Assembly: GCA_018302545.1 (NCBI GenBank)
Contig: JAGVZM010000005.1
Span: 1-51,675, forward strand
From: Candidatus Woesearchaeota archaeon
GTDB lineage: Archaea; Nanobdellota; Nanobdellia; SCGC-AAA011-G17; GW2011-AR18
Direction: 5' to 3'
Length of the DNA stretch: 51,675 bases
The translations under genes and the position numbers were made by a program. Positions 1 through 51,675 of this stretch are shown here, piece after piece. How positions within the stretch are numbered: the first letter of the stretch is position 1; the number at the start of each line of letters is the position of its first letter. A model generated the notes under the pieces. The model did not search any database. It was not told the DNA's origin and saw only the letters and a list, made by a program, of their open reading frames with translations.

Positions 1-354
1 CCAATTAGACAGGATACTGTTGTTAATAATGCTAGATTAATTAATTTAATGGGGGCTTTGTTTAATTTTAATATTTGTGAAAGTACTCAGTTACAGGAGG
101 CAATGGTTGCTTGTTATAATGATAAAGAAATTTGTGATAAAACTGATAGCTGTACTTTTGTTAAAGATAAAGTTGAGGAAATTTTACAATCTAGTGGTTT
201 AAGACTAAAAAATGAAAGTTACTCTATTTCTATAGGAAAAGGTGATAATCCAAAATTTTTATTAGATGAATGTAATAATATAGGGATATTGGTTAGTACT
301 ACTATAATAGATAGTAATAGGGATCATTATAATTCTTATTTTAGGACTTGTTGA
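1..354 (+). CDS. C-terminal part of a hypothetical protein truncated by the window edge
   Basis: Frame 1 is open from base 1 (PIRQDTVVNNARLINLMGAL...) to the TGA ending at 354; the ATG at 49 is probably internal. Confidence 0.6.
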   Translation, partial: PIRQDTVVNNARLINLMGALFNFNICESTQLQEAMVACYNDKEICDKTDSCTFVKDKVEEILQSSGLRLKNESYSISIGKGDNPKFLLDECNNIGILVSTTIIDSNRDHYNSYFRTC

Positions 355-523
355 AAAGCTATTCTCTTATATGCTCTCTTTTTCTTTATATTTTTTGTTA
401 TATTTTCACTTTTTAGTGATAATATGTTTAGTATCTTTATTTTAATTGATTTATCGAATTAAGGCTTATAACCTTCAAATTTTGAGGAATTAGGGTCCTT
501 GTATGTACTCGAGTATATATATC

Positions 524-532
524 TTTATAAAT
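524..532 (+). promoter_or_regulatory. Putative TATA box of the S-layer gene
   Basis: TTTATAAAT, about 25 nt upstream of the 553-577 hairpin and 74 nt upstream of the probable ATG. Confidence 0.6.
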
Positions 533-552
533 CGACTCTATGAGTACTGGTT

Positions 553-577
553 TAGGTACTAAAAATTCTAGTACCTA
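553..577 (+). promoter_or_regulatory. 5'-UTR stem-loop of the S-layer mRNA
   Basis: TAGGTACTA-AAAATTC-TAGTACCTA: perfect 9-bp inverted repeat with 7-nt loop near the predicted transcription start, upstream of GGAGGTG (592-598). Confidence 0.7.
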
Positions 578-605
578 TCATAATAACACTTGGAGGTGTT
601 CAAAT

Positions 606-2990
606 ATGCAAGAAAAGTTTGCGTTAACAAAGACGTTAAGAAAAGTGGCTGCAGTTGGAACTAGTTTAGCACTAGTTGGTGTAACTGTTAGCGGTGCATT
701 GGCAGCAGGCTTAGGCGATTTGCCTTCTCCATTTACAAACAACTCAAGTAATACTGTTGTTGTTTATGGAAGTCAAGCAGATAATGCTGCTGTACAAGAT
801 GTTGTAGATGCTTTAGGTGGAATGCCATCTGGCGGATCTGGAAGTGGATCTGGAAGTACAGGCGGTAGTTTAGCACAATTAAATCTTGAAGATTTTGAAA
901 ATGGTGAAAGAAAAGACATTGATGTAGGTAATGCTATAACTTCAGCTAATGCTGGTGGATTTAGTGCTACATTAGATGAAACTGATGGTGCAGGATTAAA
1001 AGATGGTAAGGTGGCTGTTAGCCTTGCAACAGATACAGATTATGACTACCATGAAGCTATTGCAATGGGTAGTTCTGTGTTTTTAGGGACTGCTTTAGAT
1101 CCTGGTACAGGAAGGTCTATTGATGAAGATTATGGTAGTGATGTTTTATTATTTATACCATCCAATCAATTGACTTATAACGTTATATTTGAAGAGAACA
1201 TGGATGCAGGTAACTTCTTTGCAAATGCAACTTCAAGTAATAAAATAACAACTGATTTTTTAGGACAAAGACTACAAGTAATTGGTGCTGGTAGTGCAGG
1301 TACAACTATTACTGCTTATGCAGGTGACTTATTTGAGATGAAGAGAGGAGACTCAGTAGTTTCTTGCGGTGGTAAGACTGTTAGTGTATCTTCAATTGAT
1401 ACAAATAGCGCTGTATTTAGAGTAGATGGGTCTAGTCCACAATCTATTAATGAAGGAAATAGCCAAAGAGTTGGTGGTTGTGAAATCTTCGTAGAAAATG
1501 CTATTGATAGTAATGAAGATGCTAATGATGTAGTTATTGTAGCTTTACAAAAAGGACTTACTGGAGATGCAATTGAGTCATATACTACTGGTAGTGCTTT
1601 TATTGGAGAAGATGACAATACTTACTTATGGGCATGGAACTTAAGTGGTTTAAATCAAGGTACAGCAACAAGTATATCTCTTGGTGTATCTTTGCATGAA
1701 GACTTAAATTCAGATGATACAGATGATTTAGGATCTAAAATTATGGATCTTGGATTATTAAAATCTGATAAAAGACATTTAGGTACTGGTGACTACTTGT
1801 GTTTACCAAATAGATATAGTTGTCTAGTATTGGAAGGACAAGATGGTGACTGGAAATGGAATGATTACATCTTTGAAGATGACACAGAGACCTTATATGA
1901 AACTGGTGCATCAACTACTTACTTGAGTAGTGCTAGTGCTCTTAGATTTAGAGCTATTGGGGTTGGAGAGGATAAAGGTTTCACTTTAAGAAGTGGTAGA
2001 GATACTACTCCTGCTGATATTTCAAGTGGAGATACAGCTAGTTTGTGGTTCTATTATAACAACTCTATGAATGCTACTGCCCATAGTGGTGTACAAGTAT
2101 TTAGTGAGGATAAAACTACTGCTAGAGCTGTTGCTGTAGACTTAGATGGAAATGGTACTCCTGCTACAACTGTAGCTGATGCTGTATTAAATAGTACTAC
2201 TGTACAAGTAGCTAGATTTGACAATGGAGATTATAACTCTCTAATTTATGTTACAGTACCTGCGGCTCTTACTGGAGCTGCTGCATCTGCTGCAAATAGG
2301 CAGGTTACCTTTACATTAGAAGGAGAGAGAGGAAGTAACTTGACTTTCTATGCTCAAGGTGGAGCTACTGGCGGATTTACTTTCTTAGGTGATCAAGCTG
2401 GTGAAGATAGTACAAAGACTCTTAGTTATGGTAGCACTTTATTGAGTGGTTATGACAAAGATATGAGAAAATCTGATGCAGTAGTTGTAAAAGACCCTAA
2501 GGGTAACATTGATAGTGACTCTGTTAAGTTAAGTATACCTAATGACGACGATTTCGAATACTGGGTAAGATTTGCTAGACCTAAGTCAGGTGTGGTAAGT
2601 ACTACTACAGGAACTGGAAGTTCAGCAGTTGTTGCATCATTAAAGATGATGGATACTGAAGTTGGAGCTGTTTCCAGTTTAGGTAAGAACGTTGTTGCTG
2701 TTGGTGGACCATGTGTTAATGCAGCTACAAGAGAAGTACTAGGTTTAGGAACTGAACCTAAATGCGGTGCTGACTCTGGTTTAACTGCAGATACTGCTAT
2801 GTTAGAACTTAAGAGTTTAAGTGGCGGTAAAATGGCACTATTGGTTTACGGTTGGGAAGCAGATGATACAAGAAGAGCTGCTCTTGTTGTAAAGAATCCT
2901 GCTAGGTATAAAAGCCAACTAGATGGCAAGAACAGTGCAACAATTAGAGGTCCAGATTTAGATGTCAGTAACATACAAGTTACTGCATAA
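606..2990 (+). CDS. S-layer protein
   Basis: N-terminal signal/hydrophobic segment, then GLGDLPSPFTNNSSNTVVVYGSQADNAAVQDVVDALG typical of archaeal S-layer N-domains; SD GGAGGTG 7 nt before ATG 606, so the track start at 540 is too early. Confidence 0.85.
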   Translation: MQEKFALTKTLRKVAAVGTSLALVGVTVSGALAAGLGDLPSPFTNNSSNTVVVYGSQADNAAVQDVVDALGGMPSGGSGSGSGSTGGSLAQLNLEDFENGERKDIDVGNAITSANAGGFSATLDETDGAGLKDGKVAVSLATDTDYDYHEAIAMGSSVFLGTALDPGTGRSIDEDYGSDVLLFIPSNQLTYNVIFEENMDAGNFFANATSSNKITTDFLGQRLQVIGAGSAGTTITAYAGDLFEMKRGDSVVSCGGKTVSVSSIDTNSAVFRVDGSSPQSINEGNSQRVGGCEIFVENAIDSNEDANDVVIVALQKGLTGDAIESYTTGSAFIGEDDNTYLWAWNLSGLNQGTATSISLGVSLHEDLNSDDTDDLGSKIMDLGLLKSDKRHLGTGDYLCLPNRYSCLVLEGQDGDWKWNDYIFEDDTETLYETGASTTYLSSASALRFRAIGVGEDKGFTLRSGRDTTPADISSGDTASLWFYYNNSMNATAHSGVQVFSEDKTTARAVAVDLDGNGTPATTVADAVLNSTTVQVARFDNGDYNSLIYVTVPAALTGAAASAANRQVTFTLEGERGSNLTFYAQGGATGGFTFLGDQAGEDSTKTLSYGSTLLSGYDKDMRKSDAVVVKDPKGNIDSDSVKLSIPNDDDFEYWVRFARPKSGVVSTTTGTGSSAVVASLKMMDTEVGAVSSLGKNVVAVGGPCVNAATREVLGLGTEPKCGADSGLTADTAMLELKSLSGGKMALLVYGWEADDTRRAALVVKNPARYKSQLDGKNSATIRGPDLDVSNIQVTA

Positions 2991-3085
2991 ATCTTAAACC
3001 TTTTTTCTTTTTTCTTTTATTTCTCTTATTTTTATGAAACTATTTTTGGAAAAGTTTTTATTCTAGTGTTTTTTAATCATGAGTT

Positions 3086-3697
3086 ATGAAGAAGAGAAGA
3101 TTTTCTAAAGAGAGAATTAATGGACAGCCAAATACTAAAAATACTTGGTTTAATGGTACCTATTTTGGAGCAATAGTAGTTTTAGGTATAATTGTTCTTA
3201 TGGTCTTTTCTGCATTTGCTATTAGCTTGGGGAATACGGATAATGGTCAAGAGACTATAGAATATAATGGTATTGAGTTTCAAAATAAGAATGGATTATG
3301 GTATTTTAATTTCAATGGTCTTAATTATGGTATGGAGTATTTGCCTACTGATTTAGAATGGGTTGAGAGCGTTAATTTGGGCCAGGAAGTTTTTGGGGAT
3401 AAGATCTATTTAATATTTAATCCAGGTGAGTATTCTGAGGATAGTGTGGAAATACTTAGATTAAAGCAGTTTTTAACTTCTGGTGGAAAATTGGTTTCGC
3501 CTGCTTGCAGTCAGGAGGGTGGATGTGGGGACTATCCTATAATTGATTGTAGGAGTGATTTAAAATCTGTTTATTTGAGAAATGGAAATGAGAGTAAAAT
3601 TTTTAAAGAAGATAATTGTATAATTGTAGAAGCAAAAAGTGGAGAAGAAAATTTTGTTATTACTAGATTATTCTATTCTTTATTGGGTGTATTCTAA
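3086..3697 (+). CDS. Membrane-anchored extracellular protein, paralogue A
   Basis: N-terminal TM; C-terminus YLRNGNESKIFKEDNCIIVEA...LFYSLLGVF resembles the next gene. Confidence 0.6.
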   Translation: MKKRRFSKERINGQPNTKNTWFNGTYFGAIVVLGIIVLMVFSAFAISLGNTDNGQETIEYNGIEFQNKNGLWYFNFNGLNYGMEYLPTDLEWVESVNLGQEVFGDKIYLIFNPGEYSEDSVEILRLKQFLTSGGKLVSPACSQEGGCGDYPIIDCRSDLKSVYLRNGNESKIFKEDNCIIVEAKSGEENFVITRLFYSLLGVF

Positions 3698-4341
3698 TGG
3701 TTAAGAAAAATAGTTTTTTGAATAATAATTGGTTTTGGTTTTTAATAATTGGTTTTGTTATTTTAGTTTTTCTTGGACTAATTTTTTATTGGGTTAATAT
3801 TTTTGTTGATTATAGATATGATTATTCTGGAAAAAATGGAGATTTTGATGTTAGTAGATCTGAATTAAGTAATATAATATTTTATCATATTTCTGTTTTT
3901 TATGATGATTTTAATTATGTTTATTCTTTTAGAAATCATCCTAAAGATTTAGAGGAGTTGTATTTAGAGGAGGATATATTTTTGAAGTTAAATAGAGGAA
4001 ATAGTACTAAAATTTTGTATGTTACTACAGATAAAGATATCTCTGCTATGACCTCTGGAAGAGTTCTTTTAGCTACATCTGCATTTGAACAAGTTTTGGG
4101 GTATAGTGAGGGAATATATAGAGTTAATATTGTTAATACTTATACTACAAATGTTTCAAGTCTTGTTCCTCCTAGAACCTGTGATGATGTTGATGAAAAC
4201 AATGCTGTTATTTATTTAAAATTAGGAGATGAAAATAAAGTTTATAGTGAAGGAGATTGTGTTATTATTCAAGGCTACGGTGCTGATGGTTTAGTTAAAG
4301 TGAGTGAGAAATTTGCATATCATCTGTTAGGAGTGTTTTAA
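3697..4341 (+). CDS. Membrane-anchored extracellular protein, paralogue B
   Basis: N-terminal TM; C-terminus YLKLGDENKVYSEGDCVIIQG...FAYHLLGVF; start overlaps the upstream stop. Confidence 0.6.
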   Translation: MVKKNSFLNNNWFWFLIIGFVILVFLGLIFYWVNIFVDYRYDYSGKNGDFDVSRSELSNIIFYHISVFYDDFNYVYSFRNHPKDLEELYLEEDIFLKLNRGNSTKILYVTTDKDISAMTSGRVLLATSAFEQVLGYSEGIYRVNIVNTYTTNVSSLVPPRTCDDVDENNAVIYLKLGDENKVYSEGDCVIIQGYGADGLVKVSEKFAYHLLGVF

Positions 4342-4419
4342 TCTTAATGTGAGGAGAACGTTCTTTTATATATTATTAATATTTTATAATCTCATTAAAT
4401 TAAAGGATGTTAAATTATT

Positions 4420-4734
4420 ATGTTTCGTGTTTTTCGTTCTGATTGGTACCAGAAGAAGTTTGATAAATTAGAAAAAGCAGAACAAGAAAGAATTGTAAAG
4501 TTTGAGCAACATTTGAAAGAGCAGCCTTACAATGGGAAGCCTTTAGGTTATGACTTTTTTAGAGAGAAGAAATTTGATGAAAAACGTTTGATTTTTCTTG
4601 TGTATGAAACTCATAAGATAGTTTTTCTTGTTACAATTACAGATAAAAAAGCTCAGCAGACTGAAATTGATATGATTAAAGCTAATTTGGATGTATATAA
4701 AGATAGTATTAAAAAATTAAGTGAGAAAATTTAA
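4420..4734 (+). CDS. RelE/ParE-family toxin-like protein
   Basis: FRVFRSDWYQKKFDKLEKAEQERIVKF...KPLGYDFFREKKFDEKRLIFLVYE...VFLVTITDKKAQQ pattern of RelE-like mRNA interferases. Confidence 0.7.
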   Translation: MFRVFRSDWYQKKFDKLEKAEQERIVKFEQHLKEQPYNGKPLGYDFFREKKFDEKRLIFLVYETHKIVFLVTITDKKAQQTEIDMIKANLDVYKDSIKKLSEKI

Positions 4735-4862
4735 ACTTCTTTTACTTTGCCTTCTAAAATATCTTTAATTCCCTTTGCTATGTCTTGAAGGAGTTCTTGA
4801 TCTACTTTTTTGGTTTTCTTTAATTCTTCATATTCTTTTTTTGGTATTGTTATTGTTTCCAC
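4731..4862 (-). CDS. Probable small antitoxin convergent with the RelE-like toxin
   Basis: Manual translation from GTG at 4862: (M)ETITIPKKEYEELKKTKKVDQELLQDIAKGIKDILEGKVKEV*; TATATAAA (minus) about 22 nt upstream suggests a leaderless start; too short for the ORF track. Confidence 0.65.
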   Translation of the reverse strand: METITIPKKEYEELKKTKKVDQELLQDIAKGIKDILEGKVKEV

Positions 4863-5016
4863 AGTAATTTTTGGGAGTAAAAGTTTATATATCTTACTTT
4901 TTTGGTTTTAGTGAGTTATAACCTCTTTCTATATTTAATATTAATTGTAAACTTATCTCCTTCAATTATTTTGGATTTGTGTAAAACTTTATAAATGTTC
5001 ATCAATTCCTTAAATC

Positions 5017-5197
5017 ATGCCGCGGTCGCATAACCTGGCATTGCGCTGATTTTAAACCTTAAAGGTTTAGGAGTGTATGTCTTGAACTAGGTTAAAGGGA
5101 AACCAGTTTCCTAACGGATGTGCAGGTTCAAAGCAACCTTTTTGGGAAAAATGTTGACGAAAAACTCAATAGGTTATGGAAGTCCTGCCCGCGGCGT
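5017..5197 (+). ncRNA. Structured non-coding RNA, family unassigned
   Basis: TATA-like CTTTATAAA at ~4987-4995; terminal stem GCCGCGG(5019-5025)/CCGCGGC(5189-5195); second stem ATAACCT(5030-5036)/AGGTTAT(5171-5177); three internal hairpins; GC-rich against an AT-rich background; T-run at the 3' end; no ORF. Confidence 0.75.
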
Positions 5198-5238
5198 TTT
5201 CAAATAAAGTTTAAAAATAAGGAGATATTACAAGATTT

Positions 5239-7005
5239 ATGGTTTTTGAGTTTTTGAATAATCTGGGGTGGTTTGCTTTTCTATCTTTGATTCCTTTCAT
5301 TATAATATATTTAATAAAACCTACTCCTTCAACATTGAAAGTTCCTTCTTTGATGTTCTTTATGCAGCATACTAAACAAAGCAAGGCTGCATCTTGGTTA
5401 AAATATTTATTTAGAGATTTACTATTTTTATTACAGTTGCTTGTTTTGTTATTATTAAGTTTTACAATTACTCAACCTTTTTTTTCTGCTTTTACAGATG
5501 TTGTTTCTGATAATATTGTTTTTGTTTTGGATACTAGTGCTAGTTCTAAGGTTTTAGAAGATAAGGATCTTTCTAGGTTTGATATTGCAAAGGAAAAGAT
5601 AGAAGAGTTTGCTACTTCTGAAAACTCATTGGTTTTATTAAAGTCTGAGCCTATTCTTGCTTTACAAGGAGTTAGTAAGGGTGAATTAAAGAGATATTTA
5701 AGCAGATTAGAACCTAGTGATGATGTGACAGATATTTCAAGTGCAATAAGTCTTGCTGGGACTCTATTAGAGAAGGATCAAGGAAGGATTGTGGTTGTTA
5801 GTGATTTTGCTAATAGTAAGGGTAGTGATTTTATTAATAGTAAATCTCTTGTTGAAAGTAAGGGAGTAGATGTAGATTTAGTTGATACTAAAATTTCTAA
5901 TAGATCCAATTTAGGTATTGTTGATATGATTATTAGTGAGGATACAGTTAATCTCTATATAAAAAATTTTAATAATAAAACTGAAAAGGTTTCTTTAAAA
6001 TTCAATAATGAACTTAAAGAGATTAATATAAATGCAAATGAAGTTGAGCCTTTTGTTTTTAAATTAAAAGATAATCTGACTAGAGTTGAGATTGTTAATA
6101 AAGATGATTTTTTGATTGATAATTCTGTTACTATTGTAAAACCTTATTCTAATTCAATTAATGTTTTATATATTGCAAATACTCCTTCTAAATATATTAA
6201 AGCAGTTTTAAATTCTATAGATAATTTAAATTTAGTAATAGCAACTCCTCCTGTTGTTCCTAAAGGAGATTATGATTTATATATTATTGGTGATGTTAAT
6301 AAGAAAGATATTGTCTTTGATACTTTTGGAGCTATAAAAAGAGATGTTGAGGAAAATGGCAAAGCAGCTATTATTTTAAGCAATCCACATATTAAGGATA
6401 TTGATTTTGAAGGTTTGATTACTTTGAATTTTAATGATCTTGTTAATGGGGGCAGTACTTCTATAAATCAAATCAATAAGTTTACTAAGGATGTTGAATT
6501 TGGAGAAGTTAAGAAAGTTTATTCAGTTGAATCTAAAGGGAATGTAATTGTTGAAACCTCTAACCAAAGTGTTGTTGAATTATTTAAACTAGGAAAGGGC
6601 AAGACAGTTTATTATGGAATTATGGAACATTATAGTGATTTTCATTTAACTCCTAGTTATCCCTTCTTTTGGAATAATCTAATTAGGTTTTTATTGGATA
6701 GGAAGGATTTGAATGAAGTAAATCTTAAAGCAGGAGATACTTTAGTTTTGGATAATCAGACTATTGTTTTAGATAAAGTTGGAGTTTATGATGTTAATAA
6801 TGCTAAATTTGCGATGAATCTACTTAATGAAAAAGAATCAGATATAAATTTTGTTTATCAAAATAAAGATATTGAATATTCTGGATCTGAATTAGAAAGA
6901 GTTAAGACTGAAGTTGATTATGATCTTAATTTTTATATAACTATATTAGTAACTTTTTTAGTATTAATTGAATTTATATATATCAAATTTAGAGGTGAGA
7001 TATAA
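5239..7005 (+). CDS. BatA-like membrane protein with N-terminal aerotolerance domain and vWA-like domain
   Basis: N-terminal FLNNLGWFAFLSLIPFIIIYLIKPTPSTLKVPSLMFF, DTSASSKV MIDAS-like segment, C-terminal TM. Confidence 0.7.
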   Translation: MVFEFLNNLGWFAFLSLIPFIIIYLIKPTPSTLKVPSLMFFMQHTKQSKAASWLKYLFRDLLFLLQLLVLLLLSFTITQPFFSAFTDVVSDNIVFVLDTSASSKVLEDKDLSRFDIAKEKIEEFATSENSLVLLKSEPILALQGVSKGELKRYLSRLEPSDDVTDISSAISLAGTLLEKDQGRIVVVSDFANSKGSDFINSKSLVESKGVDVDLVDTKISNRSNLGIVDMIISEDTVNLYIKNFNNKTEKVSLKFNNELKEININANEVEPFVFKLKDNLTRVEIVNKDDFLIDNSVTIVKPYSNSINVLYIANTPSKYIKAVLNSIDNLNLVIATPPVVPKGDYDLYIIGDVNKKDIVFDTFGAIKRDVEENGKAAIILSNPHIKDIDFEGLITLNFNDLVNGGSTSINQINKFTKDVEFGEVKKVYSVESKGNVIVETSNQSVVELFKLGKGKTVYYGIMEHYSDFHLTPSYPFFWNNLIRFLLDRKDLNEVNLKAGDTLVLDNQTIVLDKVGVYDVNNAKFAMNLLNEKESDINFVYQNKDIEYSGSELERVKTEVDYDLNFYITILVTFLVLIEFIYIKFRGEI

Positions 7006-9368
7006 TGTTTAACCTTCTTGCTTATTTTGAAAGGCCTTTTTTATTATTTTTAATAATTCCTATTTTAATATTTTTATTTTATTTTATTAATAAAAACTTG
7101 GTTAAATTATATGATTCTATTGATTTATTTCAATCTAAAAAGAAATTGAGAATTTTTGTTTTAGTAATGAGGTGTTTGATTTTTATATTTTTGGTTGTTG
7201 CTTTGGCTTCTCCTTTTATTGAGATTACAGATAAAACTCCTGGAAATCCTAGAATTAAGTTGCTTATTGATAATTCTAGTTCTATGGAACTTTTTAATCT
7301 TAATTTTTTAAATGACTTTGGAGTTAATCTTGAAAAACAAATTCCTGTTGAGACTTATTATATAGGAAGCGGTTTAGAATCTAATTTAGGAGAGAATATA
7401 CTTAGCAATGTTAAACCAGATGACAATGTCCTTTTGATAACTGATGGAAATAATCATGGAGGTGTTTCATTAGGAGATGTTGCATTACAAGCTGGAGATT
7501 TCAATATGACTTTTAGTTCATTAAATTTGAAACCAGATAAATATGATGTTTCTGTTATTATCTATGGAAGCTCTAAAACTCCGGCCAAGATAGAGAATAC
7601 TTTTAGTGTTTTGATTAGCCAAACTAATAAAAGACCTGTTCGTTTAGTTATTGAAGTTGATGGAAAAGTAGTTTTTGATGAAACTACTGATAAAGAAATT
7701 GTTAAAATAAAACAGTCTTTTGAAGTGGGACAACATAGAATTGTTGCTAAATTGGATGTTAATGATCATTTTGATAATAATAATATTTATTATAAAACTA
7801 TTAAAGTTATTCCTAAACCTAAAGTTTTATTATATACTTTGGACGGAAGTCCAAATCTTAAGACACTATTTGATCCTATTTATGAATTGAATGTTGTTAA
7901 AGATTTAGAGCTTGATTTAAAACCATATACAGCTATTGTTGTAGATGATTTAAATTCTGATAAATTAGATAAGTATGCAGATAAATTAACTGACTTTGTT
8001 TCTGAAGGAAACGGTTTATTAGTTTTAGGAGGCACTAATTCATTTGATTCTGGAAACTATAAAAGTTCAAGATTTGAGCAGCTGTTACCTGTTTTTGTAG
8101 CTAAATCTGGCAAAAAAGAAGGGGAAGTTAATCTTGCTATAGTTATTGATGTTTCTGGAAGTACTAGTTATGGTTTTGGGGGATATAGAAAAGTGGATGT
8201 TGAAAAAGCTTTAGTATTAAAGATGATTAATGATACTAGTCTTGTCTATAATGTGGGGGTTATTGCTTTTAATGATGTAGCTTATCTAGTTGCTCCTATG
8301 AAAAGATTGTTACTACATCAAGATTTAGATGATAAGATTAAGAGATTAACTTTTACTGGTGGAACTGACATGCTCCAAGGAATTAATGCTGCTTTGGTTA
8401 TGTTAAAAGGAAAGGGGGGTAGTAAAAATATTATAATCTTTTCAGATGGATATACTAATAATGAGGAGGCAATAAAAAGTGCAGCTGATTATGCTTCTAC
8501 TCAAGGTATTAAAGTTTATACTGTCGGTGTTGGAGGGACTGATGAGGATTTTATGAAAGACATAGCTAGAAGGGGAAATGGTATTTATTTTAAACCTGAA
8601 TTATCTAATCAACTTAAATTGATTTTTGGTGATACTCAAATTAGTGGAGATAAAAAATCTTTTGGTTTAGTTGTAGTTAATGAGGATCATTTTGTTACAG
8701 GCGGCATGATACTAGATGCAGATATTTATGGTTTTAATCAAGTTGTTCCTAAAAGTAGTGCTAAGCTTTTAGTTACTACAGATATAGGAGATCCTGTAGT
8801 GAATGTTTGGAGATTTGGTTTAGGAAGAGTTGCTTCAATAGCTACAGGCTATAGGCTGCATGGTGCTGAATTGCTGACTAAAGGGAATTCTTTATTATTA
8901 ACTAGATCTGCTAATTGGGTTATAGGAGATCCTGAAAGGAAGAATCCTGAATTCGTTGATGTTGAGGATGGTTTTGTAAATGATTATGTGGATGTAATTG
9001 TTAAGTCTCAAAAACAACCTAAAGCAGAGATAGGTTTATATAAATTTGATGATAATTTATATAAAGGTAAAATGTATGTTAATTTTACAGGATATAATAG
9101 AGTATTAGATACTATCTTTGCAGTTAATGATAAAGAAGAATTTAGAGATGTTGGTGTTAATAAAGAGTTAAATCAACTAATAAGTTTAACAGGTGGTAAA
9201 ATGTTTAGTCCAGAAAATATTGATGAAATTGTTGAATTTATTAAACAGAAGTCTACTAAAGTTAGACTGGTTAGAAAGAGTTATTCTTGGATATTTTTAT
9301 TAGCTGCTTTAATATTATATTTAGTTGAGGTTTGTGTAAGGAGATTGGTTGCTTATAGGGTGATATAA
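7005..9368 (+). CDS. vWA-domain membrane protein (BatA/BatB-like)
   Basis: Two N-terminal TMs, LAIVIDVSGSTSYG MIDAS, FTGGTDMLQGINAAL, IIIFSDGYTNNEE, C-terminal TM. Confidence 0.75.
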   Translation: MFNLLAYFERPFLLFLIIPILIFLFYFINKNLVKLYDSIDLFQSKKKLRIFVLVMRCLIFIFLVVALASPFIEITDKTPGNPRIKLLIDNSSSMELFNLNFLNDFGVNLEKQIPVETYYIGSGLESNLGENILSNVKPDDNVLLITDGNNHGGVSLGDVALQAGDFNMTFSSLNLKPDKYDVSVIIYGSSKTPAKIENTFSVLISQTNKRPVRLVIEVDGKVVFDETTDKEIVKIKQSFEVGQHRIVAKLDVNDHFDNNNIYYKTIKVIPKPKVLLYTLDGSPNLKTLFDPIYELNVVKDLELDLKPYTAIVVDDLNSDKLDKYADKLTDFVSEGNGLLVLGGTNSFDSGNYKSSRFEQLLPVFVAKSGKKEGEVNLAIVIDVSGSTSYGFGGYRKVDVEKALVLKMINDTSLVYNVGVIAFNDVAYLVAPMKRLLLHQDLDDKIKRLTFTGGTDMLQGINAALVMLKGKGGSKNIIIFSDGYTNNEEAIKSAADYASTQGIKVYTVGVGGTDEDFMKDIARRGNGIYFKPELSNQLKLIFGDTQISGDKKSFGLVVVNEDHFVTGGMILDADIYGFNQVVPKSSAKLLVTTDIGDPVVNVWRFGLGRVASIATGYRLHGAELLTKGNSLLLTRSANWVIGDPERKNPEFVDVEDGFVNDYVDVIVKSQKQPKAEIGLYKFDDNLYKGKMYVNFTGYNRVLDTIFAVNDKEEFRDVGVNKELNQLISLTGGKMFSPENIDEIVEFIKQKSTKVRLVRKSYSWIFLLAALILYLVEVCVRRLVAYRVI

Positions 9369-9818
9369 ATGGGTTTTATAAAAGATGCTTTGGATGTTAA
9401 GGTATTTTTTTTAGTAGTAATAATTGCTGTTTGTATGGTTGCTTTCTTAGTAGTTTTCCATAAAAATTTTGAAGATGTAAATACTAAATATGAAGAGAAA
9501 GTGGGGGAGTTAAATTCTACATATAATAAACTGCTTGGAACCCAGGAGAGATTAAATGAGACTGTAGAAGATTTAGAATTAACCAATCTTAAAGAAGAGG
9601 ACCTTAAGAAAAAGTATAATGAATTGCTTAATAAAAATGAGAGATTAGAGAAGGATAAACTTAATTTACAAAAGGAAGTTAGTGATAAGAACTCAGAGAT
9701 AGGTGATTTAAAGACTAAAAATACAGTTTTACAAGATAGTTTAGATAAGGAGAAATCTACTAATAGTAAATTAAGATCAAGAATAAACTGCTTTGAGGGT
9801 GGTGGTGCAAATTGTTAA
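9369..9818 (+). CDS. Membrane-anchored coiled-coil protein
   Basis: N-terminal TM followed by a long heptad-rich charged region. Confidence 0.55.
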   Translation: MGFIKDALDVKVFFLVVIIAVCMVAFLVVFHKNFEDVNTKYEEKVGELNSTYNKLLGTQERLNETVEDLELTNLKEEDLKKKYNELLNKNERLEKDKLNLQKEVSDKNSEIGDLKTKNTVLQDSLDKEKSTNSKLRSRINCFEGGGANC

Positions 9819-10591
9819 AGCAAGTGTTGGAAGAGATTACTACTAATATTACGGTTTTAAATTTAGGCAAGATCATCCTTGATTCTTTGTTGATTTTTGT
9901 GTTTTTTTACTTGTTTGTTGTTTTATTTAACTTAAGTGTTTATTATGCCTTAGTTCCTTGTTTGTTATTTTTTGGAATATCTTTATTTTATGATTTTCAA
10001 AAGAATAAATACTTAGTTGTTGAGCAGGGCTTTCCTGATCTAAATGAAAGACTTAGAACTGTTGCGGATTATGCAGATAAGAGTAATCCTATTTTAGATT
10101 TGCTTAAACAAGATGTTTTGAGAGATATAAGAAAAGTAAAAATGAGTAAATTTATAGATTATAAGTGGATGATAGTTAGAATTTTGAGTTTGACTATGTT
10201 GTCTATAATTGTAGTTATATTAGCTTATTCTAATGTTAGTTTTGGGTTTTCTTTAGGTGATTTACCTATAATTGGCGATAGCTCTTTAGGAGTTAGAGAA
10301 GCAGGAGACAATTTAACTAATACCAATTTGAGTTTTAAAACAGCAGATTTAAATAATATTTTGGGTAATGAATCTTTGGCAATATTGGGTAATGAAGAAT
10401 TACAACTTAAGGTTAATCCCTTACAAAGTAATACTGACTTGGATGATATAGGTGATGTTTTAGAGCAAGAATTTAGAGCTCCAACATTTCCAAAAGAGAT
10501 ATATACGAGTTATGATTTAGCATATCAAGATAATATTGCTAAAAATCAGAGAGAGGTTGTTAAAAACTATTTCCAACAAATAGCAAGGTGA
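9812..10591 (+). CDS. Multi-pass membrane protein of the MoxR/vWA cluster
   Basis: Predicted TM segments; TTG start overlapping the upstream gene; operon context. Confidence 0.5.
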   Translation: MLKQVLEEITTNITVLNLGKIILDSLLIFVFFYLFVVLFNLSVYYALVPCLLFFGISLFYDFQKNKYLVVEQGFPDLNERLRTVADYADKSNPILDLLKQDVLRDIRKVKMSKFIDYKWMIVRILSLTMLSIIVVILAYSNVSFGFSLGDLPIIGDSSLGVREAGDNLTNTNLSFKTADLNNILGNESLAILGNEELQLKVNPLQSNTDLDDIGDVLEQEFRAPTFPKEIYTSYDLAYQDNIAKNQREVVKNYFQQIAR

Positions 10592-10595
10592 TTTT

Positions 10596-11537
10596 ATGGT
10601 TGGTATGGACGAAATAAAAAAGAAATTTGATACTGTTTTTTCAGAAATTAATAAGGTTATAGTTGGTCAGGAAGACGTAGTAGAACAAACTTTAATTGCA
10701 TTATTATGCAATGGGCATGTTTATCTAGAAGGTTATCCTGGATTAGCTAAGACTTTACTTGTTAGGACTTTAGCAAATATTATGGATCTTAAATTTAGTA
10801 GGATTCAAGGTACTCCAGATTTATTGCCTAGTGATATCACTGGAACTTATGTTATTGATGAGAGTAAAGGTAAAAAAATGTTTAAGTTCCAGAATGGGCC
10901 TATTTTTTCTAATGTAGTTTTAGTTGATGAGGTTAATAGAGCAACTCCTAAGACTCATTCATCTATTTTAGAAGCTATGCAGGAGCATCAGGTTACAGTT
11001 GGAAATGAAACCTATAAATTGGAGAAACCCTTCTTTGTTTTAGCTACAGGTAATCCAATAGAACAAGAAGGAGTCTTTAGATTAAGCGAGGCGCAAATTG
11101 ATAGATTTTTGTTTAAAATTAATGTAGGATATCCTAAATTTGAAGATGAACTTAAAATCGTTGATAGATTTAATGATAAAGATTTTGAGGAAATTGCTTT
11201 GAAACAAGTCTTTAAATCTGTTGAATTAGTTAAGTTACAAGAATTAGTTAAACATGTTCCTATTGCCAATGATCTTAAAAAATATGCTGTTGAGTTAGTT
11301 GCTAGTACAAGAAATAAAAAAGATTTAATAGAATATGGTGCTAGTCCTAGGGCAAGTTTAGCTTTAGTTTATGCTAGTAAGGCTAGGGCTTTGATGAAGG
11401 GAAACAAACATGTTAGCAAAGAAGATATTAAAGCTGTTGCTTTTCCTGTATTAAGACATAGAATAATCTTGAGTTTTGAGGCTGAAAGAAAGGGTATGTC
11501 TGAAGATGATGTTATAAAAGAGTTAGTTAAAAAGTAA
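10596..11537 (+). CDS. MoxR-family AAA+ ATPase
   Basis: VIVGQEDVVEQTLIALLCNGHVYLEGYPGLAKTLL, IQGTPDLLPSDITGT, VLVDEVNRATPKTHSSILEAMQEHQVTVG, FVLATGNPIEQEG. Confidence 0.95.
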   Translation: MVGMDEIKKKFDTVFSEINKVIVGQEDVVEQTLIALLCNGHVYLEGYPGLAKTLLVRTLANIMDLKFSRIQGTPDLLPSDITGTYVIDESKGKKMFKFQNGPIFSNVVLVDEVNRATPKTHSSILEAMQEHQVTVGNETYKLEKPFFVLATGNPIEQEGVFRLSEAQIDRFLFKINVGYPKFEDELKIVDRFNDKDFEEIALKQVFKSVELVKLQELVKHVPIANDLKKYAVELVASTRNKKDLIEYGASPRASLALVYASKARALMKGNKHVSKEDIKAVAFPVLRHRIILSFEAERKGMSEDDVIKELVKK

Positions 11538-11562
11538 ATTTATTTTATCTTGTTTTCATTTG

Positions 11563-11982
11563 TTAGAATTTAGATTTTCCACTTATATTAAGCATATCTA
11601 TATTGGTTAGTATTCTCAATATTTTTTGTTTAGAAAAATCAGGATCGTGACTCCAGATTCCATACGAATCTGTTAAAATCGCTACTGCTAGATAAGGTAG
11701 ATCTTTAGGATCTTCTATTTTTTCTTTTATTTCTATAATTATCTTTTCATACTCCTCTTTTGATATTACTTCTATGTTTTCAAATAAAATAGCTAACAAA
11801 ATCTCGAATTCATTTTTTGTTATTTTTGCTTTTTTTATTATATCTTCTTCATATTTTCTTATTTCTGTAAATATAAAATCAGGTGAAATAAATTCAAAGA
11901 ATTGATCAGATATTATACTTCTTGTTGTACTCTCTTTTATTAGTGCTGCTATTATTCGATTACTATCAATTATAATTTTCAT
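11563..11982 (-). CDS. PIN-domain toxin (VapC-like)
   Basis: MKIIIDSNRIIAAL... plus DPKDLPYLAVAILTDSYGIWSHDPDF acidic residues of PIN nucleases. Confidence 0.8.
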   Translation of the reverse strand: MKIIIDSNRIIAALIKESTTRSIISDQFFEFISPDFIFTEIRKYEEDIIKKAKITKNEFEILLAILFENIEVISKEEYEKIIIEIKEKIEDPKDLPYLAVAILTDSYGIWSHDPDFSKQKILRILTNIDMLNISGKSKF

Positions 11983-12203
11983 TTCAAATTATGTTTTTTG
12001 GCTATTTCTTTTTTTATTTTATTTCCAATTTCTATAGCATCTTTTTCAGTTAATTGACTTTTAGAGAGAATTTTATCTAATAATTCCATTTTTCTTGCTT
12101 TTTCCCATATTGCTTGTCTTGCTACTTCACTCCATTTAATTTCTTTATGTTTCTCCATTATATTATACAAATCTTCTGGTATTGCTAAAGTCATATTTGT
12201 CAT
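11979..12203 (-). CDS. RHH-type antitoxin (VapB-like)
   Basis: MTNMTLAIPEDLYNIMEKHKEIKWSEVARQAIWEK; 4-nt overlap with the downstream PIN gene. Confidence 0.8.
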   Translation of the reverse strand: MTNMTLAIPEDLYNIMEKHKEIKWSEVARQAIWEKARKMELLDKILSKSQLTEKDAIEIGNKIKKEIAKKHNLK

Positions 12204-12216
12204 ATTCTTTTTCTCC

Positions 12217-12250
12217 TTAAGTAATTTATGTATATTAAGTAATTTTACTT
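12217..12250 (-). promoter_or_regulatory. Putative operator/promoter of the PIN-RHH pair
   Basis: Direct repeats TTAAGTAATTT at 12217-12227 and 12235-12245 (18-nt period) plus palindrome AAGTAATTTTACTT (12237-12250), just downstream of a minus-strand TATAAATA. Confidence 0.55.
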
Positions 12251-12418
12251 ATTTATATCTTTTTCTAAGTCTTTATCTTAATGATTTTAGTAACTCTTTG
12301 ATGTTGTAACTCTACAAATATTCCTCCTTATGAGTTAATTATGTCTATTCTGCTTTGTACATTTGATTATATAATTTATTATGGATAAATTTATTAATTA
12401 ATTTTTCCTTTAGATTTT

Positions 12419-13267
12419 ATGATAACTACAGAATTTCTTAGACAACTTGATAGATTTTCTTTAGTTATTAATAAGAAGGTTACTTCTAGTTTTGTAGGTG
12501 ATAGAGCAACTGAAAGATTAGGGAGTGGTTTGGTTTTTAGTGATTATGCTAATTATAATTATGGTGATGATTTTAAGAATATAGACTGGAAAGCTTATGC
12601 AAGGACAGATAAATTATTTGTTAAGAGATACGAAGAAGATAGGAATTTAACTGTTCATCTTGTTATTGATTATAGTGGAAGTATGGATTTTGGTACTAAG
12701 ATTAAAAAATATGAATATGCTTCTATGGTGGGTTTAGGATTTTGTTATTTAGCTTTGAAAAATAATGAGAGATTTGTTTTAGCAACCTTTGATGATACTC
12801 TAGATTTTTTTAGGCCTAAGAAGGGAATGGGACAGATAACTTCTATCTTAGGATATTTACAGGATAAAAAGGCTAAAGGACAGAGTAGTTTTCAGGATTC
12901 TTTAATAAAATATAGACAATTAATACACAGCAAATCTATGGTAGTTATTATTTCTGATTTCTTTTATGATATAGAACAAATTAAGACTATTTTGTTTAGA
13001 TATAAAAAGAATCATATTGTTTTAGTACAAGTTTTAGATAAATTAGAGAAGAATCTTAATATAGAAGGAGATTTTGATCTAGTTGATTTGGAGAGTAATT
13101 CTAAGTTACATACCTTTATAGATCCTTTTATGAGGAAACAATATTTTAAGGAGTTAGAAGTACATCAAGCTAGGATTAGAGATGCATGTGCTGAAGTAAA
13201 AGCTCATTTTTATGTTGTTGGTACAGATGAGAGTATATTTGATGTTTTCTATAGGATATTAGACTAA
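12419..13267 (+). CDS. DUF58 protein (vWA-like, MoxR-associated)
   Basis: RLGSGLVFSDYANYNYGDDFKNIDWKAYARTDKLFVKRYEEDRNLTVHLVIDYSGSMDFG. Confidence 0.9.
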   Translation: MITTEFLRQLDRFSLVINKKVTSSFVGDRATERLGSGLVFSDYANYNYGDDFKNIDWKAYARTDKLFVKRYEEDRNLTVHLVIDYSGSMDFGTKIKKYEYASMVGLGFCYLALKNNERFVLATFDDTLDFFRPKKGMGQITSILGYLQDKKAKGQSSFQDSLIKYRQLIHSKSMVVIISDFFYDIEQIKTILFRYKKNHIVLVQVLDKLEKNLNIEGDFDLVDLESNSKLHTFIDPFMRKQYFKELEVHQARIRDACAEVKAHFYVVGTDESIFDVFYRILD

Positions 13268-14250
13268 TCATCTTTTTTTATTTCAGGATAATATTCCTTT
13301 ATTATAGTTATGATTGTTGAAAGAATTACTGGACCAACTACTAATCCTACAATTCCTAGAAGTTTTATTCCTCCTATAGTTCCTATTAATATTATTAATG
13401 GATGGACTTTAGACCTTGCTCCAATTATTTTTGGTCTTATGAATGTTTCAATTATGAATAATGCTATTCCTAAAATTAAAATTACTATAGCTGCGATATA
13501 TTCTTGTCTGGTTACTAAATAAATTATGTAAGGCACCCAAACTATAGATGGTCCTAAAAATGGTATAAAAGCTAGGAATCCTATTGTTATTGCTAGTAAT
13601 AATGCTATAGAAGAACCTACTAGTTTGAATACAATTAATGCTAAAACAAATTCTATTATTGCTGTTAAAAATAATCCGTAAACTATAGAATAAGTTGTAT
13701 CTCCTATATGTATTATTAACTGGTCTTTTTTTTCAATTGGCAGGATATTCTTTGCTTTTTTTAAGAAGCCCTCTCCTATTAAAAAAAATGTAAATGTTGC
13801 ATAAATAGTTATTAAGAAGTCAAAAACTTTTCCGGGAAGATTTCTTATAAAATCAGTTGCTCCTCTTTTCATAAATTCTATTAAAGTAGCAATTGTTTCT
13901 TTACTTATGTCTGCTGCGATTTGATCATTTTCTGTTAGTTGAGTTATTTGGTATTTTATGTTGTCTAAATTTCCTTCATTAAAGAAATTTATTGATTCTA
14001 TTACTAACGCGTTAGCTATGTAAATTAAGGGCAATAGAATTATAATAATTATTAAAAGTGTTGTTAAAATTGCTCCTGTCACTTCGCTTTTAGTTGATTT
14101 TGATATTTTTTTGTATAATGGAAATGATAAATAAGCTAGGATAAAACTTGTTAATAATGCTGTTAGAAAAGGAGCTACTATTAGATATGCTATGTATGCA
14201 AAAAGGATTAGAATTACAGCAATTAAATATTTTTTAATATCTTTTTTCAT
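13264..14250 (-). CDS. AI-2E family transporter (PerM/DUF20-like)
   Basis: Many TMs, LPGKVFDFLITIYATFTFFLIGEG, FIPFLGPSIVWVPYIIYL, C-terminal GPVILSTIITIIKEYY. Confidence 0.8.
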   Translation of the reverse strand: MKKDIKKYLIAVILILFAYIAYLIVAPFLTALLTSFILAYLSFPLYKKISKSTKSEVTGAILTTLLIIIIILLPLIYIANALVIESINFFNEGNLDNIKYQITQLTENDQIAADISKETIATLIEFMKRGATDFIRNLPGKVFDFLITIYATFTFFLIGEGFLKKAKNILPIEKKDQLIIHIGDTTYSIVYGLFLTAIIEFVLALIVFKLVGSSIALLLAITIGFLAFIPFLGPSIVWVPYIIYLVTRQEYIAAIVILILGIALFIIETFIRPKIIGARSKVHPLIILIGTIGGIKLLGIVGLVVGPVILSTIITIIKEYYPEIKKDD

Positions 14251-14304
14251 AATTTTTATTTAGGGTGTATAAACTTATAAAGTTTGTTAATTCTTATAAT
14301 AATT

Positions 14305-16416
14305 ATGTGTGGTATAGTGGGCGTATTTGGAAGTGAGAGTGCTAATCAAGAAGTAATCAAAGGTCTTAAAATTTTATTTAATAGAGGTAGAGATGGGTAT
14401 GGTATATTTGATGGAAAAAATGTTTCTTATTCTGATAATTTGAAGTTTGATGATCTTAATAATTCTAATTTGTCTATTGGTCATTGTTTGCATGCAGTTG
14501 TTAATAAAGTTAGACAACCATTTAAAGTCAAAGGAGTATTTGCTGTAAATGGGGAAATATATAATTGGAGTGAGCTTTCAAATAAGTATAATATTAAAGC
14601 TAAGAATGATGCTGAATTATTTTTTTTATTACTTGAAAAATTAGGGGTTAATAAAACCTTAAAATTAGTTGATGGAGATTATGCTGGTGTTTACTATAGG
14701 AATGATAAAATTTATTTGTTTAGGGATAGAATAGGTGTTAAGCCTTTATGGTATAGTCTAGAAAAAGGTTTAGCTTTTTCTTCTGAAAGAAAAGTATTAA
14801 GAAGTCTAGGTTATTTTGATGTCATAGAATTAAATCCTAGAGAGATATTAGTTTATGATACTAAAAATAAGGAGTATACTTTTGAGCAAAGAGGTTTTTT
14901 TCATATTAATAAATTAGATTTAGAGTATAAAGAATTAGTTAGTAAATTAAGTTTCTATTTGATTAATTCTGTTACTAGGAGAATCCCGGATGTTAAGCTT
15001 GGTTTGTTATTTTCTGGAGGTTTGGATTCCACGATAATTGCATTAATTCTTAAGAATCTTGGAATTGAATTTAAATGTTATTTTGCTTATGTTGATGGTT
15101 TGGGGATTGCTCAGGATTTAGATTATGCAGTTAGTGTTTCTAAAGAATTAGATTTGGATTTAGAAATAGTTAAAGTTGATCTTGATGAAGTTGAGAAGAA
15201 TTTGAATTTGATATGCCAATTGGTGGAGAGTAATAATGTCACTAAAATTAGTGTTGCTTTGCCCTTTTATTTTGCTTTGGAAAGAGCGAAAAAAGATAAA
15301 GTTAAAGTTATGTTAAGCGGGCAAGGCAGCGAAGAATTGTTTGCAGGTTATGATAGACATATTAAAAGTGATGATGTTAATAAGGAGTGTTATAATGGAT
15401 TACTTAATATTTATGAGAAAGACCTTTACAGGGATGATGTTATTGCAATGTATAATTCTATAGAACTTAGAGTTCCTTTTTTGGATTCTTGGCTTGTCAA
15501 TTTTGGGTTAAGTATAGATGGAAAATATAAAATAAATCAAGAGGGTAATAAAGTTATTTTAAGACATTCTGCAATTGAATTAGGCCTTAAGGAACATTTT
15601 GCATTTAGAAAAAGAAAAGCTGCACAATATGGAAGCAATTTTTTAAAAGCTATTGATAAGTTGTCTAGAAATCTCAAATTTAACAGTAAGTCTGAATATT
15701 TGAAGTCTCTTTATGATGAGGGAAATGTTAAATTAGCTGGTTTGTTAAGCTCTGGTAAAGACAGCTTATATGCTATGTATACAATGATCAAACAGAATTA
15801 TGAAATTAGGTGTGCTGTTACAATTAATAGTAAAAATAAATATTCCTATATGTATCATACACCTAATGTTGAAATGGTTAAATTGCAGACTGAAGCTATG
15901 AAAATACCTCTAATAATGTTTAATAGCAATGGGGACAAGGAGGATGAACTTGAAGATTTGGAAGCTGCTTTGATTCAAGCCAAAGAGGATTATAAAATAG
16001 AAGGAGTTGTTTCTGGTGCTATTTATTCTAAATATCAACGTGATAGGGTTCAAAAAGTTGCTGATAAACTTGGTTTGAAAGTTTTTACTCCTTTGTGGCA
16101 TATGGATCAGGAGAGGTTATTAAGAGAATTATTAAAAAATAAATTTAGATTTATTATTTCAAGTGTTGCTTCTGATGGATTAGGGGAGAAATGGTTAGGT
16201 AGAGAGATTGGACTTAAAGAAGTTGATGAACTTGTTAAGTTGAGTAAAAAATATGGAATTCATCCTGCTTTTGAAGGGGGAGAAGCAGAGTCTTTAGTTT
16301 TAGATTGTCCTATGTTTAAGAAGAAGTTGAATATTGAAGATGCAAAAAAAATAATTGAGGATGAATATTCTGGATTTTATTTTATTAACAAAGCTCAATT
16401 AATTGATAAGAATTAA
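14305..16416 (+). CDS. Fusion: class-II glutamine amidotransferase/asparagine synthetase plus Dph6-like (DUF71) ATP-pyrophosphatase domain
   Basis: MCGIVGVFG catalytic Cys2; LFSGGLDSTIIALIL; GQGSEELFAGYDRH; then LAGLLSSGKDSLYAMYTMI, GVVSGAIYSKYQRDRVQKVADKLGLKVFTPLWHMDQERLLREL, HPAFEGGEAESLVLDCPMFKKKL typical of Dph6. Start shifted to 14305 to expose Cys2. Confidence 0.85.
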   Translation: MCGIVGVFGSESANQEVIKGLKILFNRGRDGYGIFDGKNVSYSDNLKFDDLNNSNLSIGHCLHAVVNKVRQPFKVKGVFAVNGEIYNWSELSNKYNIKAKNDAELFFLLLEKLGVNKTLKLVDGDYAGVYYRNDKIYLFRDRIGVKPLWYSLEKGLAFSSERKVLRSLGYFDVIELNPREILVYDTKNKEYTFEQRGFFHINKLDLEYKELVSKLSFYLINSVTRRIPDVKLGLLFSGGLDSTIIALILKNLGIEFKCYFAYVDGLGIAQDLDYAVSVSKELDLDLEIVKVDLDEVEKNLNLICQLVESNNVTKISVALPFYFALERAKKDKVKVMLSGQGSEELFAGYDRHIKSDDVNKECYNGLLNIYEKDLYRDDVIAMYNSIELRVPFLDSWLVNFGLSIDGKYKINQEGNKVILRHSAIELGLKEHFAFRKRKAAQYGSNFLKAIDKLSRNLKFNSKSEYLKSLYDEGNVKLAGLLSSGKDSLYAMYTMIKQNYEIRCAVTINSKNKYSYMYHTPNVEMVKLQTEAMKIPLIMFNSNGDKEDELEDLEAALIQAKEDYKIEGVVSGAIYSKYQRDRVQKVADKLGLKVFTPLWHMDQERLLRELLKNKFRFIISSVASDGLGEKWLGREIGLKEVDELVKLSKKYGIHPAFEGGEAESLVLDCPMFKKKLNIEDAKKIIEDEYSGFYFINKAQLIDKN

Positions 16417-16685
16417 AATAGAGATATTGCTGCTTTTTGTAATAAATATAGAGAGACTATTAGTGTTGGTATCCAATGAGTGAAATTTAAAATTGCTAGA
16501 AGCAAATATATTCCAGATATTAAATCTAATATATTTGGAATTACTCCTCCTATTATTACAAAGTATAATCCTTTTATTATAAGGTATATTGCCATTATTA
16601 TTACTAAACTTTGCGGAAGAAAACTTGAACCTATTAATGCTATAACTGCTAATAAATCTGCGAAACCTAATAACTTAATTATCAT
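16413..16685 (-). CDS. Small multi-pass membrane protein
   Basis: Almost wholly hydrophobic 90-aa ORF. Confidence 0.55.
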   Translation of the reverse strand: MIIKLLGFADLLAVIALIGSSFLPQSLVIIMAIYLIIKGLYFVIIGGVIPNILDLISGIYLLLAILNFTHWIPTLIVSLYLLQKAAISLF

Positions 16686-16767
16686 AATCTTGCGTTTTTA
16701 TTTTGTTTAAATTTATTATGCTTGAGAAAACGATAGATTTTAATATGAGTTTATTTAATCTATTTTT

Positions 16768-17481
16768 ATGTTAAAAAAGAGTTTATTAATAATATTTATT
16801 CTAGCTATCTTCTTAGTTGGTTGTGATAATGAAATTGAGGATTTTGATGCTGATAATTCGCTTCCAACTAGAGTTTCAGATTCTGTTGGAGATTTTGAAG
16901 ATGATGAGAAAACTGTTCAACCTAATAAAGTACAACAACAAGATTCAAATGATGTTTATATTAATAATAGAAAATTAACTTCTTCTGAGATTCAACAATT
17001 AGAACAAATATATGGCAAGAAATCAGTTCCTGGAAACTACTGGTATGATTCTATGAGTGGTTTTTATGGTGTATGGCATGGCCCTACTTTAGGAGTAATT
17101 TTACCAGGATATGACTTTGGAGAATTACCAGAAGATGCTTCGAATGGAGATACTAACATTTTTATTAATGGTAGAGAATTGCCTGAAAATGATGTTAGAG
17201 CCTTAGAACTTTTGTTTGGTGTACAAAGGTCTCCAGATGGTGGAAGATTATGGTTAGATGCTCAAGGTAATATAGGTATAGAAGGAAGTTCTACTCCTTT
17301 AGCTAATCTTTATCTTGCTTACTCACAACGTGCTAAATCTTCTCGTGGTACTAATTATGGTTCAGGTTATGGAAGTTCTGGAGATAATTATTGGGCAGGC
17401 AACTTTGGATCCTATGGTAATGAAGAAGGTGGATTTGGTTATGTTACTGTAGATGGTGTTTCTGTAACTTATGGTGGTTAA
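16768..17481 (+). CDS. Secreted lipoprotein, unknown function
   Basis: LLIIFILAIFLVGC lipobox; two copies of a VYINNRKLTSSEIQQLEQIYG / IFINGRELPENDVRALELLFG motif. Confidence 0.65.
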   Translation: MLKKSLLIIFILAIFLVGCDNEIEDFDADNSLPTRVSDSVGDFEDDEKTVQPNKVQQQDSNDVYINNRKLTSSEIQQLEQIYGKKSVPGNYWYDSMSGFYGVWHGPTLGVILPGYDFGELPEDASNGDTNIFINGRELPENDVRALELLFGVQRSPDGGRLWLDAQGNIGIEGSSTPLANLYLAYSQRAKSSRGTNYGSGYGSSGDNYWAGNFGSYGNEEGGFGYVTVDGVSVTYGG

Positions 17482-17482
17482 T

Positions 17483-18055
17483 CTATTTCATTTCTTTTAT
17501 ATTTTCTAGAACTATTGGTAACTCTTTTATATTATCTTCTTCTGTGAAATGACCTTTTCCATATTCTAATAGGATCTTAGCATTTAATTTTTCTTCAAAG
17601 ATATTACAATTACTTAGAGAGACGTAAGGGTCATTGTCTGAAAATATAGCGATAAAATTGTCACAACTCTCATTTACTTTATTAAAATCTATATTATCCT
17701 TTAACCATGGCTTGGCTGTTTTTTTATACTCTTCATCAGGCAGGGCCTTATCAGTTAAGTTAAACCATGGTGCTACTAAAATAGTTCCTAAAATATTTTG
17801 ATTTTTTTCTCTTTGTAGATATCTTAATATTGTTTGGCATCCAATAGAATGTCCAACTAATATTTTTTCTTCGTCTGTTTTACCCATTGTTTTCTTTAAT
17901 GTGTTTATCCATTTAGAAATTGTTGGTTTATGAGGTTCTGGCATTTCTGGAATCTTTACATTAAAACCATTATTTTCTAATTGTTCCTTTAACCAAGGAT
18001 ACCAATTCATTTTAGGATTTCCATCCCACATATGAACTATAATAACTGTTTTCAT
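17483..18055 (-). CDS. Alpha/beta hydrolase (RBBP9/YdeN-like serine hydrolase)
   Basis: VIIVHMWDGNPKMNWYPWLKEQLENNGF, LVGHSIGCQTILRYL, FSDNDPYV, GKGHFTEED. Confidence 0.8.
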   Translation of the reverse strand: MKTVIIVHMWDGNPKMNWYPWLKEQLENNGFNVKIPEMPEPHKPTISKWINTLKKTMGKTDEEKILVGHSIGCQTILRYLQREKNQNILGTILVAPWFNLTDKALPDEEYKKTAKPWLKDNIDFNKVNESCDNFIAIFSDNDPYVSLSNCNIFEEKLNAKILLEYGKGHFTEEDNIKELPIVLENIKEMK

Positions 18056-18393
18056 ATCTTTTCGTAAATTTTTTCTAAGAATTCTACTAATTCTTTTATC
18101 TTATCTAGCTTTGAAGAATGTTTTTTTCCTTGGTCTGTTTGTTTTATCTCTTTTATATTTTTATAAGAATCTTGAATGTCTGTTTTTAATCTTAAAGTAT
18201 GCTTCTCTCTAGGTTCTTGTCTTAGTAATCCTTCTACTGCACTTATTATCTTTTTAATATTATTAGAAAATAATTGTTCTTTTGGGATATAAGTTATAGA
18301 TATTCCTGATTCTTCTAATGCTCTTTCTGTTTCTGAAGCTAGGTTTCTTAATTCTCTTACTTTTTGTAATATTTGGTTGTTCATTGATTCCAT
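18052..18393 (-). CDS. Hypothetical helical protein
   Basis: 113-aa ORF overlapping the hydrolase start by 4 nt. Confidence 0.5.
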   Translation of the reverse strand: MESMNNQILQKVRELRNLASETERALEESGISITYIPKEQLFSNNIKKIISAVEGLLRQEPREKHTLRLKTDIQDSYKNIKEIKQTDQGKKHSSKLDKIKELVEFLEKIYEKI

Positions 18394-18504
18394 AAATTTG
18401 ATTTATTATTCTGCTATAAATATCTTTGGTTTATTATTTGTTATTCTTATTGGGTTGTAGTTATTTAAAGAAAATTATATAAATGTGGTAAATAATTTTT
18501 TAAT

Positions 18505-19353
18505 ATGGTTTTTGAGGATTTAGTTAGACCTAGAGATGCTAAGAAGCACCCTAAAATGATGTTCTTTTTAGGTTTGTTGTTTTCTTTGTTAGCTGTAGCT
18601 TTTGGTTTATTTTTATTTCCTGGACAGACTAGTTTGGTCATTGTTTTTTTAGTGGTTATAATGTGCGTCCCTTTAATGTATTTTACTTTAAGACAAGAAG
18701 AAGAACAAGATCTTAAAATTGATAATGAGTTTTGGTTATTAAGAGAGCATGGTAAGGCTATAAACTTTTTGATGTATTTATTTTTTGGTCTTGTTGTTGG
18801 ATTTACTTTATTTTATGTTTTTTCTCCTGAGAAGTTAGTTAGTGAAGTTTTTAATCTTCAATTAAATACAATAAAACAGATTAATGGTAATCTAGTTAGT
18901 GGTGCTTATATTTTGGATAGTTTTTTTGCTATTCTTTTTAATAACCTTAAAGTTTTGTTATTCTGTTTATTGTTTGCTGTATTTTTTGGAGCTGGTGCAA
19001 TATTTATATTAACGTGGAATGCATCTGTTATAAGTGCTGCTGTTGGTACTTATGTTAGGAATGGTCTAGCTGAGTCTGTTTCAGCTTTAGGATTTAGTAA
19101 GTTATCTTTATATTTTCAGTTGATCTTAGCTGGTTTGTTTAGATATATGTTACATGGTGTCTTTGAAATTGTTGCTTATTTTATAGGGGGTTTAGCAGGA
19201 GGGTTAATTTCTATGGCTGTTGTTAATAAAAAAGTTAGATTAGTAAAACTTAAAAGGGTGATAAGAGATGCTTCTTTCTTAGTGGGAGCAGCGGTTTTGT
19301 TGCTTTTAATAGGAGCCATAGTAGAGGTGTTGGTTACGCCTTTATTTTTTTAG
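18505..19353 (+). CDS. SpoIIM-like stage II sporulation M family membrane protein
   Basis: Multi-TM; FNNLKVLLFCLLFAVFFGAGAIFILTWNASVISAAVGTYV and LHGVFEIVAYFIGGLAGGLIS. Confidence 0.75.
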   Translation: MVFEDLVRPRDAKKHPKMMFFLGLLFSLLAVAFGLFLFPGQTSLVIVFLVVIMCVPLMYFTLRQEEEQDLKIDNEFWLLREHGKAINFLMYLFFGLVVGFTLFYVFSPEKLVSEVFNLQLNTIKQINGNLVSGAYILDSFFAILFNNLKVLLFCLLFAVFFGAGAIFILTWNASVISAAVGTYVRNGLAESVSALGFSKLSLYFQLILAGLFRYMLHGVFEIVAYFIGGLAGGLISMAVVNKKVRLVKLKRVIRDASFLVGAAVLLLLIGAIVEVLVTPLFF

Positions 19354-19356
19354 AAA

Positions 19357-21984
19357 ATGAATAAAGACATTAAAAAATATTTAGGAATTGCACATAACTT
19401 TTTTAAGAAAAATGGATGGTGGCTACAATATCTAGTTTTAATTCTAATAATTTTAATTGGAGTTTATATAAGAGTACAACCAATACCTAATTTAGTAGAT
19501 CAAACTACAGGTGAATATATCTCTTTAGAGTTAGATTCTACTTATTTCTATAGACTAGCTCAGGAAATAGCTCAAAATGGTAAATTAAATGAGACGGATA
19601 GTATGGTGTCTGCTCCTTTAGGACAACCTAATATTTTTTATGAGGTATATACTGCCTATTTTGTTGCTTATTTATGGAAAGTGTTAAGCTTTTTTGATGG
19701 TTCTTTAACAGTTGAATATGTTGATTTAATCTATCCTATTCTTGCAACTGCTATAATGAGCTTATTTTTGTTTTTATTATTAAGAAGGATTTTAGGTTGG
19801 AAAGTTGCTTTATTATCTACTTTAATTTTAAATGTTATTCCCTCTTTTTTATTTAGAAGTTTAGGTGGCAGTTCGGACCATGACATCTTAGTAATGATGT
19901 TTGTGGTTATGGTGTTTTATTTTTATTTTGTTGCTTGGCAATCAACTAAACTTAGAAATAATATCTTATTTGCAGTTATTACTGGTTTGCTTACTTATTT
20001 TGCTGATATTAGTGGAGGAGCCAGTTTGTTTATATTTACAATTATAGGAATTACTGTTTTGATAAATATTCTATTAAATAAATTTGATAAAAAAGATTTT
20101 TATGTTTTATTAATCTGGTTATTAACTTTTAGTATTTTAATACAATTTTTTGGTATAGGTGTAAAGTTTTATTTAATGTCTTTAACAACTATACCTGCAT
20201 ATTTTGCTTTATTAGTTGGATTTTTTGATTTTATATTATTTAAATTAGATTATTATAAATATATTAGAGAACATGTTAAATATAATTTACCTAATGGAAT
20301 TATAAGTTTAATATTTTCTGTAGTTTTTGGGTTTATTTTTGCTTTGATATTTATTGGGATTAATAACCTCATAGCTAACTTTTTGGATATGTATACTTAT
20401 GTTTTTAAAGCATTTCAATATGGTAGGGTTGGTATTACTGTAGCTGAAAATAGAAGATCTTATGTTGTTGATCTTTTTGCTCAATTTGGTGTTTTATATG
20501 TTTGGTTATTTATATTAGGTATGATTTTATTATTTTTTAAATCTATGAAATCTTTATCTAATACTATTAGAAATAAGTTAGTAGTAGTTTTTACTGTGTT
20601 TTTATTACTTTATATATTTTCTAGATATTCATCTAATTCAGTTTTAAATGGGGAGAGTACATTATCCCAGATTTTGTTAATAGGTGGAATATTCTTATTT
20701 TTAATTTATTATATCTATACTTATTTTAGATCTTATTATAAAGACCCTTCTTTGTTTAAATCTCTTCATGATATAGAACACAAATATTTATTTATTATAA
20801 TCTGGGGTTTAATTATGGCTATTGCTTCTACTACAGCTATTAGATTATTTTTTGAATTCTCAGTTATTTTTGTTATATTGGTAGCTTACTTTTTTGTTTT
20901 TGTTATTGATCTTTTTAGTAAACTGGAATATACAATTGTTAAATATTTAGGTGTTTTAGCGGTTTTATTAATTTTGTTTAGTCCATTTTCATTTGCTAAA
21001 GGCTTTGTTTATGAGGATTATGAGAGGAGTTTTAATCAGGCTAAATTTTCTGGACCAGGGTATAATACCCAATGGCAGTTAGCAGGTAAATGGGCTAGAG
21101 AGAATACAGATGTAGGAAGTACTTTTGTTCATTGGTGGGATTATGGTTATTGGGTACAAAGCGGATTTGATAGGCCTACAGTTACTGATGGTGGAAATAA
21201 AATTCATTGGTGGAATCATTTAATAGGTAGAAATGTTTTAACTGAGACTAACCTTACAATACCTCTTAAATTTATGAAAGCACACAACGTTAGTCATTTA
21301 TTAATAATTAATGATGAAATTGGTAAATATCCTGCTTATTCTAGTATAGGAAGTGATGAAAAAGGGGATAAAACTAGTTATCTTGTTACCTATCTTTTAG
21401 ATCCTGCAAATTCTAAAGAGACTAGAAACTCTACTTTGTTGTTTTATAGGGGAGGTTTTCCTCTTGATGAAGACTTTGTTTATAATGGGCAGGTTTATCC
21501 TAAAGGCCAAGCTGGAATAGGTGCAGTAATTTTACCTATTCAGAATGTTGAAAATTCATCTTTAGTTATTGGGCAACCAAGTGTGATTCTTGTTCATGGA
21601 AATCAGCAAATTACCTTGAGTATGAAGTGTGTTTATATAGATAGAATTTATAATTTTGATAATTATTCCTATCCTGGTTGTTTTAGAGTTATGCCTCTTA
21701 TAAGAAACAATCAAGCTAATAATTTTGGTGCTGGTATTCTTATCTCTCCTAAAGTAACTGATACTTTGTTTGCTAGGCTATTTTTATTTAATGAAAAACA
21801 TCCTAATTATGAACTAGCTTATGATGATAGTTATAGAACTCCTTTAGCTTTATATAATGGGGTAATGATAGGTCCTTTGAAGATCTGGGAAATAAATTAT
21901 CCTAATAATTTGACTTTAACAGAGGAAGAATTAGAATTCTTTTTGAGAACTACTTATCCAGATGAAAACCTGAGTAGAGTTTGA
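19357..21984 (+). CDS. aglB: Oligosaccharyltransferase STT3/AglB
   Basis: Many TMs; GGSSDHDI; catalytic-region motif HWWDYGYWVQSGFDRPTVTDGG. Confidence 0.9.
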   Translation: MNKDIKKYLGIAHNFFKKNGWWLQYLVLILIILIGVYIRVQPIPNLVDQTTGEYISLELDSTYFYRLAQEIAQNGKLNETDSMVSAPLGQPNIFYEVYTAYFVAYLWKVLSFFDGSLTVEYVDLIYPILATAIMSLFLFLLLRRILGWKVALLSTLILNVIPSFLFRSLGGSSDHDILVMMFVVMVFYFYFVAWQSTKLRNNILFAVITGLLTYFADISGGASLFIFTIIGITVLINILLNKFDKKDFYVLLIWLLTFSILIQFFGIGVKFYLMSLTTIPAYFALLVGFFDFILFKLDYYKYIREHVKYNLPNGIISLIFSVVFGFIFALIFIGINNLIANFLDMYTYVFKAFQYGRVGITVAENRRSYVVDLFAQFGVLYVWLFILGMILLFFKSMKSLSNTIRNKLVVVFTVFLLLYIFSRYSSNSVLNGESTLSQILLIGGIFLFLIYYIYTYFRSYYKDPSLFKSLHDIEHKYLFIIIWGLIMAIASTTAIRLFFEFSVIFVILVAYFFVFVIDLFSKLEYTIVKYLGVLAVLLILFSPFSFAKGFVYEDYERSFNQAKFSGPGYNTQWQLAGKWARENTDVGSTFVHWWDYGYWVQSGFDRPTVTDGGNKIHWWNHLIGRNVLTETNLTIPLKFMKAHNVSHLLIINDEIGKYPAYSSIGSDEKGDKTSYLVTYLLDPANSKETRNSTLLFYRGGFPLDEDFVYNGQVYPKGQAGIGAVILPIQNVENSSLVIGQPSVILVHGNQQITLSMKCVYIDRIYNFDNYSYPGCFRVMPLIRNNQANNFGAGILISPKVTDTLFARLFLFNEKHPNYELAYDDSYRTPLALYNGVMIGPLKIWEINYPNNLTLTEEELEFFLRTTYPDENLSRV

Positions 21985-22023
21985 TTAGATAGATTTAAAT
22001 ATAATTTTTTATTCTCGGTTTTT

Positions 22024-22581
22024 ATGGTTAATTATGAAAGTGTTTTTATTCATCCAACTGCAATGGTTGAAGATGAGGTAACTATCGGTGAAGGCACTAA
22101 GATATGGGCTTTTACACATGTTAGAAGTGGTGCAAGGATAGGTAAAAATTGTGTAATAGGTGAGAGGGTATATGTTGATTCTGGTGTTGTTATAGGAGAT
22201 AATTGTAAAATACAAAATTTAGCTCAGTTATATAGAAGATTAACTTTGGAAAATGGTGTTTTTGTTGGACCAGGTGTAATGTTTGCTAATGACCTACTAC
22301 CTAGGGCTATTAATCTAGATGGAAGTTTAAAATCAGATAGTGATTGGGAAGTCTTGGAAACTAGAGTTGGAATTGGTGCTGCTATTGGAATGGGAAGTAT
22401 AGTTGGTCCTGGAAGAAAAATTGGAGAATATGCTTTAATTGGAATGGGAAGTTTAGTTACAAGAGATGTTGAAGCATATAATTTAGTATTTGGGAATCCT
22501 GCAAAATTTCAAGGTTATAGGTGTAAATGTGGTGAAAATGTTGAGAGATTAATTAGGGATTGCTCTCATAGGAAAAAATAG
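22024..22581 (+). CDS. Left-handed beta-helix N-acetyltransferase (WbpD-like)
   Basis: Hexapeptide repeats VTIGEGTKIWAFTHVRSGARIGKNCVIGERVYVDSGVVIGDNCKIQN; C-terminal Cys-rich tail. Confidence 0.85.
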   Translation: MVNYESVFIHPTAMVEDEVTIGEGTKIWAFTHVRSGARIGKNCVIGERVYVDSGVVIGDNCKIQNLAQLYRRLTLENGVFVGPGVMFANDLLPRAINLDGSLKSDSDWEVLETRVGIGAAIGMGSIVGPGRKIGEYALIGMGSLVTRDVEAYNLVFGNPAKFQGYRCKCGENVERLIRDCSHRKK

Positions 22582-22597
22582 TTTTAATTTTTTACTT

Positions 22598-22743
22598 GTG
22601 ACCTCCTCTCGCACTCTAAAGAGTGGAGCTTCCAGTGTCTATTGCTCTAAAAAAAGAGCTCACCACGTATAGTTCCTGATTCATAGACAAAAGCAACCTT
22701 TCATCTCCAACAGGCTTAAATTCCCGTAAGTCCTACGGTATTT
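22598..22743 (-). pseudogene. Decayed TnpB C-terminus and IS200/IS605-type right-end/omegaRNA-like scar
   Basis: Minus strand encodes EFKPVGDERLLLSMNQEL...GSSTL* with an in-frame stop and apparent frameshift, and ends TGGAAGCTCCACTCTTTAGAGTGCGAGAGGAGGTCAC, resembling tnpB right-end hairpins. Confidence 0.7.
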
Positions 22744-22795
22744 GTTTTCTTAAAAAAGAAAAACATTATCTCTTATCTTTATATTTAGCCTACAT

Positions 22796-22963
22796 CTATT
22801 GCATTTCTAAATCCTCTTTCAGTTTTTTTATTTGCAACGCAATATCATTTAAAAAAATATTTTCTGTTAGTTTCTTCCACTTTACAAATATATTTTTCTT
22901 ATAGTAATTATAGAGTTTTATTTTAAAAAGCTTTACGCAGGTCCCCTGTGTCGTGTCGTCCAT
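22796..22963 (-). CDS. Possible small basic protein, 55 aa
   Basis: Manual ORF MDDTTQGTCVKLFKIKLYNYYKKNIFVKWKKLTENIFLNDIALQIKKLKEDLEMQ* with AT-rich TATA-like upstream sequence. Confidence 0.25.
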   Translation of the reverse strand: MDDTTQGTCVKLFKIKLYNYYKKNIFVKWKKLTENIFLNDIALQIKKLKEDLEMQ

Positions 22964-23116
22964 TATTGTTCTTTATTATATATTTTATATAAGATTTATC
23001 AAGCAATTCATCCATAACCTAAAGGATTATGGTTTTCTTACTTAATTTTTCATAAAACTTATTAAAAATAGTTCACTAACCAAATATTTATAAATTCACC
23101 ATATTTTGTTTTTTTA

Positions 23117-24130
23117 ATGTTAAATCCAAGTGTTTTAGTTCCTTTGGGAGTATTAATAATTACTTTTGTAGTTACTTATCTTCTTGTTAGATGGTGGATT
23201 AAAAGGGCACAGGCCCCTAATGTTAATCTTGTTGGCAAAGATATGAATAAACTAGGTGATAAAAAGGTTGCTGAGATGGGTGGTTTGCCTGTTCTTGTTG
23301 GTTTTGTTTTTGGTTTATTGGTTTATCTTATTTATAGGACTTTTATTAGGAATGATATTGATTTTAATATAAATATAATCTCTTCATTGGCTACTTTAGT
23401 TTTAATAGGGCTTATAGGTGTGGCAGATGATCTTTTGGGTTGGAAGATTGGCTTGAAACCTTGGCAAAAACCAATACTTTGTTTTTTAGCAACATTACCA
23501 ATTGCTGTTGTGAATTATAATTTAAGTATTGTTAATGTTCCTCTTTTTGGTGATATTAATTTAGGTTTATTTTATCCTTTACTTTTAGTTCCTTTTTTTG
23601 TATCTTGTTTTTCTAATGGATATAATTTGTTTGCTGGTTATAATGGTTTAGAAGCTAGTATGGGTGTTGTTATATTAACTACTCTGGGTTTTGTAGCATG
23701 GTATAATGGATTAGGTAAAGTTTCAATGATGGCTTTTATTATGGTTGCTGCCTTAATCGCTTTTTTATTTTTTAATTGGTGTCCAGCTAAAGTTTTTCCT
23801 GGAGATACTTTAACGCTTGTAGTTGGAGCTATGATTATGATCTTAGCTGTTTATGGAAATATGATAAAACTTGCTTTCTTTTTGTTTATCCCTTATTTTA
23901 TAGATTTAGCTTTACTATTTAGAGCTAGAAGTATTAAAGTAGAAGCTTTTGGAAAGCCTAAGAAAGATGGTAGTTTGGATTTACCTTACAAAAGATGTTA
24001 TGATACTACACATATTGCTATTTTAATTTTAAAGAAGATTAAGAAAAAGGCTTATGAGTGGGAGGTTGTTACTTTATTAATTTTATTTGAGATATTACTT
24101 GTTTTAATTTCTATATTGGTGGTGTTATGA
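23117..24130 (+). CDS. UDP-GlcNAc-1-phosphate transferase-like (MraY/WecA/AglH family)
   Basis: VAEMGGLPVLVGF, GVADDLLGWKIGLKPWQKP, NGYNLFAGYNGLEASMG, FNWCPAKVFPGDTLTLVVG. Confidence 0.9.
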   Translation: MLNPSVLVPLGVLIITFVVTYLLVRWWIKRAQAPNVNLVGKDMNKLGDKKVAEMGGLPVLVGFVFGLLVYLIYRTFIRNDIDFNINIISSLATLVLIGLIGVADDLLGWKIGLKPWQKPILCFLATLPIAVVNYNLSIVNVPLFGDINLGLFYPLLLVPFFVSCFSNGYNLFAGYNGLEASMGVVILTTLGFVAWYNGLGKVSMMAFIMVAALIAFLFFNWCPAKVFPGDTLTLVVGAMIMILAVYGNMIKLAFFLFIPYFIDLALLFRARSIKVEAFGKPKKDGSLDLPYKRCYDTTHIAILILKKIKKKAYEWEVVTLLILFEILLVLISILVVL

Positions 24131-25098
24131 AAATTGGTGTTATAGGTGTTGGTAATATGGGAAGACATCATGTTAGGCTTTACAAAGAACTAGGGGTTTT
24201 ATGTTGTATATCTGATATAAATGGTGAATTAGCTAAACAGGTCTCTGAAAAATATGGTTGTAATTATTATGAAGATTATAATGAGATGTTAAATAATGAG
24301 AAATTAGATGCTGTTAGTGTTGCTGTTCCAACTTCATTACATAAGAAAGTTTCTATAGATGTTATTTCTAAAGGTGTTAATTTATTAATAGAGAAACCAA
24401 TTGCTGAAAACTTAAAAGATGCTAAAGATATTATTGATGCTGCAAAAGAGAGGGGGCTTAAACTTATGGTTGGACATGTTGAAAGATTTAATCCTGCTGT
24501 TCAAAGATTAAAAAAGATTTTAGATGAGGGAAAGTTAGGTAAAGTAACTTCTGTAGTAGCTAAGAGGGTTGGTTTATTTCCCTCACAAGTTAGAGATGCT
24601 AATATTATTATTGATTTAGCAGTACATGACATAGATGTGATGAATTTCCTTTTTGGTTCATGTGGTAAGATAGTGGGATCTAGTGGTGGAGTTGCTTTAG
24701 ATGCAGGAAGGGAGGATTATGCTCATATAATGTTAGATTATAATGGTATAGGAAATTTTATTCAAGTTAATTGGATAACACCTATAAAGATTAGGCAACT
24801 TTCAATAACTGGTACTAAAGGACATGCTGAATTGAATTATTTAACACAAGAACTTGTTCTTTATGAAACAAATTATGAAAAAGAGTTTGATAATTATGGA
24901 GATTTTATTGTTAAGTTTGGTGTTCCAGCTAAGATTAGGATGGAATTTCCACATGAAGAGCCTTTAAAAAATGAATTAAAAGAATTTATTTCTTGTCTTA
25001 AAGAGAACAGACAACCCCAAGTAGATCCTGAAAATGCCTTTAATGTTTTAAGCTTGGCAATTGATGCTTTAGGTAAGATAAGAGGATATACTTTATGA
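24127..25098 (+). CDS. Gfo/Idh/MocA family oxidoreductase (WbpB-like)
   Basis: MKIGVIGVGNMGRHHVRLYKEL; INLLIEKPIAEN-like segment; VGHVERFNPAV; DLAVHDIDVMNFL. Confidence 0.85.
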   Translation: MKIGVIGVGNMGRHHVRLYKELGVLCCISDINGELAKQVSEKYGCNYYEDYNEMLNNEKLDAVSVAVPTSLHKKVSIDVISKGVNLLIEKPIAENLKDAKDIIDAAKERGLKLMVGHVERFNPAVQRLKKILDEGKLGKVTSVVAKRVGLFPSQVRDANIIIDLAVHDIDVMNFLFGSCGKIVGSSGGVALDAGREDYAHIMLDYNGIGNFIQVNWITPIKIRQLSITGTKGHAELNYLTQELVLYETNYEKEFDNYGDFIVKFGVPAKIRMEFPHEEPLKNELKEFISCLKENRQPQVDPENAFNVLSLAIDALGKIRGYTL

Positions 25099-26165
25099 TC
25101 TCTCTAGCTAGACCATTAATAAGCGATGAGGAGAAAAATGAGGTTAAGAAGGTTTTAGATTCTGGTATTTTGGCTCAGGGTGAAAAAGTAAAAAATTTTG
25201 AAGAAGATTTTGCTAATTATTGTGGTGTTAAATATGGTATTGCCGTTAATAGTGGAACTGCTGCACTACATTTGGCACTTATTGCAAATAAGATAAGTAA
25301 AGGTGATGAAGTTATAACTACTCCTTTTAGTTTTATAGCTACTGTAAATACTATTAAAATGGCAGGTGCTAAGCCTGTTTTTGTTGATATAAATGAAGAT
25401 ACTTTTAATATTGATGAAACTAAAATTGAAGAAGTTATTACAGATAAAACAAAAGCCATAATGCCTGTGCATCTTTATGGAAATCCTTGTAATATGAAAG
25501 AAATTATGAATCTTGCTAATAATTATGATCTTAAGGTAATAGAGGATGCTTGTCAAGCACATGGTGCAATGTATAATGATAGTAAAGTAGGAAGTTTTGG
25601 TACTGGTACTTTTAGTTTTTATCCAACTAAAAATATGACTACAGGTGAGGGGGGTATTATTACAACTAATGATCCTGATATAAATGAAATGTGCAGAAAA
25701 TTAAGACAGCATGGTATGGCACAGAGATATAGTTATGAATGTTTAGGTTATAATTATAGAATGACTGATATTGGTGCTGCTATTGGAGTTATACAATTAA
25801 AGAAATTAGATTTTTGGAATGAGAAAAGAATAGAGAATGCTAACTTATTAAGTAGTTTACTTAAGGATGTTAATGGGATTATTACTCCTAAAGTAGATAG
25901 TAGTACTAAACATGTTTTTCATCAATATACAATTAGAGTTACAAATTCATTTGGAAAAACAAGAGATGAAGTAATTAATCTGTTAAACGATGCTGGAATA
26001 GGCAATGCTATCTTTTATCCAAGGCCTTTGTATTATTATTCACATGTTGGATTTAATGGTAAATTAGAAGTTACAGAAAAAGTTTGTAATGAAGTAATAT
26101 CCTTACCAATACATCCGAATTTAAGTGAAGATGATCTACATAGAATTGCTGAGGTATTTATTTAA
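25095..26165 (+). CDS. DegT/DnrJ/EryC1 family PLP aminotransferase (WbpE-like)
   Basis: NSGTAALHLAL, EDACQAHGA, FSFYPTKNMTTGEGGIITT, RQHGMAQRYSYECLGYNYRMTDIGAAIG. Confidence 0.9.
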   Translation: MISLARPLISDEEKNEVKKVLDSGILAQGEKVKNFEEDFANYCGVKYGIAVNSGTAALHLALIANKISKGDEVITTPFSFIATVNTIKMAGAKPVFVDINEDTFNIDETKIEEVITDKTKAIMPVHLYGNPCNMKEIMNLANNYDLKVIEDACQAHGAMYNDSKVGSFGTGTFSFYPTKNMTTGEGGIITTNDPDINEMCRKLRQHGMAQRYSYECLGYNYRMTDIGAAIGVIQLKKLDFWNEKRIENANLLSSLLKDVNGIITPKVDSSTKHVFHQYTIRVTNSFGKTRDEVINLLNDAGIGNAIFYPRPLYYYSHVGFNGKLEVTEKVCNEVISLPIHPNLSEDDLHRIAEVFI

Positions 26166-26188
26166 AATTTATATTTTAGGTGTAAGAA

Positions 26189-26677
26189 ATGTCGAAATCT
26201 AAAACTTTACTTATTGTTTTTGGTACAGGCGGACATACTAGCCAGATGTTGAAGCTGATTAATTTATTAGGGAATAAATTTAATTATGCATTTGTTATAC
26301 AAAAGGAAGATCCTTTGGCTCAGAATAAAATTAATGTTGAAGGTAAGGTTTTTTTTGTTAATAATCCTAGATTGTATGCTGAGTCTTATTTTGTTTCTTT
26401 TTTGAGGACATTAAGGAGTTTATATCAGACTTTTTTAATATTGATTAAGAGCAATTCTGATGCTGTTATTACTGCAGGTCCAGGAGTGGGAGTTCCATTT
26501 TGTTATTTAGCTAAAATCTTTGGTAAAAAAGTTATTTTTTTAGAAAGTTGGTCTAGGGTTTATAATAAATCTTTATCTGGAAAATTAGTTTATCCTATAG
26601 CAGATTTGTTTTTTGTTCAATGGGAAGATTTAAAAAAAAAATATCCTAAGGCTATTTATGCTGGGAGGTTAGCTTGA
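26189..26677 (+). CDS. Alg14-like glycosyltransferase subunit
   Basis: LLIVFGTGGHTSQML...DAVITAGPGVGVPFCYLAKIFGKKVIFLESWSRV. Confidence 0.85.
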   Translation: MSKSKTLLIVFGTGGHTSQMLKLINLLGNKFNYAFVIQKEDPLAQNKINVEGKVFFVNNPRLYAESYFVSFLRTLRSLYQTFLILIKSNSDAVITAGPGVGVPFCYLAKIFGKKVIFLESWSRVYNKSLSGKLVYPIADLFFVQWEDLKKKYPKAIYAGRLA

Positions 26678-27111
26678 TATTTGTAACTGTAGGTACTTCT
26701 AGAGTAGGATTTAATTCTTTAATAAGGCAGGTTGATAATTTGAAAATTAATGAAGATATAATTTGTCAGATTGGTAATGGTAAATATATTCCTAAAAATT
26801 GCAAATGGTTTAAATTTGAAAGTTCTCTTATTAATTATTTTAAGAAGGCTAGATTAATTATTACTCATGATGGTGCAGGTACTTTATTTGAGTTATTAAA
26901 ATTGGGGAAAAAGGTTATTGTTATTCAAAATCCTGATGTTATTTCTAATCCTGATTTAGCTTTAAAATTAAGTCAAGAAAAATATGTTATTTGGTGTAAA
27001 AATATTAATGATCTTTCTAGTTCTGTTATTAATTCTAAAAATTTTAAATACAGTAAATATCAATCACCTAAATGTGAAATTAATTTAAATATAGAGGGGT
27101 TTTTGAAATAG
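26674..27111 (+). CDS. Alg13-like glycosyltransferase subunit
   Basis: IFVTVGTSRVGFNSLIRQVD...ITHDGAGTLFELLKLGKKVIVIQNP; ATG-less (TTG) start overlapping the Alg14-like gene. Confidence 0.85.
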   Translation: MIFVTVGTSRVGFNSLIRQVDNLKINEDIICQIGNGKYIPKNCKWFKFESSLINYFKKARLIITHDGAGTLFELLKLGKKVIVIQNPDVISNPDLALKLSQEKYVIWCKNINDLSSSVINSKNFKYSKYQSPKCEINLNIEGFLK

Positions 27112-27112
27112 A

Positions 27113-28990
27113 ATGTGTGGTATAACTGGAATAATTTATTTTAAACCTAAAGATTGTAAAAAGTTTGTAAAGACTTTAAAAAACATGACTGATATTCTTA
27201 ATCATAGAGGTCCGGATGATTCTGGATTTTTTATTGCTAATTCTAGTAGTAGAAAATTTTCTAATTCTTTAAATAGAGTAAGTGGTAATTTTGATGTTGC
27301 TTTTGGCCATAGAAGATTAAGTATTTTAGATTTATCAAAAAAGGGAAAACAGCCAATGTCTAATAGAAATAAAAATTTATGGATTATATTTAATGGAGAG
27401 ATATATAATTATTTAGAATTACGTGAAGAATTGAAACTTAAAGGATATAAATTTAAAACAGGCACTGATACAGAAGTTATTCTTGCTGCTTATCAAGAAT
27501 GGGGAACAAATTGCTTTAATAGATTTAATGGTATGTGGGCTATAGCTTTATATGATGTTAAGAATAAAAAAGTTATATTTTCTAGGGACAGATTTGGAGT
27601 AAAACCTTTTTATTATTTTATGGATAAAGAAAAAATAATATTTGGTTCTGAGATTAAATCTATTTTAGCTTATCCAAATTTGAATGTTAAACCTAACTAT
27701 AAAGTTATTTATGATTATTTGAAAACTGGTTTGTTAGACCATACTAATGAAACTTTTTTTGATGGAATAAAAAAATTAAGTGGAAGTAGTTATGCTATTG
27801 TAGACTTTAAGAGTATGAAAATTAGTAAATATTGGCAATTGAAAACTAGAGGAATTTTAGGAGAACCTATTAAAAGTTTTAGGGATTTATTTACAGATTC
27901 TATTAATCTTAGATTAAGGAGTGATGTTCCTGTTGGTACTTGTTTAAGCGGAGGTATAGATTCTAGTTCTGTTGTTTGTGTTTTTAATAATCTTTTATAT
28001 AAATTTAAAGATAAAAATAGTAGGAGGGGGTTACAAAAAACTTTTTCAGCTTGTTTCAATAATAAAGATATAGATGAAAGGAAATATATTGAAGAATGTT
28101 TAAGTAAAACTAATGCTGAAAAGAATTATGTTTTTCCTGATTCAAAGGGACTTTGGAAAGATCTTAATGATCTTATTTATGTTCAAGAAGAACCTTTTGG
28201 TAGTACTTCTATATATTCTCAATATAATGTTATGAGACTTGCAAATAAAAAAGTTAAAGTGTTATTAGATGGACAAGGTTCTGATGAGTTGCTTGCAGGT
28301 TATATTCCTTATATTAAGTCTTATATTATTAGTTTAATAAAAAAAGGAAAGTTCTTTACTGCTTTACGAGAATGTTTATTAACGTTAGATATAACTCTCC
28401 CCTTTTTTATGAATTATATTAAAACCTCAAAGAAGAATAGAATTATGAATTTAATGTGTGGTCCGTTTTTTAATAATTCCATTGTGGATAATTCTCTAAA
28501 TAAGTGGGGCACAAGTAGTTTGAAAGATACTTTGGGGGCAGATTTTAGTAGTTTAAGCTTACCTGCTTTATTAAGATATGAGGATAAGAATTCAATGGCC
28601 TTTTCTATAGAAACAAGATTACCTTTTTTGGATTATAGGTTGGTTGAGTATGTTTTTAGTCTTGATGATACATATAAGATCCATAATGGTTGGACTAAAT
28701 ATATACTTAGGAGAGCGATGAAGAATTTAGTTCCTAGTAAAATTCTAAGAAGAAGAAAAAAACTTGGTTTTGCTACTCCAGAAGTTATTTGGTTAAGAGA
28801 ATTGAAAAGTGAAATTAGAAATGTTTTTGTTTCTGATAAATTTGCTAAACGGGGATTATTTAATCAGAGTTTAGTATTAAGCGAATTTGATAAATTTGTT
28901 AAAGGAAACAAAGATCATTATTATCCTCTTTTTTGGAGATTATTATGTTTGGAAATCTGGTTTAGGGTTTGGATAGATAAAAGACTCTAG
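27113..28990 (+). CDS. Asparagine synthase (glutamine-hydrolysing)-like amidotransferase
   Basis: MCGITGIIYF, NHRGPDDSGFF, GEIYNYLELREEL, LSGGIDSSSVVCVF, DGQGSDELLAGY. Confidence 0.9.
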   Translation: MCGITGIIYFKPKDCKKFVKTLKNMTDILNHRGPDDSGFFIANSSSRKFSNSLNRVSGNFDVAFGHRRLSILDLSKKGKQPMSNRNKNLWIIFNGEIYNYLELREELKLKGYKFKTGTDTEVILAAYQEWGTNCFNRFNGMWAIALYDVKNKKVIFSRDRFGVKPFYYFMDKEKIIFGSEIKSILAYPNLNVKPNYKVIYDYLKTGLLDHTNETFFDGIKKLSGSSYAIVDFKSMKISKYWQLKTRGILGEPIKSFRDLFTDSINLRLRSDVPVGTCLSGGIDSSSVVCVFNNLLYKFKDKNSRRGLQKTFSACFNNKDIDERKYIEECLSKTNAEKNYVFPDSKGLWKDLNDLIYVQEEPFGSTSIYSQYNVMRLANKKVKVLLDGQGSDELLAGYIPYIKSYIISLIKKGKFFTALRECLLTLDITLPFFMNYIKTSKKNRIMNLMCGPFFNNSIVDNSLNKWGTSSLKDTLGADFSSLSLPALLRYEDKNSMAFSIETRLPFLDYRLVEYVFSLDDTYKIHNGWTKYILRRAMKNLVPSKILRRRKKLGFATPEVIWLRELKSEIRNVFVSDKFAKRGLFNQSLVLSEFDKFVKGNKDHYYPLFWRLLCLEIWFRVWIDKRL

Positions 28991-29061
28991 GATTTAGTGA
29001 ATGTATTTTTTTATATTAATAAAGCTTATATATGTTTTTAATTTCCTTCCATTTGCTTAAT

Positions 29062-31020
29062 ATGTGTGGAATAACAGGTGTTTTTGGATTTGAAGATAAA
29101 GATCTTCTTAAGGAAATGGTTGGGATTTTGAAACACAGGGGGCCTGATTCTAAAGGTTATTTTTTGGATAAAAATATAATGTTGGGACATAGTAGATTAA
29201 GTATTATAGATCTTTCTGAAAAGGGAAATCAACCGTTATTTAATGAGGATAAATCTATGGCTATAATTGCTAATGGTGAGGTGTATAATTTTAAGAGCAT
29301 AAGAAATGAATTAGAGAAAAAGGGTCATAGATTTTCAAGTGATACTGATAGTGAAGTTATATTGCATTCATATGAAGAATATGGGTTGGACTTTGTTAAA
29401 TTACTTAATGGTTGTTTTGCTTTTGCTATTTGGGATTCTAATAAAAAACAAATGATATTAGCTAGAGATAGACATGGAATGAAACCTTTATTTTATACTT
29501 TTAATAATGGAAATTTTCTTTTCGGTTCTGAGATTAAGGCCATATTAATGCATAAAGATGTAAAAAGAGAAATTGATCCTATAGGTATAAATTATTTTGT
29601 AAATTTAAGATATTTTCCTAGAGATTCTACTCCCTTTTTTGGTATTAAGAAATTTTTACCTGCTTATATTATGGTTCTAGATAAAAATGGAATTGTGTCT
29701 TATGAGGAATATTGGAGACCTAAACTAGATTTCACAAATGAGTCTTTTGATGCTATTGTGTCTAATGTAGATAAAAAATTAGAGGAAGCTGTAAAACTTA
29801 AAATGACCTCTGATGTACCTGTTGCTTTTTTATTGTCTGGGGGAATTGACAGCAGTAGTTTAGTTGCTTATGCTTCTAAATTAGTTGACACTCCATTAAA
29901 AACCTATACTATGGGTTTTGGTGAAGAACAAGATGAGATAAAAGACGCGCAGGTTATTGCTGATTATTTTAAAACAGATCATGAAGTTTTGTCTATGAAA
30001 ACAAATTTAATTAAAGATTCTCCTAAATTGATTTGGCATGCTGATCATCCTAAAAGAAATTTATATCCTTATTATATTTCTAAATTAATCTCTGGTAAAG
30101 TTAAAGTTGTTTTAGGTGGTATAGGTGCTGATGAATTATTTGGAGGTTATAGTTGGAAGTATGTTGTTTCTAATCTTGCCTTAGATACTCGGAAAAATTT
30201 AGATGTTTCTGGAATGAAAAATGAAGTAGTAGAGAGTGCTAGAAAAATTTTACAATATCAAACTAGACATGGTTTTATTGAAGATGATAGATTTTTAGAA
30301 TATATAAAACGTTTGGCTAATATAGACAATAATACTGAATTGTACTTTATTTTTAAAACCTTAGATGAGGTTTATAATAACCATTATTTAAATAGGATAT
30401 ATCATGAAGACTTTTTTGAAAAAATACAAGAACCTTATGATAAAATAAAGAAAATTTATGAAACTTATTTTAATAACAATCATTCCTTTGTTGATCAAGT
30501 TCTCTTGACAGATTATTCTGTCAAATTAAAGGATGATTTTCTATTTGTGGATGATCATATGACTATGGCAAATTCTCTTGAATCGAGATCTCCCTTTTTG
30601 GAGAATAATTTAGTGGATTATTCTTTTACTATACCTTATAAATATAAGATTTTTAATCTTAGTAACTATCAACAAGGTAACCACATAGGGAAATTTGTTT
30701 TAAGGATGGCTGTAAAGGATAAGCTGCCTTCTAGAGTTTTTGATAAGCCTAAACAAGGTTGGGGTTCTGATGTTTTTGTTACTTATAAAACTGAATTAAA
30801 ACAATTTGCTCAATCCTTACCTGAGAGTTCAATCGTTAAAGATAAGATTATTAAAAAAGACTATATACATAATATATTAAACCACTATGAGAGTAGGAAT
30901 TTAATTAAGCATTATTGTACAATTTGGAATCTATTTGCTTTTGAAATTTGGAATAAAATGTATATCCATGATACAAATATTAAAAATCCAAATTTTAATA
31001 TAAATAATTATCTTAATTGA
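29062..31020 (+). CDS. Asparagine synthase (glutamine-hydrolysing)-like amidotransferase
   Basis: MCGITGVFGFEDK, KHRGPDSKGYF, LLSGGIDSSSLVAYA, GGIGADELFGGY; start moved from 29032 to 29062 to expose Cys2. Confidence 0.9.
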   Translation: MCGITGVFGFEDKDLLKEMVGILKHRGPDSKGYFLDKNIMLGHSRLSIIDLSEKGNQPLFNEDKSMAIIANGEVYNFKSIRNELEKKGHRFSSDTDSEVILHSYEEYGLDFVKLLNGCFAFAIWDSNKKQMILARDRHGMKPLFYTFNNGNFLFGSEIKAILMHKDVKREIDPIGINYFVNLRYFPRDSTPFFGIKKFLPAYIMVLDKNGIVSYEEYWRPKLDFTNESFDAIVSNVDKKLEEAVKLKMTSDVPVAFLLSGGIDSSSLVAYASKLVDTPLKTYTMGFGEEQDEIKDAQVIADYFKTDHEVLSMKTNLIKDSPKLIWHADHPKRNLYPYYISKLISGKVKVVLGGIGADELFGGYSWKYVVSNLALDTRKNLDVSGMKNEVVESARKILQYQTRHGFIEDDRFLEYIKRLANIDNNTELYFIFKTLDEVYNNHYLNRIYHEDFFEKIQEPYDKIKKIYETYFNNNHSFVDQVLLTDYSVKLKDDFLFVDDHMTMANSLESRSPFLENNLVDYSFTIPYKYKIFNLSNYQQGNHIGKFVLRMAVKDKLPSRVFDKPKQGWGSDVFVTYKTELKQFAQSLPESSIVKDKIIKKDYIHNILNHYESRNLIKHYCTIWNLFAFEIWNKMYIHDTNIKNPNFNINNYLN

Positions 31021-31030
31021 AACTAAAAAA

Positions 31031-32020
31031 ATGAAAATATTACATTGTCCCAGGAATATCGCTAGTAATGGCTGGATATTATCTAGAGAGCAAAGAAAAC
31101 TTGGATTAATTAGTGATGTAATGGTTTATTTAGACCATAGTATTACTCGTGGTTCTGATTATTCTTTGCATTTAGAAAGATACTCTATGAAATCAATTAA
31201 ATATACAATGGCTTTTATTTTAACTTCTATTTTTCTTTTTAAGGCTTTATTTAAATATGATCTTTTTCATTTTCATTATAGCTCTTTTTTCCCCTTTCAA
31301 ATTGATCTTCCAATAATAAAATTATTTAATAAAAAAATCATTTTTCTTTTTTCTGGTTGTGATGTACGTCTGAATTGTCCGCATCCTATTTGTAAGAAAA
31401 ATTATTATAAGAAGTTACGTTTAATAAGAAATGCGAAAAAGTATGGTAATGCTATTGTGGTTTATAATCCAGATTTATTGGATTTTGTAGATACTGCAGT
31501 TTACTTCCCTTATGCTATACCTTTGAATAGTTGGAAACCTTCTAAGACAAGTAAAAAATCTAATGATGTAATTAAAATTCTTCATGCTCCTTCTGATAGG
31601 TTTATAAAAGGGACTGAATATGTCATTAAGGCTATTAATCAACTTAAACAGGAAGGTTTTAATGTGGAGTTAATTTTATTAGAAAAAATTCCACATGATA
31701 AAGTTAAGTCTTATTATGAGGATGCTGATATAGTTGTAGATCAATTAATAATCGGTTGGTATGGTGCTTTTGCTGCTGAATCTATGGCTTTAGGAAAACC
31801 AGTTTGTTGTTACATCAGGGATGATCTTTGGAAATATGCTAAAGGCTGTCCTATTATTAATGTGAATAAAGAAAATCTTGCTGAGAGATTAAAGACCTTA
31901 ATTAAGAGTAAATCTCTTAGAAATAAATTAGGTAAAGAAGGTATGAAATATGTTAAAAAAATGCATGATTCAAAAAAAATAAATAAAATGTTTGTTGAAT
32001 TATATAAGGGGTCTATATGA
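31031..32020 (+). CDS. Glycosyltransferase, GT4-like
   Basis: GT-B pattern; VVDQLIIGWYGAFAAESMALGKPVCCYI acceptor/donor loop. Confidence 0.8.
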   Translation: MKILHCPRNIASNGWILSREQRKLGLISDVMVYLDHSITRGSDYSLHLERYSMKSIKYTMAFILTSIFLFKALFKYDLFHFHYSSFFPFQIDLPIIKLFNKKIIFLFSGCDVRLNCPHPICKKNYYKKLRLIRNAKKYGNAIVVYNPDLLDFVDTAVYFPYAIPLNSWKPSKTSKKSNDVIKILHAPSDRFIKGTEYVIKAINQLKQEGFNVELILLEKIPHDKVKSYYEDADIVVDQLIIGWYGAFAAESMALGKPVCCYIRDDLWKYAKGCPIINVNKENLAERLKTLIKSKSLRNKLGKEGMKYVKKMHDSKKINKMFVELYKGSI

Positions 32021-33195
32021 AAATACTTCAATTAGGTAATGTTGCAAATAATGGTTATGTTATGGCCAAATTTTTAAGAAGGCACGGTATAGAATGCGAT
32101 CTAGTTGTTGATAATTCTCATATATTTTCTCGTCCTGAGTTTGAAGATGGAGAATTTAAGAAGAATTATAATGTCAAGGAATATAATCCTGATTTTAGTA
32201 ATACTGGTCTTTTGTTTAAAACTGATATAAAAATAATTAACTTAAATTTGGGATTATGTAACTTAAGTGGATTGAGGAATTTAATAAAATTAATTAAATT
32301 GTCTCGTGGATATGATGTAATTAGTTCTTGGGATTCTTATACAATTTTTGCTTATCTTACTGGCAAACCTTATATTGTTCATCTTCCAGGAGGTTATCCC
32401 AAGTATATGAGGGGTTATAACTTTGGTGATCAGATTAATTTACCTAAGGGATTGAAAGGTAGGATCTTATTTTATTTATATAAGAAAGCAAAATTTATTG
32501 TTCTTACAATGCCTTATCAGTTAATAGATCTAGAGAAATTTGGATTTAAGAGTTTTTCTTTTGTACCTTTGCCTATCGATACTGAAAAATATAAACCTAT
32601 CAAGAGTGATTTTTATAAAAAATTACATGATAAATATAATGCTTCTTTAATAATCTTTAATCCATCTCGCCAAACTTGGAGTGTGAAAGGTAATAATCTC
32701 TTGATAAAAGCTTTTTCAAGATTTGTTAAAGAAATAGATTCAAGTGCACATTTGATTTGTTCAAATTGGGGAGAAGATCTAGATAAATCTTATAATCTAG
32801 TAAAGAAACTGAATATTGAAAAAAATGTGACTTTTATAGACCCATTACCTAAAATTGAATTAATAAAATAAATTAATGCTTCAGATATTATAACTGATCA
32901 ATTTGTTTTAGGCAGTTTAGGTGGTAGCGCTTTAGAAGCAATGTCTTGTGGTAAACCTGTTATTACTTCCTTAATTGAAGATATTTTTGGATCTCCTTAT
33001 CGGGGAGTTTTACCTCCAATATTAAATGCTAAAACAGATGATCAAATATTTAATGCTTTTTTAGCCTTAAAAAATAAAACTAAAAGATTACAAATGGGAA
33101 AATCATCTAGAAACTGGGTTAAAAAGTTTCATGATTCTGATATAATAATTGATAGATTTATAAATATTTATAAATCTGCTTTATATAAAAAATGA
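32017..33195 (+). pseudogene. Glycosyltransferase (GT4-like) interrupted by one in-frame TAA
   Basis: ORFs 32017-32871 and 32941-33195 are in the same frame; reading through TAA at 32869-32871 gives ...DPLPKIELIK*INASDIITDQFVLGSLGGSALEAMSCGKPVITSLIE..., a continuous GT-B C-domain. Confidence 0.8.
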
Positions 33196-34073
33196 AAATA
33201 TTAATAACTGGGGCTAATGGTTATATTGGAAGCAACTTAGTAAGAAAAATTTCTGAGAATAATAATCATGAAATTTATTGTATTATTAGATCCGCTGAAT
33301 CTATTGATAATAATCTTAAGGTTAATTGGATTATTCATGATTTATTTGAACCAATCCCTATTGAAATACTGCCAGACTATGTTGATATTATTATTCATCT
33401 TGCGCAATCTAAACATTATAAAGATTTTCCTGACAAAGCTTTAGATATCTTTAATATTAATTGTTCTGCTACTTTAACTCTTCTTAATTATGCTAAGATT
33501 AAGGGAGTGAAAAAATTTATTTATTCTTCTAGTGGGGGAATATATCAACCTAAAGAGGAGGCATATAAAGAGTCTGATTTTTTAAATCCCCTTAATTTTT
33601 ATTTTACCTCTAAGTATATAGCTGAGAGGTTAGTATTATCTTATTCAACCCATTTTAAATCAATAATTTTACGTTATTTTTTTGTTTATGGTCCAAATCA
33701 ACAGGAAATGTTTATACAAAGAATTATAAACTCTATAAAAGAGGACAAAACCATTTATATTGAAGGGGATGAAGGTTTAGTATTTACACCAACTTATATC
33801 GATGATGCTGTAAACTCTTTGATATCTGCAATTTCTTTGGAGACTTCGGCTATAGTTAATATTGGTGGTTTTGAATCTATTTCTTTAAAACAACTATGTA
33901 ATTATATTGGAGACTTACTAAATAGAAAACCTGTCTTTGAATATAAGGCCTTTAAATCTTCTCCTAATTATATTGCAGATACAACTAATATGAAGCAATT
34001 ACTTGGGATTAAAAACACAATTCCAATTAAAGAAGGTATTCTTAAGACAATTAAGAGTAGTATAGATCATTAG
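33192..34073 (+). CDS. NAD-dependent epimerase/dehydratase
   Basis: MKILITGANGYIGSNLVRKI Rossmann motif; YSSSGGIYQP; YFTSKYIAERL (YxxxK). Confidence 0.85.
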   Translation: MKILITGANGYIGSNLVRKISENNNHEIYCIIRSAESIDNNLKVNWIIHDLFEPIPIEILPDYVDIIIHLAQSKHYKDFPDKALDIFNINCSATLTLLNYAKIKGVKKFIYSSSGGIYQPKEEAYKESDFLNPLNFYFTSKYIAERLVLSYSTHFKSIILRYFFVYGPNQQEMFIQRIINSIKEDKTIYIEGDEGLVFTPTYIDDAVNSLISAISLETSAIVNIGGFESISLKQLCNYIGDLLNRKPVFEYKAFKSSPNYIADTTNMKQLLGIKNTIPIKEGILKTIKSSIDH

Positions 34074-34107
34074 TAAATTTAATTAATACCTTTTGATCTT
34101 TTTGTAT

Positions 34108-35532
34108 ATGTCTGATATTTCCACTATTCAGAAAAATTCATTGTGGCTATTTTTGGGAAAGCTTTTTTTATTATTAATAGGTATTTTTCTAAATGCTTGG
34201 ATTGCTAGATATTTAAATCCTGAGTTTTATGGTTTTTATTCTTTAGCTTTGAATTTCGTTGCTTTTTTTTCAGTCTTTGCTTCTTTGGGATTGGATGTAT
34301 TAATGATAAGGGAATTAAGTAAAAATTGGACTTTGTCAAGTAAATATCTTAGTATTATTATAAGACTTAAAATTTTATTATCATTTTTTTCTATATTGCT
34401 TGCAATTATTTTAGTTTTTTTATTGCCCTATTCTCATAGTTTAAAATTAGCAATCTCTATCTTTTCTTTGTCTATATTATTTACTTCTTTAGATACCACA
34501 TTTATTACAGTTTTTCTGATAAAATCAATTAATCGTATTACTGTTATTGGTGATGTTATATCTAAATCTTTCTATGCTGTTCTTGTTATTCTATTTATTT
34601 CTATTGGTGGTGGTTATTTATGGTTAATTGTTGCTAGTTTGTTTGCTCTTTTAGTTAAGTTGATTTATGACTTTTGGTATTTTACTAAATATGTTCATTT
34701 GAATTTAAATTATTTTGATAAAAAAGATTTGATTTATATTATAAAGAAATCTTTTCCTTTATTTATTATTAGTATTCTTTCTTTAATCTATTTTAGGATT
34801 GATATTATTATGTTGTCTTTTCTGGCAGATATCAATTCTGTTGGTTTTTATTCTGCATCCTTTAAGCTCTCTGAATTTTTTCATTTAATTCCAGGTATAT
34901 TATTTAGCGCTATGCTTCCTTTTTTAGTTACGTATTCTGAAAAAAATAAATCTAGATTAATAAAATCAATTAACCTTTCTTTAAAATATCTTTCTATCCT
35001 ATCTTTTCCTATTGTTATTGGTACTGTAATTCTTTCCTCTGAAATAATCAATTTAATTTATGGAAGCAGTTATACTACTTCTTCCATTTCACTTTCTTTA
35101 TTAATTTCTACAATTATTTTTGTTTTTTTTAATTATTCATTTGCAAATGGGTTATTTGTTTTAAATAATGAAAAATATATAACTAAAGTTGCTTTATCTG
35201 CTGTTTTGTTTAATATTATAACTAATTTTATTTTTATTCCTTTATATAGTTATAATGGGGCGGCTTTGACAACTTTATTTACTGAGATCCTGATCTTTCT
35301 TTTTTATTTTAGAAAACTTTCTAAGTCTTTTAAATTGTCTTTTATTTTTCTTCCAAAACTTATTTTTTGTACTATTCTAATGGGAATTTTAACTTTATTT
35401 TTAGATAGATTAAATTTATTTTTTGTTTTTAATATTATTTTTTCTGCAGTATTTTATATGGTTTTTATATTTGTTTTAAAAATCATTGACAAAGAGGACA
35501 TGAGCCGATTTTTTTATATTTTTAAGAGATAA
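34108..35532 (+). CDS. Polysaccharide flippase, Wzx/oligosaccharide transporter-like
   Basis: 12+ TMs; NSLWLFLGKLFLLLIGIFLNAWIARYLNPEFYGFYSLALNF. ATG 34108 favoured over the TTG at 34093. Confidence 0.85.
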   Translation: MSDISTIQKNSLWLFLGKLFLLLIGIFLNAWIARYLNPEFYGFYSLALNFVAFFSVFASLGLDVLMIRELSKNWTLSSKYLSIIIRLKILLSFFSILLAIILVFLLPYSHSLKLAISIFSLSILFTSLDTTFITVFLIKSINRITVIGDVISKSFYAVLVILFISIGGGYLWLIVASLFALLVKLIYDFWYFTKYVHLNLNYFDKKDLIYIIKKSFPLFIISILSLIYFRIDIIMLSFLADINSVGFYSASFKLSEFFHLIPGILFSAMLPFLVTYSEKNKSRLIKSINLSLKYLSILSFPIVIGTVILSSEIINLIYGSSYTTSSISLSLLISTIIFVFFNYSFANGLFVLNNEKYITKVALSAVLFNIITNFIFIPLYSYNGAALTTLFTEILIFLFYFRKLSKSFKLSFIFLPKLIFCTILMGILTLFLDRLNLFFVFNIIFSAVFYMVFIFVLKIIDKEDMSRFFYIFKR

Positions 35533-35580
35533 TTAGTTGAAATAGTAAGGGTTATAAATTAAGTTATGGGCTGAAATTAT

Positions 35581-36537
35581 ATGATTAGAAAATCTTTGAA
35601 AATTTTTATAACTAGAGCTTTTAGATTTTTAAATATCTTTAATATCGTAAAATTAAGGAGAGAAGTAGATGTTCTTTATTCAATGCTTTATAATTTAACT
35701 CATGATCTAGATTCCTCTCTTGATCTGACAAGTATACAAACTAAAGAAGCTTTTGGATTTCAATGGAGGAATTTGAAGGAAGGAGATTATCTTTTGAGTG
35801 ATCCTTGGTTTAAGGCAAATGTTAGTAAGATACTTTTTGAGGAAGAAATTCAAATTAAGCCTGAATGGTTTAAAGGAAAAGATGTTCTTGATATTGGTTG
35901 TGGTAATGGTAGGTGGTCATATGGCTTTGCTAAATTGGGCGCAAATATTACTGCTGTTGATATAAATCAAATTGCTATAGATGAGACAGAAAAGGCTATT
36001 AGTGATTTTAAGGTTGGAAAGAATTTTTATTTATCTCCTGTTGAATCTTTGTCAAAAAATTTACCTGCAAAAAAGTATGATCTTGTTTTTTGTTGGGGAG
36101 TTATTCACCATTGTAAAAGTTTTAATAAATCTCTAAAAGAACTTCTTAAATTTGTTAAAAAAGATGGAATCCTTTATTTATACCTTTATGGAAGAGACAG
36201 TTTAGACTATAATACTGATGTTGATCTTTTTAAGAGTCGTATTATGTATAATGTTTTACCAACTAAAGAAGATAAGTATAAATTTTTATTAAAAAAGGCA
36301 AGAGGAAACAAAGATAAGGTTCATAATTTTCATGATATTTATTCTCCTTTAATTAATAGAAGATTGGAATATAAATATGTTAAAGATTTCTTAAAATCTG
36401 AGGGGTTTGAAGATATAGTAAGGACCATAGATCATACAGAATTATTTATTCGAGCTATTAAAGGTAATGCTAAAGATTATTATAAAAAATATATATTGCC
36501 TAAAAAGAAAGCTCCTTATTGGTTTGAACATCATTAA
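35581..36537 (+). CDS. SAM-dependent methyltransferase
   Basis: GKDVLDIGCGNGRWSYGFAKLGANITAVDINQIAID; YDLVFCWGVIHHC. Confidence 0.85.
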   Translation: MIRKSLKIFITRAFRFLNIFNIVKLRREVDVLYSMLYNLTHDLDSSLDLTSIQTKEAFGFQWRNLKEGDYLLSDPWFKANVSKILFEEEIQIKPEWFKGKDVLDIGCGNGRWSYGFAKLGANITAVDINQIAIDETEKAISDFKVGKNFYLSPVESLSKNLPAKKYDLVFCWGVIHHCKSFNKSLKELLKFVKKDGILYLYLYGRDSLDYNTDVDLFKSRIMYNVLPTKEDKYKFLLKKARGNKDKVHNFHDIYSPLINRRLEYKYVKDFLKSEGFEDIVRTIDHTELFIRAIKGNAKDYYKKYILPKKKAPYWFEHH

Positions 36538-36596
36538 TTAACTTTACAGATCCTTAGATAGAAAATATTATAAGTAGATACTAAATTCTCTTTTTT

Positions 36597-37568
36597 ATGA
36601 ATTCGTTAAAGGATGCTAGGGTTCTCGTAATTGGTGGCGCTGGTTTTATAGGTAGTTTTGTTGTTGCTGAACTCTTAAAAGAAGATGTTAAAGAAATTAT
36701 AATTTATGATGATTTTTCAAGAGGTAAAATTGAAAATATAAATGATTCTTTAAATGATCCCAGGTGTAAAATTTTTGAACATGGTGGAGATATAAATAAA
36801 ATAGATGTTCTTGATCAAGCGATGCAAGGGATTGATTATGTTTTTCATTTAGCAGCTTTGTGGTTATTGCATTGCAAGGATTATCCAAGAAGTGCTTTTA
36901 GAGTTAATATAGAAGGAACATTTAATGTTCTTGAAGCTTGTGTTAAACATAAGGTTAAGAAATTAGTTTATTCTTCATCTGCTTCAGTTTATGGTGATGC
37001 TGTGGAAGTTCCAATGAAAGAAGATCATCCCTTTAATAACAGGAATTTTTATGGTGCAACAAAGATAGCTGGTGAGGCTATGTGTAGAGCATTTTATGAT
37101 AGGTATGGTTTGAATTATGTTGGATTAAGATATATGAATGTTTATGGACCTAATCAAGATCAAAAAGCTGTTTATACAGGAGTTATTCCTATAATGCTTA
37201 ATAAAATTGATGCTAATGATAGTCCGACTATAAATGGAGATGGAAGTCAAGCTTATGATTTTATTTATGTGGAAGATGTTGCAACGGCAAATATATGTGC
37301 TTTGAAGAGTAATTCTAAAGATGAGTTTTATAATGTGGGTACTGGAATTCAAACTACAATAAAAGAACTTTGTAATTTAATATTAGAATTAAAAAATTCT
37401 AAATTGAAAGTTACTTATGTTCCATATAAAGAAGATGATGCTAGAAGTTTAGTTAAAAATAGAATTGGGTCTACTTTTAAAGCTGAGGAAGAAATTAATT
37501 TTAATTATAAATATGATTTAGTTAATGGTTTAAAAAAATTAATTGAATGGAGAAATTTGAAAAAATGA
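36597..37568 (+). CDS. NAD-dependent nucleotide-sugar epimerase/dehydratase
   Basis: VLVIGGAGFIGSFVVAELL; YSSSASVYGD; YGATKIAGEAMCRAF; DFIYVEDVATA. Confidence 0.9.
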   Translation: MNSLKDARVLVIGGAGFIGSFVVAELLKEDVKEIIIYDDFSRGKIENINDSLNDPRCKIFEHGGDINKIDVLDQAMQGIDYVFHLAALWLLHCKDYPRSAFRVNIEGTFNVLEACVKHKVKKLVYSSSASVYGDAVEVPMKEDHPFNNRNFYGATKIAGEAMCRAFYDRYGLNYVGLRYMNVYGPNQDQKAVYTGVIPIMLNKIDANDSPTINGDGSQAYDFIYVEDVATANICALKSNSKDEFYNVGTGIQTTIKELCNLILELKNSKLKVTYVPYKEDDARSLVKNRIGSTFKAEEEINFNYKYDLVNGLKKLIEWRNLKK

Positions 37569-38500
37569 AGATGCTCTTTATGGGTGCTACTGAAACAGGA
37601 TATAAGTGTTGTGAAGGTTTATTAAAGCAGGGGCAGGATATCTCTGGAATTGTTTCTATTGCTAAAAAATTTTCTATTTCTTATGCAAAAGATAGAGGCG
37701 GAGTTACTAATGTTTTACATAGGGATTTTGCTGGTCTTGCTAGAGAATATAATGTTCCTTATATGGAAATATCAAATGGTATGAAAGAGGCTGGTGATTT
37801 TATAGATTCCGTTAAACCTGATTTTGCTTTGGCTATTGGTTGGTACTATATGATTCCTAAATCTATGAGAGATAAAATTCCTAAGGGTGTTGCAGGTGTT
37901 CATGCTTCTTTATTACCCCGATATAGGGGTGGTGCTCCTTTAGTTTGGGCTATAATTAATGGCGAGACTGAAACGGGTGTTTCATTATTTTATTTTGAAG
38001 ATGGAGTAGATACAGGAGATTTACTTGATCAGAGAAAAGTTCAGATTTTTAGAGAGGATACAATAGGTACTCTTTATGAGAGGGTTAATGATATTGCTGT
38101 TGATATGGTTTTGGAGACTATTCCTAAGTTGGCTAGAGGAGAAATTACTGCTAGGCCTCAAGATCACACTAAGATGACTTTATTTTCTCAGAGATCTCCA
38201 GAGGATGGTATTATAAGCTGGGAAAAAACTCCAGATCAAATTTATAATTGGGTGAGGGCCCAAACAAGACCTTATCCTGGAGCATTTACTCATCATGGCG
38301 ATACACAAATTAAAATTTGGGCAGGCCGACCTTATGAGGGGACTAGTATGCCTTTGTCTACTAAACCTGGAACAATATTTGCTTTTAGGGAGGGTAATCT
38401 TTATGTTCGTTGTCGTGAAGGGGGTTTTGTTGTTACTGATTTTGAAGGAGATATTTCTTTAGATGATCTAGTGGGTAGTTCGTTCAATGGGGGTGTATAA
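37565..38500 (+). CDS. Formyltransferase related to Fmt/ArnA N-terminal domain (sugar N-formyltransferase-like)
   Basis: MLFMGATETGYKCCEGLL; IGWYYMIPKSM; GVHASLLPRYRGGAPLVWAIINGETETGVSLFYFEDGVDTGDLLDQ. Start 37565 gives an ATGA overlap with the upstream gene. Confidence 0.85.
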   Translation: MKMLFMGATETGYKCCEGLLKQGQDISGIVSIAKKFSISYAKDRGGVTNVLHRDFAGLAREYNVPYMEISNGMKEAGDFIDSVKPDFALAIGWYYMIPKSMRDKIPKGVAGVHASLLPRYRGGAPLVWAIINGETETGVSLFYFEDGVDTGDLLDQRKVQIFREDTIGTLYERVNDIAVDMVLETIPKLARGEITARPQDHTKMTLFSQRSPEDGIISWEKTPDQIYNWVRAQTRPYPGAFTHHGDTQIKIWAGRPYEGTSMPLSTKPGTIFAFREGNLYVRCREGGFVVTDFEGDISLDDLVGSSFNGGV

Positions 38501-39626
38501 TTTGTCATTTAAGATACCCTTGATTAAACCCTACATTGATGAAGAGATTATTAGCAAAGTTAAAGAGGTTCTACTTTCTGGTTATTTAACCCAAGGTCCA
38601 GTAACTAAAGAATTTGAAAAATCTATCTCTAATTATGTTGGTTCTAAATTTGGTATATCTTTTACTTCAAATACGACAGGCATGGAAACTGCTTTAAGAT
38701 CTTTTGGAATAGGAAAAGGTGATGAAGTCATAGTTCCTGGTTATACTTATCCTGCTACTGCTAGTGTAGTTTCAATTGTTGGTGCTGAACCTGTTTTTGT
38801 CGATGTTGATATTAATACTGCTAATATTGATTATTCACTAATAGAAGAATCTATTACAGATAAAACAAAAGCTATAATTCCTGTTTCTCTTTTTGGAAAT
38901 GCTTTGGATTATAGTAAATTAAATCGTATAAAGAAAAAATATAATTTAATTATTATTGAAGATTCTGCTTGCAGCCTTGGTTCTAGTTATGAAGGTATTA
39001 TGACAGGCAATTTAGCTGATGCTAGTATATTTAGTTTTCATCCTAGGAAATTTATAACTACTGGAGAAGGTGGTATGCTAACTACTAATAATGAAGATGT
39101 TGCTTTATCTACTTATTCATATAAATATTTTGGTTTAAAGACTTGGTTGGAAGATGGAGATATAAAAGTGTCTGGAAATGAATTTTCTAATATAGGGACT
39201 AATTATAAATTAACTAATTTGCAGGCTTCTATAGGTTTGGTCCAGATGAAACATATAGGTAAACTTTTAGAAGAAAGAAGAAAACTAGCTAAGAATTATG
39301 ATAATCTATTGAAAGATCTTAAAGATGTTTTGATACTTAAGACTACTCCTAATTCAGAGCATTCTTATCAGTCTTATGGTGTTGTTATTCAAAATAGGGA
39401 TAAGATTATTAATGAAATGCGTAATAATGGTATAGAAGTACAAATAGGAAGTATAGACTTGTTAAGACACAAGGCTTTTAGCAATTTTAAACATGTTAGT
39501 AATTTAGAAAATTCTAAACTTTTAGGCCAATCTTGTATGGTTTTACCCTTATATAATGGTATGACAAAGGAGCAACAAGAATCGGTTGTTAATGAATTAA
39601 GGAGAGTTACTAAGTTGTATAGTTGA
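38487..39626 (+). CDS. DegT/DnrJ/EryC1 family aminotransferase
   Basis: LSGYLTQGPVTKEFEKSISNYVGSKFG; EDSACSLGSSYEG; FSFHPRKFITTGEGGMLTT. Confidence 0.9.
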   Translation: MGVYNLSFKIPLIKPYIDEEIISKVKEVLLSGYLTQGPVTKEFEKSISNYVGSKFGISFTSNTTGMETALRSFGIGKGDEVIVPGYTYPATASVVSIVGAEPVFVDVDINTANIDYSLIEESITDKTKAIIPVSLFGNALDYSKLNRIKKKYNLIIIEDSACSLGSSYEGIMTGNLADASIFSFHPRKFITTGEGGMLTTNNEDVALSTYSYKYFGLKTWLEDGDIKVSGNEFSNIGTNYKLTNLQASIGLVQMKHIGKLLEERRKLAKNYDNLLKDLKDVLILKTTPNSEHSYQSYGVVIQNRDKIINEMRNNGIEVQIGSIDLLRHKAFSNFKHVSNLENSKLLGQSCMVLPLYNGMTKEQQESVVNELRRVTKLYS

Positions 39627-39636
39627 GGTTATTGTT

Positions 39637-40590
39637 ATGTCTGCAATTAAATTATTAGGAATTAATAAAGTTATTAGTTATGATATAAATATAAGTAGTA
39701 AGCAAAAACAAACAGAAGCTGCATTTTCTTTTAAATGGGCTAAAAGAAATACTTATGAATCAGAGGCAGTAACAAAAGCTGCGACTAAATGGTTATTTGA
39801 AAGGTATTCAAATGGAGATCCAAAAGAACTTGATTGCTTATTGAATGAAAATAATACTAAAAAGATTATCTTAGATATTGGTTGTGGATCTGGTTATTCA
39901 TCATTAGCTTATTTTGGTAATCGTTTAAATGATCATTTTTATTTAGGCATTGATATTTCTGATGCTGTTTCTGTTGCTGCATCTCGATTTAAAGAACAGG
40001 GAGTAAAGGGGGAATTTATTAAATCTGATTTATTTAAACTTGATTTTATTCCTGATTTTAGTGTTGATATTATTTTTTCTGAAGGAGTATTACATCATAC
40101 TGATAGTGTTCATGAAGCGATAAAATATTTAGTAACTAAACTCAAAGTTGGTGGATTATTTATGTTTTATGTTTATAATAAGAAGGCAGATATAAGAGAA
40201 TTTACTGATGATTATATTCGTCAAAAAATTTCTTCTCTTTCTGATGAGCAGGCTTGGGAGAAATTGAAGCCATTAACAAATTTAGGTGTGCAATTAGGTA
40301 AATTAAATATTGAGATTAATGTTGAGGAGGATATAGATTTGCTTGGCATAAAGAAAGGTAAATTAGATATTCAAAGATTTTTTTATTGGAATATATGTAA
40401 ATTATTTTATAGACCTGATTATAATTTGGATGAGATGAATCATATTAATTTTGATTGGTTTAGGCCATTAAATTGTCATCGTCATACACCTGACGAAATT
40501 AAAAATTGGTGTTATGAATCAAATTTGGATATTGAACATATAAATATTCAAGAAGCAGGTATAACGATAGTAGCCAGAAAATTAAAATAG
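39637..40590 (+). CDS. SAM-dependent methyltransferase
   Basis: KKIILDIGCGSGYSSLAYFGNRLNDHFYLGIDISDAV; DIIFSEGVLHHTDS. Confidence 0.85.
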   Translation: MSAIKLLGINKVISYDINISSKQKQTEAAFSFKWAKRNTYESEAVTKAATKWLFERYSNGDPKELDCLLNENNTKKIILDIGCGSGYSSLAYFGNRLNDHFYLGIDISDAVSVAASRFKEQGVKGEFIKSDLFKLDFIPDFSVDIIFSEGVLHHTDSVHEAIKYLVTKLKVGGLFMFYVYNKKADIREFTDDYIRQKISSLSDEQAWEKLKPLTNLGVQLGKLNIEINVEEDIDLLGIKKGKLDIQRFFYWNICKLFYRPDYNLDEMNHINFDWFRPLNCHRHTPDEIKNWCYESNLDIEHINIQEAGITIVARKLK

Positions 40591-40594
40591 GATC

Positions 40595-41083
40595 TTAGTT
40601 TTTTGTTCTTTCAAAACTTATTAAAGAAACAAATTTATCCTCTATAATCTTAGAATTTAGAGCATTTATCTTTATATTTAATAAGTTAAAATTTTTAGTT
40701 ATATAAATGAAATTCCAAATAGGCACATTCTGTTTTTGAAGTATAATTGTTAATTTTAGTGGAATCTCTTTATGTTTTAATAAGACGTCCTCTGCTAACT
40801 CTTTTGCTTCTGTAAATTCTGTTTTTATCTCATCTAGATTTAATTCTTCTATCTTCATTTCTTCTTTTTTGAATACTTCTGAGTTATCTATAATCTCTAT
40901 TTCTTGGTTCATTAAATAGGCAGTCATTCTATTTGTTTCTTCTATATAGAAATCTAATTGCCAAGGAATACTTTGAAAATTTTTTATTTCTGACATTAAA
41001 AAACAGCCAGCTAGAAATCCTTTGTTTTGAAAAATATTAGAGGATTTTAATCTTTGTAATTCTTGTTTTAATTTATTTAACAT
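40595..41083 (-). CDS. Hypothetical protein downstream of thrS
   Basis: 162-aa ORF overlapping the thrS 3' end by 7 nt. Confidence 0.5.
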   Translation of the reverse strand: MLNKLKQELQRLKSSNIFQNKGFLAGCFLMSEIKNFQSIPWQLDFYIEETNRMTAYLMNQEIEIIDNSEVFKKEEMKIEELNLDEIKTEFTEAKELAEDVLLKHKEIPLKLTIILQKQNVPIWNFIYITKNFNLLNIKINALNSKIIEDKFVSLISFERTKN

Positions 41084-42813
41084 CTTTCTTTGATCTCCTT
41101 TACTATCTTCTTTATGAACTCTTCTTTATTCATATTTATCACATTATTGTCTCTTGTTCTTATAGCTAAATTATTCGATTCCATTTCTTTATCTCCTATA
41201 GTAATTAAGTAATTTATATATTGTGCTTGATTATCTCTTACCTTTTTAGCTATGCTTTCAGTTCTGTCATCTAAGTCGACTTTAATGTTATCTTTTTCTA
41301 ATTCTTCTCTCAATTTTTTAGCGTATTCAACATGACGGTCTGCTATAGTCATTATTGCTACTTGAGTTGGAGACAACCACAATGGGAATTTTCCAGCATA
41401 GTTCTCTATTATTAATGCGAAGAATCTTTCTATTGAACCCATTATTGCTCTATGTATTATTATTGGAGTGTGTTTTTTTCCATCACTGCCCTCATAAGTT
41501 AAATTAAACCTTAAGGGTATTTGGAAATCTACTTGTATAGTTGCCAACTGCCATTCCCTATTTAGTGCATCTTTAACCATTAAATCTATTTTTGGCCCAT
41601 AAAATGCTCCTTCTTTTTCTTTTATTACATGCTTAATCTTTTTATCTTTTAGTAACTTAGCTAAAATCTTTTCTGCTTTGTCCCATAATTTTACTTCGCC
41701 CATAAATTCATCTGGACGTGTTCCTAACCTCATGTAATAGTCTAATTTGAAAATGTCGTTGTAAATATATTTTTCAAAGTCTAAGACGTTTTCTATTTCT
41801 TTTTCTAATTGTTCTTCTGTTACAAATATATGAGAATCATCTTGAGAAAATTTTCTTACTCTTGTCAATCCACTTAATGTACCTGATAACTCATTTCTAT
41901 GCAATGGAGCAAAATCTGCTATTCTTAATGGTAATTCTTTATAACTCCATATTTTATGTTTGTATATTAAACAATGAGATGGGCAATTCATTGGTTTTAA
42001 ATTGAATATTCTTTTTTCACTTTCCATGCTAAACATATTATCTTTATAGAACTCCCAATGCCCTGATGTTTCCCATAATCCTTTTTCATATAATAAAGGG
42101 GTGATTACTTCTTGATAGCCTCTTTTTTTGTACTCTTCTCTTAATAATTTTAATAATTCATTATAAATAATTGCTCCTTTTGGCAAAAACATTGGGGCTC
42201 CTGGAGAATACTCAGTAAACATTATTAACCCTAGTTTTTCCCCCAAGACTCTATGGTCTCTTTTCTTTGATTCTTCTAACATTTTTAAGTAGGAATCTAA
42301 TTCTTCTTTAGTAGAAAATGCAGTTCCATATATTCTAGTGAGCATTGTGTTTTTTTCATTTCCTCTCCAATATGCTCCTGCAATTTTTAATAATTTGAAA
42401 TTCTTTAGTTCTTTACTTGGGTTTTCTATGTGGCCCATTTTACATAGATCTAAGAAATCTCCTGGATTATTTGTTGTCAATTTTTTTCCTTCTTTGGAGA
42501 AATCTTCAATTAATTCTAGCTTGTAAGGATTATCTTTGAAGAGTTTTTTTGCTTCAGATACTGTAACTTCATTAAATTTAAATTGTTTCCAATTTTCAAC
42601 TATTTGCCTCATTCTTTTTTCTATTTTTTGTAAATCTTCTTCTGAAATTTTTACTTTACCAAAATCAAAGTCTTGATAGAAACCGTCTTCGATAGAAGGG
42701 CCAATAGCATTATGTGTTCCAGGCCATAGATCTTTTACTGCTTTGGCAAGTAAATGTGCACATGTGTGCCTTAGATTATCCAAATATTCTTTTTGATTTT
42801 TTTCTTTCATCAT
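41077..42813 (-). CDS. thrS: Threonyl-tRNA synthetase, bacterial-type editing domain, no TGS domain
   Basis: HTCAHLLAKAVKDLWPGTHNAIGPSIEDGFYQDF; GDFLDLCKMGHI; NLKPMNCPSHCLIY; RNELSGTLSGLTRVRKFSQDDSHIF; HRAIMGSIERFFALIIE. Confidence 0.95.
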   Translation of the reverse strand: MMKEKNQKEYLDNLRHTCAHLLAKAVKDLWPGTHNAIGPSIEDGFYQDFDFGKVKISEEDLQKIEKRMRQIVENWKQFKFNEVTVSEAKKLFKDNPYKLELIEDFSKEGKKLTTNNPGDFLDLCKMGHIENPSKELKNFKLLKIAGAYWRGNEKNTMLTRIYGTAFSTKEELDSYLKMLEESKKRDHRVLGEKLGLIMFTEYSPGAPMFLPKGAIIYNELLKLLREEYKKRGYQEVITPLLYEKGLWETSGHWEFYKDNMFSMESEKRIFNLKPMNCPSHCLIYKHKIWSYKELPLRIADFAPLHRNELSGTLSGLTRVRKFSQDDSHIFVTEEQLEKEIENVLDFEKYIYNDIFKLDYYMRLGTRPDEFMGEVKLWDKAEKILAKLLKDKKIKHVIKEKEGAFYGPKIDLMVKDALNREWQLATIQVDFQIPLRFNLTYEGSDGKKHTPIIIHRAIMGSIERFFALIIENYAGKFPLWLSPTQVAIMTIADRHVEYAKKLREELEKDNIKVDLDDRTESIAKKVRDNQAQYINYLITIGDKEMESNNLAIRTRDNNVINMNKEEFIKKIVKEIKERC

Positions 42814-43027
42814 TTTGCTATTTGTTTTTTATATTTAAAACTAACCTCCTAAATTTTTATGAAGTATTCTTGCTTTTGCAATTTAATTAAGCCGTGGTAG
42901 TGGTAAAATCATACAAAGAATTTGAATTTATTTTTGCTACCATTTTGATTTGGGATTTGTTCAGATATATAAGATTTTCTTATTGGTTTTAGTAAACTTT
43001 ATAAGTTCTTTAGTATTTATTTTTAAT

Positions 43028-43252
43028 ATGACAAAGAATTATAATTACACTATAGTCCTTGAGCAAGATGAAGATGGAATTTATGTAGCTAAAGTTCCTG
43101 ATATTCCTGGGTGTTATACACAAGGAAAAACTGTTGAGCAAGTTATGGAAAGAATAAAAGAAGCTATTAAAGTTTGTATTGAATCTGATGATAAAGACAG
43201 TTATCAACCTTTAAAATTTATTGGAATTCAGCAAGTTGAGTTTACTGCATAA
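43028..43252 (+). CDS. hicB: HicB-family antitoxin
   Basis: YTIVLEQDEDGIYVAKVPDIPGCYTQGKTVEQVMERIKEAIKVCIE; ATG at 43028 preferred. Confidence 0.9.
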   Translation: MTKNYNYTIVLEQDEDGIYVAKVPDIPGCYTQGKTVEQVMERIKEAIKVCIESDDKDSYQPLKFIGIQQVEFTA

Positions 43253-43266
43253 TATCAAAATTAGTT

Positions 43267-43485
43267 TTGATTTCTGGAAAAAAGATGTGTAAACTTGTCG
43301 AGAAATTAGGTTTTGAGAAGATTGGTCAAACTGGAAGTCACACGAGATATAAACACTTAGATGGAAGAATTACAGTCATTCCTATTCACGGTAATGAAGA
43401 AATAGGAAGAGGGCTTTTACGTGAAATTTTAAATCAAATTAAACTAAGTAGAGATGAATATGATAAATTGAGACAAAAGGTTTAG
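43267..43485 (+). CDS. hicA: HicA-family toxin
   Basis: SGKKMCKLVEKLGFEKIGQTGSHTRYKHLDGRITVIPIHGNEEIGRGLLREILNQIKLS; TTG start. Confidence 0.9.
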   Translation: MISGKKMCKLVEKLGFEKIGQTGSHTRYKHLDGRITVIPIHGNEEIGRGLLREILNQIKLSRDEYDKLRQKV

Positions 43486-43508
43486 ATTTTTTGACAATAA
43501 ATTTATAT

Positions 43509-43709
43509 ATGTATTATTCTTGTAGTACAGACATACAATGTAATCAAACTTATTATCAGACTAGAAATTAATCTTATTGTTGGGATTTAGTAAGACCAAA
43601 CAATGCTAGAGGTTATGATTCAATTAGATGTTGTGATCCTAGAGAAGGTGGAAGACCTACTGGTGAAGGGTCTGGTATTCCTGGAATTGGTGGATTTGAT
43701 ATAGCTTAA
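43509..43709 (+). pseudogene. Truncated C-terminal fragment of a Cys-rich lipoprotein
   Basis: Manual translation MYYSCSTDIQCNQTYYQTRN*SYCWDLVRPNNARGYDSIRCCDPREGGRPTGEG...; matches SYSCNTQIEYN...YSWAWVRPNNARGRDTLVCCDPRE in the gene at 49042. Confidence 0.75.
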
Positions 43710-43757
43710 TTTCTTTTCCCATAAAGCTTATAAATAAATTAAACTAGAAAGAATTAT

Positions 43758-45644
43758 ATGAAAAAGGTGAGATTATTTTTGGCAGTTCTTATATCAATTT
43801 TAATTATTCCTTTTGCTAGTGCTGAATTAAGATTGGATTCTTTTTCTAGTGTTAAATATAACTTAGGTGATGGTGTTCTAGTTAGTGGAGATGTCTCTTA
43901 TCATTCAGATACAAGAGCAATTTTAAATTTGAATTTAAATTGTGATGGAAAATCTTCAACAATAAATTCTATATTATTTAATTTGAAAGCAAACAAAAAA
44001 GAACAATTTTCTAGATATGTTACACTACCTGTTGATATGAGTGGAAGATGCAGGATTAATATGCAATTATCTGATTTGAATGGTAGGTTATTAGAGAGTG
44101 CAGATTTTACTGCATTTGAATTAACTAAAGAATTAACTGGAACATTTGAATTAAACTCAAATAGATTTCAGTTAGGAGATAGAATATCTATTAATGGTTT
44201 TGTTAATAAACAAAATAGTAATCCTGCAGATGGTGTTTTAATACTAACCTTTAAGAATAATGGTACTGTTTATTTTACTGATACGGTCCAGATTGATGAT
44301 GGTGTTTTTAATTACACAAAAACTCTTAATAAATTAATTCCTGGTGATTATAGTTTAGATATAGCTGTTAGAGATAATTTAGGAAATACTTTAAATTCTG
44401 ATAATTTATTTAATATTAAGATAGAAGGTAACTTGGATATTGTTGCTAATTTAGATAAAAATTTATATGATCCTGGTGATACTTTAACTTTAAGAGGATA
44501 TGTTGGAAGCGGATCTAATAAGAATTTTAAGGATATTGATGTTGAATTTGATTTTTTTAATGAGATTATTACTAAAAACTTAGCAGATAGTGGAGAAAGT
44601 TTCAGTGTTAGTTATAGTATTCCTTCTAGAATCAAAACTGGAAAACATGATGTTAAAATTACTTCTAGTGATGAAGAAGGTAATTATGGTACTAATGTTA
44701 TTAATTATAATGTTAGAGCAATTCCAACTAGCTTGAACATTGCTTTGTTAGGAAGCAGTGCTTTTGATCCTGGTTCTAAAGTTGATTTTAGAGCTACTCT
44801 TTTAGATCAAGCTGGTGATTTAATGCAAGATAATGTAAATGTTAGATTAATTGATGAGAGTGGAAGAGAGGCAGATGTTAAATTTGTTAGTTCTGGTGTA
44901 AATAATAATTTAATTTTATCTTCAAAAGCTAAACCAGGCAATTGGAGATTGAAAGCTGAAGGTTATGATTTAAATGCTGAGTCTAATTTTAATGTTAAAG
45001 AGTATAAAAAATTGAATACTACCTTAAATGGGGACAAAGTTAAAGTGGAAAATGTTGGTAATGTCCCTTATGATGGAGTGTTTGATATTTTAGGAAATGA
45101 TGAGAAGAAAACTGTTGATCTTAATCTAGGGGTGGGAGAAAGTAAAGATATAAAATTAGGGGATTTATTTCCTAGTGGAAATTATAGTATAAAACTTCCT
45201 TTTACAGATGAGTCATTTGATAATGTTCAAGTTACAAAGACAGGAATTTTTAGTGGATTAACTGGAAGAGTAAGTTTTGATGTTGATGATAATGTAATTA
45301 GTCCTTCAAGAAGAATATTGTTATTCTTTGCTTTGTTAATTATTGGCGGAAGTGTAATTTATTTAGTTTTAGGTAAGAAAAGAAAGATCTCGAAAAGAGA
45401 GGATTTCTTAGATAGTAAATATTTGAAGCATAAGAGAAAATTAGAGAAGAAAGCCTTTGAAGAAAAATCACAAAGCAAACCTAGTTTTGGAAAAGCTACT
45501 CAAGAGGATATAGATTACTGGAAGAAAAAAGTCCAAGAAAGTTTTAAAGGCAATGATAATGTACGGGAAACTAGGAATACTAGGACTACTGGAAGCAGTG
45601 ATCCTGACTCTGGTGGAAGTGTATTCGAAAGATTTATGGGATAA
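43758..45644 (+). CDS. Membrane-anchored extracellular protein with repeated Ig-like/MG2-like domains
   Basis: Signal peptide; repeats starting YNLGDGVLVSGDV, FQLGDRISINGFV, YDPGDTLTLRGYV, FDPGSKVDFRATL; C-terminal TM and basic tail. Confidence 0.7.
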   Translation: MKKVRLFLAVLISILIIPFASAELRLDSFSSVKYNLGDGVLVSGDVSYHSDTRAILNLNLNCDGKSSTINSILFNLKANKKEQFSRYVTLPVDMSGRCRINMQLSDLNGRLLESADFTAFELTKELTGTFELNSNRFQLGDRISINGFVNKQNSNPADGVLILTFKNNGTVYFTDTVQIDDGVFNYTKTLNKLIPGDYSLDIAVRDNLGNTLNSDNLFNIKIEGNLDIVANLDKNLYDPGDTLTLRGYVGSGSNKNFKDIDVEFDFFNEIITKNLADSGESFSVSYSIPSRIKTGKHDVKITSSDEEGNYGTNVINYNVRAIPTSLNIALLGSSAFDPGSKVDFRATLLDQAGDLMQDNVNVRLIDESGREADVKFVSSGVNNNLILSSKAKPGNWRLKAEGYDLNAESNFNVKEYKKLNTTLNGDKVKVENVGNVPYDGVFDILGNDEKKTVDLNLGVGESKDIKLGDLFPSGNYSIKLPFTDESFDNVQVTKTGIFSGLTGRVSFDVDDNVISPSRRILLFFALLIIGGSVIYLVLGKKRKISKREDFLDSKYLKHKRKLEKKAFEEKSQSKPSFGKATQEDIDYWKKKVQESFKGNDNVRETRNTRTTGSSDPDSGGSVFERFMG

Positions 45645-45676
45645 TTTTATATATAACTTTATTTCTTTAATTTTCT

Positions 45677-46879
45677 ATGTTTAACAAAAAGGTGTTGATT
45701 GTTTTTGTTTCTATTTTATTATTAGGATTGGTTTTTACAATTGGCTGTGTTAAAGAAAAGGTTTCAGAAGATTCTGGAGAAGGATTTGCTCCTAGTGAGA
45801 ATCCTAAATTAGGAGATACTTCTTCTTTGGAGATGGATGATACAGATCGTTCAGAGACTCAAGATGATATAACTGTAGATGATAAGTCCAATTTTGAATT
45901 AGTTAAAGGGACTTTAGGAGTATTAGGTAGTTCTTGTTCTTCTCATAAAATATGCTTAAGCAATAATTGTGCAAATGGGTTATGTGTACAAGGAACATCT
46001 CCTAGGTTTACTTTATGTAATTCTAATGATCAGTGTATTAGTAATAATTGTGCAAATGGGTTATGTGTACAAGGAACATCTCCTATGGGTTCAGTTTGTG
46101 GCCATAATGATTTATGTATTACTAATAATTGTAGAAATCAAAGATGTATACAAGGATCTTCTAGTCTCGGTTCTGGTTGTATGTATAAGGAGGAGTGTTT
46201 GAGTAATAATTGTGAGAATGAAGTTTGTGTACAAGGAAATTTGAGTGTTGGTGTTTCTTGTAATTATAATGATCAATGTTTTAATAATAATTGTTTAAAT
46301 TATTTTTGCGTTGGTTATAGAGGAGATACTTGTGTTTCTAACTCTGATTGTACAAGTAGAAATTGTTTACGTGGATTATGTAGAGATGGCAGTACCATTG
46401 ATGGGGGGAGATGTTCTCATAATGATGAATGCCGTAGTAGGCTTTGCCAAAATAATTTATGTTCTAGTAGGACATTATTAAATTTAGGTTCTGCTTGCAA
46501 TAATAATGATGAATGTCTTAGTAGAAATTGTCAGAATAATATATGTGTACAAGGTACTTTAGACATAAATGATCTTTGTAATTATAATGAGGAGTGTGCG
46601 GTCAATAGTTGTTATGGTGGAGCTTGTTATGTTCAAGGGACCTTATCTTTAGGTAGTAGATGTTTTCAAAATAATCAATGTCGTAGTGTAAATTGTCAGA
46701 ATAATATATGTGTACAAGGTCTTCTTCTTGTGGGTAATGTTTGTACTCATAGTGACCATTGCGTTAGTAATCTGTGCCAAAATAACTTTTGTATACAAGG
46801 TACTTCAACAAGGGGTGCTGTTTGCGGGCATAACAATCAATGTGCTAGTAATCTCTGTCAAAATAGTAGATGTGTATAG
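45677..46879 (+). CDS. Lipoprotein with about 12 tandem Cys-rich repeats
   Basis: Lipobox LLLGLVFTIGC; repeats of the form C..NDQC.SNNC.N..CVQGT. Confidence 0.8.
   Translation: MFNKKVLIVFVSILLLGLVFTIGCVKEKVSEDSGEGFAPSENPKLGDTSSLEMDDTDRSETQDDITVDDKSNFELVKGTLGVLGSSCSSHKICLSNNCANGLCVQGTSPRFTLCNSNDQCISNNCANGLCVQGTSPMGSVCGHNDLCITNNCRNQRCIQGSSSLGSGCMYKEECLSNNCENEVCVQGNLSVGVSCNYNDQCFNNNCLNYFCVGYRGDTCVSNSDCTSRNCLRGLCRDGSTIDGGRCSHNDECRSRLCQNNLCSSRTLLNLGSACNNNDECLSRNCQNNICVQGTLDINDLCNYNEECAVNSCYGGACYVQGTLSLGSRCFQNNQCRSVNCQNNICVQGLLLVGNVCTHSDHCVSNLCQNNFCIQGTSTRGAVCGHNNQCASNLCQNSRCV
45962..46085 (+). repeat. 81-bp-period tandem duplication inside the Cys-rich lipoprotein gene
   Basis: 43-nt identical block AATAATTGTGCAAATGGGTTATGTGTACAAGGAACATCTCCTA at 45962-46004 and 46043-46085. 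Confidence 0.9.
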
Positions 46880-46893
46880 ATTAATTAATTATT

Positions 46894-46923
46894 GGACCGC
46901 CTCTTTAGGGCCGAGTAGTTCAC
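46894..46923 (+). mobile_element. Possible orphan IS200/IS605-type right-end scar
   Basis: GGACCGCCTCTTTAGGGCCGAGTAGTTCAC resembles the 22598-22635 (minus) right-end sequence. Confidence 0.45.
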
Positions 46924-47017
46924 AGAGTCCTATTAATTCTTTTAGGATATTGTTATTCTTTTTTAGTCATTTTAAATATTAGTTAATATTTTTAAACTTT
47001 ATGTTCTCTTTTTATTT

Positions 47018-47305
47018 ATGAAAGAAATAACTGATGCTAAGCTAGATAGATATATGGATTTAACTAGTAGAGCTTTGAAGAAAATTAAGATTGATATTAA
47101 TGTTAAATTTAATGCTAAGAAAATAGCTGAAGATTTTTTGGATATGGCTAATAGGTATATAGATGATGCTAAATTTTTTAGAGATAAAGGTGATTATGTT
47201 AATTCTTTGGCTGCTTTAAGCTATGCACATGCTTGGTTAGATGCGGGGGCTAGAATTGGTGTTTTTGATGTTGATCATGATAATGAATTATTTGTTGTAG
47301 ATTAG
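47018..47305 (+). CDS. DUF357 family protein
   Basis: KIAEDFLDMANRYIDDAKFFRDKGDYVNSLAALSYAHAWLDAGARIG. Confidence 0.85.
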   Translation: MKEITDAKLDRYMDLTSRALKKIKIDINVKFNAKKIAEDFLDMANRYIDDAKFFRDKGDYVNSLAALSYAHAWLDAGARIGVFDVDHDNELFVVD

Positions 47306-47544
47306 AAATTTTCTTCTAAATATTTAATTATTTTTTTTGAATCCCCAATATATTTATTATTTATTTTTAGAATTGGTACAGTTTCAACTTTTGATTTTTC
47401 TTTTAATTCTTTTCTCAACTTATCGTTTCTATCTGAAGATACGTTTATCTTTGCATACTTAATCTTTTTTTCTTTTAGTTTTTCTCTTACTAATTCACAA
47501 AATGGGCAAAATTCAAATTGATATAAAATTATTTTTTGTATCAT
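47302..47544 (-). CDS. Glutaredoxin-like protein
   Basis: IILYQFEFCPFCELVREKLKEKKI CPFC active site; VETVPILKINNKYIGDSKKIIKYL. ATG 47544 is native; the track ATG at 47559 lies inside the IS terminal repeat. Confidence 0.85.
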   Translation of the reverse strand: MIQKIILYQFEFCPFCELVREKLKEKKIKYAKINVSSDRNDKLRKELKEKSKVETVPILKINNKYIGDSKKIIKYLEENF

Positions 47545-48489
47545 GGGGCTCTGGTGCATTCCTAAGTTTTAAGTAGAAATGAGGCTCTTAGCCTCTCATT
47601 GGTTTGTTGAGAATCAATGGAGAGGTGAGCCTCATAGCAAAAGAATATGAAGATTACTTAAATTTTGTGAGTGAAGCTTTAGAGTTAGCTAAGAAGATTC
47701 CTAGATACTTTTCTAAGTATAGCAATAAGATATATTGCAATCACCAGAAGTTTGTAATAGTTATTCTTATGCAGAAGCTTAAATTGACAACCAGAGGTGT
47801 TATCTCATTTCTAAGAAGTAATCCTAGTTTATGCTTAGAATTTGGATTACTAAGGATACCTGTCCATACAACAATAATAAGATTCTTTTTAAAAATAAAG
47901 AATATCATTGGTTTATTGCTAAACATAAGACAAGCAATAACTGTTGCTGTTGATGCAACAGGGTTCGAATTAGAGGCTAAAAGCTTCTATTATAGAACTA
48001 AATGGAATAGTGAAAGGAAGTGGAAAACAAAGCAATACATGAAGTTAAGTGTTGCAATCGACACAGACAAACAACTTATTCTGGATTATAAGATCCGTAA
48101 GAAGTTTAGGCATGATACTTTAGATTTCAAGAATTTACTTAAGGATTTAGATGTTAAGCATGTTGTAGCAGATAAAGGTTATGATAGCAAGAGTAATAGA
48201 TTGTTTGTTGTAAGGAAATTAAAAGCAACACCCAACATACCTTACAGGAAGTTTAGTAGCAAGAATCATCTGCAAGGAAAGAAAATAATTCCTTTTGACG
48301 AAAGTACGTACCATCAGAGAAGCAAAGTAGAAACTGTATTTAGTGTAATCAAGAGAAAATATGGTTCTATACTTAGAAATAAAAGTTATGCAACACAGCA
48401 AGTTGAACTAATAAGCAAACTTATAGTTTATAATTTAGACAGAAAGCTAAATTATCTTTTGCTTATTCTGAGGGTTGCACCAGAGCCTC
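47545..48489 (+). mobile_element. IS element with ~22-bp imperfect terminal inverted repeats
   Basis: Left GGGGCTCTGGTGCATTCCTAAG (47545-47566); right end reverse complement GAGGCTCTGGTGCAACCCTCAG (48468-48489). Confidence 0.85.
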
Positions 48490-48518
48490 TAAAGATTAAT
48501 TTTATATACTTTAATTAA
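47604..48518 (+). CDS. IS5/IS1182-like DDE transposase
   Basis: AVDATGF, HVVADKGYDSKSNR, SKVETVFSVIKRKYGS (D-D-E); intact frame; TTG start at 47604 or GTG at 47625. Confidence 0.85.
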   Translation: MLRINGEVSLIAKEYEDYLNFVSEALELAKKIPRYFSKYSNKIYCNHQKFVIVILMQKLKLTTRGVISFLRSNPSLCLEFGLLRIPVHTTIIRFFLKIKNIIGLLLNIRQAITVAVDATGFELEAKSFYYRTKWNSERKWKTKQYMKLSVAIDTDKQLILDYKIRKKFRHDTLDFKNLLKDLDVKHVVADKGYDSKSNRLFVVRKLKATPNIPYRKFSSKNHLQGKKIIPFDESTYHQRSKVETVFSVIKRKYGSILRNKSYATQQVELISKLIVYNLDRKLNYLLLILRVAPEPLKINFIYFN

Positions 48519-48530
48519 CTTATTTATTTT

Positions 48531-48983
48531 ATGAAAAAAAGGTGTTTTATATTTCTAATCCTTGTTTTAGTTTTTATGTTTGGTTGTAATTATGTTCCTC
48601 CTGGTACTATGGATCCAGATAAAGTTAGTTTAACTAATTTAAATTTTTTTACTAGGTCTCAGGATGAATCTTTTGAGCCTGTTGTTGAGGAGAGTAATTG
48701 TAGGGACATAGATATTGGTAGTTCTTCTGTTGAATTTAATGGAGTTTTGACTGCTGAAGATTATTGTACCTTTAATGGTTATGCAACTTGTGAAGCTTTA
48801 TCTTTAGATGGAGGTTCCCCTAGAGCTTGTGGTTATTCTTTAGAATGCAATGGTGTTGAACCTTATTGTTGGGTGAAAAGGAATGATGCCACAAAAGGAT
48901 ATGATACTATAAGATGTTGTGGATCTAGAGGTATTCTTGATTTAGACACGGGAGTTTCGAGAGTGTTTAGTTTAAAAAGATAA
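48531..48983 (+). CDS. Cys-rich lipoprotein
   Basis: Lipobox LVFMFGC; C-terminal EDYCTFNGYATCEAL...YCWVKRNDATKGYDTIRCCGSRG. Confidence 0.7.
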   Translation: MKKRCFIFLILVLVFMFGCNYVPPGTMDPDKVSLTNLNFFTRSQDESFEPVVEESNCRDIDIGSSSVEFNGVLTAEDYCTFNGYATCEALSLDGGSPRACGYSLECNGVEPYCWVKRNDATKGYDTIRCCGSRGILDLDTGVSRVFSLKR

Positions 48984-49041
48984 TACTACTAAAAAGTTAA
49001 ACGATATATATATATATATAACTTTATTTCTCTAACTTTTT

Positions 49042-49896
49042 ATGCTTAACAAAAAGATGTTGATTGTTTTTGTTTCTATATTGTTATTAGGATTATTATT
49101 TGCTTTTGGTTGTACTCAAGAAGAGAAAGTTTCTGATGTTCAAGAAACTGGTGACCCAATTAAACTTAATGATGGTGAAGGATTTGCTCCAAAAGGTCTA
49201 GCACCAGCAAATTGTGTTAATTATTCTTTGAGAATAGGAGACTCTATTAATTTTAATGGTAAGAACATTACTTTAGTTACACTTTCTAATTTACCTGGGG
49301 CTATTTTTAGTATTAGTGGTTCTGTTTCTTCTACAATTGCACCAGGAGCTAGTCAGATTATTAATGGAGTAGTAATTAATGTTAGATATATAGATAGTTC
49401 TTCTGGTATTGTTGTTGTTACAATCTGCGAGGATACTACAAGACAAAGGACCTTTGTTGTTCGAACTATTGATAGAATTAGATTATCTAAAATTTATACT
49501 TCCTCTTTTATTTCAATTATTAAAACTTATACTCCTCCTTTTGCAATAGTCACAGGGACTGGTGAAAGAGATAAAGAATGTAGAGGCAGACGTGAGATAG
49601 CTTTAGGCTTATCTAGTTTAGGATCTAGAAGCGAAGTCATTCCAGGTGATGAGTTTTGTCAAAGATTCAATTTTAATAGTTGTCAAAAAATTATTGCTGA
49701 AAATCTAAGAAGTTATTCTTGTAATACTCAAATAGAATACAATGCTAGTTTTTATCCTTCATCACCTCCTTATTCTTGGGCTTGGGTGAGGCCAAATAAT
49801 GCTAGAGGCAGGGATACTTTAGTATGCTGTGATCCAAGAGAGAGTGATAATCCTCCTCCAAATGGTCAGAACCCTCAAATTATGGTAACTTCATAA
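49042..49896 (+). CDS. Cys-rich lipoprotein
   Basis: Lipobox LLLGLLFAFGC; C-terminal DEFCQRFNFNSCQKI...YSWAWVRPNNARGRDTLVCCDPRE. Confidence 0.75.
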   Translation: MLNKKMLIVFVSILLLGLLFAFGCTQEEKVSDVQETGDPIKLNDGEGFAPKGLAPANCVNYSLRIGDSINFNGKNITLVTLSNLPGAIFSISGSVSSTIAPGASQIINGVVINVRYIDSSSGIVVVTICEDTTRQRTFVVRTIDRIRLSKIYTSSFISIIKTYTPPFAIVTGTGERDKECRGRREIALGLSSLGSRSEVIPGDEFCQRFNFNSCQKIIAENLRSYSCNTQIEYNASFYPSSPPYSWAWVRPNNARGRDTLVCCDPRESDNPPPNGQNPQIMVTS

Positions 49897-49940
49897 TTTT
49901 TTAGAAACTTATTTTAGTTAGTTTATCTTAATTTAATTAT

Positions 49941-50627
49941 ATGAAAAAAGAAGTGATTGTATTTTCTTTAGGAGGAAGTTTAGTTGTTCCAAATAATGTT
50001 GATTATAATTACCTTCATAAATTTAAGATTTTTGTTAATAAATTAAGAAAGAAATACAATATTGTCCTTGTTACTGGCGGTGGAAAAACAGCTAGAGATT
50101 ATATAAAAGCTTTAAGATATGAAAAAGCAGATAATAAATTACAAAGTATAATTGGAATAATGAGCACTAAACTAAATGCTAGATTAGTTGCTGGTATATT
50201 TGGCTTAAATGAAATAGTTCCTGATTCTTTGGAAGATGTTAAAAAACATGTTGAAAAAAATGGTTTTTGTGTTTGCGGAGCATTAGGATTTCAGCCAGAT
50301 ATGACTAGTGATGGAGATGCTGCTGAGATTTCTGCTTATTTAAAAGCTGATTTGTTTGTTAATTTAACTAATGTTGATGGATTATATGACAAAGATCCTA
50401 AGAAATATAAAACTGTGAAGCTAATTCAATGTATAGATTATAAATCCTTTATTGATATAGTAAATAAGATTAAATATGAATCTGGGCAACATTTTGTTTT
50501 AGATCAAGCTGCCGCTAGGATAATCTCTAAATCTAAGATTAAAACCTTAATAGTTAATGGTAAGAAATTGGATAATGTTTTAATGTATCTTAAAGATCAT
50601 AAGTTTAGAGGCACATTAATAAATTAA
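49941..50627 (+). CDS. pyrH: Uridylate (UMP) kinase, archaeal type
   Basis: VIVFSLGGSLVVP; VLVTGGGKTARDYI; GFQPDMTSDGDAAEISAYLKADLFVNLTNVDGLYDKDP. Confidence 0.9.
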   Translation: MKKEVIVFSLGGSLVVPNNVDYNYLHKFKIFVNKLRKKYNIVLVTGGGKTARDYIKALRYEKADNKLQSIIGIMSTKLNARLVAGIFGLNEIVPDSLEDVKKHVEKNGFCVCGALGFQPDMTSDGDAAEISAYLKADLFVNLTNVDGLYDKDPKKYKTVKLIQCIDYKSFIDIVNKIKYESGQHFVLDQAAARIISKSKIKTLIVNGKKLDNVLMYLKDHKFRGTLIN

Positions 50628-51248
50628 GTTTGACCCTAATTCTTCTATTTTTAAGAAAATAACTATCAATCTTTTTTTAGTTTCTTGATTTTTAGTTGTT
50701 GAAGTTATTGTGTTTTTTATTAGTTCTAGGCTTCTAGGCATTTTATAGGATCTTGATTCTCTTCCTATATTTTTTAAATGATTTCTATTTGTGGTTTTCA
50801 TCTTTTCATTATATTCACTGATTTTCTTTAGTAATTCTATAAGTGATTCTAGTCCTTTTATTTCTTCTTCTAATCCTTTTTGTATTTCTAATAAACTTGC
50901 TATTGCTCTTCTTTTTTCTAGACTTATTAATTCCCCTAGTATTGGTCCTGTTTTTTTAAGCGTTTCTTTTAGGTCTTTGGTTATCTTTTCAATTATTGGA
51001 ATTAATACTATTCTTGAACAATCTATAGAGTTTACTAAGCTTGATATTCTATATACTAATGTTGAATCTAGATTTACTTTTGCGTTTTCTAAGGTTTTTA
51101 GTAGCTCATCTATATCCTTCTCTAGTTCTATTGATAATTGCTCTGCTTGTAAGAACTCATTTTCTAAATTATCTGGATTATCTAGTCCTGATAACTCTGA
51201 ACTTATTTTAGCTATTGTAATATAAATGTCTTGTCTTGCTGCTAACAT
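50616..51248 (-). CDS. Coiled-coil hypothetical protein
   Basis: Helical, charge-rich 210-aa ORF convergent with pyrH (12-nt overlap). Confidence 0.55.
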   Translation of the reverse strand: MLAARQDIYITIAKISSELSGLDNPDNLENEFLQAEQLSIELEKDIDELLKTLENAKVNLDSTLVYRISSLVNSIDCSRIVLIPIIEKITKDLKETLKKTGPILGELISLEKRRAIASLLEIQKGLEEEIKGLESLIELLKKISEYNEKMKTTNRNHLKNIGRESRSYKMPRSLELIKNTITSTTKNQETKKRLIVIFLKIEELGSNLIY

Positions 51249-51323
51249 ATGTTTATTATTTAGTTGCTTTGCTTATTTAACTTTTTTGATTAAGTTTTTA
51301 AGTTTTTACCTTTTAGTTTAATT

Positions 51324-51675
51324 ATGATAATTATAGTTACAGGCAGTGTTGGAACTGGTAAGACTGTTATATCCAAAGCTCTTGCTTCTAGATTGAACTT
51401 TGAATACATTGATGTTAATAAGATAATTAAAGAGAATGATCTTAGAGGTAGCTATATTCCTGAATTAGATACTTATGAGGTTGATGTTAAAAAATTAAAA
51501 AATTTTCTATTAAATTATATTAATGGTAAAGAGGATCTAATAATTGATGGTCATCTTAGCCATTATTTAGATTGTGATATTATTAATTTTTGTATTGTTT
51601 GTAGATGTGATCTAAAATTATTAAAACAGAGACTATTGGATAGAGGATATAATGAACTAAAAATTAGGGAGAATT
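51324..51675 (+). CDS. Adenylate kinase-like P-loop protein (AK6/Fap7-like), truncated by window end
   Basis: Manual translation MIIIVTGSVGTGKTVISKALASRLNFEYIDVNKIIKEND...DLIIDGHLSHYLDCDIINFCIVCRCDLKLLKQRLLDRGYNELKIREN. Confidence 0.75.
   Translation, partial: MIIIVTGSVGTGKTVISKALASRLNFEYIDVNKIIKENDLRGSYIPELDTYEVDVKKLKNFLLNYINGKEDLIIDGHLSHYLDCDIINFCIVCRCDLKLLKQRLLDRGYNELKIREN

Follow-up and report, generated by a model that had tools for sequence, protein, structure and literature searches.

An apparently remodelled asparagine synthetase-like domain between glutaminase and Dph6 in archaeal fusion proteins

What does a protein do that joins, on a single chain, a class-II glutaminase domain (GAT), a PP-loop domain resembling that of the asparagine synthetase AsnB (here P), and a second PP-loop domain of the diphthine–ammonia ligase Dph6? 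The question is raised by a contig of Candidatus Woesearchaeota archaeon (GCA_018302545.1, JAGVZM010000005.1, positions 1 to 51,675; 'the window' refers to this whole stretch of 51,675 nucleotides), in which a first-pass annotation had read a 703-amino-acid frame of this composition as possibly a glutamine-dependent diphthamide synthase or a new dual amidase. Neither the architecture nor the idea that GAT feeds both synthetase domains turned out to be new. A GAT–AsnB–DUF71 fusion with the same order of domains as the window protein (GAT, Asn_synthase PP-loop, DUF71) was described in 2012 in Methanohalophilus mahii, Methanosalsum zhilinae, and Nanosalinarum, and its authors proposed that GAT provided ammonia for both the DUF71 and the Asn-synthase domain (de Crecy-Lagard et al., PMC3541065). 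Dph6 requires ammonia (PMC3541065), and the source of ammonia in diphthamide synthesis is unsettled. What the asparagine synthetase-like domain catalyses was a question put by a reviewer of the 2012 paper; the paper leaves it unanswered, and we found no later papers on the fusion or on the reaction of its middle domain. With the architecture already published, the new element here is the status of P: the 2012 paper treats this domain as AsnB, whereas we find that the AsnB site has been rewritten, that the domain is kept without GAT, and that the fusion is common across Woesearchaeota. The results on P turn the reviewer's question into a testable one.

The frame itself held up (Table 1). The matches of the 703-amino-acid protein to GATase_7 (63 bits), Asn_synthase (138 bits), and Diphthami_syn_2 (226 bits) all exceeded the curated Pfam cut-offs, and MCGIVGVF, SGGLDS, and SSGKDS were all found in it, so that the open reading frame, the Pfam matches, and the motifs together confirmed the single frame with a class-II glutaminase and two PP-loops that the annotation had described. 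Weaker Pfam matches to DUF7411 and QueC were set aside as general PP-loop similarity. An in-frame TTG 21 bases upstream of the ATG would extend the protein to 710 amino acids. Four further genomes from the family of the window organism encode full-length three-domain proteins with 55–64% identity, and 96 of the family proteins that we collected, which came from Woesearchaeota, Diapherotrites, Nanohaloarchaea, and Methanosarcinales, carry all three domains. This recurrence rules out a sequencing or assembly artefact merging two genes, an explanation to which we attach a negligible chance. An AlphaFold2 model, built on 75 fused proteins, had a mean pLDDT of 94 and a pTM of 0.91, with all three domains packed together. 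When its GAT–P part was compared by Foldseek with human ASNS (6gq3) and E. coli AsnB (1ct9), the TM-scores by target were 0.79–0.80; in the model, the fusion retains the glutaminase–synthetase arrangement of ASNS. Just upstream of the fusion gene, at 7005–13267 (+), lie in a row a BatA-like von Willebrand protein, a MoxR-type ATPase, and a DUF58-like protein, named from a reading of their translations.

Table 1. Features of the fusion gene in the window (positions in nucleotides; aa, amino acids of the 703-aa protein).
Feature	Position	Strand	Basis or remark
Three-domain CDS, GAT–P–Dph6, 703 aa	14305..16416	+	Intact ORF, ATG start; Pfam/NCBIfam domains; AlphaFold2 model
GAT domain, aa 1–195	14305..14889	+	Cys2 nucleophile (14308–14310), Asn82, Glu84, Asp102 kept
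P domain, aa 205–472, AsnB-like PP-loop with probably remodelled acceptor side	14917..15720	+	Pfam and family alignments
P PP-loop SGGLDS, aa 237–242	15013..15030	+	S237, G239, D241, S242 invariant in 109 proteins with GAT and 51 without
SGQGSEELFAGYDRH, aa 338–352	15316..15360	+	Gln340 at the place of AsnB Glu348 (Leu in most relatives); GY followed by a new conserved RH
YRDDVIAMYNSIELR, aa 375–389	15427..15471	+	Y375, D378, E387 track GAT presence; D378/E387 align with human ASNS Asp-405/Glu-414
RKRKAAQYGSN, aa 435–445	15607..15639	+	Family signature replacing AsnB KEQFSDG loop
Dph6 (diphthine–ammonia ligase) domain, aa 476–700	15730..16404	+	TIGR03679 279 bits; TM-score 0.96, rmsd 1.3 to PF0828 3rk1
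Dph6 PP-loop SSGKDS, aa 482–487	15748..15765	+	Motif comparison
Dph6 signature EGGEAE (EGGExE), aa 657–662	16273..16290	+	Sets Dph6 apart from DUF71-B12 subfamily (PMC3541065)

The C-terminal domain proved to be a genuine Dph6, as the annotation had it. The protein passed the NCBIfam model Dph6_archaeal (TIGR03679) with 279 bits against a cut-off of 197.3, and it has the PP-loop, SYMYH, YQ, and EGGExE motifs of Dph6 rather than the ENGEF/YH of the B12 type; the kept EGGExE excludes a DUF71-B12 identity. When we compared residues in the PF0828 numbering of PMC3541065, those named in that paper for ATP, diphthine, and EF-2 were kept both in the window protein and across 105 fused proteins; the exceptions are the conservative changes of Gly13 and Thr189 to Ser (also in most fused relatives) and of Ala149 to Ser in the window protein. 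The rest of the pathway, for which the annotation had advised a search, is complete: the fusion is the sole PF01902 match of the genome, which has no other dph6, and we found dph2 (340 amino acids, with conserved cysteines), dph5, and an EF-2 bearing the target histidine, within LHEDSIHRGPAQI / KLHEDSIHRGPAQI. The fusion is likewise the sole Dph6 in 17 of 18 other fusion-bearing genomes checked, including Methanolobus, Methanococcoides, Methanohalophilus, and Nanosalina. Because established knowledge of the family agrees with the tests of model, residues, and pathway, the fusion is very likely the diphthamide synthetase of the window archaeon.

P is a different matter. Diphthamide as such can be made without it: well-known archaea, Pyrococcus among them, have a working Dph6 but no P, and in one large family within the phylum many genomes show no P match. 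The co-occurrence of P with Dph2 across the phylum says little about a link between them, because Dph2 is nearly universal there and P also turned up in genomes scored as lacking Dph2.

The label of asparagine synthetase, which the annotation had given to this middle domain, did not survive comparison with the family. The fusion missed the asparagine synthase model TIGR01536 (245.7 bits against a cut-off of 267.1), and alignments of P, initially of 31 domains and then of about 160 (109 from proteins with GAT and 51 from proteins without it), revealed changes in the part of the AsnB site that faces the acceptor: about 80% of the family have Leu where AsnB has Glu348, and VxKVG stands in place of the Thr-Thr-Ile-Arg segment throughout (NVTKIS in the window protein, mostly NVVKVG in relatives). 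Both Glu348 and the Arg of Thr-Thr-Ile-Arg are needed for β-aspartyl-AMP formation in E. coli AsnB. Across the 160 proteins the family keeps SGGxDS, the Lys449 position (E. coli AsnB, Cys1 numbering; a like residue, Arg437, in the window protein), and the counterpart of human Arg-403, all invariant or nearly so, and it has new, strictly kept positions in GYxRH and RKKxAAQYGS. This core is unchanged with or without GAT, except for Lys314, which is less kept in the absence of GAT. The residues of human ASNS that contact β-aspartyl-AMP (Gly-365, Asp-367, Glu-368, and Arg-403; PMC11615228) have like counterparts in G341, E343, E344, and R376 of the window protein, given which an Asp-like substrate for P is possible. 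Because the cut-off was missed and the acceptor side is rewritten across the relatives, P is better not named an asparagine synthetase. It probably belongs to the AsnB superfamily in remodelled form, and we found no dedicated NCBIfam family for it.

Two other AsnB-type genes in the window do pass the AsnB cut-off (27113–28990, +, 459 bits; 29032–31020, +, 431 bits). These amidotransferase genes stand side by side near sugar-nucleotide enzymes, and an STT3-like gene lies upstream of them at 19357–21984.

Turning to the glutaminase, we found counterparts of the N-terminal Cys, Asn74, Glu76, and Asp98 all in place (Cys2, Asn82, Glu84, and Asp102). Arg49 of class-II glutaminase holds the glutamine carboxylate. 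At the position of E. coli AsnB Arg49 the window GAT has Leu62, followed by the family-conserved His63; among the 109 GATs of the family, the former is Leu in 100 and the latter His in 102. The conserved His may stand in for Arg49, and because Leu has replaced this Arg we only infer that GAT uses glutamine.

The columns around the ammonia gate bear on which domain GAT might serve. In human ASNS, the gate residue Arg-142 is held by Asp-405 and Glu-414 (PMC11615228), and these three align with Lys146, Asp378, and Glu387 of the window protein. The Asp-405-like acid is found in 100 of 109 proteins with GAT versus 5 of 51 without, the Glu-414-like acid in 102 of 109 versus 18 of 51, and Tyr375 in all 109 versus none of the 51. 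Tyr375 also followed the presence of GAT in each of five independent pairs (those starred, with genes cut by contig ends left out; p = 0.0625, the minimum attainable with five pairs). Because the gate columns track GAT and neither the ATP site nor the new signature does, the pattern supports both a working tunnel from GAT to P and a function of P's own. The sequence comparison gave no evidence of a tunnel onward to Dph6, and ammonia would most likely go first to P and not straight to Dph6. Of the earlier suggestion that ammonia is channelled to one or both of the synthetase domains, the part concerning P thus gained support from the gate columns and the part concerning Dph6 gained none.

Fused or alone, P was present in 250 of the 371 genomes of the phylum that we sampled, where it takes several forms: roughly 90 full GAT–P–Dph6 fusions, P–Dph6 proteins of ~500 amino acids without GAT, GAT–P proteins with Dph6 elsewhere, and solo P proteins of ~290–330 amino acids. 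A further scan of genome contigs added Diapherotrites, Nanohaloarchaea, Methanosarcinales, Methanomicrobiales, Syntrophoarchaeum, and Altiarchaeota. In a tree built by a quick method and rooted by a long outgroup, P formed one clade apart from AsnB (99*), with GAT–P branching first and then GAT–P–Dph6. This tree implied 8 changes in the presence of GAT and 9 in the fusion to Dph6, a few of which stem from genes cut by contig ends. As judged from these sequences, GAT has been lost several times while the P core persisted.

In many lineages P is fused to Dph6, adjoins it, or overlaps it in tandem, and solo P adjoins solo Dph6 in several genomes; elsewhere, solo P often lies beside aIF5B, a DRG-type GTPase, and prefoldin beta (gene names from a reading of the sequences). 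In nine genomes of the order around Methanolobus, the GAT–P gene overlaps or abuts the start of the Dph6 gene, and in seven of these nine GAT lacks Cys2 (MGRIAG or MSRIAG) while P and Dph6 are kept. Most of these methanogen genes with a dead GAT have the P PP-loop SAGIDS instead of SGGIDS.

Our best reading, to which we assign a probability of about 0.55, is that the sole Dph6 of this archaeon is coupled to a remodelled, AsnB-derived amidoligase module tied to the diphthamide or translation-factor pathway. The reading builds on features apparent from sequence, namely the three domains, the complete pathway, the Dph6 residues, the non-AsnB signature, the repeated loss of GAT, and the gate columns that follow it; from these we infer the catalysis by each domain, the path of ammonia, and the link of P to diphthamide, the last because of fusion, gene order, and the translation-gene context. 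The N-terminal glutaminase would hydrolyse glutamine, and its ammonia would pass through an ASNS-type internal tunnel to P, which, as a remodelled ATP-pyrophosphatase/amidoligase that has a conserved site of its own, would activate a carboxylate with ATP and then amidate it. The C-terminal Dph6 would amidate diphthine on EF-2 using ATP and ammonia, drawn from solution or from the same source. In relatives lacking a working glutaminase, P would have no need of glutamine. A more specific version, which we advance tentatively and at rather less than even odds, would make P an archaeal enzyme not recognised before, either an amidoligase or an adenylating enzyme, for the modification of EF-2 or a translation factor, driven by glutamine where GAT is live and by ammonia where GAT has been lost. 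Our literature search found no biochemistry on P or on any fused form.

A simpler protein would be the glutamine-dependent diphthamide synthase favored by the annotation and also contained in PMC3541065, in which GAT makes ammonia that P simply conducts and Dph6 spends on diphthine. The need of Dph6 for ammonia, its fusion in many lineages, and the close packing of the three domains in the AlphaFold2 model would all suit such a protein, which is possible. We nonetheless consider it unlikely, because a conduit would not need the invariant ATP site and the active-site core that P keeps even without GAT. P moreover persists beside a dead GAT or as a separate gene, the signs of coupling lie between GAT and P, and P–Dph6 proteins of ~500 amino acids exist without any GAT. 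Less probable again is the idea that one chain holds two unrelated enzymes, Dph6 and a true asparagine synthetase that depends on glutamine, which share ammonia or were joined by chance. The ASNS-like fold over GAT–P and the chemically kept aspartyl-contacting residues would fit it, but the score below the curated AsnB cut-off, the family-wide replacement of Glu348 and of the Thr-Thr-Ile-Arg segment, the two other AsnB-type genes in the window, and the retention of P without GAT and adjoining Dph6 all speak against it.

P might also have ceased to be an enzyme and have become a docking scaffold for EF-2 or for a Dph6 dimer, with the glutaminase as a relic. Such a fate would accommodate the loss of Glu348, the dead or missing GAT of several lineages, and the SAGIDS loop of a methanogen group. 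However, the near-invariance of SGGxDS, the Lys449 position, and the Arg-403-like residue in 160 proteins is the pattern of a live ATP-pyrophosphatase, and solo P proteins are found apart from Dph6, which together leave the scaffold as a very improbable account.

The coupled amidoligase module that we prefer can be set beside several known systems. Stand-alone archaeal Dph6 proteins (PF0828, PDB 3rk1; PH1257, PDB 2d13) resemble the C-terminal domain of the window protein in fold (TM-score 0.96) and motifs, but, unlike the fusion, they lack GAT and P and their ammonia source is unspecified. AsnB and ASNS (1ct9, 6gq3) share with the fusion the GAT and PP-loop fold, the Cys nucleophile, SGGLDS, the Lys449 position, the Arg-403-like residue, and the basic gate with its acidic partners; the fusion family differs in having Leu or Gln for Glu348, VxKVG for TTIR, RKKxAAQYGS for KEQFSDG, and Leu for Arg49 of GAT, and in scoring below the family cut-off. 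Eukaryotic Dph6 is likewise joined to a proposed supplier of ammonia, its C-terminal RidA-like (YjgF-YER057c-UK114) domains (PMC3541065, PMC3585130), although these are unrelated to GAT–P and sit at the opposite end of the protein. The β-lactam and carbapenam synthetases (1mbz, 1q19; TM-score by target about 0.73–0.76) are a precedent for an AsnB-derived GAT–PP-loop pair in a new use, in their case lactam-ring closure in antibiotic synthesis and with no fusion to Dph6.

P emerges as a distinct, strictly conserved family that survives without glutaminase and is tied to Dph6 by fusion and gene order. Residues of interest for mutation are Gln340 (or Leu), Lys314, R351-H352, Y375, D378, E387, and C2. 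We caution that the GAT–P proteins of Woesearchaeota, nanohaloarchaea, and methanogens are not to be listed as asparagine synthetase on homology alone.

Three further observations concern genes of the same pathway or neighborhood. In a single case (L132:16-3150, +), the frame of a DRG-type GTPase, apparently shortened at its end, runs stop-free into GAT–P–Dph6 to give 1045 amino acids; either a frame error or a genuine fusion of four parts could account for it. The EF-2 gene of the window genome (G000:C9, reverse strand) contains a large apparent intein inside the GTPase P-loop (AHIHHGK / CISKDSRL ... VAEGIFMHN / TALTDN), and our literature search found no report of an EF-2 intein in archaea. 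Finally, Dph2 of the window genome is full-length (G000:C12:18528-19418), and across most of the phylum's genomes the PF01866 (Dph2) match is confined to positions ~62–290, in frames of roughly 230 amino acids. In each of the 14 genomes checked, a separate gene of 85–103 amino acids carries the N-terminal part of Dph2; it adjoins the main gene in one (L228: 272-544, then 535-1278) and is usually located elsewhere. Across Woesearchaeota, then, the Dph2 gene appears to be split, and some reports that Dph1/2 is missing may be due to this.
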